64,000 nt of DNA, taken from an uncultured Porphyromonadaceae bacterium (GTDB lineage: Bacteria > Bacteroidota > Bacteroidia > Bacteroidales > Muribaculaceae). Where the stretch lies: contig CAMWMD010000005.1 of assembly GCA_947175265.1 (NCBI GenBank), forward strand, positions 1 to 64,000. The letters run 5' to 3'. The position numbers were made by a program, and so were the translations under genes. Position 1 is the stretch's first letter; each line of letters begins with the position of its first letter. Under the pieces are notes generated by a model that made no database searches, had not been told where the DNA came from, and saw only the letters and a program-made list of their open reading frames with translations. This document shows positions 1 to 64,000 of the stretch, in pieces.

Positions 1-369
1 AATTTGAAGATCAATATATTTAAAATTTTTTTATCGTGCAAATGTACGACTTCATTGTCTTGCTTTTGGACAAAATTGCACCTCATCGAAAATTATAACT
101 GACTTTCTTTCCTCAAGCTTAATATTTTTTATCTGCTGAAGTCGAAAGAAGACCTTGTGAGTTTTCCTTCCACTGAAGCAACTTATTGTAGATCTTTCTT
201 TTGAAAATTATAGGAGACAACATAACTATATGATATTATTTTGCGAATTTACAAAAAATTATCTGACCACCAAATTCAAAACAACCATATTCACTCTGAC
301 CACCAAATTCATTTAAGAAGACTGTAACTATGCTGATACCCTACATAGTCTAACTTGTACTGCTGCTTA

Positions 370-413
370 TACTCTTACTTATACTCTTACTTGTACTCTT
401 ACTTGTACTCTTA
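370..413. repeat. Short tandem repeat, about 12-bp unit TACTCTTACTTR, three copies plus a partial
   Basis: Read directly: TACTCTTACTTA TACTCTTACTTG TACTCTTACTTG TACTCTTA. Confidence 0.8.
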
Positions 414-477
414 TCTTGCACATGCAATTACTTTTAATAGTATAGAGGCCCCTAAGTTCAGAGACCTAAAAGAATAT

Positions 478-1368
478 TTACTGCCACAGTTTCTCATCTT
501 GCCAGTCATTTGGAAACCCCATCGCTGATACATCTATATTGGGATATTTACCAAGTAAAGACCTGAAACGAGCGGCAAACGTGTTCTGAGGATTGACCGC
601 CTGAAGAAAATACAGCAGAATTGACATAATATAGTACACACGCTTAGTATCAGCCGGAATATCTATAAACGGCAAATGAGTCCTGCGAGGAACGAGTGCG
701 TTTATACTTAACCTACGGTTCCATAACCTGCTGTGATGGGCGCATATATTGCGAACATAAACTATTGAGTGCAGCCACGACTCCATAATTGTATCAGTAA
801 GGCCATAAAATCTCGCTACTTTTCTACGCGCATGACCGGCTTTAAGCCAGCGGTACATCATTGACAATGTACCGAATGAACTTACTTCAAATGTCATCCA
901 GCTTGGCGGAAAGACATTTGAATACCTGCGTTGAAAATCAACGATTGCATCATCATCACTTCGGCGCAATTCTGCCTCCAGACTTGATAATAATCCCGCA
1001 TGACGATTGGCATCCCTGAAATTTGTAGCATTTTCAAACCAATATATACCAGACTCGTCTCCCATTATCAAAGACAGCTGTGTCCTGATGGAAATTTCAA
1101 TTTTTTCCATCTCAGAGCAAATCATCTTCCTGAGTTCAGAGTCAAATTTATAGAGGTTATAGGCATCATCAAAACTTGCGCCGAGTTTGAAAGTTCGAGA
1201 ACCCGGCACCCGAAACGGAGTAAGATAACTCTTCATTCTGAAAAGACTAATGTTTTCAAGAATGTGTTGCGCTCTGTTTTCATCAGTGAAAACCAGACCT
1301 TCGGATTTCAGAAGTCTTATCTGGTCAGCAACTGAGATTTGTGGTTGATTGTAGCGTGGCAGTGTCAT
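478..1368 (-). CDS. Abi family protein (AbiD/AbiF-like, HEPN-type)
   Basis: 296-aa ORF; N-terminus ISVADQIRLLKSEGLVFTDENRAQHILENISLFRMKSYLTPFR typical of Abi_2 proteins; C-terminal RNICAHHSRLWNR matches the HEPN RNxxxH motif. Confidence 0.85.
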   Translation of the reverse strand: MTLPRYNQPQISVADQIRLLKSEGLVFTDENRAQHILENISLFRMKSYLTPFRVPGSRTFKLGASFDDAYNLYKFDSELRKMICSEMEKIEISIRTQLSLIMGDESGIYWFENATNFRDANRHAGLLSSLEAELRRSDDDAIVDFQRRYSNVFPPSWMTFEVSSFGTLSMMYRWLKAGHARRKVARFYGLTDTIMESWLHSIVYVRNICAHHSRLWNRRLSINALVPRRTHLPFIDIPADTKRVYYIMSILLYFLQAVNPQNTFAARFRSLLGKYPNIDVSAMGFPNDWQDEKLWQ

Positions 1369-1783
1369 AAAAAAGAAAAACTTACCCTGAGCGCGCTGTT
1401 CTTACGGGAAGCGGGGTAAGTATGTTACTGCAAATTTACCAATTTTTTTTGAAATAACAAAATTCTCATCAAGTATTGCGTATTTTGGGCGCTTCTAGCC
1501 ATACAAAAAGGAATCCCTTTTACGATTCCTTCTAAGAGTGTGCTTTGAAAATGATTGCAGACACCGCAAATATTCCCTGCGCTCCATATTCGAGGCAATC
1601 CTGTATCTTCTGGTCAGCGGCTGCCGATGGCGAATGCTTCCAAAGGATTTTCCGAAATGACAGTCGGTCTATAAGTTTTACCAACACACTCTTAAACTTC
1701 CTTTCCCTTCACTATCCCCCTACTTACACGAACAAATTTTATTTATTTTTATACTGCCCGATAAAAGTAAGTATTGAGATAAT

Positions 1784-3823
1784 TTAGACATTGGTATTAA
1801 AGGAATAATCCTTTATCTTTTTCCTTAGGGCTTTAACTTCCTCAGGCTTTTCCTTCTTTTTCTTATTCATTAATTCCATAAACTTCTCAATTTCCATATC
1901 TGAATCAAAGGCTTTAATCAATTCTTCAACGTTGTCATCGGATTGACTCAATGTGAGTCCTTTCTTATGCATTAATGTACGCAAAGCAAGAACTCCCTTG
2001 TCATACTCTGGAGAAAACTCCACCACTTTCTGAAGAAGATGCAGACCCGGATCTGTAGTATACAATTCATTGAAGACGCCGGCGAGATAAAGGAGCTTTA
2101 CATCCGGTGTAGACATATCAAAGGTCTCTGCTATATGAGAGATCAGACTGTCAGCCTCTTCATATCGTTTTAATTTTGTAAGTATACGAACCTTTACATA
2201 CTTTGCCTCATAACAATCATGAACAGCCAATACCCCGTCAATCGCTTGCAACGCTTCTTCAAATCTCTTTCCATAAAGACACAGCAACCCCAATAGAAAT
2301 TGTGCTGTCCAATGATAGGTGGTATTCAATTTCTCCGGCACTTCCACTATACGGCCAAATAGATTTTCATCATCGATTACAGTATCAAGAAATCTTTTAG
2401 CCATACGGATACCCTCTTTTAGATCTCCTACCTCAGCCCTTTTAAGAACTAAATCAAGATATGCCCCCGCTGCTTCATCAACATTATGGTTCTTAATAGC
2501 ATCATAGGCAATTTTTCCGCTTTCTATTTCCCGGCTTATATCCTCTTGGTTATTGTAATCATTCGCATACTTTAGGATTTCCGCGCTCGTATTGGCATAT
2601 TTGGGGTATACTTTCCTTGTCAGATACAACCCATCGAGGCTCTTGACCCTGCTTAAAGCAACATACAACTGTCCGGATGCAAACAATCCACTGTTAAGAT
2701 TGAAATGGAGCTTATCAAAAGTCATTCCCTGACTTTTATGTATCGTGATCGCCCATGCCAACCGGAGAGGATATTGGGTAAAAGTGCCCAAAACTTCCTT
2801 ATTAATTTTCTTTTCTTTAGCATCATATTCATATTTTACTGAATCCCAATCACACTTTGCTACCGTGCATATTACACCCTCCTTTGTCTTAACCTGGATT
2901 TCTTCCTTATCTAACTTATGTACCACCCCAATCGTACCGTTCACCCATTGCTTGGTGGCCTCATTACGTGTAAACATTACCTGGGCTCCAACTTTCAGTA
3001 TGAGCTTCTCCTCGACCGGAAACCTTTTCTCCTCAAAACGTCCCGTTACAGTTCCCTCATATACGTATTCCTCTCCCGGCAGCTCTGCCAGCCGTTGACG
3101 GTTAATTTTGTCAGCTTCCCTATTCACACTCGTCAATGTCACAGCGAGTTCATCTCTCTCCGGAATAATAATACGTGTATTCAATAAAGCGATATCCTCC
3201 TTGGTCATCCGGTTCATCCTTACATTCTCAAGAATACGGATATATCTTTCATCTTCCTGACGATACACCTTTTGAAATTCTATTTTTACCATCCTTATGC
3301 GCTTTATCGCAAAAGAATTATAAAAGAAGAAATTATTGCTCCTATATATATCCATCAGGAATTGTTGCTCGGGCCCCGCTTTTACTACCGGTGGCAATTG
3401 AAACATATCCCCTACAAATACCATTTGCTTGCCTCCGAAAGGCTTGTAAGTCCTCAGATATTTGCGCATTGTGGCATCAATGGCATCCATGACATCTGCC
3501 CGCACCATCGATACCTCATCAATGATTATCGTATCAGCATGAATCAGGGAAAGGATATGGGATTGGCTCATGTGTCCTACCGTTCCGGGCATACACGCCT
3601 CCATAGGCAACCCGAAAAATGAATGTATCGTTTCTCCCCCTGCAAGGATAGCCGCCACTCCTGTAGAAGCCAAGGTTATAAAATTTTTATATTTTACCTC
3701 CCTTTGGACATTACGCAAAAAAGTGGTCTTACCGGTTCCTGCCCTTCCCGTAAGGAAGAAGCAGGAATTAGTATCGGCTATCAGTTCGTAGGCATACTGT
3801 TGTTCGATATTATTCTGATCCAT
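1784..3823 (-). CDS. Pif1/RecD2-like SF1B helicase with C-terminal TPR-like extension
   Basis: Walker A FLTGRAGTGKTTFL, Walker B TIIIDEVSMV, C-terminal helicase motif AWAITIHKSQGMTFDKLHF; helical repeat-like tail. Confidence 0.85.
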   Translation of the reverse strand: MDQNNIEQQYAYELIADTNSCFFLTGRAGTGKTTFLRNVQREVKYKNFITLASTGVAAILAGGETIHSFFGLPMEACMPGTVGHMSQSHILSLIHADTIIIDEVSMVRADVMDAIDATMRKYLRTYKPFGGKQMVFVGDMFQLPPVVKAGPEQQFLMDIYRSNNFFFYNSFAIKRIRMVKIEFQKVYRQEDERYIRILENVRMNRMTKEDIALLNTRIIIPERDELAVTLTSVNREADKINRQRLAELPGEEYVYEGTVTGRFEEKRFPVEEKLILKVGAQVMFTRNEATKQWVNGTIGVVHKLDKEEIQVKTKEGVICTVAKCDWDSVKYEYDAKEKKINKEVLGTFTQYPLRLAWAITIHKSQGMTFDKLHFNLNSGLFASGQLYVALSRVKSLDGLYLTRKVYPKYANTSAEILKYANDYNNQEDISREIESGKIAYDAIKNHNVDEAAGAYLDLVLKRAEVGDLKEGIRMAKRFLDTVIDDENLFGRIVEVPEKLNTTYHWTAQFLLGLLCLYGKRFEEALQAIDGVLAVHDCYEAKYVKVRILTKLKRYEEADSLISHIAETFDMSTPDVKLLYLAGVFNELYTTDPGLHLLQKVVEFSPEYDKGVLALRTLMHKKGLTLSQSDDNVEELIKAFDSDMEIEKFMELMNKKKKEKPEEVKALRKKIKDYSFNTNV

Positions 3824-3847
3824 GCGTAGTTTTTTATGACAATTTTA

Positions 3848-4354
3848 TTAATGAGATTCCAAAAGTGGAAGCATCTTCATAAGACGGGGGTTATAATCAT
3901 CGTCAAGGAAATCCTTAAAACACCCCTCCACAAGTCTTTTCGCTTCTTTCCTCATAATATCGTCAGTTGTTTTTATCCCCATGAGTTTTACTCCGGAAGC
4001 AAGATAATTAAATATCAATTCCTCACATTCCTGCGGAATATCCACTGATTGACGATGGACTTTCTCAAAATCCTTTTTCTGCACCAACTCCAGTTTATTG
4101 CCATTGAACGCATAGAGCTCTATGGTGTTCAGATAGGTCCAAATATGATATTGTCCCACTTTCTCCTTAATAAGGACATTCTCGCAGAAACGTATCCCTT
4201 CGTAAGTATAGTTGCCTCCTACTGTCTCATAATTATTTATAAGAAACATTTTCTGGCCTCTATCCCAAACGGGAGTTGGCTTCTTCGGTGTACCGAAAGA
4301 AGGGAGGAGAGTATTAAAGAGATCTTTACTGAGAGCTTTTTCAAAGGATGCCAT
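3848..4354 (-). CDS. Hypothetical protein, paralogous to the neighbouring 4385..4840 ORF
   Basis: 168-aa ORF; shares YTYEGIRF...GQYHIWTYLNTIELYAFNG with TYFKGVRF...GQGYAYTFLNGITLYAWDG. Confidence 0.7.
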   Translation of the reverse strand: MASFEKALSKDLFNTLLPSFGTPKKPTPVWDRGQKMFLINNYETVGGNYTYEGIRFCENVLIKEKVGQYHIWTYLNTIELYAFNGNKLELVQKKDFEKVHRQSVDIPQECEELIFNYLASGVKLMGIKTTDDIMRKEAKRLVEGCFKDFLDDDYNPRLMKMLPLLESH

Positions 4355-4384
4355 ATTTATTCAATTTTAAAGATTCATTATTGA

Positions 4385-4840
4385 TTATGCAATCTGTTTT
4401 TGATAGTTTTCCATCTCTTCCACCATTTGGCGAGAAAAAGAGAGAACTTGATGCTCAGGTATAGACTGACCCAAGATTTTTGCCTGTCCCAAAAGGTATT
4501 CCTTTAGAATTTCTATTGCCTCATTTCTGGCGAAAGACTCTGAAAACGTTCTCCAATTATCGAATCCTCCATAAAAACGACGCCCTATCATTGACGCTTT
4601 TGTCCCATCCCAGGCATAGAGAGTAATGCCATTAAGGAATGTGTAGGCATATCCCTGACCGATGTCATAATGCACGGCAAGGCGAGGAGAGAAACGGACT
4701 CCTTTAAAATATGTGTTGTTGGATGCGCTTGTATAACCCGTAGTAAGATATAGATTATGTTTCGCATTGTAGGTAAGTGCTGCTCCGGAGAGTGCGGGAA
4801 GTGCTTTTGAAGCCAACTGGATAAGTGCTGAGTTTGCCAT
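4385..4840 (-). CDS. Hypothetical protein, paralogous to 3848..4354
   Basis: ORF of 176 aa; likely start at internal Met (MANSALIQLASKALPALSG) at 4840. Confidence 0.7.
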   Translation of the reverse strand: MANSALIQLASKALPALSGAALTYNAKHNLYLTTGYTSASNNTYFKGVRFSPRLAVHYDIGQGYAYTFLNGITLYAWDGTKASMIGRRFYGGFDNWRTFSESFARNEAIEILKEYLLGQAKILGQSIPEHQVLSFSRQMVEEMENYQKQIA

Positions 4841-5283
4841 AATGTATGTTTTTGTTTTTTGTTTTTTTGATTCCCTCAAGGTTTTCATTACAAAATTATA
4901 TACCACCAATGTCATTTAGGTAAACAGACCTTCACCATTGTATGAAATAGAAATGATATTGTATGAAGGATGAACACCTACCGGGATTTTAAGAAATAAA
5001 AAGATAATGAAATCCTGAGTTTACATGGCAAATTTATACAATACGACAGACGCGACTATAATCCTTACAATTTTGCGGAAATTACCTTTGAATACGGTTT
5101 TATACGAACTGCAAGGTTGCAATACTGCGTTTCAAGCCCTGCAAAGAATACATGACAAAACCTAAGAAGCGACCTGATTAAAAAATCCTTCAGTCACTGG
5201 AAAAAGGAGTTAGAAACCTTTGATGAATATTATCAGCCCATGTTGACAAGAAATCATATTAGGAAATCATTATTAATCAAACT

Positions 5284-5411
5284 ATTCCTCATATTCTTTG
5301 AAATTTGTGGATTCTATTCCTCATATTCTTTGAAATTTGTGGATTCTATTCCTCATATTCTTTGAAATTTGCGGATTTTATTCCACAAATTCTTTAAAAT
5401 TTGTGGATTTT
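5284..5411. repeat. Four tandem 32-bp repeats, each dyad-like (ATTCCTCATATTCTTTGAAATTTGTGGATTCT and variants)
   Basis: Copies at 5284-5315, 5316-5347, 5348-5379, 5380-5411; copy 4 contains the perfect inverted repeat TCCACAAATT-ctttaa-AATTTGTGGA. Confidence 0.95.
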
Positions 5412-5486
5412 AGAATTATCAATCCAAATATTTTTGTGAATATATAAACTATAACTATATTTACACCGTCAATTTACACATAAGAT

Positions 5487-5611
5487 ATGAGTAAGATTAA
5501 TAGAGAACTCCAATCAATTATAGAGAAACAAATAGGAACCAACAAAGTCATTTTAGTTATGGGGATTTCAAAGTCATTACCCCTGACAACGTGGAAGAAA
5601 TATTGATGTAA
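5487..5611 (+). pseudogene. Internally deleted remnant, probably of an AAA/DUF4143-type ATPase
   Basis: Frame 1: MSKINRELQSIIEKQIGTNKVILVMG..., resembling the start of DUF4143 ATPases; shifted frame: HFSYGDFKVITPDNVEEILM*, resembling their C-terminus. Confidence 0.45.
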
Positions 5612-5624
5612 TTAGGAAGCACGG

Positions 5625-6503
5625 TCACTTCTGAGGTTTACGCTCTCCGGAAGCCGTATTCCGGCGGGGAAAGGCATCGATCATGGAGCCGGGAGTCGCG
5701 TTGATAATCTCCACTCCCATGCTGGCGGCAAAATCCCGCAACAGCCAGTAACTGCGGAAGGCTACCGTCATGCTGCCGAGAACATCGTGGAGATGCAGAC
5801 CTGCGTACGCCTCACGCACCCTCTCCTTCTCCTTATCGTTGTCTTCATAGAAATGCGGCTGTATGCTGACCACGAAATTTTCATCGTCGACACTCAAAGT
5901 CTGTGTCCACGTATGGTCCGCTCCACAAAGATATATTCTGCGGAACCCCTCCCGCATCGCCGACATAATCGCCGGAATCATGACATTGCGAGGCCGAGGC
6001 ATACCGAGACCGTTGCGATACAGAAAATGAGACAACCCCTTGAATCCCTCCACCGGGGTCAGGTTGAAGGTTGATAATGTGAGATTGTCATTACCCATGG
6101 CCAAAGCCTTCACCAGATGAAGAGCCCTCACAGGCACAAACAAGGTCATTTTCCAACTTACTTTACGCAAGTTCTCCCAAAGTCGGGCTACGTTCGGATG
6201 TCCCGTCGCTGAAAAGAACACACCGTCGGCAAGAATATAATACCGGGGGCGGAGACTTGTGAAATCCGGAGTGTTGGCGAAGAAGTTGACCGCCATCAGT
6301 TCATTGCTCTCCAGCCATTCGCGTTCCCTGTCTATTGTCTGCCGGAGCGACGGGCCGTTACCCATGATTACTATCGAACTCCCCTCCGGCTGCGTGCGGC
6401 GGGAACTGACCCCCTTTGAAAGAAGCGCTACCTTCACAAGAGAAGCCAACGATGATGTGAAACGTCCCAATCCCTGTTGTATCTTGTCGTAATTCATAAT
6501 CAT
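5625..6503 (-). CDS. DUF115/MptE-like or Cst-I-like glycosyltransferase-fold protein
   Basis: GNGPSLRQTIDRE near N-terminus, ADGVFF and YLCGADHTWTQTL motifs typical of the DUF115/sialyltransferase-like family. Confidence 0.6.
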   Translation of the reverse strand: MIMNYDKIQQGLGRFTSSLASLVKVALLSKGVSSRRTQPEGSSIVIMGNGPSLRQTIDREREWLESNELMAVNFFANTPDFTSLRPRYYILADGVFFSATGHPNVARLWENLRKVSWKMTLFVPVRALHLVKALAMGNDNLTLSTFNLTPVEGFKGLSHFLYRNGLGMPRPRNVMIPAIMSAMREGFRRIYLCGADHTWTQTLSVDDENFVVSIQPHFYEDNDKEKERVREAYAGLHLHDVLGSMTVAFRSYWLLRDFAASMGVEIINATPGSMIDAFPRRNTASGERKPQK

Positions 6504-6742
6504 TAACCTCTATCACCATCCTCCTATTACACTATTACAGGCCCTCAACTCCACGGAAGGCCGACTGTCTCCGCAAATTTAATAATTAAATATGAAACGG
6601 TATGAACATATCTCCCCTTTTTACATATCTGCACCAAATCCATCGACCGGATTCCTCAAAACCGACTCTTTCACGGATGCCAAAATAAAAGTATGAAATC
6701 CCGGAAACGACTCCACATATATGATTATCTAATTATTTTGTT

Positions 6743-6750
6743 TATATTTG
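6743..6750 (+). promoter_or_regulatory. Bacteroidetes-type -7 element TATATTTG upstream of the ferredoxin/Tat operon
   Basis: Matches TAnnTTTG consensus, 29 bp before the first ORF. Confidence 0.55.
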
Positions 6751-6778
6751 CATTTTATTTCAGCCTAACAATCATGAT

Positions 6779-8254
6779 ATGCTTAAGAATATAAGAAGAA
6801 TTTCAGCCGTAATCTTCTTTTTGCTGATTACGTTGCTTTTCCTTGATTTCACTGGGTCGATACAGAGATGGTTCGGCTGGATGGCGAAAATCCAATTCCT
6901 GCCCGCACTTCTGGCCCTGAACATCGGAGTCCTGGCTTTCCTTGTGGTGATGACTCTCCTCCTTGGCCGAGTCTACTGCTCCGTCATCTGCCCCCTTGGT
7001 GTCATGCAGGATGGCTTCGGATGGATAGGGAGGAAAGTAAGGAAGAACCGCTACGGCTACTCCCGCCCCCTGAATATCCTGAGATACGTGATGCTGGGGC
7101 TTATGGCCGTGGCCATAATCGCAGGTATAGGGTCGTTTGTTGCCTTGCTGGCTCCATACAGTGCTTACGGACGCATTGCCCAGACACTGCTTGCCCCCGT
7201 ATGGCAATGGGGCAACAATCTCCTTGCCTCCTGGGCGGAAAGCCATGAGAGTTACGCCTTCTACAGCGTCGACGTATGGCTCAGAAGCGGAGTGACTCTT
7301 GCCGTGGCCGCCACCACACTCATAGTGCTCGGCATCCTCGCATACCGCAACGGGCGCACATACTGCAATACCGTATGCCCCGTTGGAACACTCCTTGGCT
7401 TCCTCGCAAGATTCTCATGGCTGCGTCCCGTAATCGACTCCGGGAAGTGCAACAGTTGCGGCCTCTGCGCACGCAATTGCAAGGCCGCATGTATCGACAG
7501 CAAGGCGCATAAGATCGACTACTCCCGTTGCGTCACATGCTTCGACTGCATCGGCAAATGTCACAAAGGAGCGATCTCCTACACCTTCCGCCGAAGCCTG
7601 CAGGATGAGACGGAGGGGGTCGCTGACGCTTCAAGAAGGCAGTTCCTCACGGTTTCAGGCCTGATTGCCTCCGCCACACTGCTTAAGGCAGAGGAAAAGA
7701 CCGTCGACGGCGGTCTCGCCACAATCACCGACAAGAAGATTCCCGAACGCAAGACAAAGATCGTGCCTCCGGGCGCCTTGAGCATCGCCAATCTGGAATC
7801 ACACTGCACGGCCTGTCAGTTATGTGTCGCCGCTTGCCCCAACGGCGTACTGCGCCCCTCGACACAGTTGGATTCCCTGATGCAGCCGGAATCCTCATAC
7901 GAAAGGGGGTATTGCCGCCCTGAATGCACACGCTGTTCGGAAGTATGTCCGGCAGGTGCCATAAGACCCATCACCCGCGCTGAGAAATCATCCGTACAGA
8001 TCGGACACGCCGTATGGGTTAAGGCAAACTGCATACCTCTGACCGACGGTGTGGAATGCGGCAACTGCGCCCGCCACTGCCCTTCGGGCGCAATCACAAT
8101 GGTTGCCTCCGATGCGGCGGATGTGAACTCCCCCAAGATTCCGGTGGTGAATACAGAGAGATGCATCGGCTGCGGAGCCTGCGAGAACCTATGCCCCGCT
8201 CGCCCTTTCAGCGCAATCTATGTGGAAGGCCACGAAAGACACAGAATAATCTAA
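6779..8254 (+). CDS. NapH/CcoG-like membrane polyferredoxin (4Fe-4S binding protein)
   Basis: N-terminal TM segments with CxxxCPxG motifs; multiple CxxCxxCxxxCP clusters; internal twin-arginine sequence SRRQFLTVSGLIASATLL. Confidence 0.85.
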   Translation: MLKNIRRISAVIFFLLITLLFLDFTGSIQRWFGWMAKIQFLPALLALNIGVLAFLVVMTLLLGRVYCSVICPLGVMQDGFGWIGRKVRKNRYGYSRPLNILRYVMLGLMAVAIIAGIGSFVALLAPYSAYGRIAQTLLAPVWQWGNNLLASWAESHESYAFYSVDVWLRSGVTLAVAATTLIVLGILAYRNGRTYCNTVCPVGTLLGFLARFSWLRPVIDSGKCNSCGLCARNCKAACIDSKAHKIDYSRCVTCFDCIGKCHKGAISYTFRRSLQDETEGVADASRRQFLTVSGLIASATLLKAEEKTVDGGLATITDKKIPERKTKIVPPGALSIANLESHCTACQLCVAACPNGVLRPSTQLDSLMQPESSYERGYCRPECTRCSEVCPAGAIRPITRAEKSSVQIGHAVWVKANCIPLTDGVECGNCARHCPSGAITMVASDAADVNSPKIPVVNTERCIGCGACENLCPARPFSAIYVEGHERHRII

Positions 8255-8269
8255 CCTATAGAATTAATC

Positions 8270-9661
8270 ATGAGCCACATCATAAACCGAAGGGAGTTCC
8301 TGAAAAGACTCGGAATCGGAGCCGGAATCACCGGGCTTGCTCTGACCGGTTGCAAAAGGCCGGCCGAGAACCTGGCACGGGATAATTCTGCCTCCAAGGA
8401 TATCCCCACAGATAAAATGACCTACCGGATAAATCCCAAAACCGGTGAGAAAGTCTCCATCCTCGGATACGGGTGCATGAGATGGCCCAACAAGGAGGAT
8501 GACAGCGACGAAATCGACCAGGAGGCTGTGAACCGTCTCGTGGATACGGCCATTGCGCACGGCGTGAATTATTTCGACACATCCCCGGCCTATTGCAGAG
8601 GGAAATCGGAACACGTCACCGGTATCGCGCTCTCCCGCCATCCGCGTGATTCCTATTTCATCGCCACGAAAATGTCGAATTTCGCTCCTCAAACCTGGAG
8701 CCGGGATGCCTCCATCGCCATATACAGGAACTCGCTCAAGGAACTCCGCACCGACCATATCGATTATATGCTCCTGCATGCTATCGGAGGTGGCGAGGAT
8801 GCCATGAAGGTGTTCAACTCGCGCTTCATCGATAACGGAATCCTCGATTTCCTTGTGGCCGAAAGGGAGGCCGGAAGAATACGCAATCTCGGTTTCTCCT
8901 ATCATGGCGACATCGCTGTGTTCGACTGGGCTTTGGCTAATCATGACAAGTACAAGTGGGATTTCGTGCAGATCCAGCTCAACTATCTCGACTGGAAACA
9001 TGCCAAGGAACTGAATCCCCGCAACACCGACGGCGAATATCTGTATGGCGAACTTGAGAAACGCGGTATACCGGCCGTGATAATGGAGCCCCTGCTCGGC
9101 GGAAGGCTCTCCAACGTGCCTGACCATATAGCCGCTCGCCTGAAGCAACGCGAACCGGAAAACAGTGTGGCCTCCTGGGCCTTCAGATATGCCGGCACTC
9201 ACCCCGACGTGCTTACCGTGTTGAGCGGTATGACATACATGGAGCATCTTGAGGATAATCTAAGGACGTATTCCCCACTGAAACCTCTCAATGAGGATGA
9301 GATTCAATTCCTCTACGACACCGCCGACCTTATGGTGCAGTATCCCACCGTGGCCTGCAACGATTGCAAATACTGTATGCCCTGCCCTTACGGAATTGAC
9401 ATACCGGCCATCCTGCTCCACTATAACAAGTGCGTCAATCAGGGTAATGTCGCCGAGAGCACACAGTCGCCCAATTATGCCGAGGCCAGACGCGCATTCC
9501 TCGTGGGATACGACCGTTCGGTGCCTAAACTCAGGCAGGCGAGCCATTGCATCGGATGCAACCAATGCTCACCACATTGTCCACAATCCATTGATATCCC
9601 CAAGGAACTGCACCGAATTGACCGTTACGTGGAGGATCTCAAACAGGAGACCCTCTCATGA
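8270..9661 (+). CDS. Tat-signal aldo/keto reductase with C-terminal 4Fe-4S domain, probable lipoprotein
   Basis: NRREFLKRLGIGAGITGLALTGC = Tat motif plus lipobox; AKR motifs GYGCMRWP and FDTSPAY; C-terminal CNDCKYCMPCPYG and CIGCNQCSPHCP. Confidence 0.9.
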   Translation: MSHIINRREFLKRLGIGAGITGLALTGCKRPAENLARDNSASKDIPTDKMTYRINPKTGEKVSILGYGCMRWPNKEDDSDEIDQEAVNRLVDTAIAHGVNYFDTSPAYCRGKSEHVTGIALSRHPRDSYFIATKMSNFAPQTWSRDASIAIYRNSLKELRTDHIDYMLLHAIGGGEDAMKVFNSRFIDNGILDFLVAEREAGRIRNLGFSYHGDIAVFDWALANHDKYKWDFVQIQLNYLDWKHAKELNPRNTDGEYLYGELEKRGIPAVIMEPLLGGRLSNVPDHIAARLKQREPENSVASWAFRYAGTHPDVLTVLSGMTYMEHLEDNLRTYSPLKPLNEDEIQFLYDTADLMVQYPTVACNDCKYCMPCPYGIDIPAILLHYNKCVNQGNVAESTQSPNYAEARRAFLVGYDRSVPKLRQASHCIGCNQCSPHCPQSIDIPKELHRIDRYVEDLKQETLS

Positions 9662-9770
9662 AGCCTCGGAGGATATGTCTACCCTTCTGAAGACACGACC
9701 CGGTGGCAATCCCTCTTAGGGAAACCGACATACATTAATAATTTCTCAGATACTAAAACGACCTGACAAT

Positions 9771-9965
9771 ATGCATTCTTTATTTTTCATCGGAGGGTTA
9801 GGTGCCTCCGAAATACTCCTCATAGCACTCGTGGTGCTCCTCTTTTTCGGAGGTAAGAAAATTCCTGAAATGATGAAAGGCCTTGGAAAAGGTGTTCGTT
9901 CTTTCAAAGAAGGTATGAAGGAACTCGAACCCGAGACCAAGGATTCAGAAAATACCGAAAACTGA
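9771..9965 (+). CDS. tatA: Sec-independent protein translocase TatA/TatE
   Basis: 64 aa; single TM then LFFGGKKIPEMMKGLGKGVRSFKEGMKE amphipathic helix, diagnostic of TatA. Confidence 0.9.
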   Translation: MHSLFFIGGLGASEILLIALVVLLFFGGKKIPEMMKGLGKGVRSFKEGMKELEPETKDSENTEN

Positions 9966-10000
9966 CACAATCGGAATGCCGTGACCCAATGGCTTCCGCC

Positions 10001-10028
10001 GACGGACGATCCTCTCGGGTCGTCCGTC
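10001..10028 (+). terminator. Stem-loop downstream of tatA
   Basis: GACGGACGA-tcctctcggg-TCGTCCGTC, perfect 9-bp stem; no clear U-tract on + strand. Confidence 0.5.
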
Positions 10029-10092
10029 TCCATAAAAAAAGCATGTTGCTGTTACGTTCCGGCGCCTTATCCGTATCTATAGTGTAAGCAAC

Positions 10093-10572
10093 ATGAAAAC
10101 AGACCGACTCACATATTCATTCCTGAACGTGCGTGACAGATTGCACCGGAATGCCCTGAGAATCCTCAAAAACGATGAGGATGCCAAGGATGCTCTTCAG
10201 GATACATTCTACAACCTTTGGAAGAATGAGCCACCCGCATCTGACACCGAAGCACGCAACAAACTCTTTACGGTATTACGAAATATCTGTATAGACAGGC
10301 TCCGCCGCAGGCAGACTGTACCGATAAATGAATCTGACCTCGGGGAAATCACAGTCCAACCCGGTTTCTCAGAGGATATGGAGCGCCTGGAGACCTTGCT
10401 TTCAACTGGCTTGACTCAAATTCAACGGGAAATATATACCTTTGCAGTACACGACTGCCTGGAGTATGAGGAGATTGCCTCTCGGCTAAACATGACGGTA
10501 GAAGCCGTGAGGATGAATATGAGCCGGGCAAGAAAGAGAATAAGGGATAATTACAAAAAACTGAACAGATGA
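10093..10572 (+). CDS. ECF RNA polymerase sigma factor
   Basis: DAKDALQDTFYNLWKN region 2 and ECLEYEEIASRLNMTVEAVRMNMSRARKRIRD-like region 4. Confidence 0.9.
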   Translation: MKTDRLTYSFLNVRDRLHRNALRILKNDEDAKDALQDTFYNLWKNEPPASDTEARNKLFTVLRNICIDRLRRRQTVPINESDLGEITVQPGFSEDMERLETLLSTGLTQIQREIYTFAVHDCLEYEEIASRLNMTVEAVRMNMSRARKRIRDNYKKLNR

Positions 10573-11066
10573 AAGACAACGACCACATACTGACACTGCA
10601 GGAGACTGAGGAACTCTGCCGGTTATATATGGAGTGTAAACTTTCAGTGCTGGAAGAGAAGGAACTGCAGTATATCCTTGGGATGATGCCTTACAGTTCT
10701 CCCGTTATCGAGGAGGCGAGAGAATCCATGAGGGCTGAGGGGATATTATCCCTCAATACAAAGGCTCGTAAAAAGCCGGAAAGGAAATGGCTGCGGCGTG
10801 CCGTAGGAATCGCGGCTTCGGTATCCGTAATCCTCATGGTCTCCCTCTTCATTACAAATCATTCCGCCGATTCGGGGGAAGAGGAGATAATAATTGCATA
10901 CGAGGGGGGACGCCGTCTCAGCCCCGAGGAATCTGAGAAGGCTGTGGAGGAAGCACAGAGGAAAGCCGAGGCCCTTATGGCTATGGCAAAGGAAAAAGAG
11001 AGGGAGGAGGAACTGAAACAGGAATACTTCATAAGTTTAATGTCAGATAAATCATACAAGAAATGA
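10569..11066 (+). CDS. Single-TM protein downstream of the ECF sigma (possible anti-sigma)
   Basis: Overlaps sigma stop; one TM helix (AVGIAASVSVILMVSLFI) between charged N-terminal and Glu/Lys-rich C-terminal regions. Confidence 0.6.
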   Translation: MKDNDHILTLQETEELCRLYMECKLSVLEEKELQYILGMMPYSSPVIEEARESMRAEGILSLNTKARKKPERKWLRRAVGIAASVSVILMVSLFITNHSADSGEEEIIIAYEGGRRLSPEESEKAVEEAQRKAEALMAMAKEKEREEELKQEYFISLMSDKSYKK

Positions 11067-11449
11067 AGCGGTATCTCTTAATAATAATATGTATCCTTGG
11101 AGGATTGACGGCTATGGCAAAACCTCCGCATCTGAATGTCGAGAAACTTTTCGACGGTTCGTATAATTCCGACCACACCGTATATATCCACATATCCAAA
11201 TCCAAGGCGAAATATTTCCGTGGCTTTACCGTAACCCACAATGCCGCCTTGGTAAAGAAGGTGACGGATCTGTTCAAAAAGGATGTGGAAAGAGCCGAGA
11301 CCTCGCAGGAGATAATACAGAACGGAGGGGTGGCATATACTTCAATGACAATAAAGAACAACGGTCATGAAATTAACATCGGCTTATCCTACTCTCCGGG
11401 CGATGTCTGCTATCTTTTCATCAGCGGCCCTAATGAGGCGTTCAAATAA
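11063..11449 (+). CDS. Small secreted protein (DUF6108-like, tentative)
   Basis: Signal peptide MKRYLLIIICILGGLTAMAK; overlaps previous ORF. Confidence 0.6.
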   Translation: MKRYLLIIICILGGLTAMAKPPHLNVEKLFDGSYNSDHTVYIHISKSKAKYFRGFTVTHNAALVKKVTDLFKKDVERAETSQEIIQNGGVAYTSMTIKNNGHEINIGLSYSPGDVCYLFISGPNEAFK

Positions 11450-11476
11450 TCTGATAATCTAAATCCACCGGCAATT

Positions 11477-13615
11477 ATGAAAAAATTATTTATGCTGCTC
11501 TTCGGAGCGGCAGCACCCTTCACGTCTCTTCTCGGACAGGAGACCAACGACTCAGTAGCGGCAGCTATGGAAAAGCAACTTAATCTAAATGAAGTGGTTG
11601 TTATGGCCAAACGTCTGGTTATGAAACAAGAACCTGATCGTATCGTGTATCTTACCAAGAATGATCCCTACGCAAAAGGATTGAACGGATTCGAACTGCT
11701 TGACCGCATTCCCCGCGTCTCGGTGATTAGCGATCAGGTCAGCGTAGCGGGGAAAAACTCTGTGAGGTATATCATCGACGGACACCTGCTCGAGATGACT
11801 GACGATGCCTTGACCATGAAACTGAAAAATCTTCAGGCTGATGGAATTGAGAAAATAGAACTCCTCACTTCTCCCCCTGCCAAATATGCAAGCGGTAATA
11901 ATGTGGCCTACATCAGTATCACAACCAGAAATGAATCGCTCGGCACTCGTGGCAACGCATGGGGAAGAGGGCGGTACAGTGATCAATTCGATTACTCTCT
12001 GGGGGGAAATGTAAGCCATTCGACTCGTAGAATCGAGTTTTCCGCTGATGCGGGATGGAACGACTCAAAAGGTATCAACGACATTGACCGTGATTACACT
12101 TTTACCGATCATACTCAGGTCTCTAGCCGGAGAAACAGGTTCGAATGGAAAACCCTCGGGGCAAACGCTCTATTCAAATATAAGTTTACACCGAATTTTT
12201 GCGCCGGAACAATAGTGAATTACAGCAGGAACATGATCAAAAACGACCTTACGGACAGAACAACGGATGGCGATTCATACATGCTCTCGACTTCTACCGG
12301 ACCCTCTAATCCCGAAAACGCAATCACACTCACAGGTTTTATGGACTGGAACCTTGATTCTTCCGGAAAGATTCTGAGCCTCACCTACAACTGGTTCGAC
12401 AAGCGCAGCATGGCTTCTTCATATGTGACCACAATCTGGGATAATGGTGACGGATCCGGCCTGACAAGGGATGCCGACAACGTATACGCCATACACTCCA
12501 TAAAACTTGACGCCACACTCCCTTTCCGGAATTTCAAGGTGGAGACCGGCGCGGCATATACTTCAATAGGCAACAATACCAATCTGAGCATCGACAATGA
12601 TATTGACGGGGTGCCCTTTAATGATCCGACCCAAAGCAACCATTTCATCTATAATGAGAAAACAACGGCCTTATACCTCACCGCACAAAGGAGCCTCGGC
12701 AATTCCCTTTTCGGGAAAATCGGGGTGAGATTCGAACACACCGATGTAAGGGGTATACAGAAAACCGACAACTCCCGGCATGACCAAGGAAATGATTACG
12801 TTTTCCCGTCGGTATTGCTGAGTTGGAACATTCCGGAGGGTGGGCGCCTTTCCGCCGACTATTCCATGGGCATCACGCGCCCGAGTTTCGGGGATATGAA
12901 TCCGTTCCGCTATTATAATACCGTAAGAGACTACTTCACCGGAAATCCGGACCTTGAATCCGTCATAGGCCATAACGTAGGGATAAACTACAGTTTCAAG
13001 GGGTTATATGCCGTAGTCTATGGCTCATGGAACAAAAATGCAATCAGCTATATCACACGCTTTACCCCGGAAGGGATGCAATGGTCGACACCGGAGAATT
13101 GTCTCAACACTATGAAGACCGGTCTTTACGCCTCCTACAACCGCTCGCTGTTCAATTGGTGGAATCTAAATGTGGGTGGAGAGGTGTTCTATTCCCTGAC
13201 AAAATCCAAGATATCCGATTTCAGGGATGCAAATGACAGCGGCTGGAGCGGTAAGATCGAATTGAACACCTCATGGATGCTAAACCCTCGGAAGACACTT
13301 ATATTCAATCTCCGTTGCAGCCATTATTTCCCCTACCGGGAGAAAATGATAAGATATGAGAACCGTACTTTTCTCAATTGTGAATTAAGATATATGCTTC
13401 TTGACAACCGACTGACACTCACGGCCTCCGTGACAGACCCGTTCGGTTGGAGCATAACTAAGTCGAACGCCTATTTCAAGGATTACAGTATGTACACAGA
13501 GACCAACATCCACCAGCACTCAGTAGCCTTCCGCATCGCTTACTCATTCGGAGGGAAGAAAGTCTCCAATGTCTACAGAGATACCAAGGAACGCGAATCG
13601 CAACGCTCATATTAA
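11477..13615 (+). CDS. Outer membrane beta-barrel protein (TonB-dependent receptor-like)
   Basis: Plug-like region (LNEVVVMAKRLVMKQEPDRIVYL), repeated aromatic beta strands. Confidence 0.8.
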   Translation: MKKLFMLLFGAAAPFTSLLGQETNDSVAAAMEKQLNLNEVVVMAKRLVMKQEPDRIVYLTKNDPYAKGLNGFELLDRIPRVSVISDQVSVAGKNSVRYIIDGHLLEMTDDALTMKLKNLQADGIEKIELLTSPPAKYASGNNVAYISITTRNESLGTRGNAWGRGRYSDQFDYSLGGNVSHSTRRIEFSADAGWNDSKGINDIDRDYTFTDHTQVSSRRNRFEWKTLGANALFKYKFTPNFCAGTIVNYSRNMIKNDLTDRTTDGDSYMLSTSTGPSNPENAITLTGFMDWNLDSSGKILSLTYNWFDKRSMASSYVTTIWDNGDGSGLTRDADNVYAIHSIKLDATLPFRNFKVETGAAYTSIGNNTNLSIDNDIDGVPFNDPTQSNHFIYNEKTTALYLTAQRSLGNSLFGKIGVRFEHTDVRGIQKTDNSRHDQGNDYVFPSVLLSWNIPEGGRLSADYSMGITRPSFGDMNPFRYYNTVRDYFTGNPDLESVIGHNVGINYSFKGLYAVVYGSWNKNAISYITRFTPEGMQWSTPENCLNTMKTGLYASYNRSLFNWWNLNVGGEVFYSLTKSKISDFRDANDSGWSGKIELNTSWMLNPRKTLIFNLRCSHYFPYREKMIRYENRTFLNCELRYMLLDNRLTLTASVTDPFGWSITKSNAYFKDYSMYTETNIHQHSVAFRIAYSFGGKKVSNVYRDTKERESQRSY

Positions 13616-13662
13616 TTCATGCAGGAAAGACACCATATATCGTAAAAACTGTCTGATTACGA

Positions 13663-13863
13663 TTAAAGGATTGCCCCAATTATCAGGGACAATCCTTTAA
13701 TCTCTTTCATCATTGACACATCATAACTGCTCCCGGCCTTATCATCCGTAAATGTTATGGTCACTTTATTATCATAGTTGTTGAATCCTCGGCACTTTGG
13801 TTTGGAGTATGACGATAAAGTGACTATGCACATCATCAGTATTGTGAATATTACAGTCTTCAT
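13663..13863 (-). CDS. Small putative secreted protein
   Basis: 66 aa with signal-peptide-like N-terminus MKTVIFTILMMCIVTLSSYSKPKC; coding status uncertain. Confidence 0.35.
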   Translation of the reverse strand: MKTVIFTILMMCIVTLSSYSKPKCRGFNNYDNKVTITFTDDKAGSSYDVSMMKEIKGLSLIIGAIL

Positions 13864-14362
13864 ATTATTTTCAATTAGAATATTATTTACCCTGTATCAT
13901 CTTCCGGTAGTGTTTGAACGGTCTGCGCCGGCATCAATGTTTATAAGAGTATGTTTACTTTTGTAAGATATGTCCCCCTTTTTAATCCGAAGTGCTTTCT
14001 TTGCCATGCAATCGTTGTGTACTTACCTCATTTTTCTTTTAAATTTCTCTTCGTCTTGCAAGGAAATTACAATTTTTGCTTTTTTTATTTTTTGGAACGG
14101 AACGATTTTAACATATTTTTGAGGCTTTCTACCCTCAAATTCCTTTATTAACCATTATCTACTAATATGTTGCAAAAATCACCATATCTTGCAAAACGTT
14201 CCACCCCTGAAACGATTCCGGTGTAATGTCTCCTCTCAGAAAATACTTTTAAATTAATGAGCGACGAACCCCTTGTCATGCCTCTCCAGTTTTAATGTAA
14301 TTGGCGTTATGATTTTGAAGTAAAATATGGAGGGAACAGGGCTCTATCTCACAATTTTTTAA

Positions 14363-14370
14363 TACATTTG
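14363..14370 (+). promoter_or_regulatory. Bacteroidetes -7 element TACATTTG
   Basis: TAnnTTTG match 21 bp before ORF 14391. Confidence 0.45.
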
Positions 14371-14390
14371 CAATAATTAAGGCAACGTGT

Positions 14391-15950
14391 ATGGAAATAT
14401 TAGAAAAATACCCAATCGGTGAACAGGACTTCAAGAGTGTCCGGGAAGGTGGTTATGTATATCTTGACAAAACAAGATATATCAATACAATCATACAGAG
14501 TGGCGATAAGTATCTTTTCCTTGCCCGACCCCGCCGATTCGGAAAATCCCTGTTCCTTTCAACCCTTCAATACTTTTTTGAAGGCAGACGCGACCTTTTC
14601 AAAGGATTGTTTATAGATTCTACCGACTGGAATTGGGAATCATATCCTGTGCTGCGCATTGACCTCAACACACAGAAATACGCCGATTCCGGTCTGTTGG
14701 GAAACGTGCTTGAGACACTGTTTCAGAATTGGGAGAAAAGATACGGAATCAAAAAGTTGTTTCCCGATTATGCACAGAGATTCAACTATATTCTACAGGA
14801 AATTCACTCCGTCACCGGGAAGCAGGTCGTCATTCTCGTGGATGAATATGACAAACCTCTTGTGGGAAACCTCAACAAGGATAAGAATTTTGAGGATTAC
14901 CGTGAGCAACTGGCAGCCCTTTACTCCAACTTCAAGAGCAGTGCCGAACATATACGCCTGGTGTTCCTGACAGGGGTAAGCCGTTTCTGTAAACTCTCGG
15001 TTTTTTCCGACCTCAATAACCTTAAAGACATCACTTTCTCCAATGATTATGCCGATATTTGCGGCATTACATCTGAAGAACTTTCAACCCGCCTACAGTC
15101 AGGCATACACTTACTGGCTCAAAACCTGGAAGTGGATTATCAGGAAGCGGCATCACTCTTGAAGGATAATTACGACGGTTATCATTTTGCAAGGAAGGGA
15201 AGCGACATCTATAATCCCTGGTCATTGTTGAGTTGTCTTTCCGAAAAGGAAATAAAGGATTATTGGAATGAGACGGGATTGCCCACCATAGTCGCAGAAT
15301 CACTAAAACGAATTAACGCCAATCTGGAGAGTCTTTTTGACTCATATTGTTCGGAAGATGAACTCAAAGGGTTTGATCTCCTGAACCCTAACCCATTCGC
15401 ATTGCTTTATCAGACGGGCTACCTCACTATAAAGTGTTACGAGCGGAAAATTAACAGCTACCGTCTCGGAATTCCAAACAAAGAAGTAAAAAGAGGATTT
15501 TTCAAAATCCTTCTTCCTTATTACGTCAAGACCAAAACTGAAACAAGCAACCGTATAGTAGATGCTATAGTAAGGCATTTCATTTTTGGGCAACCGGAAG
15601 AGGCGATGAAAGCCATGCAGTCTTATTTCGCAGGTATTGACTATAAAATGCGACTAGATAATGAAAATAATTTCCATAATGCCTTTTACCTCCTGTTGGA
15701 TATCATCGGTCTTGATACAACCACTGAATCGCACACCTCAGAGGGCAGCATAGATATCGTGGTGAGGACTGACGACTATATCTATGTCATCGAACTGAAA
15801 TATGATAAATCCGCAGAGGCAGCCTTACGTCAGATTGAGGAAAAACACTATTGTAGGAAATACCTTACAGAAAACCGGAAGTTATTCAAAATCGGGGTTG
15901 CGTTCTCTTCCAAAACCCGTTGCATTGAAAACTGGATAATCACAGACTGA
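14391..15950 (+). CDS. AAA-ATPase-like / PD-(D/E)XK nuclease-like protein (DUF1703 type)
   Basis: YPIGEQDFKSVREGGYVYLDKTRYI, RPRRFGKSLFLSTL (Walker A), VILVDEYDKPLV (Walker B), C-terminal SIDIVVRTDDYIYVIELKYDKSAEAALRQIEEK. Confidence 0.9.
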   Translation: MEILEKYPIGEQDFKSVREGGYVYLDKTRYINTIIQSGDKYLFLARPRRFGKSLFLSTLQYFFEGRRDLFKGLFIDSTDWNWESYPVLRIDLNTQKYADSGLLGNVLETLFQNWEKRYGIKKLFPDYAQRFNYILQEIHSVTGKQVVILVDEYDKPLVGNLNKDKNFEDYREQLAALYSNFKSSAEHIRLVFLTGVSRFCKLSVFSDLNNLKDITFSNDYADICGITSEELSTRLQSGIHLLAQNLEVDYQEAASLLKDNYDGYHFARKGSDIYNPWSLLSCLSEKEIKDYWNETGLPTIVAESLKRINANLESLFDSYCSEDELKGFDLLNPNPFALLYQTGYLTIKCYERKINSYRLGIPNKEVKRGFFKILLPYYVKTKTETSNRIVDAIVRHFIFGQPEEAMKAMQSYFAGIDYKMRLDNENNFHNAFYLLLDIIGLDTTTESHTSEGSIDIVVRTDDYIYVIELKYDKSAEAALRQIEEKHYCRKYLTENRKLFKIGVAFSSKTRCIENWIITD

Positions 15951-16130
15951 TTCCACTTTACAGCCAATCTTGCATATCCCTTTTTCCTCTGATTCCGTTT
16001 TGGGCATGTTTTGATTATAAAATCATTATTATGGTATTAATCAGCAGTTTCATTTTTCAATTATTATGATTTGAATATGAAACTATAGGTTTTGACGTGA
16101 AGTTGTGCTAACTTTACGCATATCACTATC

Positions 16131-16293
16131 ACCCCTCTTGAGACCACCCTCCGGGTGGCAGCCGGACGGTTAGAGGGCTGGCATCTCCATGACGTGTAAG
16201 AATAGGAAAATTAAGGTAAAAAATGAGTTAAGCAGTGTAACGAAACAAACGTGGCCACAAATTGGAGATGTCAGGTGGCCACATTTGTTTTTT
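16131..16293 (+). ncRNA. Candidate structured RNA or attenuator ending in a terminator (alternative: insertion-element end)
   Basis: CCCTCT/AGAGGG stem enclosing CCACCC-tcc-GGGTGG; terminator stem at 16245-16288 plus T6; terminator loop complementary over 12 nt to 16178-16189. Confidence 0.4.
16245..16293 (+). terminator. Intrinsic terminator
   Basis: ACAAACGTGGCCAC / GTGGCCACATTTGT 14-bp stem with one mismatch, followed by TTTTTT. Confidence 0.75.
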
Positions 16294-16378
16294 ATCCCAT
16301 TTTATTATAACTTTACATTCCCGTACCGCTTGCGGACGGAAAGAAACTCCCTAAATCAAAATACCAACTGACCTTAAG

Positions 16379-18025
16379 ATGAAACTAACGGCTTCACTCA
16401 AATATCTAATCACCATACTCCTCCTTTTGGGTTGCATGGCCTGTCAGAATAAAGACGACAAAAATCCAGAGGACGTCAGGTCGCTCTACGTCACTCTCGA
16501 TAATGAGATAGAGGGATACCAAAACTATGACTCAAAAAAGAATCTGAGAATTGAGGAACTGAAGCAGCATTATCTTAAAGAAAAGGATTCCGCGAAAGGT
16601 CTTGAGATCATAAACCGACTCGTGTATGAGTTCAACAGTTACAATGCCGATTCCGCTCTGTATTATGTCGACAAATGCCTGCAACATCCCCTCGTCAGGA
16701 ACGACAGACACGAAACCATGCGCCTGATAATACGGAAAGCCGATATATATGCCCATGCCGGTCTGTTTTCAGATGCCTTGGCTACTCTCGCCTCCCTCCC
16801 GAGGCAAGAGATACCCGATAAACTCCTTGAAGAGTATTTCGCAACATACTGCGCACTGTATCAGTATCTCAGTGAATATACCTCCGAACATGACACCTCT
16901 TCACTATATGTGGAGAAACGCGCGATTTATGCCGACTCCCTGCGTCAGGTCACTGACCAAGGCTCTTTCAACGACCTCATTTACGTCTACACCGAGAAGG
17001 CAAGAAACGGCGACACCGAGACCGCGATATCAGCCCTGAAGGGTGAACTTTCAAAATATCAGCCCGGTATGAGGGAATACTCCATAATAGCATCAACTCT
17101 GGCATACATATACAAGACCGTAGGTAATGACACAGAATACAGGCGAAACCTGACCATGAGCGCGATTTCCGACGTGAAGGGCTCCGTGAAAGAGAATATG
17201 TCGTTCCGCGAACTCGCGACGGTGATGTTTGAGGACGGTGATGTCGAGCATGCCAACCACTACCTGAAGAAAAGCATCGCCGATGCCAATTTCTATTCCG
17301 CACTCATGCGCAACGCCCAGTCAAGCAAGATGCTTCCCGTGATTGACGAGGCATACGCCATCCGCCAGAAACAACTCAACTCACGCTTGAGGACAATGAT
17401 GTGGTGCAGCATAATTCTTTCCTGCATACTTATAGTCACCGTTTTCCTTATCCTGAAACAATTCCGCAATCTGCATGAGGCAAATAAAAAGATACGCCTC
17501 GCAAATGAGGAACTGGCTGAAAAAAACTCCGAACTCGCCGACAAGAACGTGCTCCTGCGCGAGTCGAACCGTACAAAGGAACAGTATGCCGGACTATTCA
17601 TGGAATATTGCTCTTCCGCAATCTCATCGCTGCAGTCATATCAGAAATCACTCAAGGTGCTCGCAGCCCAGGGGGGAAACAGGGCTGCCCTCTTGAAGAA
17701 ACTCGAATCCACAGAAATTTCGGAGGAGATGTTGAAAAGATTCTACCGCATGTTTGATGAGGCCATACTTCAACTCTACCCCGACTTCATCGAGAAATTC
17801 AACAGCCTCCTGCTTCCCGAGGAGAGGATTACACCTAAATCCGGCGAACTCCTGAACACTGAACTCCGCCTCTACGCTTTGATAAGGATGGGCATCGACG
17901 ACAGCGCAAAGATAGCTCGCTTCCTGCGATGCTCCATATCCACCGTCTACACATACAGGTCGAAAATAAAGAAAAGGGCCCTCCGTCCCGACTCCTTTGA
18001 AGACGATGTGAAGGAAATTTCCTGA
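16379..18025 (+). CDS. SusR-like (DUF6377-type) membrane transcriptional regulator
   Basis: Lipobox-like N-terminus, helical sensor, TM (MMWCSIILSCILIVTVFLILK), coiled coil and C-terminal HTH (LRLYALIRMGIDDSAKIARFLRCSISTVYTYRSKIKKRA); directly upstream of a SusCDEF/GH13/GH97 set. Confidence 0.8.
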   Translation: MKLTASLKYLITILLLLGCMACQNKDDKNPEDVRSLYVTLDNEIEGYQNYDSKKNLRIEELKQHYLKEKDSAKGLEIINRLVYEFNSYNADSALYYVDKCLQHPLVRNDRHETMRLIIRKADIYAHAGLFSDALATLASLPRQEIPDKLLEEYFATYCALYQYLSEYTSEHDTSSLYVEKRAIYADSLRQVTDQGSFNDLIYVYTEKARNGDTETAISALKGELSKYQPGMREYSIIASTLAYIYKTVGNDTEYRRNLTMSAISDVKGSVKENMSFRELATVMFEDGDVEHANHYLKKSIADANFYSALMRNAQSSKMLPVIDEAYAIRQKQLNSRLRTMMWCSIILSCILIVTVFLILKQFRNLHEANKKIRLANEELAEKNSELADKNVLLRESNRTKEQYAGLFMEYCSSAISSLQSYQKSLKVLAAQGGNRAALLKKLESTEISEEMLKRFYRMFDEAILQLYPDFIEKFNSLLLPEERITPKSGELLNTELRLYALIRMGIDDSAKIARFLRCSISTVYTYRSKIKKRALRPDSFEDDVKEIS

Positions 18026-18247
18026 CGGAAACCTCATCCGGAAAGGTCAAATCCTTTTGCAGATTATTGATTTAACACCCTCTTCTCGATACATATATAC
18101 CTAATTCACTGAATATTGCAATCTTGATATGTTTTGATTGAGATTTGACACACTTGATTATGGGGAAAATGTTGATGAACTTTGTCAACATCTAACCGCG
18201 ACACCTTTAATCACAGTGAAAACTCATCACAATTAAAACATACAATA

Positions 18248-21211
18248 ATGAAAAGGAAACCATGGAAATTTCAGGGAGTGCTCCGGATATTGGTCTGGAT
18301 GATCGCTCTACTGGCTGTCCCGGCCGCATCGGCGCAGACATTGAATGTCTCGGGAAAAGTGACAGATCCCAACGGAGAAGAACTCATCGGCGTGACCGTT
18401 TCCGTGAAAGGGAAACAATCACTCGCCACCTCCACTGACCTCGAAGGTAAATACACCCTTAAGGATGTCCCCTCCGACGGCACCCTTATTTTCAGTTACG
18501 TCGGGTTCGGAGCAGTCGAGAAGCCCGTGAAAGGGCAGACTGTCATCGATGCCGTAATGAAAGAGGATGCCGAGATTCTCGGTGAGGTGGTCGTGGTCGG
18601 ATACGGCTCTCTCAGCCGTAAGGAGGTGTCAAGTTCCATTGTCCAGGTGAACAGAGACGACTTCCAGAAAGGCGCCATGAACAACCCCATGGAGATGCTC
18701 ACCGGTAAGGTGGCCGGCCTCAACGTCTCTTCCACCGCAACAGCCGACCCTAACGGCTCTGCCTCCCTTCAGGTGCGCGGAGCGACATCCCTCAGCGCTG
18801 GCAACGGCCCCCTCATCGTCATTGACGGTGTGCCGGGTGGAGATATACGCACCATTGCCCCTCAGGATATCGAATCTATGTCTGTGCTTAAAGACGCGGC
18901 CTCGGCATCTATCTACGGCACGCGAGGCGCCAACGGCGTAATCCTAATCACGACAAAGAAGGGCACCGGCGACGTGGGGCTCCCTGTCGTCACCTACGAT
19001 TCATACGCCGCTGTGGCATTCGCCAAAGACAAGCCCGAGGTGCTGTCGCCCTACGAATGGCGTCTCGCACGCCGTGGCAACGACTACGGCGCAAGCACCG
19101 AATGGTATGACCTCATCACCCGCAAGGCTTCATACGACACCAACCAGTATATCGGTATCGACGGCTCCCTCCCCAACGGAGGCTACTACACCGCCTCACT
19201 CAACTATAAGAATGCAAACGGTCTTGACATCGTGAGCAAACGCGAGGAATTCGGCGGCCGAGCCGTGGTCTCAGCCAACACTCTCGCCAACCATCTACGC
19301 ATCACTGCCTCCATCAATGCCCGAAAGGTGAAGGAGAAATGGGGCGACAGCGGGATGTTTGACACCGCCCTCGGCATGAACCCCACCATACCCGTATTCA
19401 ACGAAGACGGATCATATTACCAGCCCACGTCTCCGACCGACATCAAGAACCCTGTCCAACAGTTGAAGGTCAACACCTCAGAAGGGAACCGCACCTATCT
19501 GCTCGGCACGACCGACGTGAAATACAGCATCTGGAGCAACGAGAAGCACAGTGTCAGCACCACACTCTCCTACTCCTACAACTACAACGACCTCAAGAGC
19601 GATTACTACACACCCACGACATCGGGCGAGTCTTACTGGGGAGGATATGCGGGACGTGCATCAATGCAATATCAGAAATGGTGGACAAACCGTCTCGAAT
19701 GGATAGGAAACTACAGTTTCTCTTCCGACGACCATGAAGTGAAGGTGGTCGGTGGCTATTCTTTCGAACGCAGCAACTGGGAGCAGATGTTCATGCAGAA
19801 CAACGACTTCACATTTGACAAGCCTCTCTGGAACGGCATAGGCTCCGGCTCCTGGCTCGGCGACGGTAAAGCTCAGATGTATGGCGGAAAGAGCGAATCT
19901 TCTCTCGTCGGCTTCTTCGGACGCGTCAACTACGCCTGGAAGGGGATGATTATGGCCGCCGCATCTATCCGCCATGAGGGCTCTACAAAATTCGGTAAAG
20001 ACAAGAAATGGGGCTCATTCCCTTCAATATCTGTGGCTTGGGAAATGGCGCAGGCTCCATTCCTGTCTGACTACGTCCAGACTGTACAGAGCCTTAAGCC
20101 GAGAGTATCATACGGCGTGACAGGCCGAAGCGATTTCGATGCCTACAAATCTCTCGCCACTTACTCCCCCAACGGCACATATTTCATCGACGGAGCATGG
20201 GTGACAGGCTACCGCCCCTCAAACAACGCCAATCCTGAACTCGGCTGGGAAAAACTCTCAAGCATGAACGTAGGTGTGGACTTTCAACTGTTCAACCGCC
20301 TTTACGGCTCAATCGAGTATTTCGACCGCCGTTCGCAAGATCTCCTCTACAACTACACCGCTCCACAGCCCCCCTACGTATATCCCGACATACTCGTCAA
20401 CGTGGGCACGACAAGGAACACCGGTATAGAACTCGCCCTGAACGCTGATGTGGTGGTGAATCGCCCCGTGACTTGGACCACCGGCATAAACTACTCCTAC
20501 GGCACCACCAAACTCACGAAACTCTCCAACTCCGTATATCAGGCCTCCTATCTTGACCTATATCAGAAACCGGGCGTGGGAACAAGCGAATACTTCTTCC
20601 GTGTCGAGGAGGGTGGACGCATCGGCCAGTTCTGGGGTTATGAATATGCCGGCGTGGATGAGAACCATAACATGCTCGTATATACGGCCGACGGAGAGAA
20701 AGTGCCTGCGGCTGCCGCCGACCCCAAAGACAAAAGATATATCGGTGACGGCGCTCCCAAGCATTTCCTCACATGGAACAATACCATTAAGTGGAAAAAC
20801 TTTGACCTCAGCCTCATGTTCAACGGCGCTTTCGGATTCCAGATTTTCAATATGCGCAGATACGGAATGGGTCTCAAGGGGAGCGGCAGCGACAACGTGC
20901 TGCGCAGCACATACCTGAAGGACCGCGACGTATGGTCCGGCGGAGGGGTGATCTCCTCATACTTCCTTGAGAACGGCGACTATTTCAAACTTGAGAACGT
21001 GACCCTCGGTTACACTGTCCCCGTGCGCAGCCGCCTGATCGACTCCCTGCGCCTGTATCTCGCCGCGAAGAATATATTCACACTGACAAGTTACTCCGGC
21101 ACGGATCCCTCTGCCGTGACATCCACAGGCATCACTCCGGGTATAGACGTATCATCCGCCTATCCTTCCGCCACACAACTCACGTTAGGCGTGACTCTGA
21201 AATTCCGTTAA
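18248..21211 (+). CDS. SusC-like TonB-dependent receptor
   Basis: CarboxypepD_reg-like domain, SusC motif VVVGYGSLSRKEVSSS, plug and barrel; preferred start MKRKPWKFQG at 18248. Confidence 0.95.
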   Translation: MKRKPWKFQGVLRILVWMIALLAVPAASAQTLNVSGKVTDPNGEELIGVTVSVKGKQSLATSTDLEGKYTLKDVPSDGTLIFSYVGFGAVEKPVKGQTVIDAVMKEDAEILGEVVVVGYGSLSRKEVSSSIVQVNRDDFQKGAMNNPMEMLTGKVAGLNVSSTATADPNGSASLQVRGATSLSAGNGPLIVIDGVPGGDIRTIAPQDIESMSVLKDAASASIYGTRGANGVILITTKKGTGDVGLPVVTYDSYAAVAFAKDKPEVLSPYEWRLARRGNDYGASTEWYDLITRKASYDTNQYIGIDGSLPNGGYYTASLNYKNANGLDIVSKREEFGGRAVVSANTLANHLRITASINARKVKEKWGDSGMFDTALGMNPTIPVFNEDGSYYQPTSPTDIKNPVQQLKVNTSEGNRTYLLGTTDVKYSIWSNEKHSVSTTLSYSYNYNDLKSDYYTPTTSGESYWGGYAGRASMQYQKWWTNRLEWIGNYSFSSDDHEVKVVGGYSFERSNWEQMFMQNNDFTFDKPLWNGIGSGSWLGDGKAQMYGGKSESSLVGFFGRVNYAWKGMIMAAASIRHEGSTKFGKDKKWGSFPSISVAWEMAQAPFLSDYVQTVQSLKPRVSYGVTGRSDFDAYKSLATYSPNGTYFIDGAWVTGYRPSNNANPELGWEKLSSMNVGVDFQLFNRLYGSIEYFDRRSQDLLYNYTAPQPPYVYPDILVNVGTTRNTGIELALNADVVVNRPVTWTTGINYSYGTTKLTKLSNSVYQASYLDLYQKPGVGTSEYFFRVEEGGRIGQFWGYEYAGVDENHNMLVYTADGEKVPAAAADPKDKRYIGDGAPKHFLTWNNTIKWKNFDLSLMFNGAFGFQIFNMRRYGMGLKGSGSDNVLRSTYLKDRDVWSGGGVISSYFLENGDYFKLENVTLGYTVPVRSRLIDSLRLYLAAKNIFTLTSYSGTDPSAVTSTGITPGIDVSSAYPSATQLTLGVTLKFR

Positions 21212-21239
21212 TCTCTTTCCATTCCTAAAATCAGATATA

Positions 21240-23036
21240 ATGAAAATCAATAGATATATTTCCGGCCTGCTAACAGCGACCGCGCTCGTCATGGGTGCCT
21301 CATCTTGCACTGACCTTGACGAGAAGACTTTCGACCGAATCGATGCCTCCACCTATTATCAGGACGAGAACAGCGTCAAGGGTGCCGTGGCCTCAATATA
21401 TGCCAGTGCCTTCAGCGGATTCCTCGAATACTTCTGGTATCTAAACGAATTCCCGGCCGACCAGATTGCTTGGCGCACTTGGAACGGTGGCGCCTGGGGT
21501 TACGATGAGGCTGCGAAGTTTGTGCTCTCAACCCAGACATGGAACTCCGAATCCGTCATAATCCGCCAGGCTTGGGAGCACGCTTGGGAGACAATCGGCC
21601 TCTGCAATACCCTCATCAACGACCTCGAGAGCCTTGACCCGGGTGCGTTGAAAATGACGGAGGCGCAATTGAAATCATACATCGCCGAGGTACGCACGAT
21701 GCGCGCATGGGCTTATTACAACAACTTCGAACTCTGGGGTGGCGCTCTTCCGCTCAACATATCGGCCGGGAACGACATCCCCGGGTCGGCAGACCCCGAT
21801 TTCAACAAGGGGTGTCAGGTTATCTGGGATTTCATCGTCAACGAACTTGACGGCTGCAACGACGACCTTACCGCCGAAGACGGCTCAAGCGGAACACGCA
21901 ACCGCATGAACCAGGGTGTGAACCGCATGCTCAAGATGCGTATGCTCCTCAATTCTCAACTATTCACTGGTGTCGACCGGTTCAGTGATTGCGAGACTCT
22001 CTGCCAGGAAATAATCAACGGCGATTACGGCACTTACTCCATAGCCGGCGACTACCGCCAGATATACGGCATAAACAACAGCACCTGCCCCGAAGTGGTG
22101 TTCGCTTTCGCAACAGAAGCTGGAAGGCTCACCAACAACAACCGCAACACACCCTTCCTACCCTATAACTACGACGAGATGTTCGGATTCTCATGCGATC
22201 AGGGTGGCTGGAACTGCGTCTGCATGGTGCCTTCGAAAGACAATACCGGAACCCTCGTCCCCAACGCCGGAACTGCCGACCCGAAGAGTTTCCTCTTTGA
22301 TTACGGCGACAAACTCGGGGCTCCCTTCGACCGTATGAACGATGCCGATATACGTAAACAACCCTTCCGTTGTGACGCTCAAGGCAACTGGGAAGGTATT
22401 TTCGCAATGGGGCCGCAACTTGACTACACCACAGGCGCCCCCGTCCTTGCCGATGCCGACCTTCAGGACAAACCTCTGATATATGTCGACCAGGTGGGCA
22501 CATTCCTCAATCTCGGCCGCGACCTCGAACCCGTAATGAGCCCCCGCTGGGGTCAGACCAATTCCGGTTACCGTGTGCTTCGCTACCCCATCTATCCCAC
22601 ATCGACAGGCATTGACTGGCGCGACGCCGACCAGGTGGAGTTCCGTCTTGCCGAAGTCTACTACACTTTGGCCGAGTGCAAACTCCGTAAAGGCAGTTCC
22701 GGTGAGGCTAAGCAGCTTGTGAACGATGTGCGCCAACGCTACTATGCCCCCGCCAATATCAGCGAGATCGAGAAACCGGGCCCCGGCTTCACAGCCTTCG
22801 ATGCTGACTGGATGCTCAGCGAATGGGGTCTTGAATTCCTTGACGAAGGGCGACGCCGCCGCACTGACCTGCGCCGTTTCGATAAGTTCACTCAGGGGCA
22901 ATGGTGGTTCTTCGGACGCGCAACCGAGACCGACCGCGAAATGCCCGCGAAACGCGACCGCCGTTACGAATGGTACCCACTCCCGCAGGTAGCCCTCATG
23001 GTGAACCCGGGTCTTGTTCAGAATCCTAACTATTAA
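21240..23036 (+). CDS. SusD-like lipoprotein
   Basis: Lipobox SSCTDLDEK; SusD features (MRAWAYYNNFELWGGALPL; WGLEFLDEGRRRRTDLRRFDKF). Confidence 0.95.
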   Translation: MKINRYISGLLTATALVMGASSCTDLDEKTFDRIDASTYYQDENSVKGAVASIYASAFSGFLEYFWYLNEFPADQIAWRTWNGGAWGYDEAAKFVLSTQTWNSESVIIRQAWEHAWETIGLCNTLINDLESLDPGALKMTEAQLKSYIAEVRTMRAWAYYNNFELWGGALPLNISAGNDIPGSADPDFNKGCQVIWDFIVNELDGCNDDLTAEDGSSGTRNRMNQGVNRMLKMRMLLNSQLFTGVDRFSDCETLCQEIINGDYGTYSIAGDYRQIYGINNSTCPEVVFAFATEAGRLTNNNRNTPFLPYNYDEMFGFSCDQGGWNCVCMVPSKDNTGTLVPNAGTADPKSFLFDYGDKLGAPFDRMNDADIRKQPFRCDAQGNWEGIFAMGPQLDYTTGAPVLADADLQDKPLIYVDQVGTFLNLGRDLEPVMSPRWGQTNSGYRVLRYPIYPTSTGIDWRDADQVEFRLAEVYYTLAECKLRKGSSGEAKQLVNDVRQRYYAPANISEIEKPGPGFTAFDADWMLSEWGLEFLDEGRRRRTDLRRFDKFTQGQWWFFGRATETDREMPAKRDRRYEWYPLPQVALMVNPGLVQNPNY

Positions 23037-23048
23037 TAATCGCCGGAA

Positions 23049-24488
23049 ATGAAAAAACATAATATATTCAGTCTGATTCTCCTCATGCTCCTCCCCCTGC
23101 TGGGCGGATGCTCTAAGGATGAGATAATATTCGACAGCGAACTTCCCCGCTTCGAACTGCGCCCGGGATATGAACTCCTCGAGGTGATTGTGCCTCAAGG
23201 TACGCTTGCCACCGACAAAATATATATCGTCGGTGAGTTCAACGGCGGGATGGATGCCGTGGGCAATCCGTTGTGGCAACTCGAGAAGGCACCCGACACC
23301 GATGTGAAATGGGGAATATATCTTGACCCCAAGACATTCGCAAACGGAAAGACCCTCGCCGATGGATATACCTTCTATTCCGCGGAACAGGGTGAGGAAC
23401 GCAGCCTTGACAATCAGCCCGTGGTGCATAGGGAGAACCCCGGACCCGGAAACCGGGCCAACGTGATCGCCTACCGCTGGGCCGACTATTTCAACAAGCC
23501 CGCGAACCCGGATGAGATAGACCATGACGGCTACGTCATATATGTGGTGGATAATTCCGGTTATGAGGAGTTGGCCCTCTATGCCTGGGGTGATACCGAG
23601 ATATTCGGCGGTTGGCCAGGTGTGCAGCCTACCGGAAAGGTTGAGAAAGACGGCATCGTATACCGGTATTTCGACACGGGTGCCGCAAATGAGGGTATGA
23701 ACGTCAACCTTATATTCAACAATAACGGAAACGGCAAGCAACTCCCCGACTATAACGTGACCCTAAATCAGGATTTCTATCTGGAACTCACCCCTGACGG
23801 AGCGAACGAGTTCGACCCCTCGAATGTGGTCACCCACGACGGCTACACAATCTATGTGGCGGACCAGTCGGGCTGGGATGAACTCTACCTGTACATGTGG
23901 GGCGATGTCAACGACCTCAACGGCGCATGGCCCGGTATGCCGGTGACAGGCACTCAGGTCATAAATGGTGTCACCTACAAATATTTCGACCTCGGGGCTG
24001 CTAATTGTGATGCCGGGCTAACAGAGCATGTGATACTCAACAACGGCAACGGCAAGCAGATTGACGATGTGGTGGTGTTCGGCCTCGACCGCGACGTCTA
24101 TATCGAACTGAAGAGCAACAAAGCCACGGAGATCGACCCCGCCACTTATCAGCCCGGAGGGGAGGATCCTACCCCCGACCCCGTGCCTGACCCCGTGCCC
24201 GAGCAAGACTACAACATCTACGTCCAAAATCTCACCGGCTGGGCCGACTTCTATATCTATGCTTGGGGCGATGAGGAATATTTCGGCGGTTGGCCCGGAG
24301 CTCAGGCTTCATCTACCACGGAAATAGACGGCGTGACGTATCTCGTATTCCCCATAAAAGGTAAGGGACAGATCGAGAACCTTATCTTCACTGACAATGC
24401 CGGAAACCAGTATGACGCCATGCAGGTGACCTTCGACCGCGACTATACGATAATCGCAAATCTTGAATCAGCCGAACTGAAAAAATGA
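23049..24488 (+). CDS. SusE/SusF-like outer-membrane starch-binding lipoprotein with three tandem modules
   Basis: Lipobox LLGGC; three repeats: YVIYVVDNSGYEELALYAWGD, YTIYVADQSGWDELYLYMWGD, YNIYVQNLTGWADFYIYAWGD, each followed by an AWPG/GWPG motif. Confidence 0.85.
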   Translation: MKKHNIFSLILLMLLPLLGGCSKDEIIFDSELPRFELRPGYELLEVIVPQGTLATDKIYIVGEFNGGMDAVGNPLWQLEKAPDTDVKWGIYLDPKTFANGKTLADGYTFYSAEQGEERSLDNQPVVHRENPGPGNRANVIAYRWADYFNKPANPDEIDHDGYVIYVVDNSGYEELALYAWGDTEIFGGWPGVQPTGKVEKDGIVYRYFDTGAANEGMNVNLIFNNNGNGKQLPDYNVTLNQDFYLELTPDGANEFDPSNVVTHDGYTIYVADQSGWDELYLYMWGDVNDLNGAWPGMPVTGTQVINGVTYKYFDLGAANCDAGLTEHVILNNGNGKQIDDVVVFGLDRDVYIELKSNKATEIDPATYQPGGEDPTPDPVPDPVPEQDYNIYVQNLTGWADFYIYAWGDEEYFGGWPGAQASSTTEIDGVTYLVFPIKGKGQIENLIFTDNAGNQYDAMQVTFDRDYTIIANLESAELKK

Positions 24489-25828
24489 CCGTACAAATGA
24501 AAAAAATGAATAAGATATCATTGCTAATGGCAGGGGTAGCCGTCGCTCTCGGCGGCTGCACCTCCTACGAGATAGATATGCCGGCCAATCCGGAGCCTCC
24601 CAAAATCGGAAATGAGGTATCTGCAAATGTGATATATCAGGCGAATCCCCGCTTTTTCGGAGAAAACAATTGCCTACAAGGCATTACGGCGCAACTCCCG
24701 CGAATCTCCGGAATGGGTTGCGATATCCTTTGGGTGATGCCTATATTCGAGCCGGGACAACTCAACAGCATAGGATCACCCTACTGCATAAAGGATTTCA
24801 AAGGTATAAATCCGAAATACGGCAATGAAGCCGATTTCTCGGCCCTCGTGCAGGATGCCCACGGGCGGGGGATGAAAGTGATTCTCGACTGGGTGGCAAA
24901 CCACACCTCCTGGGATCATCCCTGGATAACATCATACCCCGACCGCTATCAGCATGATGCCGACGGCAATATCGTTTCGCCCTCCGGATGGGCCGACGTG
25001 GCGCAACTGAATTTTGAGAATCCCGATACACGCTCTGCCATGGAGGAGGCGATGACCTACTGGGTGACCAAATTCGGAATAGACGGGTTCCGTTGCGATT
25101 TCGTGGATGGGGTGCCTCATTCATTCTGGAGCGAGGTGATTTCAGATTTGAAAGCGTCAAATCCCGATATAATCATGCTGGCTGAGGGCGCGAGCGCAGA
25201 TTATTATACTGACGGGTTCACTATGATCTACGACTGGAATTGTCCTACGGCCATTTCCGGGGCGTTCAAAGGCGGAAAGCCGGCGGAGGCCGTGAAGGAG
25301 GCGCAGGAGGCCTTGGCGAAAGTGCCCGACGGTAAATCCATACTGCGCTATGTATTCAATCATGACGTGGCTTCAGAGAATAACGTGGCCACCATGTATG
25401 GGAAATGGGAGGCGGTCCCGGCCGCTTACGTGCTCGCCGCGATGCTGAACGGAACCCCGATGATCTATTCTTCAATGGATGTGGAAAATATGTCGGGAAA
25501 ACTTTCGTTTTTCGATTATAGGACGCTGACATTCTCCTCCGCGCTATCCGAGAAATACGGAGCCATTAATGACGCCTTCAGGAATTCGGCCGAGGTCAGG
25601 AGAGGGGTGCTTCAGGATTTCTCCAATTCATCGGTGGCATGCTTCATGCGTTCTGTCCCGGGGCATAATCTTCTGGTGGCTGTAAACACCTCCGACACCC
25701 CTGAGTCTGTAAAGACCCCTATCGTTATGGCCGGAGCCTCCGCTACCGATATGCTGACAGGTTCAGAGTTGGTTATCCCTGTGACGCTGGATCTGGAACC
25801 TTACTCCTACACCATAATCCTGCAATAG
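24485..25828 (+). CDS. GH13 alpha-amylase-family lipoprotein
   Basis: VILDWVANHTSWDHPW, GIDGFRCDFVDGVP, IIMLAEGA, RYVFNHDV conserved GH13 regions; lipobox ALGGC; start overlaps previous stop. Confidence 0.9.
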   Translation: MTVQMKKMNKISLLMAGVAVALGGCTSYEIDMPANPEPPKIGNEVSANVIYQANPRFFGENNCLQGITAQLPRISGMGCDILWVMPIFEPGQLNSIGSPYCIKDFKGINPKYGNEADFSALVQDAHGRGMKVILDWVANHTSWDHPWITSYPDRYQHDADGNIVSPSGWADVAQLNFENPDTRSAMEEAMTYWVTKFGIDGFRCDFVDGVPHSFWSEVISDLKASNPDIIMLAEGASADYYTDGFTMIYDWNCPTAISGAFKGGKPAEAVKEAQEALAKVPDGKSILRYVFNHDVASENNVATMYGKWEAVPAAYVLAAMLNGTPMIYSSMDVENMSGKLSFFDYRTLTFSSALSEKYGAINDAFRNSAEVRRGVLQDFSNSSVACFMRSVPGHNLLVAVNTSDTPESVKTPIVMAGASATDMLTGSELVIPVTLDLEPYSYTIILQ

Positions 25829-25883
25829 CCCCGCTCTCCCATTGCTTAACCGAATCATGGGCTTGACTTGATTTATAATTAAC

Positions 25884-27995
25884 TTGATTTCATATATGAT
25901 GAAAATACTGATGACACTTCTCATGTCGGCTGCCACCCTATCGGCGGCAGCCGTCGACATATCCTCTCCTGACGGTGCGTTACGCCTAAACGTCGATGTG
26001 GATGCCGCCGGAACACCGGTGTATTCTCTCGACTATAAGGGGAAACAACTCGTCGCTCCCGGCAAACTCGGCCTGAGTGCCGACGAGACACGCTTCACCG
26101 ACGGATTCCGTATCGTGGGTATGGACACCGTAACTGTCGACCGCACTTGGAAGCCGGTTTGGGGAGAGTATGACAAGGTGCGCGACCATTTCCGCGAACT
26201 TGCACTCCACCTCCGTGCCGAGAATCCCGACAGGGAATTGATTCTGCGTTTCAGGGTATTCAACGACGGCCTCGGCTTCCGATATGAACTCCCCGTGCAG
26301 AAGGGATCAAACTACCTGACTCTGCGCGATGAACTGACCGAGTTCAATTTCACCGGCGACCATAAACTTTACTGCATACCCGGCGACTATGATACCGACG
26401 AATATCTTTGGTCGGAGACCTCTTTCAGCGCTCTTCCGCAGGCTTTGGGCAACTATCGCCGCCATTCGGAGGCTCAACGCACCGGGGGGACGACCATACA
26501 GACTCCCATGCTGATGAAGACGGCTGACCCCGTCTACGTCAATATCCATGAGGCGGCTCTCGACGGATACCCCGCCATGCTCCTCGATGTGGACACTGAG
26601 AAGAATGCAATGTCGGCTCATCTTGTGCCCGACCGTCTCGGGGTGAGCGCATATCTCCAGCTACCGTTCAATACTCCGTGGCGCACTCTTATTGTCAGCG
26701 ATGATGCGCGTGACATCCTTGCCTCCCAGCTTGTGCTCAATCTCAACGAGCCTTGCAAGATTGAGGATACATCCTGGATCAAACCGATGAAATTCATGGG
26801 AGTATGGTGGGAGATGTTCACCGGAAACCAAAAGACGTGGGCTTATTCCGACGATTATCTCGCAAAACCGGGTGTGACCGATTACTCTAAACTCAAGCCC
26901 AACGGACGGCATCCGGCGAATACAGAGAATGTGAAGAAGTATATTGATTTCGCCGCCGACAACGGTATTGACGGGGTGCTCGTGGAAGGCTGGAACGAAG
27001 GCTGGGAAGACTGGGCAAGTTTCCGCAAGAACCGCCAGTTCCTCTTCGATAAGCCATATCCCGACTTTGACCTCCCCTACCTCCGCGATTATGCCAAGGA
27101 GAAAGGTGTGAAACTGATTATGCACCATGAGACAGCCGCGAATGCTGCTGACTATGAACTGCAACTTGACCGTGCCTTCCAATTCATGAAGGATAACAAC
27201 TATGATGCGGTGAAAACAGGGTATGTGGGTGCCATAATACCTCGCTCGGAGCATCACACTTCCCAGTGGATGGTCGATCATGCGCGCCACGTCATTGAGC
27301 GTGCCGCCGACTATAAGATAATGGTTGACAGCCATGAGGCTCCCCGTCCTACCGGACTTTGCCGCACATATCCCAACTGGTTGGCTCAGGAATCGGCGCG
27401 CGGTGGTGAGTTCGAGTCGATGGGTGGCAATCCCCCTTCACACACCTGCATGTTGCCGTTCACCCGCTTGAAAGGTGGCCCTATGGACTATACACCCGGA
27501 CTTTTCGAGACCCGGATGAGTTATTACAATGAGGGTAAGGATTCCCAGGCCGGCACTACGCTTGCCCGCCAGTTGGCACTCTATCTCACGATGCCCTCGC
27601 CGATGCAGATGGCCTGCGACCTCCCTGAGAATTATCAGCGGTTTCCGGATGCCTTCCAGTTCATAAAGGATGTTCCCGTAGATTGGTCTGACTCGAAATA
27701 TCTTGAGGCGGAGCCAAACCGCTACATCACCGTGGCGCGGCGTGACAAGAACAGCGACGACTGGTTTGTCGGGGCAATCACCGACGAGAATCCCCGAACG
27801 GCCACCATCGACCTCAGTTTCCTCCCCAAAGGTGAGAAATTTGAGGCCACCATCTACGAGGATGCCCCCGACGCTCACTGGAAAGATAATCCCCAGGCAT
27901 ACCGTATCCGCAAAGTTGAGGTCGATTCCCGCAAGAAACTTAAGCAGCCCCTTGCAGCCGGGGGCGGGGCAGCCATAATGCTCCGTAAGAAGTAA
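25884..27995 (+). CDS. GH97 glycoside hydrolase (SusB-like)
   Basis: Full-length GH97 features: MGVWWEMFTG, DGVLVEGWNEGW, KLIMHHETAA, GGEFESMGGNPPSHTCMLPFTR. Confidence 0.93.
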   Translation: MISYMMKILMTLLMSAATLSAAAVDISSPDGALRLNVDVDAAGTPVYSLDYKGKQLVAPGKLGLSADETRFTDGFRIVGMDTVTVDRTWKPVWGEYDKVRDHFRELALHLRAENPDRELILRFRVFNDGLGFRYELPVQKGSNYLTLRDELTEFNFTGDHKLYCIPGDYDTDEYLWSETSFSALPQALGNYRRHSEAQRTGGTTIQTPMLMKTADPVYVNIHEAALDGYPAMLLDVDTEKNAMSAHLVPDRLGVSAYLQLPFNTPWRTLIVSDDARDILASQLVLNLNEPCKIEDTSWIKPMKFMGVWWEMFTGNQKTWAYSDDYLAKPGVTDYSKLKPNGRHPANTENVKKYIDFAADNGIDGVLVEGWNEGWEDWASFRKNRQFLFDKPYPDFDLPYLRDYAKEKGVKLIMHHETAANAADYELQLDRAFQFMKDNNYDAVKTGYVGAIIPRSEHHTSQWMVDHARHVIERAADYKIMVDSHEAPRPTGLCRTYPNWLAQESARGGEFESMGGNPPSHTCMLPFTRLKGGPMDYTPGLFETRMSYYNEGKDSQAGTTLARQLALYLTMPSPMQMACDLPENYQRFPDAFQFIKDVPVDWSDSKYLEAEPNRYITVARRDKNSDDWFVGAITDENPRTATIDLSFLPKGEKFEATIYEDAPDAHWKDNPQAYRIRKVEVDSRKKLKQPLAAGGGAAIMLRKK

Positions 27996-28022
27996 GCCGT
28001 CAAATCCAAAGGCAATAAAATT

Positions 28023-28072
28023 GATAATGGGTGTGAATCAAATGAATAAAGTTTTGATTCGCACCCATTATC
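28023..28072. terminator. Terminator-like stem-loop between the convergent GH97 gene and RiPP operon
   Basis: GATAATGGGTGTGAATCAA / TTGATTCGCACCCATTATC, 19-bp stem with one G-U type pair. Confidence 0.7.
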
Positions 28073-28095
28073 CATCTCCGCCATCAAGCCTCCAC

Positions 28096-28299
28096 TCATA
28101 AAATGAAATGCCTAAAGATTGATTCTCCGTTTGAATATGGATAAGGCAATAGGCATACGACAGCGAGAAGAGCAATAAATACGATTGCTATTATAACTGT
28201 TCCCCATCGCACTAAGGAAGGGGGAATTTCTCCGATGAGCTTACGGACTTTTTCTGAGCGAAGCTCAATCTTATCATGAGCATTGTTGGTAGTTTCCAT
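28096..28299 (-). CDS. Small membrane protein resembling the N-terminus of HlyD-family adaptors
   Basis: 67 aa, IELRSEKVRKLIGEIPPSLVRWGTVIIAIVFIALLAVVCLLPYPYS then stop; 2 bp from the ABC transporter ORF. Confidence 0.65.
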   Translation of the reverse strand: METTNNAHDKIELRSEKVRKLIGEIPPSLVRWGTVIIAIVFIALLAVVCLLPYPYSNGESIFRHFIL

Positions 28300-28301
28300 T
28301 T

Positions 28302-30488
28302 TTAGTTACCGAGTTCAAGTTGATTTTTTATGAGGTTGTAATATGCACCTTTCTTATCGATGAGAGAGGTGTGATTGCCGGTTTCCACAACTCGGCCTCC
28401 ATCAAGCACGATAATCTGATCAGCGTTTTTGACGGTTGATAGACGATGGGCTACGACTACGACTGTACGCCCTTTGTAAAACTCTTCGAGATTTTCCACT
28501 ATGGCTCTCTCATTCTTGGCATCGAGGGCATTTGTCGCTTCATCAAGAAAGATAAAGTCAGGATTCTTATAGACAGCGCGGGCTATGAGAATACGCTGCT
28601 TTTGTCCTTGGCTTAATCCGATACCGTCACGTCCTATCAAGGTATTGTATTTTAATGGCAACCCCATTATATAGTCATGAATATTTGCTATCCGGGCGGC
28701 TTTTTCAAGACGAGTCACGTCAATATCGCCATCATCTACAGCAATGTTTCTGGCAATGGATTCAGAGAAAATTACTCCATCCTGCATGACAACTCCACAA
28801 TGACGTCGCCACCATTTAAGATTGTATTCATTTAAATTTTTTCCGGCAACGAATATTGAACCGGACCTAATCGGATAATATCCAAGCATAAGTTTTATAA
28901 GAGTAGTCTTTCCACTTCCCGATGCCCCGACTATAGCTGTAACTTTCCCTTCCGGTATATTGAAAGCCACGTTTTCAAGAGTCTTATTGATAGCATGCGG
29001 ATCATACTTGAAATCAATATGGTCAATACATATTGATTTTTGGGATTTGAAAGATACTGCCTGATTATCATTCGACTCCTCGTTTTCCCCCTCATGAATC
29101 TCATTTATGCGTTCAAGAGAGATCTTTACATCCTGTAAGGAGTAAATGAATGACATCAAATGCTCTACCGGTGAGTTTAATTGCCCTATTATATACTGCA
29201 CTGCAAGCATTGAACCAAGAGTCATGTTCCCGTTTATAACCGCAGTTGCTGCCAGCACTGTGATTATTATGTTTTTAACTTCATTTATAAAAATACATCC
29301 AGCCTCTTGAGATTGTTGTAATTTTAATGCCTTAAGTTGAACTGAGAATAAGTCTGTTTGAGTGTTTTCCCAATCCCATCGCCGACGTTGTTCGCAGTTT
29401 TGAAGCTTTATTTCTTGCATGGATGTAATAAACTCGTATGTTTTATTTTGATTTATAGCTTGTTGCTCAAAAATTTCATAATCAAGTATTTTTCTTTTAT
29501 TAAGAAATTTAGCCATCCATGCACCATAGAGGAGGCTACCTAAAATGAAGACTCCAAATATTAATCTATCATAGATGAATAGAACAATGCCAAAAACTAT
29601 GAAACTTAGCATTGTAAACATTGCACCTAAGGTCTGACTGGTCAAAAAAGTTTGCACTCGATTATGATCTGCCATTCGCTGCATTAAATCACCCATCAAC
29701 TTTGTATCAAAAAATGACATGGGTAATTTTAACAATTTTATAAAAAAATCACTGACAAGAGAGACGTTTATTCGTATTGAAATATGTAACAATAGCCATC
29801 TACGAATAAAATCCGTAGCAGTTCTTCCTATAACTATTGCGAGCTCTCCTAATAGAATCAGCCAAATTAAGCCGATATCCTCATGTCGAATACCTATGTC
29901 TACAATTGATTGAGTCAAGAAAGGCAGGATAAGTTGAAGAATACATCCGAGCAATAGTCCACATAGAATTTGAAGGAAGTACCGTCTATATTGATAAAAA
30001 TAACTATATAGAAATTTGAATGATTTAGTATTTTGAGATTGCTCTTCTTTAATAGTTCCGAAGTTCTCCGTTTTATTAAAAAACACAGCAATACCCATTT
30101 CCTCTCCATTCGATGTGGTGCTAATCCAGTGTTGCTTAAATTCTTCCTCGGAGTAAGTTATAAATCCTTTCCCGGGATCAGCGATATAATATTTTCGATG
30201 TCTGATTTTATATAAAACTACAAAGTGATTTTGGTCCCAATGCAACACGCAAATTGTGTTTAGTTCGGACAATTTTTTTATATTTATTCTAGTCGCTAAC
30301 GATGATAAACCTATTTTCTCAGAGGCATCACGTAAGCCTAGAAGGGAGACTCCTTCATTCGTGGGAAAACAAATCTTGGATAATGTCTCTAAAGAGTACC
30401 TTTCTCCATAGTATGAACAAACCATTGCTAGACAAGCAACTCCACACTGCATGTAATCATGCTGTTTATAAAAGACTATTTGCCTCAT
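28302..30488 (-). CDS. Peptidase-containing ABC transporter (C39 peptidase, TM domain, ABC ATPase)
   Basis: N-terminal C39 triad region (YMQCGVACLAMVCSYYG, CVLHWDQNHFVVLY, IADPGKG); ABC motifs VGASGSGKTTLIK, GLSQGQKQRILIARAV, FIFLDEAT. Confidence 0.95.
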   Translation of the reverse strand: MRQIVFYKQHDYMQCGVACLAMVCSYYGERYSLETLSKICFPTNEGVSLLGLRDASEKIGLSSLATRINIKKLSELNTICVLHWDQNHFVVLYKIRHRKYYIADPGKGFITYSEEEFKQHWISTTSNGEEMGIAVFFNKTENFGTIKEEQSQNTKSFKFLYSYFYQYRRYFLQILCGLLLGCILQLILPFLTQSIVDIGIRHEDIGLIWLILLGELAIVIGRTATDFIRRWLLLHISIRINVSLVSDFFIKLLKLPMSFFDTKLMGDLMQRMADHNRVQTFLTSQTLGAMFTMLSFIVFGIVLFIYDRLIFGVFILGSLLYGAWMAKFLNKRKILDYEIFEQQAINQNKTYEFITSMQEIKLQNCEQRRRWDWENTQTDLFSVQLKALKLQQSQEAGCIFINEVKNIIITVLAATAVINGNMTLGSMLAVQYIIGQLNSPVEHLMSFIYSLQDVKISLERINEIHEGENEESNDNQAVSFKSQKSICIDHIDFKYDPHAINKTLENVAFNIPEGKVTAIVGASGSGKTTLIKLMLGYYPIRSGSIFVAGKNLNEYNLKWWRRHCGVVMQDGVIFSESIARNIAVDDGDIDVTRLEKAARIANIHDYIMGLPLKYNTLIGRDGIGLSQGQKQRILIARAVYKNPDFIFLDEATNALDAKNERAIVENLEEFYKGRTVVVVAHRLSTVKNADQIIVLDGGRVVETGNHTSLIDKKGAYYNLIKNQLELGN

Positions 30489-30493
30489 AATTA

Positions 30494-32836
30494 TTAGAAA
30501 GTCCCGTTATCAATGTCAATGTTATTTAGTTTTTTATTGAAATGACTATTTTTCCCTCGAGAAAAATTCCAACTAAATCCTATAACAACCATGGATCGAT
30601 TATCATTTATCCATGAGTTACAAATATGTTTAACTAAATTATTATTCAATATTTGTTCTCTGTATTTTGCTTTCGTTAGGAACCATTGACAACTTGCACT
30701 GATTCTTATATTCTTATATTGAAAATAAGAATTTAACGAGCTTATATTTTCATCTGAAATTAGGTTTGACCCAGAAATTTGATCTGTAGGAATATTACAT
30801 TTATAACTTATTCCCCAATTTTGACTGTTATAGGCCAATTGTATAAATGTAGGTAAATATAGGTTCCTTGTTACCTGTCCTTCATTATTTATAAGCCTTT
30901 GTTCAAGAGCCATACTGATGACTCTTAAATTTACTTTATCAGATAGAAAGCTAAGTTTTCCTGAAAATATTCCACCGTATTGAATGAAATTTTTAGCGTT
31001 GCTATCTTTAGCTATTATATATTCTTGTTTATTAATCATTTCAGAGGTATAAAATAGGTCTATAGGACTAGAGTCTAAATTATAAGTAACCCCTAATGTC
31101 ATATCAAAAATATCTCCCAAATATCTGTATCCTAATATATTAGTATAACTAATACCCGATTTAAGATCGGGATTTCCAGTATGTATTAAATGAGAGGTTA
31201 CATATTCGGCATTATCACTAAGTTGAGTTAATGTTGGTATGATAGGATAAGATTTTGCATTAAAAGATATATGATGCTTTCCTTTAAGTGCCCAATCCAT
31301 GACTATCTGAGGTGTAACATAAAATTTACTATAATTAGATTCGCTTGTCGAAGATTTTAACAATGTTCCCCCTATGCTAACTCGATACATGATTTTATGA
31401 AAAACGCCTGAGTATTCTCCATATATATAGTTGGAAAAATAATTTGATTTATATTTAGACTCAGTATAGTTTGTAAGTATATTCTTACCTTTTGCTGAGG
31501 CTTGGTTAAAGGTACTCTTATATCCAATTGAAAAAGAATTAAGTCCCAGTCGTTTAGTATAGAATAATTCCCCTATCAATGACATTTTAGAGGTTTCTCT
31601 ATTCATGTTATCATTAAATGATGAGGAATTATTGTTAGCAAAAATCTCCTCTGCAGAACTATGTAAATCTCCCTTAAAATAAGTTGCAACGATGTTACCG
31701 GCCAATTCAGAGTCGTTTTTTAATTTTTTTGATATATATAAATCTAAAGATGGTCTGAAGTAATTAGAGTTTGTTTTTTTGTTCCCTACACCTGTATTAT
31801 TAATGTCATCTTCTTGAATAATAATATTACTTGTTGAATTATCAAACTTGTTTTCAAATTCAGGTTTAATTGTAGCTTGAAAGGAAATTCTATTTGGGTC
31901 AGAGTATATATATTTAATCTCTGGGATATGAGTTGTGTATCCGAATTGATTATGAGATTTTGACTCATAATCAATGGTATTCTTTTTGAAGTAATAGGAA
32001 TAATCTTCATTTAAGAATCTATCTCGATAATTTCGGTAATTAATTTGATAATTTATAACAAACTGATTTTTACCATAAATAGCCCTTAGAAAAATATTGT
32101 CATTAAAGAAACCTGCTGTTATGGCATGGGAGATGTCTATTCCACCGTTTAGGCCATTGTCTAAAGTTTTGGTAACAACATTAATTACGGCGGTTGTATT
32201 TGAATACCGGGCAGACGGTATGGTGTAATATTCTACATATTTAATTTTATTTGCCGGAATACTTTTTAAGTCTGTTATGGATGAATTAATTCCATTTATT
32301 AGAATGCCAACATTTCCTCCGGATAATTTGGATAAATTACCGGAGATGGGATCTATTGTTAAATCACTGATATTTTCTAATAAGTCAGCAGAATGTCTGG
32401 CTCTTGAGCATTGCTCAGAGGTGAATCTGTATTTTGTGTGATCTGCATATACCGTGTTGCGATTGGCTGTGACAACAACCTCATTCAAGTTTTTTGCATC
32501 TGTTGCCATTGTAAAATTGCGCACAATAGTATTGCTACCAGATGGCATTCTAAGAGTAATTATTGATTTATTATCAATATATCCTATATACGAGATTTTA
32601 ATTGTATATTTTCCCGGAGCCAAGTTATCTATTATGTACAAACCTTTTAAGTCGGTTAAAGCACCTGTAATTGGTGTGATTGAATCGTTGGATGCAAATA
32701 TCGTAATATTAGCAAATTGAAGAGGCTCATTGCTTCCTTCAATTTTTCCTTTCAAGGTTATTTGTGAATAACCTTGAAAGGAATTTATTATGAATGAGAA
32801 AATTAATACTATTAATCTTAAAGTTTTAACAGACAT
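30494..32836 (-). CDS. Outer membrane beta-barrel protein with CarboxypepD_reg-like domain
   Basis: Signal peptide; ITLKGKIEGSNEPLQFANITIF...GALTDLKGLYIIDNLAPGKYTIKISYIGY; plug-like (LNEVVVTANRNTVYADHTKYRFTSEQCSRARHSADLLENI); barrel. Confidence 0.85.
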   Translation of the reverse strand: MSVKTLRLIVLIFSFIINSFQGYSQITLKGKIEGSNEPLQFANITIFASNDSITPITGALTDLKGLYIIDNLAPGKYTIKISYIGYIDNKSIITLRMPSGSNTIVRNFTMATDAKNLNEVVVTANRNTVYADHTKYRFTSEQCSRARHSADLLENISDLTIDPISGNLSKLSGGNVGILINGINSSITDLKSIPANKIKYVEYYTIPSARYSNTTAVINVVTKTLDNGLNGGIDISHAITAGFFNDNIFLRAIYGKNQFVINYQINYRNYRDRFLNEDYSYYFKKNTIDYESKSHNQFGYTTHIPEIKYIYSDPNRISFQATIKPEFENKFDNSTSNIIIQEDDINNTGVGNKKTNSNYFRPSLDLYISKKLKNDSELAGNIVATYFKGDLHSSAEEIFANNNSSSFNDNMNRETSKMSLIGELFYTKRLGLNSFSIGYKSTFNQASAKGKNILTNYTESKYKSNYFSNYIYGEYSGVFHKIMYRVSIGGTLLKSSTSESNYSKFYVTPQIVMDWALKGKHHISFNAKSYPIIPTLTQLSDNAEYVTSHLIHTGNPDLKSGISYTNILGYRYLGDIFDMTLGVTYNLDSSPIDLFYTSEMINKQEYIIAKDSNAKNFIQYGGIFSGKLSFLSDKVNLRVISMALEQRLINNEGQVTRNLYLPTFIQLAYNSQNWGISYKCNIPTDQISGSNLISDENISSLNSYFQYKNIRISASCQWFLTKAKYREQILNNNLVKHICNSWINDNRSMVVIGFSWNFSRGKNSHFNKKLNNIDIDNGTF

Positions 32837-32847
32837 ATCGCAACACA

Positions 32848-33567
32848 TTATTTGTTGATAAAGAAAGAGCTTTCACTAAGCCAATAATCAGGTTTATTAG
32901 CCTGTGAACCAATTGTAAGTGTAATGTCTATAGCTTTTCCATATAAAGGGTTCTCTTTTGTATCATATACAGTGATCTTTTCAATTACATTCGCAGGAAT
33001 TTGATTGAATGCTGACGTTTTCTCCGACCCAACGACATTCCCGTTTATACAGAATAAGACACCACGTTCATCTGTTGTAAACCATCCATCATCGTCATGG
33101 TTTATGCTTTCAAGTGAGAGAAGTATATCATTAAGATTAGATGCTGTAGCGGGGAGATTTTCTTTTGAGAGAACTTGATTCTCATAACGTATGGGGCTGC
33201 CTTTCAGCTTTATGCGGATATTTGTAGTCGCATTCCCGGAAAATGGTTTGTTGTCCCAAATTTCAGGAATAGGAGTAATTTGGAGTTTACGAACATAAGA
33301 ATTTGGAGATTCTACTACTATATAGTAACTCTTGGTATGATCGTATGGCTTTATAGTATAGTTACCCATTGGTCCGCATACGGCAAAGTATGCAAGATTT
33401 TTTAGAGTACTGTCGGAATATAGTTTTACTGTAGAGAAAGGCACTACTGTTTGTGTTGAGTCCATTTCACTATATATGGTCCCATTTATCCAGATATTGG
33501 ACTGACTGAACAATGGCATTGAACTTATGAACATAAATGCCATTATGATAATCTTAGATAGCTTCAT
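32848..33567 (-). CDS. Secreted CarboxypepD_reg-like plus plug-like protein without a barrel
   Basis: 239 aa; signal peptide MKLSKIIIMAFMFISSMPLFS; plug-like VLFCINGNVVGSEKTSAFNQIPANVIEKITVYDTKENPLYG, then ends. Confidence 0.65.
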   Translation of the reverse strand: MKLSKIIIMAFMFISSMPLFSQSNIWINGTIYSEMDSTQTVVPFSTVKLYSDSTLKNLAYFAVCGPMGNYTIKPYDHTKSYYIVVESPNSYVRKLQITPIPEIWDNKPFSGNATTNIRIKLKGSPIRYENQVLSKENLPATASNLNDILLSLESINHDDDGWFTTDERGVLFCINGNVVGSEKTSAFNQIPANVIEKITVYDTKENPLYGKAIDITLTIGSQANKPDYWLSESSFFINK

Positions 33568-34837
33568 TTCTTTTAGCGATTATTTTTTGTTTTAGATTTA
33601 GAAGAATCATATTTTCTTTGCTTATTGAATCCTTAAAAGGACATTCAATTGAATTTATATCTGTCGCTTCTATGAGTTGCTGGGAACATATTCCCGGACA
33701 ACAAGGGAGTAGAGAACAGTCTAGACATTTCTGAGGTATTTGGGCAGATAGACGATGATTTATTTTAGATGTATTCCATTCAATATAACCATCAGAGTTT
33801 AAGATGCCTTCAGGATTCTCTTTTGTGAAGTCTCTTGCAGTGCATTTGAAAACTTTACCATCATAATTAATGACGGCATGGTTATAGTTGTCTGCATAAC
33901 AAGATTCAAACTTTTGGGCAAGTCTAAAAGTGTTTACTATGAAATTTCGATTATTTATTCGTTCTATTGCATGGAAGAGATTGGCATAATCTTCTTTAGT
34001 TGCTGAATATTGCCATATTCTATGCAATGAGATGAATGTTCTTTTTCTATTTAAGAAATCCAGATCTTCAATTAGGTTGTCTATCTTGGCAAGAACTCTA
34101 TTGTCATAGTTTATTCTAATTGTGAAATAGAATTCTGCATCCACGCTATTGAATAGTTTTAACCCATCAATGATTTTCTTATAAGAGCCCTCATTGGTGA
34201 TTTTTGATTTATATGTGCGGACAGAATTGTGCATGTCTTCGTCACCATCAATCGTTATTTGAAAACGAGTTGGAAATGACTTAAGCAACTCTGCATATCT
34301 CTCATGCAAGAAAGTTCCGTTGGTTACGAAGGTAAGATTAACTTTATATCCGAACTCATCTGATAATGATTTCACTCCGTCTAAAAGTTTCTTGATGGCA
34401 CGATAGTTCATCATAGGTTCTCCTCCAAAGAAAGACAGTTCTAGAACCTCAAAAGGTTCAGTTGTGGTTTTTATCTTTAGATGCTCAAGGATAGTGTCAA
34501 CTAAACTTAAGGTAAGAAACGACTTCCTGAGATGGGTCTCATAACAATACCAACAACCTAGATTACATTCCAGAGTTGTATTGATTATTAAATTATAAAT
34601 ACGGTTAGAATGCTTCCTAGTGAAGAAAAATGATTTTACCAGATTTTTCTCACAAACGTCATCATTAACTAAAAAGCCCTTATCTAAAAGTGTTTGTGTT
34701 ACTGATGAGAAAGCGTCTCTACAATCAAGTACCGACTTTATTTCTTGATTGATGAATATGAACTGATTAGTCAGAGAATTGAAAATCAGTTCTCGCCCAT
34801 CTAAGTTTAAGTGGTGATTATAAATACTTGGTTTCAT
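33554..34837 (-). CDS. Radical SAM/SPASM peptide maturase
   Basis: CxxxCxxC in TLECNLGCWYCYE; FFGGEPMMNY; SPASM: C...GKVFKC and CLDCSLLPCCPGIC (CX2CX5CX3C) followed by C. Confidence 0.93.
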   Translation of the reverse strand: MKPSIYNHHLNLDGRELIFNSLTNQFIFINQEIKSVLDCRDAFSSVTQTLLDKGFLVNDDVCEKNLVKSFFFTRKHSNRIYNLIINTTLECNLGCWYCYETHLRKSFLTLSLVDTILEHLKIKTTTEPFEVLELSFFGGEPMMNYRAIKKLLDGVKSLSDEFGYKVNLTFVTNGTFLHERYAELLKSFPTRFQITIDGDEDMHNSVRTYKSKITNEGSYKKIIDGLKLFNSVDAEFYFTIRINYDNRVLAKIDNLIEDLDFLNRKRTFISLHRIWQYSATKEDYANLFHAIERINNRNFIVNTFRLAQKFESCYADNYNHAVINYDGKVFKCTARDFTKENPEGILNSDGYIEWNTSKINHRLSAQIPQKCLDCSLLPCCPGICSQQLIEATDINSIECPFKDSISKENMILLNLKQKIIAKRNEAI

Positions 34838-34846
34838 AATTTTAAG

Positions 34847-34889
34847 AAAGAGACTCTACGCTCCACATAATAAGGCGTAGAGTCTCTTT
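34847..34889 (-). terminator. Stem-loop (attenuator) between precursor and radical SAM genes
   Basis: AAAGAGACTCTACGC / GCGTAGAGTCTCTTT, perfect 15-bp stem, 13-nt loop. Confidence 0.7.
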
Positions 34890-34907
34890 TGCTGCACTGA
34901 TGATTGG

Positions 34908-35093
34908 TTAATTGTTTTTGGGACAGTTGCAATTATTACATGCGCAATTACCATCGATTTCTATGCCCACGAAGTCTAAGACTTCTTTGAGTACTTTGCC
35001 TAAGCCGCCTCCATTGATAGATGCTAGCTCGTTCTCAGACGACAGGATCTCAAGATCCATTTCGTCAAACTTTACAGATACTTCTGTCTTCAT
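34908..35093 (-). CDS. RiPP precursor peptide with double-glycine leader and Cys-rich C-terminus
   Basis: MKTEVSVKFDEMDLEILSSENELASINGGGLGKVLKEVLDFVGIEIDGNCACNNCNCPKNN; next to SPASM radical SAM and C39 ABC exporter. Confidence 0.9.
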   Translation of the reverse strand: MKTEVSVKFDEMDLEILSSENELASINGGGLGKVLKEVLDFVGIEIDGNCACNNCNCPKNN

Positions 35094-35207
35094 TTCATAA
35101 TGGTTTTAATTGTTTATTAAAAGGTTATAATCACTACATCCGGAAGGATGATTTTACTTTTCCGTAATGCCCGGTTTTCAGTTGAATCAATGTCTTATGG
35201 GATCTCT

Positions 35208-35576
35208 TTAGTTATATAAATATCCTGTTGCTATCCACGTTTCACTGATGATCTTTATTTTATAGAGTCCGGGAGTTGAGATTTGGAATATTGTATTTAT
35301 CTCGGGATCGTATCCTATGATAGTTTCGTTTAGATAAAGGAAAGTTTCACCGGTTGCCTCGCCGTCATAGCAAATGTTTAGAGTTCCGCTCCCCTCATCA
35401 TAATATACATCTATATTGATGCGCATAGGCGCACGATGTACAACAGGGGTAGAGTTATTCTTTCGCTGAACTTCTAATTCTACTCGTGTAGTTGAAGAAG
35501 CGCCGGATGACCCTTGAGCAACCAATGGAAAAGAGAATGCTATCATTACAAGAATGAGAGAAAAAAATTTTTTCAT
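35208..35576 (-). CDS. Small secreted DUF3244-like protein
   Basis: Start MKKFFSLILVMIAFSFPLVAQ; INIDVYYDEGSGTLNICYDG...TGLYKIKI pattern. Confidence 0.65.
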   Translation of the reverse strand: MKKFFSLILVMIAFSFPLVAQGSSGASSTTRVELEVQRKNNSTPVVHRAPMRINIDVYYDEGSGTLNICYDGEATGETFLYLNETIIGYDPEINTIFQISTPGLYKIKIISETWIATGYLYN

Positions 35577-35717
35577 TTCAATATGATTTTTGGTTGGTTT
35601 TGATGTTGCAAAATTACAATGGCCTACTTTCATCCACCAAAACAAAACTTTCATATTTGAAAACTATCACAGTTTATAAATACTTAAAAATAAGGGTTAT
35701 ACAAATATGCGAAATAT

Positions 35718-36209
35718 TTAGTTTTGCACATTATCTTTCTGACTTTCATATAAACCATAATCTGAAAGTTTTTGGAGGTAATTTCGCAGATTTGTAGTCT
35801 TGGAAGGCATCCCCAACTTACGCCGGATTGACCAACTAAGATTATAATGACTCTTGAAGCCTGTTATATGTTCATATTCTTTACCAGATAATCCACATAT
35901 CAAGGCACACATATATCTTATCTCATGTATTGAGAACCGATTCAAGTTGGTCAATACCTTTAATGTATGATTTGTTTTAGATATAGTATCCAGAAGCCTT
36001 TCCCATGGAATTTCCTCCATTCGAAACATGTCATTCCCAAAGTCGGATGCCAATTCTTTAACTTTCAGGGATTCATTTAGCAGCCTTTCATGAATGTGAA
36101 GTAACTCCTCATGGGTTCTCCCATTGTCGGCTATAGCATACAATAATTTGGAGAGGACTTTTAATGCAAGCCCCCTCTTTGATAATGATAAGACATTTTT
36201 ATTAGGCAT
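35718..36209 (-). CDS. Stand-alone LuxR-like HTH protein homologous to C-terminus of 36362..38122
   Basis: IHEIRYMCALICGLSGKEYEHITGFKSHYNLSWSIRRKLGM parallels VGEINYVCLYAIGLRGKEVGNYMKKRSHVNISSGIRKKLGI. Confidence 0.65.
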   Translation of the reverse strand: MPNKNVLSLSKRGLALKVLSKLLYAIADNGRTHEELLHIHERLLNESLKVKELASDFGNDMFRMEEIPWERLLDTISKTNHTLKVLTNLNRFSIHEIRYMCALICGLSGKEYEHITGFKSHYNLSWSIRRKLGMPSKTTNLRNYLQKLSDYGLYESQKDNVQN

Positions 36210-36361
36210 TTTTATTGCAAAAATAGCACATGATACTTTCATTCAAAGAATAAAAGTTTCATGCGCTATTCTTTTAATACGCTACTATATAGCATATTGA
36301 GATTAATGAAAGTCTTAAATCCGGCACACGGAAAGAAATACTTTCATCAAATGTGGCTTAC

Positions 36362-38122
36362 TTACAATTCTTTTAAAAGTTTGCGCACATAAATACCAAT
36401 ATTTGTCTCATGTTTGTCTATGCCGAGTTTTTTGCGTATGCCGCTGCTTATATTGACATGACTACGTTTCTTCATATAATTTCCCACTTCTTTGCCTCTT
36501 AACCCAATGGCATATAGACATACATAATTGATTTCGCCTACCGTTAAGCCGTGATCCTCAAAATACTGAATAAACCGGGGATGGGAAACTTGAAATGCCA
36601 GACGATTGCTGTTCATGAACTCTTCAGTATTGTCAGTGAGTTCTTTAATCCATGACTCGTAGGGCTTTTCATACTGTTCATTATCCGTTATATACCCGGC
36701 CATTAAAGCATTCAGCATCTCAATGCGGACTTTAATGGCTTGTTGGACTTCTGAAGGCAATTCCTCCTGTGAATCGATTAATTCCTTCAGACTTGCACTC
36801 TCATTTTCCAATACTTCAACACGGTGAGAAAGATTTTCTGCCTCCAAGGCTTTATTATCCCTTTCCAGTTGTAGATTTTTGTTCTCAAGTTCCAATTTCT
36901 CTCTATCGGATTTCAATCGCTTGTTTTCAAGTTCAGAAGACTTTGCCCTCTCAATAGCCAAGTCTTTTTGACTTTTATTACTACGGAAAAGCAGGAGCAT
37001 AATGATCACAACCATAATGAGGAAAATAATTCCACCTATACAACACCAAATAATTTTAGCTTTTTCCCTCGCATCTTGTTGGGATTTAAGTTCAATCTTA
37101 TGTTTCTCCTCAATAGATTTCGACTTTTGGTCGAATTTAAATGTGTTTATTGAATCTATGGAATGACTGAATTGCTTATATATTGTGAAAGCCTCTTTGT
37201 AATCACCCATATTTTCAAGAACCGGTACTAATATTGCTTGATATTTGAGGGTATTAAATCCGGGACGGTTATTACTGATATAATTAAGTAGATGCTTTGC
37301 CTCAACATAATTTCCTAATTTATAATGCGCTGATGCTAAGTTGAGTAAACCATTTGTATCAAGGTCGTAATTGTCTTCCTGACGCTCTATCAATCCTCTA
37401 ATCTCAGGTATGTCCCCAAACTCCAAAGCGTGAGATAGTCTATATCCGGTTAAGACAACTTCCTGTGTGCTATCCAAATCAGAAAAACCATCACATAATG
37501 CCAAAATGCTATCTCCTTTGTTTTGATTACCCAATAACATGGCTCCATTAAGTGCATTAAGTAAGCAATCAAACTCATTCCGTTTAAGTGACAAATCTTT
37601 ATATATCTTAGCTGCTTCCAAGTAACAGTTGGTATAACTATTAAAGTCATAGAAGTCGTGATATAATCCACCTTCCGCCACCAGTGTCCTTGCTATTGAT
37701 ACTGAGTCAGTGCTCTCTGAAGACACATCCATACTCTTAATAAATGCATTCAGTGCATTGTCTCTGTCTCCCATGTTCTGGAATATACGACCTTGATAGT
37801 AGTATGTTCTAAGTTTCTCATTTGCATTGCCTTTTTCCAGATAATAATCTATGGCCGGCTGTAACACTTGAAAATTCGTTGTGTCAATATAGTTCTTATC
37901 CAAAGCCATGGATAAGAGCAGGGCATATCGGGCTTGCTCTTCTCTTGATCCAAGGTCTGATTTTTCAATTCCTTTAAGAAGGCTTAACGCTGAATCCGGA
38001 TAAGACTCCATTAGCGATTCAGCACGGGTTAACGTTACTTGCACCTTATGATTTGAACAGGATGATATGCAACAGGCCAACAATAATTGAAGAAGCCCAA
38101 GGAAGTGATATATACGTTTCAT
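36362..38122 (-). CDS. TPR / transmembrane / coiled-coil / LuxR-like HTH regulator
   Basis: Lipobox-like N-terminus, TPR-like repeats, TM (IIWCCIGGIIFLIMVVIIMLLLF), C-terminal HTH. Confidence 0.8.
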   Translation of the reverse strand: MKRIYHFLGLLQLLLACCISSCSNHKVQVTLTRAESLMESYPDSALSLLKGIEKSDLGSREEQARYALLLSMALDKNYIDTTNFQVLQPAIDYYLEKGNANEKLRTYYYQGRIFQNMGDRDNALNAFIKSMDVSSESTDSVSIARTLVAEGGLYHDFYDFNSYTNCYLEAAKIYKDLSLKRNEFDCLLNALNGAMLLGNQNKGDSILALCDGFSDLDSTQEVVLTGYRLSHALEFGDIPEIRGLIERQEDNYDLDTNGLLNLASAHYKLGNYVEAKHLLNYISNNRPGFNTLKYQAILVPVLENMGDYKEAFTIYKQFSHSIDSINTFKFDQKSKSIEEKHKIELKSQQDAREKAKIIWCCIGGIIFLIMVVIIMLLLFRSNKSQKDLAIERAKSSELENKRLKSDREKLELENKNLQLERDNKALEAENLSHRVEVLENESASLKELIDSQEELPSEVQQAIKVRIEMLNALMAGYITDNEQYEKPYESWIKELTDNTEEFMNSNRLAFQVSHPRFIQYFEDHGLTVGEINYVCLYAIGLRGKEVGNYMKKRSHVNISSGIRKKLGIDKHETNIGIYVRKLLKEL

Positions 38123-38470
38123 AATGTCATTAGGTCTGAGTATTGAATTTGAGTGGATGATTGAGGGTGTATTTCGGGGTTGCGAATTGTTTATGGTGTT
38201 CTATTTATGTTGTGTAATTGAAATTTTCACTTTCTTTCAAAAAGTTCTGCAAAGATAATGATAATTATGGATATAGCGAAATCACGATTTATTTGAATTC
38301 ATACTTGCCCTTCCGTATCTGACCTTTCCCATTTTGAGGCTCGGTATTGCACCGGAGTGATGAGGAGTGTATCAGTTTGAGTGTCTCATTATGTAGCCAT
38401 ACTGTTATCTCTTGTGATGAGTCGAGTTGGAACTATATTAGAATATTATATATCAAATCTTTCTTAAGCA

Positions 38471-38521
38471 TGTCTTGCATATAAGACAAAAACGTATTAA
38501 ATTTGTCTTGCTAATAAGACA
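38471..38521 (+). promoter_or_regulatory. Pair of dyad operator-like elements TGTCTTGcatATAAGACA and TGTCTTGctaATAAGACA
   Basis: 18-bp elements at 38471-38488 and 38504-38521, spaced exactly 33 bp apart. Confidence 0.7.
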
Positions 38522-38526
38522 CTATC

Positions 38527-38589
38527 ATGATCAACAAACAGATTCTACTGGAAGTGTTGCTGGAAAACCGTCAGAGACAATGCCCTTAA
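38527..38589 (+). pseudogene. 5' remnant of an ATPase gene
   Basis: MINKQILLEVLLENRQRQCP*, resembles the first residues of Bacteroidales AAA/DUF4143-class ATPases, then stop. Confidence 0.4.
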
Positions 38590-38605
38590 CGGTATCTCCA
38601 CCCTT

Positions 38606-38665
38606 AGATATAGACATAAGAACAGGATGCGTCAGATGACGCATCCTGTTCTTATGTCTATATCT
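38606..38665. repeat. Perfect palindrome, 29-bp arms with 2-bp centre
   Basis: AGATATAGACATAAGAACAGGATGCGTCA-GA-TGACGCATCCTGTTCTTATGTCTATATCT. Confidence 0.97.
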
Positions 38666-38673
38666 TCTTTGCT

Positions 38674-39366
38674 TTATTCAGCGGCTGTCCAGGTGTCGGA
38701 TTGAGTGTAGGCATTGGGCTCTACGTCAAGCACAAGAACATATTTGCCATTGCCCGAAGCCATGTCAGGATCGATGATATATGTGTCGTCGCCCTGCTGC
38801 TCCACGAGGCGGAGGTTGACAAGATTCTCACCATAGTTTCCAACGGCCTGGAAAAGAGCCTCGGAGTCGGCGCGGGTACCCATATCCATACCCATGTCAT
38901 CCATCTCCTGAAGAAGCGACGTGCAGAAGGCACACTGCTCATAGTTGGCATTCTCCCTCTCTCCGGAGGCATAAGGGAAAAGGAAGAAATAGGAGAAATT
39001 GCTCAGTTCGCCGTTGTCTGCATCATACATAGCCACCGCGCTCACCTGAGGCACCATACCGTAATAACTTACAGCATAACCATCGGTAGGGTCAAGCCAA
39101 AGATTTCCCTCATCCTCTACAGGAATTATGTCAAGGCTCTTCTTCGTCTGAGCCTTCAGTTCCTCACTTGACAGATTATGGTCGGCTACACCGAACACTT
39201 TTGTCACAAGGTCTCGAGCCGTAACCTTCACAGGCATCTTCTTCTTGGATACAAGCATTTTCACGACCTTTGCGTCGGCCACGGGCGACTTCCTCTGCGC
39301 GAATCCCGCAAAAGTGAACATGAGTGCCAAAAGGGCCACGGTCGTGAATCTGATATTTGTCTTCAT
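38674..39366 (-). CDS. Secreted hypothetical protein
   Basis: Signal peptide MKTNIRFTTVALLALMFTFAGFAQ; no family recognised with confidence. Confidence 0.7.
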   Translation of the reverse strand: MKTNIRFTTVALLALMFTFAGFAQRKSPVADAKVVKMLVSKKKMPVKVTARDLVTKVFGVADHNLSSEELKAQTKKSLDIIPVEDEGNLWLDPTDGYAVSYYGMVPQVSAVAMYDADNGELSNFSYFFLFPYASGERENANYEQCAFCTSLLQEMDDMGMDMGTRADSEALFQAVGNYGENLVNLRLVEQQGDDTYIIDPDMASGNGKYVLVLDVEPNAYTQSDTWTAAE

Positions 39367-39651
39367 AATTAATGAGGAGCTAAGAGGTTTTTAGTGACGG
39401 CTGATTGCTCAAGCCGTATGGTTATGTGCAATATACCATTATAACAGAAAACAGGTAAGGGAGTTCGATAGCAGAATGTTAAAAATGTGAATGAGATTAG
39501 TTAAAATCCTCCCCTCACCGCCACTGTCTCCCTATTCGCGATACATGCCGGAAATTTATATTTATATCCTCATTTATCCCGGATTAGTATAATTTTTCCA
39601 ATCAAATATTCATAAATTCATTAATTTTGCACCAAAATAATTAAAAAGGTA

Positions 39652-41718
39652 ATGATAAGAAGGATATTTACAGTCATCATCCTTCTATTCCCCATTGCCG
39701 GTATGGCGGCAAAGGAAGATGTGATGACTGACACCGTCGGGTCCAGGTCTTTAAAGGAAATAGTTGTCACCGGGCAATCTGCTCAGCAGAGGATTTCAAA
39801 CGGCAAACTGGGAAGCGAGAACCTTGAACTCAAGAAACTTGCCTTGACCCCGCAATTGTTCGGGGAAACCGACATTATAAAGTCGATAACACTCCTACCC
39901 GGAGTACACGGCGAGGCTGACGGTGCCGGTGGTTTTGAGGTAAGAGGGGGCAACGCCTACCAGAACCTCGTGACGATGGACGGCATGACATTCTATAACC
40001 CTTCCCATCTTATGGGAATTTTCTCCACATTCAACGACGACGCAATGAGCATGGCCACTTTGCACAAAGGTCCAATACCTGCACAATTCGGTGGTGCCTC
40101 CTCCTCCGCTCTGGAGACATACATGAAACCCGGCGCCCTTAACAAGTATCATTTCTCCGGTACTATAGGTATACTCAACGCTAAAGTCGCAGCCGACGGT
40201 CCTATCATAAAAGACCGTCTTTCATTCTCCGTGGCGGCACGACGTTCTTACGTCGACCTGTTCCTGAAACTGATTCCGCAGTACAGACACACCGTGATGA
40301 ACTTCTCGGATGTCAATGCCAAGATTCATTACAAAGCGAACGCCAACAATTATATCGACGGCTCATTCTTCGTCTCACGCGATAATCTCGCGGTCTCCGA
40401 CCTCATGACCATGAACTGGGGAAACCTCGCCGGCAGTGTCAACTGGAATTGCAACACCGACAACGGCTGGAGCCTCACCACCACAGCCTCCGTCACTGAC
40501 TACACCACATCTATGGGTATGGACATAATGGCTTCGAGTCAGAAAATGACTCAGTATATCCAATCTTTCTCTATCAATGAAAGGGTAAGACACCACTTCA
40601 GCGATTCCCATTCATTGGAATTCGGAATCAGGTCGGAACTGCTGAGGGTAAAGTCGGGGGATATGTATGTCGATGCCGCCCACTATCTCGACATACGAAG
40701 CGGCTGGTGCAATGCCGCATGGATCGGTTATGAAGGTGATGTCTCCAAATGGCTGACTCTCTCCGCCGGTCTCCGCCTATCACTTTTCTCATCCCTGGCG
40801 GCCGGATGCTTCCATGAGTTCAAAGCTATCAATGAACCCGAACCTTTATATGCCGACAAGACCTACACTGACCTTGAACCTCGTGGCAGCCTGAGATTCA
40901 ATATCAACGGATTTCACAACATCAAGATAGGAGCATCAGTGACGACCCAGGATATACATGGCGTACGCTCCACCTCCACCACATTCCCTTTCGACCGCTA
41001 TGCCGTGACTTCCGTTGATGTGAAGCCCGAGAAGACCGTACTTTATTCCACAGGTTATGCCGGTATGACTCCCGACGGAGATTGGGACTGGTGTCTGGAG
41101 GGATATTACAAATCGATAAGGAATGTCTATGATTACAAGGATGGAATGGGAATGTTCTCTCGCGTTAATCTTGAGGAGATAATTCTCGGAGGCGACGGAC
41201 GGAGTTTCGGCATGGAACTTATGCTACGTAAAAACAACGGCAGACTGAACGGCTGGATTTCATATACCCTCTCCAAGACAGAGACCAGAATCCCGGGAAT
41301 AAACGGCGGAAGATGGTATGATGCCTCCAACGACCGCCGTAACGATATTGCCGTAGTGGCTATCTACGGCCTCAGTCCGAAATGGAAATTATCCGCTTCA
41401 TGGACTTTCTCATCCGGACGCCCCCTGACGGCTCCGGATGAGAAGTATGAGATAGCGGGCACCACCTGTTACTACTACTCCGGACGCAACACTTACAAGA
41501 CCCCACCATCCCATCGCCTGGACCTCTCAGCAACGTATACACGTGTAGGGCGCAGGGCTACCTCAATATGGGCCTTCGGGATATTCAACGTATATTCTCA
41601 TCAGAGCCCCTTCGTGATATACTTTGAAGATGACCCTTCCAAACCTTCCGGGACAAGAGCCGTGCAGCAATCGCTCTTCGGAATAATCCCCTCGGTTTCC
41701 TATACAATAAAATTCTGA
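39652..41718 (+). CDS. TonB-dependent receptor
   Basis: Plug domain (KSITLLPGVHGEADGAGGFEVRGGNAYQNLVTMDGMTFYNPSHLMGIFSTFNDDAM) and barrel. Confidence 0.9.
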   Translation: MIRRIFTVIILLFPIAGMAAKEDVMTDTVGSRSLKEIVVTGQSAQQRISNGKLGSENLELKKLALTPQLFGETDIIKSITLLPGVHGEADGAGGFEVRGGNAYQNLVTMDGMTFYNPSHLMGIFSTFNDDAMSMATLHKGPIPAQFGGASSSALETYMKPGALNKYHFSGTIGILNAKVAADGPIIKDRLSFSVAARRSYVDLFLKLIPQYRHTVMNFSDVNAKIHYKANANNYIDGSFFVSRDNLAVSDLMTMNWGNLAGSVNWNCNTDNGWSLTTTASVTDYTTSMGMDIMASSQKMTQYIQSFSINERVRHHFSDSHSLEFGIRSELLRVKSGDMYVDAAHYLDIRSGWCNAAWIGYEGDVSKWLTLSAGLRLSLFSSLAAGCFHEFKAINEPEPLYADKTYTDLEPRGSLRFNINGFHNIKIGASVTTQDIHGVRSTSTTFPFDRYAVTSVDVKPEKTVLYSTGYAGMTPDGDWDWCLEGYYKSIRNVYDYKDGMGMFSRVNLEEIILGGDGRSFGMELMLRKNNGRLNGWISYTLSKTETRIPGINGGRWYDASNDRRNDIAVVAIYGLSPKWKLSASWTFSSGRPLTAPDEKYEIAGTTCYYYSGRNTYKTPPSHRLDLSATYTRVGRRATSIWAFGIFNVYSHQSPFVIYFEDDPSKPSGTRAVQQSLFGIIPSVSYTIKF

Positions 41719-41722
41719 AAAT

Positions 41723-42556
41723 ATGAAACCAACACGTTTATCCTGCTTTTGTAAAATCGTAAGACGTATCACGGCTATCTCAGCCTTGATATTGCTGGCC
41801 GGATGCGAGAAGGAACTTGACTTCACATATCATGACGTGGAGTCGCCACTCGTAATCGAGGCTACCCTAACGCAGGATGGAGCATCTGTGAGGCTCACGC
41901 ACACCACACCGATGGACGAGGCTATGGATCTTGACCCCGTCACTGATGCCACGGTCATACTTACCGACCTCTCTTCAGGAACGGAAAGAAGCCTCCCACT
42001 GAGGGCTGACGGCTCTTTCGGCGACAATATCCCGGGGGTTTTGAATCATGAATATCAGGTGGAGGTAGTCTCTGCCGGCAACAGTTACCGCTCAGCCTCT
42101 ATGATGAAAGGGGAGACGGAAATTGTTGGGATGACTTTCCAGTGGATAAAGATGCCTTACGACTATGTGGCGGTGCTTCAGGTTTCGTTCAGGGAAATCC
42201 CGGGTGATGACGACAATTGTTTCTGGATTCGTCTCCTCCGGAATGGGAAGCCCTATAAATGGAGTGTGGTCGGCCGTAGGATTACCTCCGACGGTATAAT
42301 CAACTTCGTAACGATGACTTCAAGAAAGGATATCGATGAAGAGGATGAGAAAGACATCCTCCTTGACGGAGATAAAGTGACGGCACTCGTAACCCCCATA
42401 AGCCGTGAGATGGTGGATTACCTGACCGCTCTCGGCCAGGACAGCAACGGTCCCGAGATGTGGACCGGGGGATTCTGCCTTGGTTATTTCCTCGCATCTC
42501 CGGTGGCGGAAAGCAGTGTGACCTATCGGCCCGGGGAAATGACCGAATTTAAATGA
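41723..42556 (+). CDS. DUF4249 family lipoprotein
   Basis: Lipobox ILLAGCEKELDFTYHDVESPLVIEATLT; follows a TonB receptor. Confidence 0.8.
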   Translation: MKPTRLSCFCKIVRRITAISALILLAGCEKELDFTYHDVESPLVIEATLTQDGASVRLTHTTPMDEAMDLDPVTDATVILTDLSSGTERSLPLRADGSFGDNIPGVLNHEYQVEVVSAGNSYRSASMMKGETEIVGMTFQWIKMPYDYVAVLQVSFREIPGDDDNCFWIRLLRNGKPYKWSVVGRRITSDGIINFVTMTSRKDIDEEDEKDILLDGDKVTALVTPISREMVDYLTALGQDSNGPEMWTGGFCLGYFLASPVAESSVTYRPGEMTEFK

Positions 42557-42694
42557 AACTCTTTCCCGGAATCCCCTCACTAACCGATATATACCCGACG
42601 CATCAGGCCGCTTTTTTCATAACTTTACCCGGACTGGATTTTCTTATTGTGGAGTTTTGTTTATATTTGCAGTCGGAATCAAAAAACAATCAGT

Positions 42695-44254
42695 ATGGAG
42701 GTGAGGAAGATCAAATATCCGGTTGGAATACAGACATTCTCCGAGATTATCACGGAGAAATATTTTTATGTTGACAAAACGGCACTGATATATCAACTTG
42801 TCAATGATTCCAAATACGTCTTCCTGAGCCGTCCGCGACGTTTCGGTAAAAGCCTTCTGATGTCTACCATTGAAGCATATTTCAAGGGTAAGCGGGATTT
42901 ATTCGCAGGGCTTGATATCATGAATCTGGAGACTGATTGGAGTGAATACCCAGTATTCCGTTTTGACCTAAGTGGAGAGAACTATACCTCCACCGAACGC
43001 ATGATAAATCATATAAAGTCGTACCTTGATATGATTGAGGAGGATTACGACCTCAAGGCAGAGGGATCCATATCTACCCGTCTGCGCCTCCTCCTGCGGC
43101 AGGCCTACCGGAAATATGGGCAAAGAGTAGTGGTGCTCATCGACGAATATGACAAACCGATTCTTGATTGCATGCACGACCCGGTTCTTAATGATTCCCT
43201 CAAAAACGAACTGAGGGCTTTCTATTCGGCAATAAAGGCAGCAGATGAATATGTACGTTTCTCAATGCTAACCGGAATCACAAAATTTGGGAAAGTCTCG
43301 ATTTTCAGCGGCCTGAATAATCTCCTCGACATATCGCTCCTTCCATCATATAATGCGATATGCGGTATCTCCGAGACTGAGTTTCAAGATAAATTCAAGG
43401 AATCCATCAGAATTTTTGCCCTATCACTGAATATCACTGAGGATGAAGCCTGGAATCAATTCAAGACTCTTTATGACGGCTATCATTTTTCAAGAACCGG
43501 AGATTTCATTTATAATCCCTTCAGTGTGCTCAGTGCATTGAAGATTGAGGAATTTAAAAACTACTGGTATGAAACCGCATCTCCATCTTTTTTAATCAAA
43601 TTGATTGAAACCCATTCCTACTGTCTGGAAAAACTTGATGGAACTCGGAGGAGAGAGTCTCAATTGGGTAATATCACTGATATTGAGAATGATTTCGTAC
43701 CACTCCTTTATCAATCGGGATACCTCACCATAAAGGATTATGATTCTCTCTCTGAGGAATATACCTTAGGTTTTCCTAACCTTGAAGTTAGAAAGGCTTT
43801 TTGGGAATCTATGGTAGATCATTTTTTCCGTCGTCCCGGCGGCGACAGCGCGTTTGATATAAATAAATTTCTCCGTGATATCTACAACGGGCAACCCGAA
43901 GAATTTATGAAAAGGCTCCAAAGTCTTTTTGCCGATACACATTCTGAATATGAAACCAATAAGGAGATTCATTTCCAGAACATGATGGCTATTGTGGCGA
44001 AGATGCTCGGCCTGACGGTTAGAACAGAAGTGCATTCAAGCGCCGGCAGATGTGATATGCAGATTCTGACACCTGGTTACATCTACATTTTTGAATTCAA
44101 GATTGACGGATCTTCCCGGTCTGCTTTATTACAGATTAAAGAAAAGGGATATATGATGCCATTTGCTTCAGATTCAAGAGCAAAGTTTATTATTGGTGCT
44201 AATTTCTCTTCCGTAACGCGCACACTTACCGATTGGATAATCGAAAAGATCTGA
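42695..44254 (+). CDS. AAA-ATPase-like / PD-(D/E)XK nuclease-like protein (DUF1703 type)
   Basis: KYPVGIQTFSEIITEKYFYVDKTALI, RPRRFGKSLLMSTI, VVLIDEYDKPI, RCDMQILTPGYIYIFEFKIDGSSRSALLQIKEK; TATATTTG promoter element at 42662-42669. Confidence 0.9.
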   Translation: MEVRKIKYPVGIQTFSEIITEKYFYVDKTALIYQLVNDSKYVFLSRPRRFGKSLLMSTIEAYFKGKRDLFAGLDIMNLETDWSEYPVFRFDLSGENYTSTERMINHIKSYLDMIEEDYDLKAEGSISTRLRLLLRQAYRKYGQRVVVLIDEYDKPILDCMHDPVLNDSLKNELRAFYSAIKAADEYVRFSMLTGITKFGKVSIFSGLNNLLDISLLPSYNAICGISETEFQDKFKESIRIFALSLNITEDEAWNQFKTLYDGYHFSRTGDFIYNPFSVLSALKIEEFKNYWYETASPSFLIKLIETHSYCLEKLDGTRRRESQLGNITDIENDFVPLLYQSGYLTIKDYDSLSEEYTLGFPNLEVRKAFWESMVDHFFRRPGGDSAFDINKFLRDIYNGQPEEFMKRLQSLFADTHSEYETNKEIHFQNMMAIVAKMLGLTVRTEVHSSAGRCDMQILTPGYIYIFEFKIDGSSRSALLQIKEKGYMMPFASDSRAKFIIGANFSSVTRTLTDWIIEKI

Positions 44255-44394
44255 ATTGGTAGGCGAGCCTGTGTGGTATCATCCTATGAGATATTTCGAA
44301 CCCGGTATTTTCGATATGAGATAGATGATGAGCCAGCAGGATACGAACGTCGTCACACTGACCACCGCTATGGCTCCCGGTTATAAACAATCGC

Positions 44395-44431
44395 CGAAAA
44401 AACGAAAGGCGACCGAGCCCACCCGATCGCC
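44395..44431 (-). terminator. Terminator downstream of galE and the heptamer array
   Basis: On - strand GGCGATCGGGTGGGCTCGGTCGCC followed by TTTCGTTTTTTC. Confidence 0.6.
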
Positions 44432-44443
44432 ATTTAATCTAAA

Positions 44444-44541
44444 GCCTAACGCCTTGAGCCTCGAGCCTCGAGCCTTGAGCCTTGAGCCTTGAGCCTTGAG
44501 CCTTGAGCCTTGAGCCTTGAGCCTAACGCCTAACGCCTAAC
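44444..44541. repeat. Heptanucleotide tandem array, 14 units
   Basis: + strand: GCCTAAC x1, GCCTTGA x1, GCCTCGA x2, GCCTTGA x7, GCCTAAC x3, then GCCTACA at the galE stop codon. Confidence 0.97.
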
Positions 44542-44543
44542 GC

Positions 44544-45572
44544 CTACACCCCCCTCACTTTCTTTTCCCACTCCCAGGCAGCCTTCAGCGTCTCGCCCAG
44601 CCTACGCTCAGCCTTCCAGCCAAGCACCTCATTAGCAAGAGTCGTCTCAGCCCACACAGCAGTAACGTCGCCAGGACGGCGAGGCGCCATCTTATAAGGC
44701 AACTTCAAGCCATTAACATCCTCGAACGTCGTGATCAATTCAAGCACCGACACCGGATTACCCGTACCGATATTGAAAATCTCATACTTCTCCTTCATCT
44801 TCCCCTCTGTCATCCTGTCTACAGCCGCCACATGGGCCTTCGCCAAGTCAACCACATCTATATAATCGCGCAGACATGTGCCATCAGGGGTATCATAATC
44901 ATTACCGAAAACGCTCAGGCATTCGCGGATTCCCGCCGCAGTCTGGGTGATGAAAGGCACCAGATTGTTAGGCACACCCCTGGGCAATTCCCCTATCAAT
45001 GCAGACGGATGGGCACCGATAGGATTGAAATAACGGAGGGCGATGCCATAAAGATCCGGATAAGCACGGCAGCAATCGCGGAGTATATCCTCCGCTATCT
45101 GCTTGGTGTTGCCGTAGGGAGAGGTAGCCGGCTGACGCGGGGTCGACTCCGTCACGGGAAGATGCTCCGCCTCCCCGTAGACGGTGGCCGAAGAGGAGAA
45201 CAATACGTTCGGACGGTTGAACTCCTTCATCATCTCCACGATGTTCATGAAGGACACCAGATTATTCTGATAGTATTTCAGAGGTTCCGCCATTGATTCC
45301 CCGACAGCCTTATAGGCCGCGAAATGAATCACCGTGTCAAAGCGATACTTCTCAAACACCTTCCTGAGCGCATCCTTATCGCAGGTATCGACTATTTCAA
45401 AGGCCACATCCTTACCCGTGATTTTCCTGACTCCATCCACCGCCTCCTTCTCGGAATTGGAGAGGTTGTCGATTATGACTACGTCATACCCTGCGTTTAT
45501 CAACTCTACAGCCGTATGCGAGCCTATGTAGCCCGCACCGCCTGATATAAGCACTGTCTTTCTGCTATCCAT
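44544..45572 (-). CDS. galE: UDP-glucose 4-epimerase
   Basis: GGAGYIGSHTAVELINAGYDVVIIDNLSN, FSSSATVYG, full-length. Confidence 0.95.
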   Translation of the reverse strand: MDSRKTVLISGGAGYIGSHTAVELINAGYDVVIIDNLSNSEKEAVDGVRKITGKDVAFEIVDTCDKDALRKVFEKYRFDTVIHFAAYKAVGESMAEPLKYYQNNLVSFMNIVEMMKEFNRPNVLFSSSATVYGEAEHLPVTESTPRQPATSPYGNTKQIAEDILRDCCRAYPDLYGIALRYFNPIGAHPSALIGELPRGVPNNLVPFITQTAAGIRECLSVFGNDYDTPDGTCLRDYIDVVDLAKAHVAAVDRMTEGKMKEKYEIFNIGTGNPVSVLELITTFEDVNGLKLPYKMAPRRPGDVTAVWAETTLANEVLGWKAERRLGETLKAAWEWEKKVRGV

Positions 45573-45660
45573 GTCTATTCTTTTATTAGGGTTTGTGTTT
45601 TCAGGTTTTATCCTCACAAAGTTACAAAACCATTTTTACAACACAAACCCTTCCATTCAT

Positions 45661-46614
45661 TTACCTTTTTTCATTGCTCCCTTCAAAGAGATTCTCCGGA
45701 TACTCCCCACTATTATGAAGTTCTGCAAATTTTTTCATGACTCCCGGACGGTCTTCGGCGTATGTCACCCCAAACCATTTTGAATCTGTGTCAAGCACCT
45801 TTATTGAAGCCTCTCCTGACTTTATCAAAGCATCCGCCACATCGGGTATCACCTGTTCGGCCTTGGGAGTGGTCAATTCCTTCCGGAGAAATTTTATAAA
45901 CTCTCTTTCGGCAAAATCAAAATAATCAGGCGTGAAGCCCCACATATTCATGGAGACCGGTGTATTGGGATTCAACTTCTGTTCTTCCCCTTTTTCATCG
46001 ACAAACACTATATCGTGGTCGGGATTGTATGCTATCGATTTACGCTCTACTACTGAGGTGAGCTCGCCATCCTTATTCACACACACACCACGCGACACAC
46101 TTCCATTCTCTGTCATGGTGTTCCCAACCCGGAAGCCTACCATGGCATAATCTCCTGCTTTTTCCCTCTTACGCATCAATTCTTTGGCGATGACTTCAAA
46201 TGATTTTCTTCCATAAAAATCATCTGAGTTGATGACGGCAAAGGGAGTATCTATCACCCCTTTGGCCATAAGCACTGCATGCGCCGGCCCCCAGGGCTTG
46301 GTCCTCTCAGCCGGACATTCAAATCCCTCGGGGAGTTTGTCGACGCTTTGAAAGACAATCTCCACAGGGATATGACCCTCATATTTTGAAAGTATCTTAT
46401 TTCTGAAATCCTCTTCAAAATCTTTCCTTATGACGAAAACCACTTTTCCGAATCCTGCCCGTATCGCATCATAAATGGAATAATCCATTATGGTCTCTCC
46501 GTGTGGACCGAGGGCATCAAGCTGTTTCAAGCCCCCATAACGGCTGCCCATTCCCGCTGCCAATACAAATAAGGTGGGACGCTCTGTATCCGTTTTTGTC
46601 TGCATTTCTTCCAT
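45661..46614 (-). CDS. NDP-sugar pyrophosphorylase-like nucleotidyltransferase
   Basis: LFVLAAGMGSRYGGLKQLDALGPHGETIMDYSIYDAIRAGFGKVVFV; between galK and galE. Confidence 0.85.
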   Translation of the reverse strand: MEEMQTKTDTERPTLFVLAAGMGSRYGGLKQLDALGPHGETIMDYSIYDAIRAGFGKVVFVIRKDFEEDFRNKILSKYEGHIPVEIVFQSVDKLPEGFECPAERTKPWGPAHAVLMAKGVIDTPFAVINSDDFYGRKSFEVIAKELMRKREKAGDYAMVGFRVGNTMTENGSVSRGVCVNKDGELTSVVERKSIAYNPDHDIVFVDEKGEEQKLNPNTPVSMNMWGFTPDYFDFAEREFIKFLRKELTTPKAEQVIPDVADALIKSGEASIKVLDTDSKWFGVTYAEDRPGVMKKFAELHNSGEYPENLFEGSNEKR

Positions 46615-46622
46615 CCTTTATC

Positions 46623-47777
46623 TTAAATACCTTCTTCCACTTCTTCAACCACCTTGTGAGCGCCGTCGCTGATCACTACCGGATAAACTTTCGGCTCATG
46701 ACCATATTTCTCCTTAAATTTAGTCTTGGCTGTCGCCTCAAACTGCGGTACGAGTTCCTTTTTCACAAGATTTATCGTGCAGCCCCCGAAACCGCCTCCC
46801 ATGATACGCGACCCGGTGACTCCACATTCTTTGGCGACATCATTGAGAAAATCAAGTTCCTCACAACTTACCTCGTAATCTTTTGAAAGACCCCGATGAG
46901 TCTCATACATTTTCTTTCCGACGGTTTCATAATCCCCTTCATTAAGGGCATCGCAGACTGCAAGCACTCTGTCTTTCTCCTCGATAACGAATTTGGCACG
47001 GAAATAATCCTCGGCAGTGATATCGGTGCGTATGGCATCGAGCATTTCCATCGTGGCATCGCGCAATGTTTCCATCCCGAGACGTTTGGCCACACGTTCA
47101 CATGAGGCGCGACGCTTATTGTAGGGTGAGTCGGCCAGTTCATGTTTCACTCTTGAATCAATAAGCACGAGTTCGTAATCTTCAGGATTAAACGGGAAAT
47201 ATTCAAACTCCATAGAGCGGCAGTCGAGGCGCATCAACTTCCCTCTCTGACCCATGACGGAAGCAAACTGATCCATTATGCCGCAGTTCACTCCGCAGTA
47301 GTTATGCTCTGTGCTCTGACCGATACGGGCAAGTTCAAACTTGTCGATATTATTATCGTTGAAAAGGTCGTTGAGGGCATAGGCAAAGCAGCTTTCGAGG
47401 GCGGCCGAAGAACTCAGCCCGGCGCCTAACGGCACATTCCCCGCAAAAACTGCATCGAATCCCTTCACCACTCCTCCTCGCTTCAGAATTTCGCGGCAAA
47501 TCCCGAAAATATATCTTGCCCACGATTGCTGGGGTGCATCCTCTTCATTAAGACCGAACTCAACTTCCTCATTGATGTCGATTGAGTACACCCGAACCTT
47601 GTCGGTCTCATTTGGAGCGATGGCTGCCATTATAACCTTATCTATAGCACCCGGAAAAACGAATCCTCCGTTATAATCCGTGTGTTCACCTATTAGATTT
47701 ATTCGCCCTGCCGATGCATACATCACCGGGCTCTCCGGAAAGCGGCTCTTAAACTCCGCCAAAATTTTCTCTTTCAT
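46623..47777 (-). CDS. galK: Galactokinase
   Basis: GRINLIGEHTDYNGGFVFP, NVPLGAGLSSSAALE, RIMGGGFGGCTINL GHMP kinase signatures. Confidence 0.95.
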   Translation of the reverse strand: MKEKILAEFKSRFPESPVMYASAGRINLIGEHTDYNGGFVFPGAIDKVIMAAIAPNETDKVRVYSIDINEEVEFGLNEEDAPQQSWARYIFGICREILKRGGVVKGFDAVFAGNVPLGAGLSSSAALESCFAYALNDLFNDNNIDKFELARIGQSTEHNYCGVNCGIMDQFASVMGQRGKLMRLDCRSMEFEYFPFNPEDYELVLIDSRVKHELADSPYNKRRASCERVAKRLGMETLRDATMEMLDAIRTDITAEDYFRAKFVIEEKDRVLAVCDALNEGDYETVGKKMYETHRGLSKDYEVSCEELDFLNDVAKECGVTGSRIMGGGFGGCTINLVKKELVPQFEATAKTKFKEKYGHEPKVYPVVISDGAHKVVEEVEEGI

Positions 47778-47798
47778 TTCTGTCAGTTTTATATGTTA

Positions 47799-50700
47799 TT
47801 AATTCTGATTCCTCTTGTCTTCCTTAATCTGCTTGGCAAATTCATTGGGCATGACATTGAATTGCTTGAAAAACATTTTCGTGAAATACGATTGCGAACT
47901 GATACCTATCTTTACGGATATTTCCCCTAAAGATAAGCCGCCTCTCTTTATCAATTCTGCTGCTGTCTTCAGCCTAACCACCCTTATCAATTCCCCGGGT
48001 GCAAGATTGAACACTGCCTTTATTCGGCGCAAAAGATTTGATCGGCTCATGCACATCTTGTCGGCAAGCACTTCCACATTGAAATCTTCATCGGCCATAT
48101 TTTCCTTTATCGTGGCAAGCACTTTCTCCATGAATTTCTCATCTTCCCTGTTGACCGGAATATTGGCTGCCTCAAAGAACGGTTTCCTTGCAAATGCCTC
48201 TCTCGCTCGCCGCCGGTTCTCAAGCAACGTGACCACCATTTCCCTCAGATATTTAATAGAGAAGGGCTTCTCTATATATCCCTCGGCTCCGTATTGCAAT
48301 CCTTTCACCTTGCTTTCAAGATCATTCTTCGCCGTTATGAATACAACCGGAATATGAGAAAGTTCAGGATTGGCTTTAATCTGACGACACAGTTCCAAAC
48401 CGTCCATCTCAGGCATCATTATATCGGTCACTACTATATCGACCGATTTTTTCGACAATAGTTCAAGTGCCTCCCTCCCGTTGCCGGCCAAGGTCAGAAG
48501 AAATGATGAGGCCAATCTGTCGTGAAGCATCGAGCGTATCCCTTCGTTGTCTTCCACCAGGAGCACATGATAGGCTGTGGCATTAAGTGGGGTCTGATTC
48601 GTATCCTCTTCATATACAATGGTTGCCCCATGCTTGGCGGGAGCGTCTGCATCTGATGTCTTCTCTGAGACATTCACAGGAAGGGAGAGCACAAATACAT
48701 TCTCTTGCGATCCCTCGGCTTCAAGATACAACTCGCCTCCAAGCAACCTCGCCAACGAACGCGATAAGGGCAATCCTATTCCTACACCATTCTTCTGCTC
48801 CTGCGACTTATCTGTCTGATAAAAAGTCTCGAAAATTCGTTCTCTCTCTTCATCTCCGATCTTTTCGCCATCAGAGCCAACTTTTATGGTCAATCTCTCT
48901 TTGTCGGAAGTTAAAGCCACGGAAATCCTACCGGTTGCATATTTGAGTGCATTATTCAGGAGATTGCTGATGATTTTTGTGACCGCCTCCTTATCGGTGA
49001 CTGTTATCAGATTGGTCTTGGGCAAATCTCTCTCAAGTGTTTTCCCTTTCAAAGAGATTGAGGGCGCGAAACGGTCGAGGGTTAATGTGAGCAATTCATT
49101 CATATCTACAGCCTCATTCTTCAGACGCAATTTCCCCGCTTCTATCTTCTGGAAATCAAGCAACTGAGAAGTCAACTCAAGCAGCCGGGCGGTATTCTGA
49201 CGCGTAACCTTAAGGTAGTGCTCGGATTCAGGGTTGTCTAACCCTTGTTCCTCCATGGCCTCAAGCGGTAGGTCGATCAATGACAGGGGAGTGCGTATCT
49301 CATGCGCTATTTCGGTAAAGAAATTAAGTTTCTGCCTGTAAACCTCCTTTTCCTGATTGGAGGCAAATATCTCCTGTCGCTCCTTCAGGCGATTGAGTTC
49401 GCGGCGTCGATACCATACAAATATTAAAGCCACAATGCCTAAGAGCAGCAACACATAACAGGCAATAGCCCAACCTGTAGCCCACCAGGGAGAAAGAATC
49501 ACGAGCTTTATCTCATTTGTCGAGACCACCTCCCCACATTCCATTTTAACCTCGAGGGTATATGAGCCGGGAGCAAGATTTGTGAACGATAACCGGTTCC
49601 CTTCCATACGTATCCATTCTTCTCCGCGTGGCAGAAGCCGATAATAATATCTCTTAACCCCTTTCAGCCCTATGGCCGACGGAACTCCGATTGTCAATGC
49701 AAAAGTATTTTGACTGTATGATAGTTTTATCTCATCTGCATACACTATATTTCCTTCCGGCTCGAATGGCTCAACAAGCTTTAGAGAGGTAAACAATACA
49801 GGATAATCATCTTTCAGTGCTATTTCTTTCTCCGGATTAAATCTCACTACTCCATTGATAGTGCCGAAATAAAAGACAGAGTCCTCACCTCTGACGGCGG
49901 AATTATATGTGAATTCATTTGCCGGCAGCCCATCTCCTTTGGTAAACACTGTCACCATTCCGCTCTCAGGATTAAAACGAGTCAAACCATTGTTTGTGCC
50001 AAACCACAAGTTGCCCCTTTTATCTTCAAGCACCCTATACACTATTTCATCCGGCAAACCCTGCGCCTCACCGTAAGTCGTGAAATCCTCTGTTGCCGCA
50101 TTATAACGGCTTAATCCTCCCCTATCTGTTGAAATCCATATCCTTCCTTTGCTATCTTCCGTTATTGAATTGATGGAATTAGACTTCAAAGAGTTGGGGC
50201 GAGGAGAATCTTCGTCATATATAAATTTCTTATATTGTTCTTCCTCCGGATCATATCGGTATAGACCACTCCCCATTGTTCCGATCCATATCTTCCCGTC
50301 GGAGGCTTCGTATAGAGTAAATATCCAGTTATATTCTGTCGCTCCTACACGGATAAAATCTGATTCCCCGGCTGCTTTCCGATAGAGTGCATAACCCATT
50401 CCTACCCATTCCGTTTTATGGCTATCACGCAGATAGGCGTAAACAGTATTTTCTTGAAGAAGCTGATGTGGAAGATACTGATGCGGAGTTTTCCCAGCTT
50501 CATAGACCAGCAAACCATCTCTCTCCAGACCCACCAGGACTTTTTCTCCGCTGCGTGTGACACACATTGTGGCACATTTCGACCTTAACACCGAGGGAGG
50601 CTCAATAAATCTATTCGTGGCAACGTTCATGATGCTCACTCCGTTAGCCTCGCTCCCTATCACAAGTTGAGTGTCGCCCGGTGTGAAGGCCAACCCTCTG

Positions 50701-51788
50701 ACTCTTCTTGAATTTATATCGTAAGGCTCTATCGAGCAAAAATCAAAACCGTCATTTATTATATAGTTCACACCCCCGAACATTGTCCCGGCCCATAGAT
50801 TTTTCTCCTTGTCAGAATAAAGGGTATAGACCGTATTGTCTGACAACGAATGGGGATTAAGCGGATTATTGACGTATTGACTCTGTTCTCCGCTGCGACA
50901 ATCAATAGTGAACAAGCCTGTCTGAGTCCCTATCCACAATCTATCTCCTATCAATTCCATACTCCGCAGATACAAATTATCTCCCGGCAAACCGGGCAAC
51001 TGCTCCACAGAATGGTCTTTATCAAGATTAAGCTTAAACAACTCTACATTTTCAGTGGCCAGAAGCATGGCCGAGGGTCCCCAAGGAATAAGGCGTGAAA
51101 ATTTCTTCCCTTCGACAGGCATATTAATCTTCACCTCTACCATCGCATCATACCCTTTATCATAACGGAACAACTTTCCATTCGAACTGCATGCCCACAA
51201 GATGCCATCCTCCGTCACACAAAGATCATTGTAATAATCCTCTTTATACTGACTCCCGGCAGGCATCTCATATTTGCTGACCCCCTCCGGGGAATCTCTG
51301 AAAATGCCCATATCAGGAATCAACACCCAGATATTGCCTTTGCCGTCACCAACGATGTCTTGCACCCAGTTCATGAATCCATCCCCGAGTTTATCCCATT
51401 TATCTACGTAGGATATCATGTCTGTCTGAGGAGTATAGACGTAGACTCCCCGGTCGGTCCCGATCCATATATTCCCTGCCTCATCTTCGTAAAGTTTTCC
51501 TATGTTGTTGTTTCCCCGGTCCTTAACCATGTCTCGACATTCATACTTCTTTATATGCACACCATCATATCGGTTGAGTCCGTTAGTTGTGCCTATCCAT
51601 AAGAAGCCGTTCCTGTCTCTGAGGAGTGACTTCACATGATTGGCCGACAACCCCTCGTCTATGCTCAGATGAGAAAAAATCTGGCTACAGTGTTGCGCCG
51701 TAATATTGGGGAATAATGCAGGCATTATCCCCAATATTACAACTATGATTGCGACTCGCATATTTATGTAAGATGGCAAATTTTTCAT
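47799..51788 (-). CDS. Hybrid two-component system (propeller sensor, histidine kinase, receiver, AraC HTH)
   Basis: Propeller repeats (GFLWIGTTNGLNRYDG, GNLWFGTNNGLTRFNP), Y_Y_Y-like region, FFTEIAHEIRTPLSLI, receiver VDIVVTDIMMPEMDGLELC, AraC C-terminus. Confidence 0.95.
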   Translation of the reverse strand: MKNLPSYINMRVAIIVVILGIMPALFPNITAQHCSQIFSHLSIDEGLSANHVKSLLRDRNGFLWIGTTNGLNRYDGVHIKKYECRDMVKDRGNNNIGKLYEDEAGNIWIGTDRGVYVYTPQTDMISYVDKWDKLGDGFMNWVQDIVGDGKGNIWVLIPDMGIFRDSPEGVSKYEMPAGSQYKEDYYNDLCVTEDGILWACSSNGKLFRYDKGYDAMVEVKINMPVEGKKFSRLIPWGPSAMLLATENVELFKLNLDKDHSVEQLPGLPGDNLYLRSMELIGDRLWIGTQTGLFTIDCRSGEQSQYVNNPLNPHSLSDNTVYTLYSDKEKNLWAGTMFGGVNYIINDGFDFCSIEPYDINSRRVRGLAFTPGDTQLVIGSEANGVSIMNVATNRFIEPPSVLRSKCATMCVTRSGEKVLVGLERDGLLVYEAGKTPHQYLPHQLLQENTVYAYLRDSHKTEWVGMGYALYRKAAGESDFIRVGATEYNWIFTLYEASDGKIWIGTMGSGLYRYDPEEEQYKKFIYDEDSPRPNSLKSNSINSITEDSKGRIWISTDRGGLSRYNAATEDFTTYGEAQGLPDEIVYRVLEDKRGNLWFGTNNGLTRFNPESGMVTVFTKGDGLPANEFTYNSAVRGEDSVFYFGTINGVVRFNPEKEIALKDDYPVLFTSLKLVEPFEPEGNIVYADEIKLSYSQNTFALTIGVPSAIGLKGVKRYYYRLLPRGEEWIRMEGNRLSFTNLAPGSYTLEVKMECGEVVSTNEIKLVILSPWWATGWAIACYVLLLLGIVALIFVWYRRRELNRLKERQEIFASNQEKEVYRQKLNFFTEIAHEIRTPLSLIDLPLEAMEEQGLDNPESEHYLKVTRQNTARLLELTSQLLDFQKIEAGKLRLKNEAVDMNELLTLTLDRFAPSISLKGKTLERDLPKTNLITVTDKEAVTKIISNLLNNALKYATGRISVALTSDKERLTIKVGSDGEKIGDEERERIFETFYQTDKSQEQKNGVGIGLPLSRSLARLLGGELYLEAEGSQENVFVLSLPVNVSEKTSDADAPAKHGATIVYEEDTNQTPLNATAYHVLLVEDNEGIRSMLHDRLASSFLLTLAGNGREALELLSKKSVDIVVTDIMMPEMDGLELCRQIKANPELSHIPVVFITAKNDLESKVKGLQYGAEGYIEKPFSIKYLREMVVTLLENRRRAREAFARKPFFEAANIPVNREDEKFMEKVLATIKENMADEDFNVEVLADKMCMSRSNLLRRIKAVFNLAPGELIRVVRLKTAAELIKRGGLSLGEISVKIGISSQSYFTKMFFKQFNVMPNEFAKQIKEDKRNQN

Positions 51789-51883
51789 CCTTTGGTTTTT
51801 ATTAAGGGAGGAAATACAAAGATAAGCATTTTTCACCATTCTTGCCCGATTACCTAACAGAAAGACATGGTTACAATCTTCTG

Positions 51884-53449
51884 TTATCTATAGCCGGCAT
51901 TCTGATCCGCGGGAGTTATGTCTTCGTTCTGCTCAATTTCCTCATTGGGTATGGGATAGCGGGTATTGTGCGGGTCGATGGTCCCTGAACGCTTCGCCCA
52001 TTTGTTGCGTTCCTTCACATACTCCACGAATTTCCCTGTGCGGATAAGGTCGAAACGGCGCCAGTTCTCCCCTATCAGTTCCCGCATACGCTCATCGAGT
52101 ATCCGTGTGCGGAATTCTTCCTGTCCCATGGTGTTCCATTTCTTATCGGCCGGAAGTTGGAAACCCCACGCTCTGTTTCTCACTTGATTGACAATCTCCA
52201 CAGCATCTGAAGTGCGGTTGAGTTCATTCAGACATTCAGCATAGCAGAGAAGCACATCGGCATAACGCAGCAGGGGTATATTCTTTCCGGAGTTCCACAT
52301 ATTGTTGATGCCATTCTCCGTATGCTGGTCGGTGCGGAAGTCTTCATATTTTTTTACGTGTGGCTTGAGTTCGTCATGATCTTCTCCAAGGTCTTCCCAA
52401 GAGACGCACGCAAGGTCGGGAATCTCACCATAATAGGAGAAGTCATAACGGATGGCCTCTTCACGGCGAAGGTCGCCGCTTTCCCAGATGCCCCCTTCCT
52501 CAACGCTCTTATATCCATATTCAGTTATTACTACATGGTCGTAGCCTGCGAAATAACAACCGTCGCTCCACCAGTTCTGAGCCACGCGCGACCCTATCTG
52601 GAATTGAATCTTGTTTTGGTTGGGATTGTTGTTAAACTGGAGTTCGAAGATCGATTCCCTCGTGTTGGGTGTGCGGTAATCAAAAAGATCGGCATAGTCT
52701 ACCAAAGAATATCCCATGGTCATCACCTTCTCGAAGCATTCCGCTGCTTTTGCGAAATCTCGCAGACCGGTCTCCACGGGTGCTGCCATATATGCTTTGC
52801 CAAGCATGGCATATCCTGCTCCGGCGGTGGCTCGCCCGGCATCATTGCTGCGCGGGGCGTAGTTGGCAGCTTTCTCAAGATCGGATATCACAAAATTCCA
52901 CGTGTCGGTCAGCGATTGGCGTCCATATCCCGTGGCTGCCACTTTCTCAAGGTCAATCAAGGGTATCTCTCCCCAGTAGGAGGCGAGTTCAAGGTCCATG
53001 AATCCTCTTATGAAACAAGCCTCACCAAGTAGTTCTGCCTCTTTTGTCCCCTCCTTTATCTCATTGCTCTCAAGCGCTCGTATTATCTTGGCGGCCGCCG
53101 TAACAACGGGATAACGGGCATTCCATTGGTCCTTTACTCTATTTGTCATAGAGTTCAGGTTTGCGTCGTAGTTGTCAAGGCTGGCGTTTTCTCCTCCATC
53201 TTTCATCTGAAGGGCGCCTCGTTGTATCTCATCAGTTCCTGTCATGAGAAACCATGCCCTCTCGTCCGAACGGGTGTTATCGCGCAAGGAACTGTAGATG
53301 CCCGTAAGGTTGGATTCTATATAGGTGAGGTCGCTGTATATCTCTGCCTCTGTCATCCCCATCTGGCTGTCCTCGTCGAGAAATCCTGAGCATGAGGTCA
53401 TCACGCCTGCCAGCATGGCGGCCATTATTGTTTTGATTGTTGATTTCAT
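51884..53449 (-). CDS. SusD-like lipoprotein
   Basis: Lipobox VMTSCSGFLDEDSQ; RDERMRELIGENWRRFDLIRTGKF-like C-terminus. Confidence 0.95.
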   Translation of the reverse strand: MKSTIKTIMAAMLAGVMTSCSGFLDEDSQMGMTEAEIYSDLTYIESNLTGIYSSLRDNTRSDERAWFLMTGTDEIQRGALQMKDGGENASLDNYDANLNSMTNRVKDQWNARYPVVTAAAKIIRALESNEIKEGTKEAELLGEACFIRGFMDLELASYWGEIPLIDLEKVAATGYGRQSLTDTWNFVISDLEKAANYAPRSNDAGRATAGAGYAMLGKAYMAAPVETGLRDFAKAAECFEKVMTMGYSLVDYADLFDYRTPNTRESIFELQFNNNPNQNKIQFQIGSRVAQNWWSDGCYFAGYDHVVITEYGYKSVEEGGIWESGDLRREEAIRYDFSYYGEIPDLACVSWEDLGEDHDELKPHVKKYEDFRTDQHTENGINNMWNSGKNIPLLRYADVLLCYAECLNELNRTSDAVEIVNQVRNRAWGFQLPADKKWNTMGQEEFRTRILDERMRELIGENWRRFDLIRTGKFVEYVKERNKWAKRSGTIDPHNTRYPIPNEEIEQNEDITPADQNAGYR

Positions 53450-53461
53450 GATTGTCTTTGT

Positions 53462-56400
53462 TTAGAAGGTTAGATTCAGACCGAATGTAAAGGAGCGTGT
53501 GGCCGGATATCCGTAATCACCGGTCTCCGGATCGAAGCCCTTGTATTTTGTGACTGTGAAAAGATTTGATCCTGTGGCATACACCCTGATATTCTCGAAA
53601 TGAATTGCATCCATCCATTTTCTGGGAAGATTATAACTCAGTGTCAGTGTGGCAAGACGCAGGTAGGAGGTATCCTGAAGGGCAAAATCGGTATCCCAAG
53701 CGTAGTAGGGATTATAACCCGTCGCTGTATTGGTGATGACCCTCGGGAAGGAGCCGCCGGGATTCTGTGGACTCCACCGGTCGAGAAGATCTACTGATGC
53801 CATGGAGGTGCCTGTCGATGATATCAGCGATTCGTAATAATCGCTTATCTTTTTCCCTCCTATCGAATAGTTGAAGATAGCGTTAAGAGTCAACCCTTTC
53901 CATGAGAAATCTGTCGAGAACCCTCCGTACACCTTGGGATCCATGCATCCTACTATGTCGCGGTCATCCTGATCGACAACTTTGTCGCCGTTACGGTCGA
54001 GGGCGAAGAGGTCGCCTATTTCCACATTCTTTCCGTTGTAGTTTACACCTTCCCATTGCTCTCGGTTGGCTTCGGTGGCTATGCCTCCGCATCTTAATGT
54101 GTAGATCGAATTAAGAGATTCGCCGAGGAAAATGTTGCCTGTGCGTTCTGTGCCGTTGAGAATACGCTCTACTCCGTTATGCAGTTTATTCACTTCGTTA
54201 TGGTCTATCGACAGATTGGCTGAGATGTTCCATTTGAAGTCAGGTAGATCTATGGGTGTGGCTCCGATGGTCATTTCAAAGCCTCTGTTGGTCACAGAAC
54301 CGATATTTTCCCATTCCTCGCTATATCCGGTTGTCAGTGCAAGGGAATGCTTCATTAGCAGATTGTCGTTGTTTATGAAGAAACCGTCGAGCGACACTCT
54401 TATGCGATTGTTCAGGAATGCCATGTCTAAGCCGATGTTTGTCTGCTTCTGCTTCTCCCATGTCAGCAACGGATTGCCCAATAGTCCGCTCGTGGCGTAA
54501 GATGCCGATCCATTACTTACGGATGAATAATACATCGTGGCATACGCATAATTCTCTATATCCTGATTGCCCACAACGCCGTAGCCGACACGGAGTTTGA
54601 GATTGTCAAAGATGTGTTGGTTCTCCATGAATTTCTCATTCGTCACCGCCCAGTTGGCTGAGAAGGAGGGGAAGATGCCCCACTTGTGGCCGGGCCCGAA
54701 TTTTGAGGAGCCGTCGTAGCGGGCTGTGGCGGTGAGGAAATAACGGTTGTCGTAGTTATAATTGGCTCTGATAAGATACGACAACAGCGTCGATGCATAG
54801 AAATTGGAGCCTATTTCCTTCTTATCGTTGGCTGCCGCTCCCCCCAGATCGTTGAAGCCTAAGTCGTTGGAGGCAAATCGGTCGCCCTGGGCTTTGGTAT
54901 AATTGAAGGTCGTGCGTGAGGCGGATGTGCCGATAAGGAAATCTGTATTATGGACATCGGCAAACGTACGGCGGTAAGTAGCTGTATTGTCCCATTGCCA
55001 TGATAACTTTGTCCAGCGTTCATGCTTTGCACGGGCGTCGCCGTTGTAATGGCGTATCGACTGCTGTATGTAATCGGGTGTAAATTCCATCCAACTTTGA
55101 TTTGCAAGGTCAATGGCAAATGTGGAGCGTACGTTCAATCCCTCGATAGGATTGACATTTATGTAGTTTGACGAAATCAATCGGTCGCGCAGCCGCTTCT
55201 GGCTTATCTCCATGGAGTTGTAGGGATTGTAGTCATTGTTGTTCCCTTCCGTGTGGGCTCGGTAATAGAGGGTGAGATAGTCGTAGGTATACCTTGTCTC
55301 CGGATTCTGATACGGAGCCGGATTCAATAGCGGATTGGCTGCCATCGCCTGATTGAAAACATCGTCAGTAGGAATCTTATCTTCCGTTCGGGAGAATTGG
55401 GTGTTGGTGCCGACACGCAACCATGACTTGATATCTGAATCGACATTTACACGTCCTGAATAGCGATTATTCTTTGTTCCGATTGTAATACCCTTTATAC
55501 CGCTATAATTGAAGCTTGCGAAGAGATTATATTTTTCTCCACCGTTTGAAAAACTGAGCGTATGGCTTTGTGTTACGCCTGTCTGAGTAAAACGGTCAAG
55601 CCAATCGAACGATTCTCCTGAGAGATAGGTTTCAAGTTCCTCTGCGGAAAATGCGGTGTTTGTGCCCAGCAAAGTGTTCTGAATATAAGTTTCCCTGTTA
55701 GCGGAAGGATTGGAGTGGAGATAACCGTTGGCAAAGGCATCGATACGCAGGTCGCCAAGCTGGCGGGCGCTCATTGTCTTTGGCCTGTGGGCTATATGGG
55801 AGGTCTGCACCCACCCGTCGTAGGTCACTTTTCCTTCTCCCTTGCGTCCCTTTTTGGTTGTCACAAGAATCACACCGTTGGCGCCGCGCGAGCCGTAAAT
55901 TGCTGTTGCTGATGCATCCTTAAGCACCTGAATCGACTCCACATCCTCCGGGTTTATGGAATTGAAGGAGCCGAACTCTCCGTCCATCACAAGACCGTCA
56001 ATAACGAATATCGGCGACGACCCTGAATTTATCGTGTTGATGCCTCGCACTCTTACCGTGGCATCCTCCCCAGGTTTTCCGCTGGGAGTAACCATTAAGC
56101 CGGCCATCTTTCCCTGAAGAGCACCGGCTACAGTGGTTGAAGGAGTCTCATTAAGCTTTTCGGCATCGAGATAACCTACAGAACCCGTGAGGTCGGCTTT
56201 CTTCATGGCCGCGCCAACAACAATCACCTCATCAAGGATGGAATCGTTTTCACTCAAGGAGATATTTATCTGCCCGTCTGCCGGAACCTTGAATTCTCCT
56301 GTGACATATCCTATATATGACACCTGAAGAGTGCTCCCGACAGGTGCTTTGATCGTAAAGTCGCCGTCGATGCCGGTTGAGGTTCCCGTTGAGGTGCCCT

Positions 56401-56539
56401 TCACAAGTATGGTCGCTCCGATCAGGGGCTCCTGTGTGGCTTTATCCACTACCACTCCGTTGACTGTTATCGACTCTTGAGCCATGCCCGGCAAAATTGC
56501 CATCAGACTCATCAGAATAAATAATGTTATTTTTCGCAT
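53462..56539 (-). CDS. SusC-like TonB-dependent receptor
   Basis: CarboxypepD_reg-like domain, plug (MAGLMVTPSGKPGEDATVRVRGINTINSGSSPIFVIDG), SusC barrel. Confidence 0.95.
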   Translation of the reverse strand: MRKITLFILMSLMAILPGMAQESITVNGVVVDKATQEPLIGATILVKGTSTGTSTGIDGDFTIKAPVGSTLQVSYIGYVTGEFKVPADGQINISLSENDSILDEVIVVGAAMKKADLTGSVGYLDAEKLNETPSTTVAGALQGKMAGLMVTPSGKPGEDATVRVRGINTINSGSSPIFVIDGLVMDGEFGSFNSINPEDVESIQVLKDASATAIYGSRGANGVILVTTKKGRKGEGKVTYDGWVQTSHIAHRPKTMSARQLGDLRIDAFANGYLHSNPSANRETYIQNTLLGTNTAFSAEELETYLSGESFDWLDRFTQTGVTQSHTLSFSNGGEKYNLFASFNYSGIKGITIGTKNNRYSGRVNVDSDIKSWLRVGTNTQFSRTEDKIPTDDVFNQAMAANPLLNPAPYQNPETRYTYDYLTLYYRAHTEGNNNDYNPYNSMEISQKRLRDRLISSNYINVNPIEGLNVRSTFAIDLANQSWMEFTPDYIQQSIRHYNGDARAKHERWTKLSWQWDNTATYRRTFADVHNTDFLIGTSASRTTFNYTKAQGDRFASNDLGFNDLGGAAANDKKEIGSNFYASTLLSYLIRANYNYDNRYFLTATARYDGSSKFGPGHKWGIFPSFSANWAVTNEKFMENQHIFDNLKLRVGYGVVGNQDIENYAYATMYYSSVSNGSASYATSGLLGNPLLTWEKQKQTNIGLDMAFLNNRIRVSLDGFFINNDNLLMKHSLALTTGYSEEWENIGSVTNRGFEMTIGATPIDLPDFKWNISANLSIDHNEVNKLHNGVERILNGTERTGNIFLGESLNSIYTLRCGGIATEANREQWEGVNYNGKNVEIGDLFALDRNGDKVVDQDDRDIVGCMDPKVYGGFSTDFSWKGLTLNAIFNYSIGGKKISDYYESLISSTGTSMASVDLLDRWSPQNPGGSFPRVITNTATGYNPYYAWDTDFALQDTSYLRLATLTLSYNLPRKWMDAIHFENIRVYATGSNLFTVTKYKGFDPETGDYGYPATRSFTFGLNLTF

Positions 56540-56562
56540 GATATAGTATTAGTTTTTGTCGC

Positions 56563-56704
56563 AGACTCTCCCGGAGTATGACTCCTGATTCAGGATATAT
56601 TGATAATCTTCATCAATACTAACCTAACATTTATCACCTTATAATCAATTTCCCTATTCTGTAGAACCTTCTCCTGAATCAGGAGTCATTCTCTCCGGAG
56701 GGGA
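56563..56704. repeat. Long inverted repeat between GH36 and susC
   Basis: ATGACTCCTGATTCAGGA (56578-56595) versus TCCTGAATCAGGAGTCAT (56672-56689), perfect 18 bp, extended by CTCCCGGAG / CTCCGGAG dyads. Confidence 0.9.
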
Positions 56705-56733
56705 GTTGCCACTAAGTTTAACCTCTTTTGTTA

Positions 56734-58938
56734 TTATATCTCCTCTATATGGAGCACTGTGCTGTCGAAATTGTTTCCTATGCCGAGCGAGATTCCCTCG
56801 TTCATAAGATAGTCGCCCGGAAATACCTTCCCGTCGCCATAAAATGACGGCCAATCTTTTTTATTCAATTCTGTGATGCGGTATTGCTTATCGGGGTCGA
56901 GTCCCTTGAGGCGTGTCTGGAAGAAGGTGGTCCGGCCGTGATATTTGAGACTGTAGGCAAAGAAGACTGCCTCCTTCCCGTCTTTCGATACATACTGATG
57001 CGATGCCCACCCGGTTCCGTCCTCGGGGTTCTTGAGGCGGTAGAGATCCCCAAACTGCACTATGGGGCGAATCTTCTTATAGGCCTCAATTGCCTTCTGG
57101 GCAAACGCCCATTCCTCCTCATTAAGATGCTTGGGCTGCAACTCAAGTCCGAGGCGACCGGCCATCGCCACGTCAAAACGGTATTTTAGCGGTGCCGTCA
57201 TCCCCGTCTGATGGTTAGGACTTGTCGAAACGTGTGAGGCGGTGGCTATCGCGGGATAGAACAGATTGGTGCTGTTTTGAATCCGTATCCTGTCGAGAGA
57301 GTTGGTATTGTCGCTTGTCCAGAATTCGTCATGATATTTCAATGCCCCCATGTCAAGGCGTGCCCCTCCCGAACTGCATAGCTGAATCATGACATCCGGA
57401 TGTTTCTGACGAATACGGTCGTAGACTGAATAGAGCCCTTTCGTATAGTCTATCCAAAAATGCGACTGACGGTCGGCAGGAAGATAGTCCGAACCAAAAT
57501 CGGTCACAAAGCGGTTGGCATCCCATTTGATATAACTGATATCCCGGCTCATTCCCATGACATCATCGAAAGTCTTGACTATGAAATCCTGCACCTCCGG
57601 ATTAGTCAAATCAAGAATCCATTGCTGACGGATCTGGAGCTTGTCCCGATTCCCGCTCTTTACTATCCATTCCGGATGGGTCTCTGCAAGGCGGCTTTTC
57701 GGATTCACCATTTCCGGCTCTATCCAGATGCCGAATTTCAATCCTTTCTTTACGGCGTGCTTGGCCAGATAGTCGATTCCTCTCGGAAGTTTTTGAGTGT
57801 TTACTTGCCAGTCGCCCAGACCTGAGTGATCTGTATTGCGCGCATATTCTCCGTTTCCAAACCACCCGTCGTCAAGAACAAACATCTCGACTCCTATTTT
57901 GGCTGCATCATCAATCATGTCGGTGATGGTCTTCTCGTCGAAATCCATATATGCCCCCTCCCAACTGTTGAGCACTACCGGACGTTCCATATCCGAATGG
58001 GAAAGGGAGTGATGGCGAATCCAGTCGTGGAGATTGCGTGAGACTTGACCACGGCCCCGGTTGCTGAATGTCCACACCATCTCGGGGGTCGTGAGGCTCT
58101 CGCCGTTGTCAAGATAATAGGTGGAAGCAAAGTCGTTCACCCCTCCAACGACGTTCATACGTCCGCACTCATCTTGCTCGAACGTCAGTTTATAGTTGCC
58201 CGACCATGCGAGTGCTCCTCCGTAGACTTCCCCTGCATCTTCCCTCGCCGGCCCGTTGAGTGAGAGTAGAAAAGCGGGATTGGCTGTCTGGGTGGCCTGT
58301 ACACCTCGCTTCGATTCTATGCTCTTTATGCCCGGCTGAAGCTGTTCTTCCACAAGTTGCATCTCTGTGGCCCACACTCCGTGAAAATGGGTAAGATAGT
58401 AGGAGTCGGCATGAAGTGGAAGATAGGTGGAGGCGAGGTTCTCTACTGTGAGACGGCTCCCTTCATTATTGGTAAGGCGCGCCGACTGGGTGATGACGTT
58501 CTCTTTTCCGTAGGCCGTATAGATCAGGGTGAGCTCTATGTCATAGAGGGGGTCTTTCAGTTTGACTTCTGTACATGTCACCCCTTCCTCCGGTTGAGTC
58601 ACTGAATGGGATACATATTTCAGGTGGGTTGTATGCGACCCGTCGCCATGTATGAGTTTCAATGCCGGCGAAATCATCACATATCCTCCGTAAGCCGGAA
58701 AGGCCTGGGGGGCATAGCCGGCTCCGTTATCCGGCTGCTCTCGGTATTCCTTCGTGTTATAGGGCAATACGTTTTTAAATTTCTTGCCATAATAATTATG
58801 CACGAGATTACCGTTTCCCGATACGGTCATCACCATCTCCGTATCATCGGTCGATACCCGGATGGGGGAGTTTTCATTGGCAGAGACACTCAGTGAGGCT
58901 GCTGCAAGGGTTAGTGAAAGAAAAGTTTTCATTATCAT
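56734..58938 (-). CDS. GH36 alpha-galactosidase
   Basis: VLNSWEGAYMDFDEKTI, FVLDDGWFG, LKFGIWIEPEMVNP, YIKWDANR, LCSSGGARLDMG signatures. Confidence 0.95.
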   Translation of the reverse strand: MIMKTFLSLTLAAASLSVSANENSPIRVSTDDTEMVMTVSGNGNLVHNYYGKKFKNVLPYNTKEYREQPDNGAGYAPQAFPAYGGYVMISPALKLIHGDGSHTTHLKYVSHSVTQPEEGVTCTEVKLKDPLYDIELTLIYTAYGKENVITQSARLTNNEGSRLTVENLASTYLPLHADSYYLTHFHGVWATEMQLVEEQLQPGIKSIESKRGVQATQTANPAFLLSLNGPAREDAGEVYGGALAWSGNYKLTFEQDECGRMNVVGGVNDFASTYYLDNGESLTTPEMVWTFSNRGRGQVSRNLHDWIRHHSLSHSDMERPVVLNSWEGAYMDFDEKTITDMIDDAAKIGVEMFVLDDGWFGNGEYARNTDHSGLGDWQVNTQKLPRGIDYLAKHAVKKGLKFGIWIEPEMVNPKSRLAETHPEWIVKSGNRDKLQIRQQWILDLTNPEVQDFIVKTFDDVMGMSRDISYIKWDANRFVTDFGSDYLPADRQSHFWIDYTKGLYSVYDRIRQKHPDVMIQLCSSGGARLDMGALKYHDEFWTSDNTNSLDRIRIQNSTNLFYPAIATASHVSTSPNHQTGMTAPLKYRFDVAMAGRLGLELQPKHLNEEEWAFAQKAIEAYKKIRPIVQFGDLYRLKNPEDGTGWASHQYVSKDGKEAVFFAYSLKYHGRTTFFQTRLKGLDPDKQYRITELNKKDWPSFYGDGKVFPGDYLMNEGISLGIGNNFDSTVLHIEEI

Positions 58939-59166
58939 GGTCTGTAGTTTTTTGATTCGTCATGCGGCGGAAGTTCTGTTCCTTCGACACCGCAAAATTA
59001 CAACCCCTCTCACAACGCCTAAAATTCTTTTGCTCCATTTGCTTGGTAATTTCAGTCCTTTTTACTTTCACTCAGACCTTTGACTCATTTTTACCAATTA
59101 TCTGAACTAAAATTACCACCCTGCTCCCACTCTTCCCCTTCTCTGAGCAATTCTAATAAAATTAAA

Positions 59167-59190
59167 GGAGCCCATCCTACGACAGGCTCC
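59167..59190 (-). terminator. Terminator downstream of secDF
   Basis: GGAGCC ... GGCTCC stem; on - strand followed by TTTAATTTTATT. Confidence 0.65.
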
Positions 59191-59224
59191 CTCAATTTAT
59201 TTCTATTTTATTGAATCCTCTCTA

Positions 59225-62197
59225 TCAGTTGAAGCGACGGTTGCCGTTGAGGGCAGGTTTCCCTTCGGCTTCCTTAGCCTGCTTCTTAGTGGAGTTCTTG
59301 ATGATGTTGTAGGCTATCGGGGCTGCGCAATAGAGAGAGCAGAACGTACCCACGATTACACCGAATATCATTGCGAACGTGAAACTGCGTATTGTGTCGC
59401 CACCGAGGAAGAAGATGCAGCAGAGTACGAGCAGTGTGGAGAACGAGGTCATGACCGTACGTGTCAATGTCGTGTTGAGCGACTTGTTGAACGTCACGTA
59501 ACGATCCTCCTTCGGATAGAGTTTCATCATCTCGCGCACACGGTCAAACACTACCACCGTATCGTTGATCTGATAACCGATGATGGTCAGCACGGCGGCG
59601 ATGAACGACTGGTCAATCTCCATAGAGAAGGGGAGGAAGCCCCAGCAGATGGAGTAGAAGCCGATGATGAGGAAGGCTGTCAGTGCCACCGCGCAGACAG
59701 CGCCGACTGAGAAGGCTATATTGCGGAAACGAACGAGGATGTAGAGGAACATGCAGACCACTGCGATACCTACTGCCCAGTATGCGTCGCGCTTCATGTC
59801 GTCGGCCACGGAGGGACCAACCTTCTGAATAGATATGATACCATGGCTCTCATCGGCTACCGTAAACGCACTCTCATCCATTACCTTGCCGTCGGCTCCG
59901 GTAAGCTCAGGCTTAAGGTTTTTATAGAGGAGACCCGTAATCTCGTTGTCAATGTTGGCATCCTCAGCTGCAATCTTATAGTTGGTAGAGATACGCACCT
60001 TGGAAGCATCATCAATTGTGATCACACCTACACTGACTGTCTTGTCGTTGGCCTCGGTCTGGAGGGCGTCAAGAAGACGTGCCTGGATAGCGGAGGGATC
60101 CACATCCTTCTCAAACTGCACCACATAGTTGCGGCCTCCTGAGAAGTCGATACCCTGGTTCATCCCGCGGAATACGAGGGAGGCGATGGAAATCACAATG
60201 AGGAAAAGCCAGAAGGCTGCCACAGGCTTAGCCTGCTTCAGGAAATTGACATGTGTGTTTGCAAGGAAATTGCGGCTGATCTTGGTGTCGAAGGTCATGT
60301 TGGCGCATCGGCCGTTCTTCGTGATGAGGTCGAAGGCTATGCGGGTCAGGAACACTGCTGTGAAGAATGAGCAGACAAGACCGATGATAAGGGTGGTTGC
60401 GAAGCCTTTGATCGGACCTGAACCGAAGATAAGGAGGATGACACCGGTGATGACCGAGGTAAGGTTAGAGTCGAAGATGGCCGAGAAGGCATTGCTGTAA
60501 CCTTCCGAGATGGCCTGACGGAGTTTCTTGCCGAGGCGGAGCTCCTCTTTGGTGCGCTCAAAGATAAGCACGTTGGCGTCAACGGCCATACCGAGGGCGA
60601 GCACGATACCGGCGATACCGGAAAGGGTGAGCACTGCCTGGAACGATGCGAGTATACCGAGGGTGAAGTAAAGGTTGAGGATAAGACCCACGTTAGCCAC
60701 AAGACCGGGCACTACACCGTAGATGAGGATCATGAAGACCATCAGGAGAGCGATTGCCACGATGAAGGAGAGGAAGCCCTGATGCACGGCCTCGGCACCG
60801 AGGCTCGGGCCGATAACGTTGTTGCTCACCACCTCGACTTTCGCGCTCATCTTACCTGACTTGAGCACGTTGGCAAGGTCGTTCGCCTCTTCAGGTGTGA
60901 AGCTGCCGGTAATCTGTGAGCGGCCGCCGGTAATCTCATTATTTACGTTCGGAAATGAGTAGACGTTGTTGTCAAGCACGATGGCTATGGGGCGGTTGAT
61001 ATTGTTGCGGGTGATGGTGGCCCATGCCTGAGCGCCGTTGTCGCTCATGGTCATGTTGACCATGTTGCCCTGAAGTTTGTCAAACTCGCTGCTTGCCGAA
61101 GTGATGACGTCGCCCTGGAGAGCCGGATCTCCCTTGAGGGCTACGAGTTGCCAGTAGGGAGTGGTGCGGTCTTCGCCGTTATCTTTCTTCAGCACGTTCC
61201 CCTGAGCATCAAAGACAGGCATATCGAGTGCCTTCACTGTCCAGGCTGCCGAAAAATCGCTGGGAAGTTTCTGCTTTGCGAGAGGTGAGGAGAGGATGCT
61301 GTCGACGAGGGCACGGTTCTGCGGAGTGACCATACCGATCACCGGGCTACCCTTGCGCTGTACACCACCGAGAAGTTCTATGAGATTCGTGTGGTTGACG
61401 GTATCCTGCTGAGCCCACATCTGGGCGAATGCGTTGAGATCATTGGAAATCTCGTCATAGTTGTATACTTCGTAGAACTCCAGGTTGGCTGAAGATTTGA
61501 GAAGCTCGGTGACGCGCTCCGGCTCCTTAACGCCGGGAAGCTCAAGAAGAATCTGGCCTGACTTGTCCTGAAGTTTCTGGATGTTAGGTGCAACTACACC
61601 GAACTGGTCAATACGTGTACGGAAAATGTTAAAGGCTGCGTCAACCTGGCTGTCTACCTGCTTCTCGAGAGCGGAGACTACCTCGGCATTGGTTGAATTT
61701 CCCTTAATCTTGGAGAGGAACTCTCCCTCGCGCTCAAACAATCCGGCCATTACGCCCGGCTGGATATAGGAGGCAAACTTGTTGATAAAATCCTTGTCCG
61801 AACCCTTTGCTCCGGCTGCCTGGGCCTTGGAGATGGCCTCATCAATCTGACGTAGCTGGCTCTCGCCGGCTGCATACTGACGGAGGATGTCGGGAACCGA
61901 AATCTCGAGAACAACGTTCATGCCACCCTTAAGGTCAAGACCGAGACCGATCTCAAGTTTGCGGACCTGATTGTAGGTGTAGCCCAAATATACCTTCTCT
62001 TTGTCGATTGAATCGTTGAACTGCTTCAGATTCTGTTTGTAGGCATCATTGGTGACGTCTGTGGTCTTCGACATCATGGCCGCATACTCCTGAGCCTTCT
62101 TCTCGTAGTGAGAGGTCACAAAGCTGAAGGAAATATAGAAGCCGCAGATGAGGACCAAAAGGACGGCAATGGTGCTGATAAACCCTTTGTTCTGCAT
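59225..62197 (-). CDS. secDF: Fused protein translocase SecDF
   Basis: 990 aa with SecD (GLGLDLKGGMNVVLE, VDANVLIFERTKEELR) and SecF (GIDFSGGRNYVVQF) motifs. Confidence 0.95.
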   Translation of the reverse strand: MQNKGFISTIAVLLVLICGFYISFSFVTSHYEKKAQEYAAMMSKTTDVTNDAYKQNLKQFNDSIDKEKVYLGYTYNQVRKLEIGLGLDLKGGMNVVLEISVPDILRQYAAGESQLRQIDEAISKAQAAGAKGSDKDFINKFASYIQPGVMAGLFEREGEFLSKIKGNSTNAEVVSALEKQVDSQVDAAFNIFRTRIDQFGVVAPNIQKLQDKSGQILLELPGVKEPERVTELLKSSANLEFYEVYNYDEISNDLNAFAQMWAQQDTVNHTNLIELLGGVQRKGSPVIGMVTPQNRALVDSILSSPLAKQKLPSDFSAAWTVKALDMPVFDAQGNVLKKDNGEDRTTPYWQLVALKGDPALQGDVITSASSEFDKLQGNMVNMTMSDNGAQAWATITRNNINRPIAIVLDNNVYSFPNVNNEITGGRSQITGSFTPEEANDLANVLKSGKMSAKVEVVSNNVIGPSLGAEAVHQGFLSFIVAIALLMVFMILIYGVVPGLVANVGLILNLYFTLGILASFQAVLTLSGIAGIVLALGMAVDANVLIFERTKEELRLGKKLRQAISEGYSNAFSAIFDSNLTSVITGVILLIFGSGPIKGFATTLIIGLVCSFFTAVFLTRIAFDLITKNGRCANMTFDTKISRNFLANTHVNFLKQAKPVAAFWLFLIVISIASLVFRGMNQGIDFSGGRNYVVQFEKDVDPSAIQARLLDALQTEANDKTVSVGVITIDDASKVRISTNYKIAAEDANIDNEITGLLYKNLKPELTGADGKVMDESAFTVADESHGIISIQKVGPSVADDMKRDAYWAVGIAVVCMFLYILVRFRNIAFSVGAVCAVALTAFLIIGFYSICWGFLPFSMEIDQSFIAAVLTIIGYQINDTVVVFDRVREMMKLYPKEDRYVTFNKSLNTTLTRTVMTSFSTLLVLCCIFFLGGDTIRSFTFAMIFGVIVGTFCSLYCAAPIAYNIIKNSTKKQAKEAEGKPALNGNRRFN

Positions 62198-62463
62198 TTT
62201 CTGTTTGGTTTTATTGTTGTTTGTTTGATTGTGTTTCGGTTAGTTGTTTCCCTTTTTGATGGGGGTAGCCACAACGACATCCCCCCTCGCTCCGCAAGGG
62301 GAATTTTTCAGCTTGCAAATATAGTTCAATTTTTTGACCTAACCCATATTTCTCTCATTAAAATTGTATTTTTTACCTTTTTTACACAATTTTCACCCTC
62401 CTCTGTCATCTCCTCTCATTTTTTATTGCTACTTTTGATGCCGTTTTTCTTAAACCCGTCTTT

Positions 62464-64000
62464 ATGGCTTCCGAGATGCATCCTTTTCGCCTTCACAGGC
62501 TACCCCATATCATCATCATGTCTGCCTTCCTACTGGCAATGGCAGCCTGTGCCTCTATCGGCAACCCTTCCGGTGGTCCACGTGACGAAGACCCCCCGAG
62601 GTTTGTGAAGGCTAATCCGGCCCCGGGCTCCACCAACGTCAGCCGTCAGAAGATTGAGATTGAGTTTGACGAACTCGTCAACGTGAAGGATGCTTTCACG
62701 AAAGTGGTCGTATCTCCCCCTTCCGTGCAGGTGCCACGTGTCACTTCGCTCGGAAGGAAGGTGACTGTCCAGTTTAACGACACCCTCCTCCCGAACACCA
62801 CTTACTCAATCGACTTCGCAAACGCTATCGAAGACAACAACGAAGGAAACAAACTCCAGGGTTTCACTTATACCTTCTCTACAGGAGAGACACTCGATTC
62901 GCTGAGGATATCCGGAATGGTGCTCTCCGCCGACGGGCTGGAGCCCCAACAGGGGATGCTCGTGGGTGTATACTCCAATCCCGCCGACTCCGCACTCTCT
63001 ACCCTCCCCTTCGAGAGGGTGGCAAAGACCGACGACCGGGGGCGCTTCTCTATTCTCGGCCTGAAGCCCGGGCAATACCGCATATTCGCAGTCAACGACA
63101 TCGACAACGATTACAAACGCTCTAACCCGGAGGAGGCAATGGCTTTCTATGATTTCACAATCTCTCCGGATTCCGAGAGGGTCATGGCCACCGACACCGT
63201 GTTCAATCTCCTGACAGGAGAGGTCGACACAATCCTAAACCGTGAGCGCACACGGTTCCTCCCGAACGATATCCTGCTGCGCTCTTTCGAGAGCGACTAC
63301 AAGGCTCAGTTCCTCCAGAAATACGAGCGCGTTGACTCCACACGTCTGTCGTTCATTTTCAACGCCCCCTCGAAGCAACTCCCCGAATTGTCGATTGTCG
63401 GAATCGACGGATATAAGGACTGGTACACTCTCGAGCGCTCCGCAAACAACGATACGCTCACCTATTGGCTACGCCCAAGAAGCTTAATAGCCGTGGATTC
63501 CCTCAGAATCGCCGCAACATACCTGCGCACTGACTCCGCTCAGAATCTCACCGCCGCGACCGATACCCTCCGTTTCTTTCGCCCGCAGGTGAAGCAGTCC
63601 AAAGACAACAAGAAGAAAAAGAAGGGGGAGGAAGCCGAGACCGACTCCCTCCCGCCACGCATACCCCCGCTCGGATACAAGATGATCACCTCCTCGACTC
63701 AGGAGGTATTCATGCCCGTGATAATGGAATTCGATACCCCTCTCGCCAAACTCGACTCCACCGCTTTCCATCTCGAGACGATGGTCGACTCCGTGTGGCT
63801 GCCCGTTAAGAAGGACTGGAAAATCGAGCCTTACGATACCTTGTCGCCGAGAAAACTGAAAGTGGAATATCCCTGGGATTATTCCACACAATATCGCCTG
63901 AGAGGCGACTCGCTCGCCGCAGAAGGTATCTACGGCCTTTTCTCCGACCCTATTGAGCATAGTTTCAAGACAAAGGGCGAGGAGGATTATTGTGCCGTCA
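62464..64000 (+). CDS. Ig-like domain lipoprotein, truncated by window end
   Basis: Open frame to the window edge: MASEMHPFRLHRLPHIIIMSAFLLAMAACASIGNPSGGPRDEDPPRFVKANPAPGSTNVSRQKIEIEFDELVNV...; absent from the ORF track because no stop is in the window. Confidence 0.8.
   Translation, partial: MASEMHPFRLHRLPHIIIMSAFLLAMAACASIGNPSGGPRDEDPPRFVKANPAPGSTNVSRQKIEIEFDELVNVKDAFTKVVVSPPSVQVPRVTSLGRKVTVQFNDTLLPNTTYSIDFANAIEDNNEGNKLQGFTYTFSTGETLDSLRISGMVLSADGLEPQQGMLVGVYSNPADSALSTLPFERVAKTDDRGRFSILGLKPGQYRIFAVNDIDNDYKRSNPEEAMAFYDFTISPDSERVMATDTVFNLLTGEVDTILNRERTRFLPNDILLRSFESDYKAQFLQKYERVDSTRLSFIFNAPSKQLPELSIVGIDGYKDWYTLERSANNDTLTYWLRPRSLIAVDSLRIAATYLRTDSAQNLTAATDTLRFFRPQVKQSKDNKKKKKGEEAETDSLPPRIPPLGYKMITSSTQEVFMPVIMEFDTPLAKLDSTAFHLETMVDSVWLPVKKDWKIEPYDTLSPRKLKVEYPWDYSTQYRLRGDSLAAEGIYGLFSDPIEHSFKTKGEEDYCAV

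Follow-up and report, generated by a model that had tools for sequence, protein, structure and literature searches.

The reverse strand of the window (the whole 64,000-nucleotide stretch of DNA that was analyzed, from the gut-type Bacteroidales genome of an uncultured Porphyromonadaceae bacterium) carries a single-copy gene cluster, very probably for the production, crosslinking and export of a small Cys-tailed peptide. The reading favored here, with moderate confidence, is a RiPP cluster in which leader-guided thioether crosslinking of tail cysteines is followed by C39 cleavage and export. All genes lie on the same strand, transcribed in the order 586-aa regulator, 174-aa regulator, 148-aa protein, precursor, maturase, 239-aa protein, 784-aa protein, PCAT and 67-aa mini-HlyD (Table 1).

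Table 1 Features of the window cluster and of related loci (L numbers).
Feature	Position	Strand	Basis
586-aa regulator: lipoprotein-like start, TPR repeats, membrane helix, C-terminal DNA-binding-like domain	36362..38122	(-)	
174-aa regulator	35718..36242	(-)	C-terminal domain common to 586-aa regulator
148-aa protein, probably exported, no assigned function	35208..35654	(-)	Homologues at same place in L168, L157
Candidate precursor peptide gene, 61 aa, MKTEVSVKFDEMDLEILSSENELASINGG followed by GLGKVLKEVLDFVGIEIDGNCACNNCNCPKNN	34908..35093	(-)	ORF; leader score best of 346 GG sites
Leader, residues 1-29, ending E-8 L-7 I-4 G-2 G-1	35007..35093	(-)	Sequence and leader score
Amphipathic half of core, GLGKVLKEVLDFVGIEI, residues 30-46	34956..35006	(-)	Hydrophobic moment; comparison with 52 relatives
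Cys/Asn tail, DGNCACNNCNCPKNN, residues 47-61	34911..34955	(-)	Sequence
Strong hairpin between precursor and maturase genes	34847..34889	(-)	Folding energy against shuffles
Radical SAM/SPASM peptide maturase, 427 aa, RRE-like N-terminus	33554..34837	(-)	Pfam Radical_SAM, invariant residues, model, fold match
239-aa protein, weak TonB-plug-like stretch, probably exported	32848..33567	(-)	E 0.03, below cut-off
784-aa outer-membrane-type protein, carboxypeptidase-regulatory-like N-terminal domain	30494..32848	(-)	CarbopepD_reg_2 2.2e-12; counterparts in related clusters
PCAT, C39 peptidase-ABC exporter, 728 aa	28302..30488	(-)	Peptidase_C39 1.6e-33, ABC_tran 1e-30
Mini-HlyD, 67 aa: adaptor's cytoplasmic tail and one membrane helix, nothing more	28096..28299	(-)	Conserved short ORFs beside PCATs
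Mini-HlyD of related loci	L168:12138-12401, L152:8568-8777, L153:9341-9538, L154:2413-2610, L156:10289-10489, L163:3071-3226		
Mid-size adaptors lacking most of the centre	L019:8454-8948, L035:4580-5056, L008:11260-11742, L013:11493-11954, L086:11517-11996		
Full-length HlyD adaptors	L172:1178-2473, L175:1249-2556		
L132 precursor, ...KDEMLLVKGG followed by VTTSSPYTDTYNGVCFGTCNIYCPKTPTK			
L089, L091, L092, L093 precursors, NNGSGxC-type repeats			
L096 precursor, NNGxNC repeats			
L008, L035, L099 precursors, CxxxC repeats with Gly			
L098, L101, L102 precursors, GCGCxC blocks			
L133 precursor, HGCGC...HGCDC			
L037, L046, L063 precursors, CxC...CxCxC tails			

The precursor ORF starts with ATG, and its boundaries agree exactly with those of the initial annotation, which had described a GG-leader precursor of the adjacent enzyme. 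A double-glycine leader with the hallmark residues E-8, L-7 and I/L-4 precedes the core GLGKVLKEVLDFVGIEIDGNCACNNCNCPKNN. Positions -15 to -1 of the leader (EILSSENELASINGG) scored 15.0 on a matrix derived from 68 leaders found in related clusters, compared with a median of 18.0 for the relatives. This leader outscored every other GG site in the six-frame translation of the 64-kb window, which has 346 in all; in 60 dinucleotide shuffles of the window the best leader score averaged 12.0 and reached 15.4 at most. Four cysteines within the last 15 residues were seen in only two of 303 short ORFs, namely the precursor and an unrelated ORF without a GG leader. Each of the two features could thus arise by chance, but their coincidence in one ORF located 70 bases upstream of the maturase hardly could. 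Cleavage after GG29 would give a 32-residue core starting with GLGK; the third glycine (GGG) leaves the cut site slightly ambiguous, the GG30 register scoring only 0.05. Neither curated bacteriocin model (TIGR01847, NF038034) was passed by the precursor, its leader scoring 13.5 bits against the 15.7-bit cut-off of TIGR01847 bacteriocin_sig, so the evidence for the leader comes from the family comparison and the gene neighborhood. Judged from its sequence, the ORF is almost surely a RiPP precursor, given the top leader score, the maturase directly downstream, and a cluster that contains an outer-membrane protein, a PCAT and an adaptor stub.

The maturase matches Pfam Radical_SAM with an E value of 1.8e-14. 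Its cluster-binding cysteines, comprising the C91-X3-C95-X2-C98 motif and seven SPASM residues (C313, C332, C371, C374, C380, C384 and C399), are invariant over 19 aligned sequences. The predicted structure has a pLDDT of 88.8, and residues 7-75 are confidently modeled as three strands and three helices, an RRE-like layout of the leader-binding type that, in the model, overlaps CteB. CteB is also the best solved-structure match (E 2e-19, TM 0.65), followed by TigE (TM 0.70) and SuiB. These features uphold the proposed pairing of the GG-leader peptide with this enzyme. The CteA/CteB pair of the SCIFF ranthipeptides (5WGG) has the same combination of RRE, radical SAM and SPASM folds, but the maturases are only 17-18% identical and the window precursor carries four tail cysteines rather than the SCIFF pattern.

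Among the matches listed, the maturase passes no NCBIfam cut-off. Its best curated scores were for TIGR04463 (135.2 against 525 bits) and CefB (133.9 against 600), families that likewise act on Cys-rich targets; the scores are far below the cut-offs, however, and the window precursor is not of the Cys-every-fifth kind that CefB modifies. The scores were lower still for PapB (NF047865, 107.9 of 340 bits), SCIFF (TIGR03974, 72.3 of 425), GG_samocin_CFB (TIGR04148, 58.4 of 300) and RumMC (49 of 720), and GggB also failed. The sister enzyme of locus L132 and the other relatives tested failed every cut-off shown, and their precursors match no model. The caution of the initial annotation that the exact modification is not readable from the sequence is shared; no sactipeptide, ranthipeptide or SCIFF maturase cut-off was passed. 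The literature searched described no chemistry for this maturase clade. The enzyme branch and the peptide are uncatalogued, and the kind of system is already known. In the whole host genome (3.25 Mb, 95 contigs), this kind of maturase and the mini-HlyD each occur once.

The initial annotation had called the precursor unusual, which proved apt for the amphipathic half. On the Eisenberg scale LGKVLKEVLDFV has a helical moment of 0.72, and the whole 17-residue segment one of 0.43, a value reached by 4% of shuffles. Compared with 52 relatives (precursors in which 12 or more residues separate GG from the first Cys), the pre-Cys segment of the window ranked second in hydrophobic fraction and was the most charged among the top eight. 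Such a hydrophobic, charged segment is rare among related precursors and absent from L132, which has a polar segment in its place. The helix would thus be specific to this lineage and may be the half that binds a membrane or target. An amphipathic segment behind a GG leader would also suit an unmodified class II-like bacteriocin that is exported by the PCAT with disulfides in its tail, the maturase serving another peptide, and residues 19-35 weakly resemble lactococcin G-beta/enterocin 1071B (NF038034, 17.3 bits against a cut-off of 37). Little weight is given to this highly improbable reading, because no second precursor for the maturase was seen in the cluster and because the maturase and precursor genes are adjacent, in an order kept in relatives. 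In the tail of the precursor, the CACNNCNC codons occupy positions 34923-34946, and three of the four cysteines have Asp or Asn at position -3 (D47-C50, N49-C52, N54-C57).

Conservation of the Cys spacing among homologues, which the initial annotation had proposed to check, was not borne out: none keeps C-x-C-N-N-C-x-C, the outcome that the annotation itself had named as refuting. Precursor searches of 297 genomes of the family gave chance-level matches alone (E 0.04-0.08), and IMG/VR gave none. These genomes are a sample. The CxCNNCxC pattern occurred at 41 places in 394 Bacteroidales genomes, and the 20 places inspected revealed no GG-leader precursor; the CACNNCNC spacing, taken exactly, recurred in no other precursor. 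Relatives of the maturase are numerous throughout Bacteroidota at 28-37% identity, with none closer even in the 111 genomes of the genus. In 94 of 127 loci with related maturases a recognizable GG-leader, Cys-bearing precursor, read from the DNA around the maturase gene, is located near the enzyme gene. A tree of the 127 enzymes, built by a quick method with SH-aLRT support only, places the window and L132 as sisters (95) within sets of 8 (96) and 21 (100). The recognizable precursors of the 21-member clade have GG leaders and Cys-dense tails with Gly/Asn (Table 1), and GNCSCSCTC-like tail ends are seen outside it (L013, L031, L019, L135). No precursor was found upstream of the maturase in L024 and L137, and that of L129 was found only downstream; L100 (G234, same family code) and L051 have a common precursor. 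Judging from these sequences, what is conserved across the enzyme clade is the class, a GG leader with a Cys-dense Gly/Asn-rich tail, often with CxC, and not the spacing.

In three loci (L022:5071-7834, L072:5051-7367 and L074:6025-7910), a single maturase is preceded by an array of some 6-9 precursors in tandem, whose cores are NNCxGGNCxxGC-like.

Dense CxC and CxxC cysteines with few other constraints, together with 27 CxC occurrences in the enzyme clade against 10.6 in shuffles (an excess driven by GCGC-type precursors), would be compatible with a metal-binding peptide, in which CxCxxCxC holds copper, zinc or an iron-sulfur cluster, the helix serves as membrane anchor and the maturase introduces a minor change or none. 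This is considered quite improbable, as no metal transporter or metal regulator was recognized in the cluster and the Cys spacing varies in relatives, unlike that of metal sites.

In the favored thioether reading, the radical SAM/SPASM enzyme would hold the precursor by its leader, through the N-terminal domain. The enzyme would then link sulfur from one or more of the four cysteines in the tail with a carbon of a neighboring residue, which could be an Asn, Asp or Ala of the tail or belong to the helix before it. The product would be a short knotted tail on an amphipathic helix. By analogy, Cys-to-carbon thioethers are the likeliest modification because the nearest solved fold, CteB, is a thioether synthase, though no curated family cut-off was passed. 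Cyclophanes, epimers and cyclopropanes are further products of SPASM enzymes, made with no involvement of Cys. The maturase might form a carbon-carbon link or epimerize the precursor, leaving the cysteines free, in disulfides or metal-bound, and it is true that neither TigE nor SuiB is a thioether maker and that the curated-model scores spread alike over thioether and cyclophane families. We regard this as somewhat unlikely, since Cys density is the main common trait of the clade precursors, aromatic residues for cyclophanes are few, and the best fold match and best curated scores belong to thioether or Cys-rich-peptide maturases.

Known thioether peptides offer partial parallels to the tail. 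NxxcA contains a Cys23-Asn20 thioether, with Asn three residues before Cys (PMC8326336), and freyrasin, made by PapB, a Cys-Asp link (PMC9413430); in both, Cys is joined to the beta-carbon of Asn or Asp, and N/D-x-x-C occurs three times in the window tail. The likeness may be accidental, and it is not relied on because the motif is not enriched in the relatives. A positional acceptor rule drawn from residue enrichment around Cys was rejected, the signal being dominated by repeat units and yielding no rule for the window tail. Family-wide, Asn is enriched at -4/-5 and Gly at -1 to -3 relative to Cys, which differs from the N-x-x-C of the window, so no acceptor position can be read. Ruminococcin C, a sactipeptide, also has C-x-C donors, one of them linked to Asn, with Glu likewise among the acceptors (PMC8188230), but its C-x-C pair precedes the acceptors, whereas the window cysteines lie at the C-terminal end. 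A bolder version, which we think distinctly unlikely, is that the clade of the window, L132 and relatives makes a hitherto unseen crosslink on the cysteines of Gly/Asn-rich tails, for example overlapping Cys-Asn thioethers in CxCNNCxC, and that the product, a helix with a knotted tail, is released by an exporter operating with a bare membrane stub in place of full HlyD.

The PCAT is expected, from its sequence, to cut after the double glycine and would export the resulting 32 residues; the mini-HlyD stub, together with the outer-membrane protein, would stand in for the normal adaptor and TolC. Mini-HlyD ORFs of 52-103 aa directly follow PCATs of the window family in at least ten loci, and those found beside PCATs in many genomes are mostly 45-75% identical to that of the window. 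A reading of the 67-aa HlyD remnant as a broken gene was rejected, because it is conserved with the same end point in many genomes. Elsewhere in Bacteroidota the position after the PCAT is occupied by adaptor forms of 154-178 aa or by full-length HlyD of 432-447 aa (both full-length proteins scanned carry HlyD_3). The full, mid-size and mini series suggests a stepwise reduction of the periplasmic adaptor. Pfam recognizes none of the short forms, which may be a reason why PCAT-OMP clusters without a membrane fusion protein have been reported in Bacteroidales (PMC10352776).

Beside a more distant maturase (9276-10643), L154 has a regular-Cys precursor (TCAEFTCAKFEDCKAFACGIF, L154:10646-10831) and the same type of PCAT and mini-HlyD, so that the same kind of exporter works with more than one kind of maturase. 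Between maturase and PCAT, two genomes whose precursors are short and NNC-bearing have a pair of related ORFs (481 and 490 aa; L153:4250-7164, L158:1861-4775).

The cluster order is conserved in L168 (same genus, G218), which has the 586-aa regulator, 148-aa protein, precursor, maturase, outer-membrane-type protein, PCAT and mini-HlyD in succession. Identity to the window is 37% for the regulator, 32% for the 148-aa protein, 30% for the maturase, 72% for the PCAT and 75-82% for the mini-HlyD. Conservation is much stronger in the exporter and stub than in the maturase and precursor, as though changing peptides passed through a constant export unit. The 586-aa regulator shows TPR matches and a partial match to the BT3442 family, and has homologues of 35-38% identity in the related clusters L157, L159 and L168. 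The C-terminal domain of the soluble 174-aa regulator is 40% identical over 57 residues to that of its membrane-anchored neighbor, and the two may work as a pair in sensing the exported peptide as a signal. Antagonism (bacteriocin-like) or signalling is the most likely role of the product, given the exporter and the membrane-anchored TPR regulator found also in the related clusters; no immunity gene was recognized in the cluster. The hairpin between precursor and maturase genes (-26.1 kcal/mol, z -5.5, with none of 200 shuffles as good) is likely an attenuator or mRNA-end stabilizer, through which the precursor would be made in excess over the maturase.

Radical SAM enzymes are the commonest match in predicted Bacteroidales RiPP regions, and the radical SAM RiPP clusters described there resemble that of the window in their GG-leader precursors, radical SAM/SPASM maturase, PCAT, outer-membrane protein and TPR-type regulators (PMC10352776). 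Several of those were reported without an adaptor protein, whereas the window cluster has the adaptor stub, and its core of helix plus Cys tail is unlike theirs; as far as the text of that study shows, it is absent from the nine clusters presented. The window cluster is a small system with a single precursor and a single maturase, the latter of an uncatalogued clade, and its cysteines are packed too tightly for several known spacing rules to hold as they stand. The mini-HlyD may matter more than the precursor itself. The cluster also bears on the published question of how PCAT-exported Bacteroidales peptides cross the envelope without an annotated adaptor.
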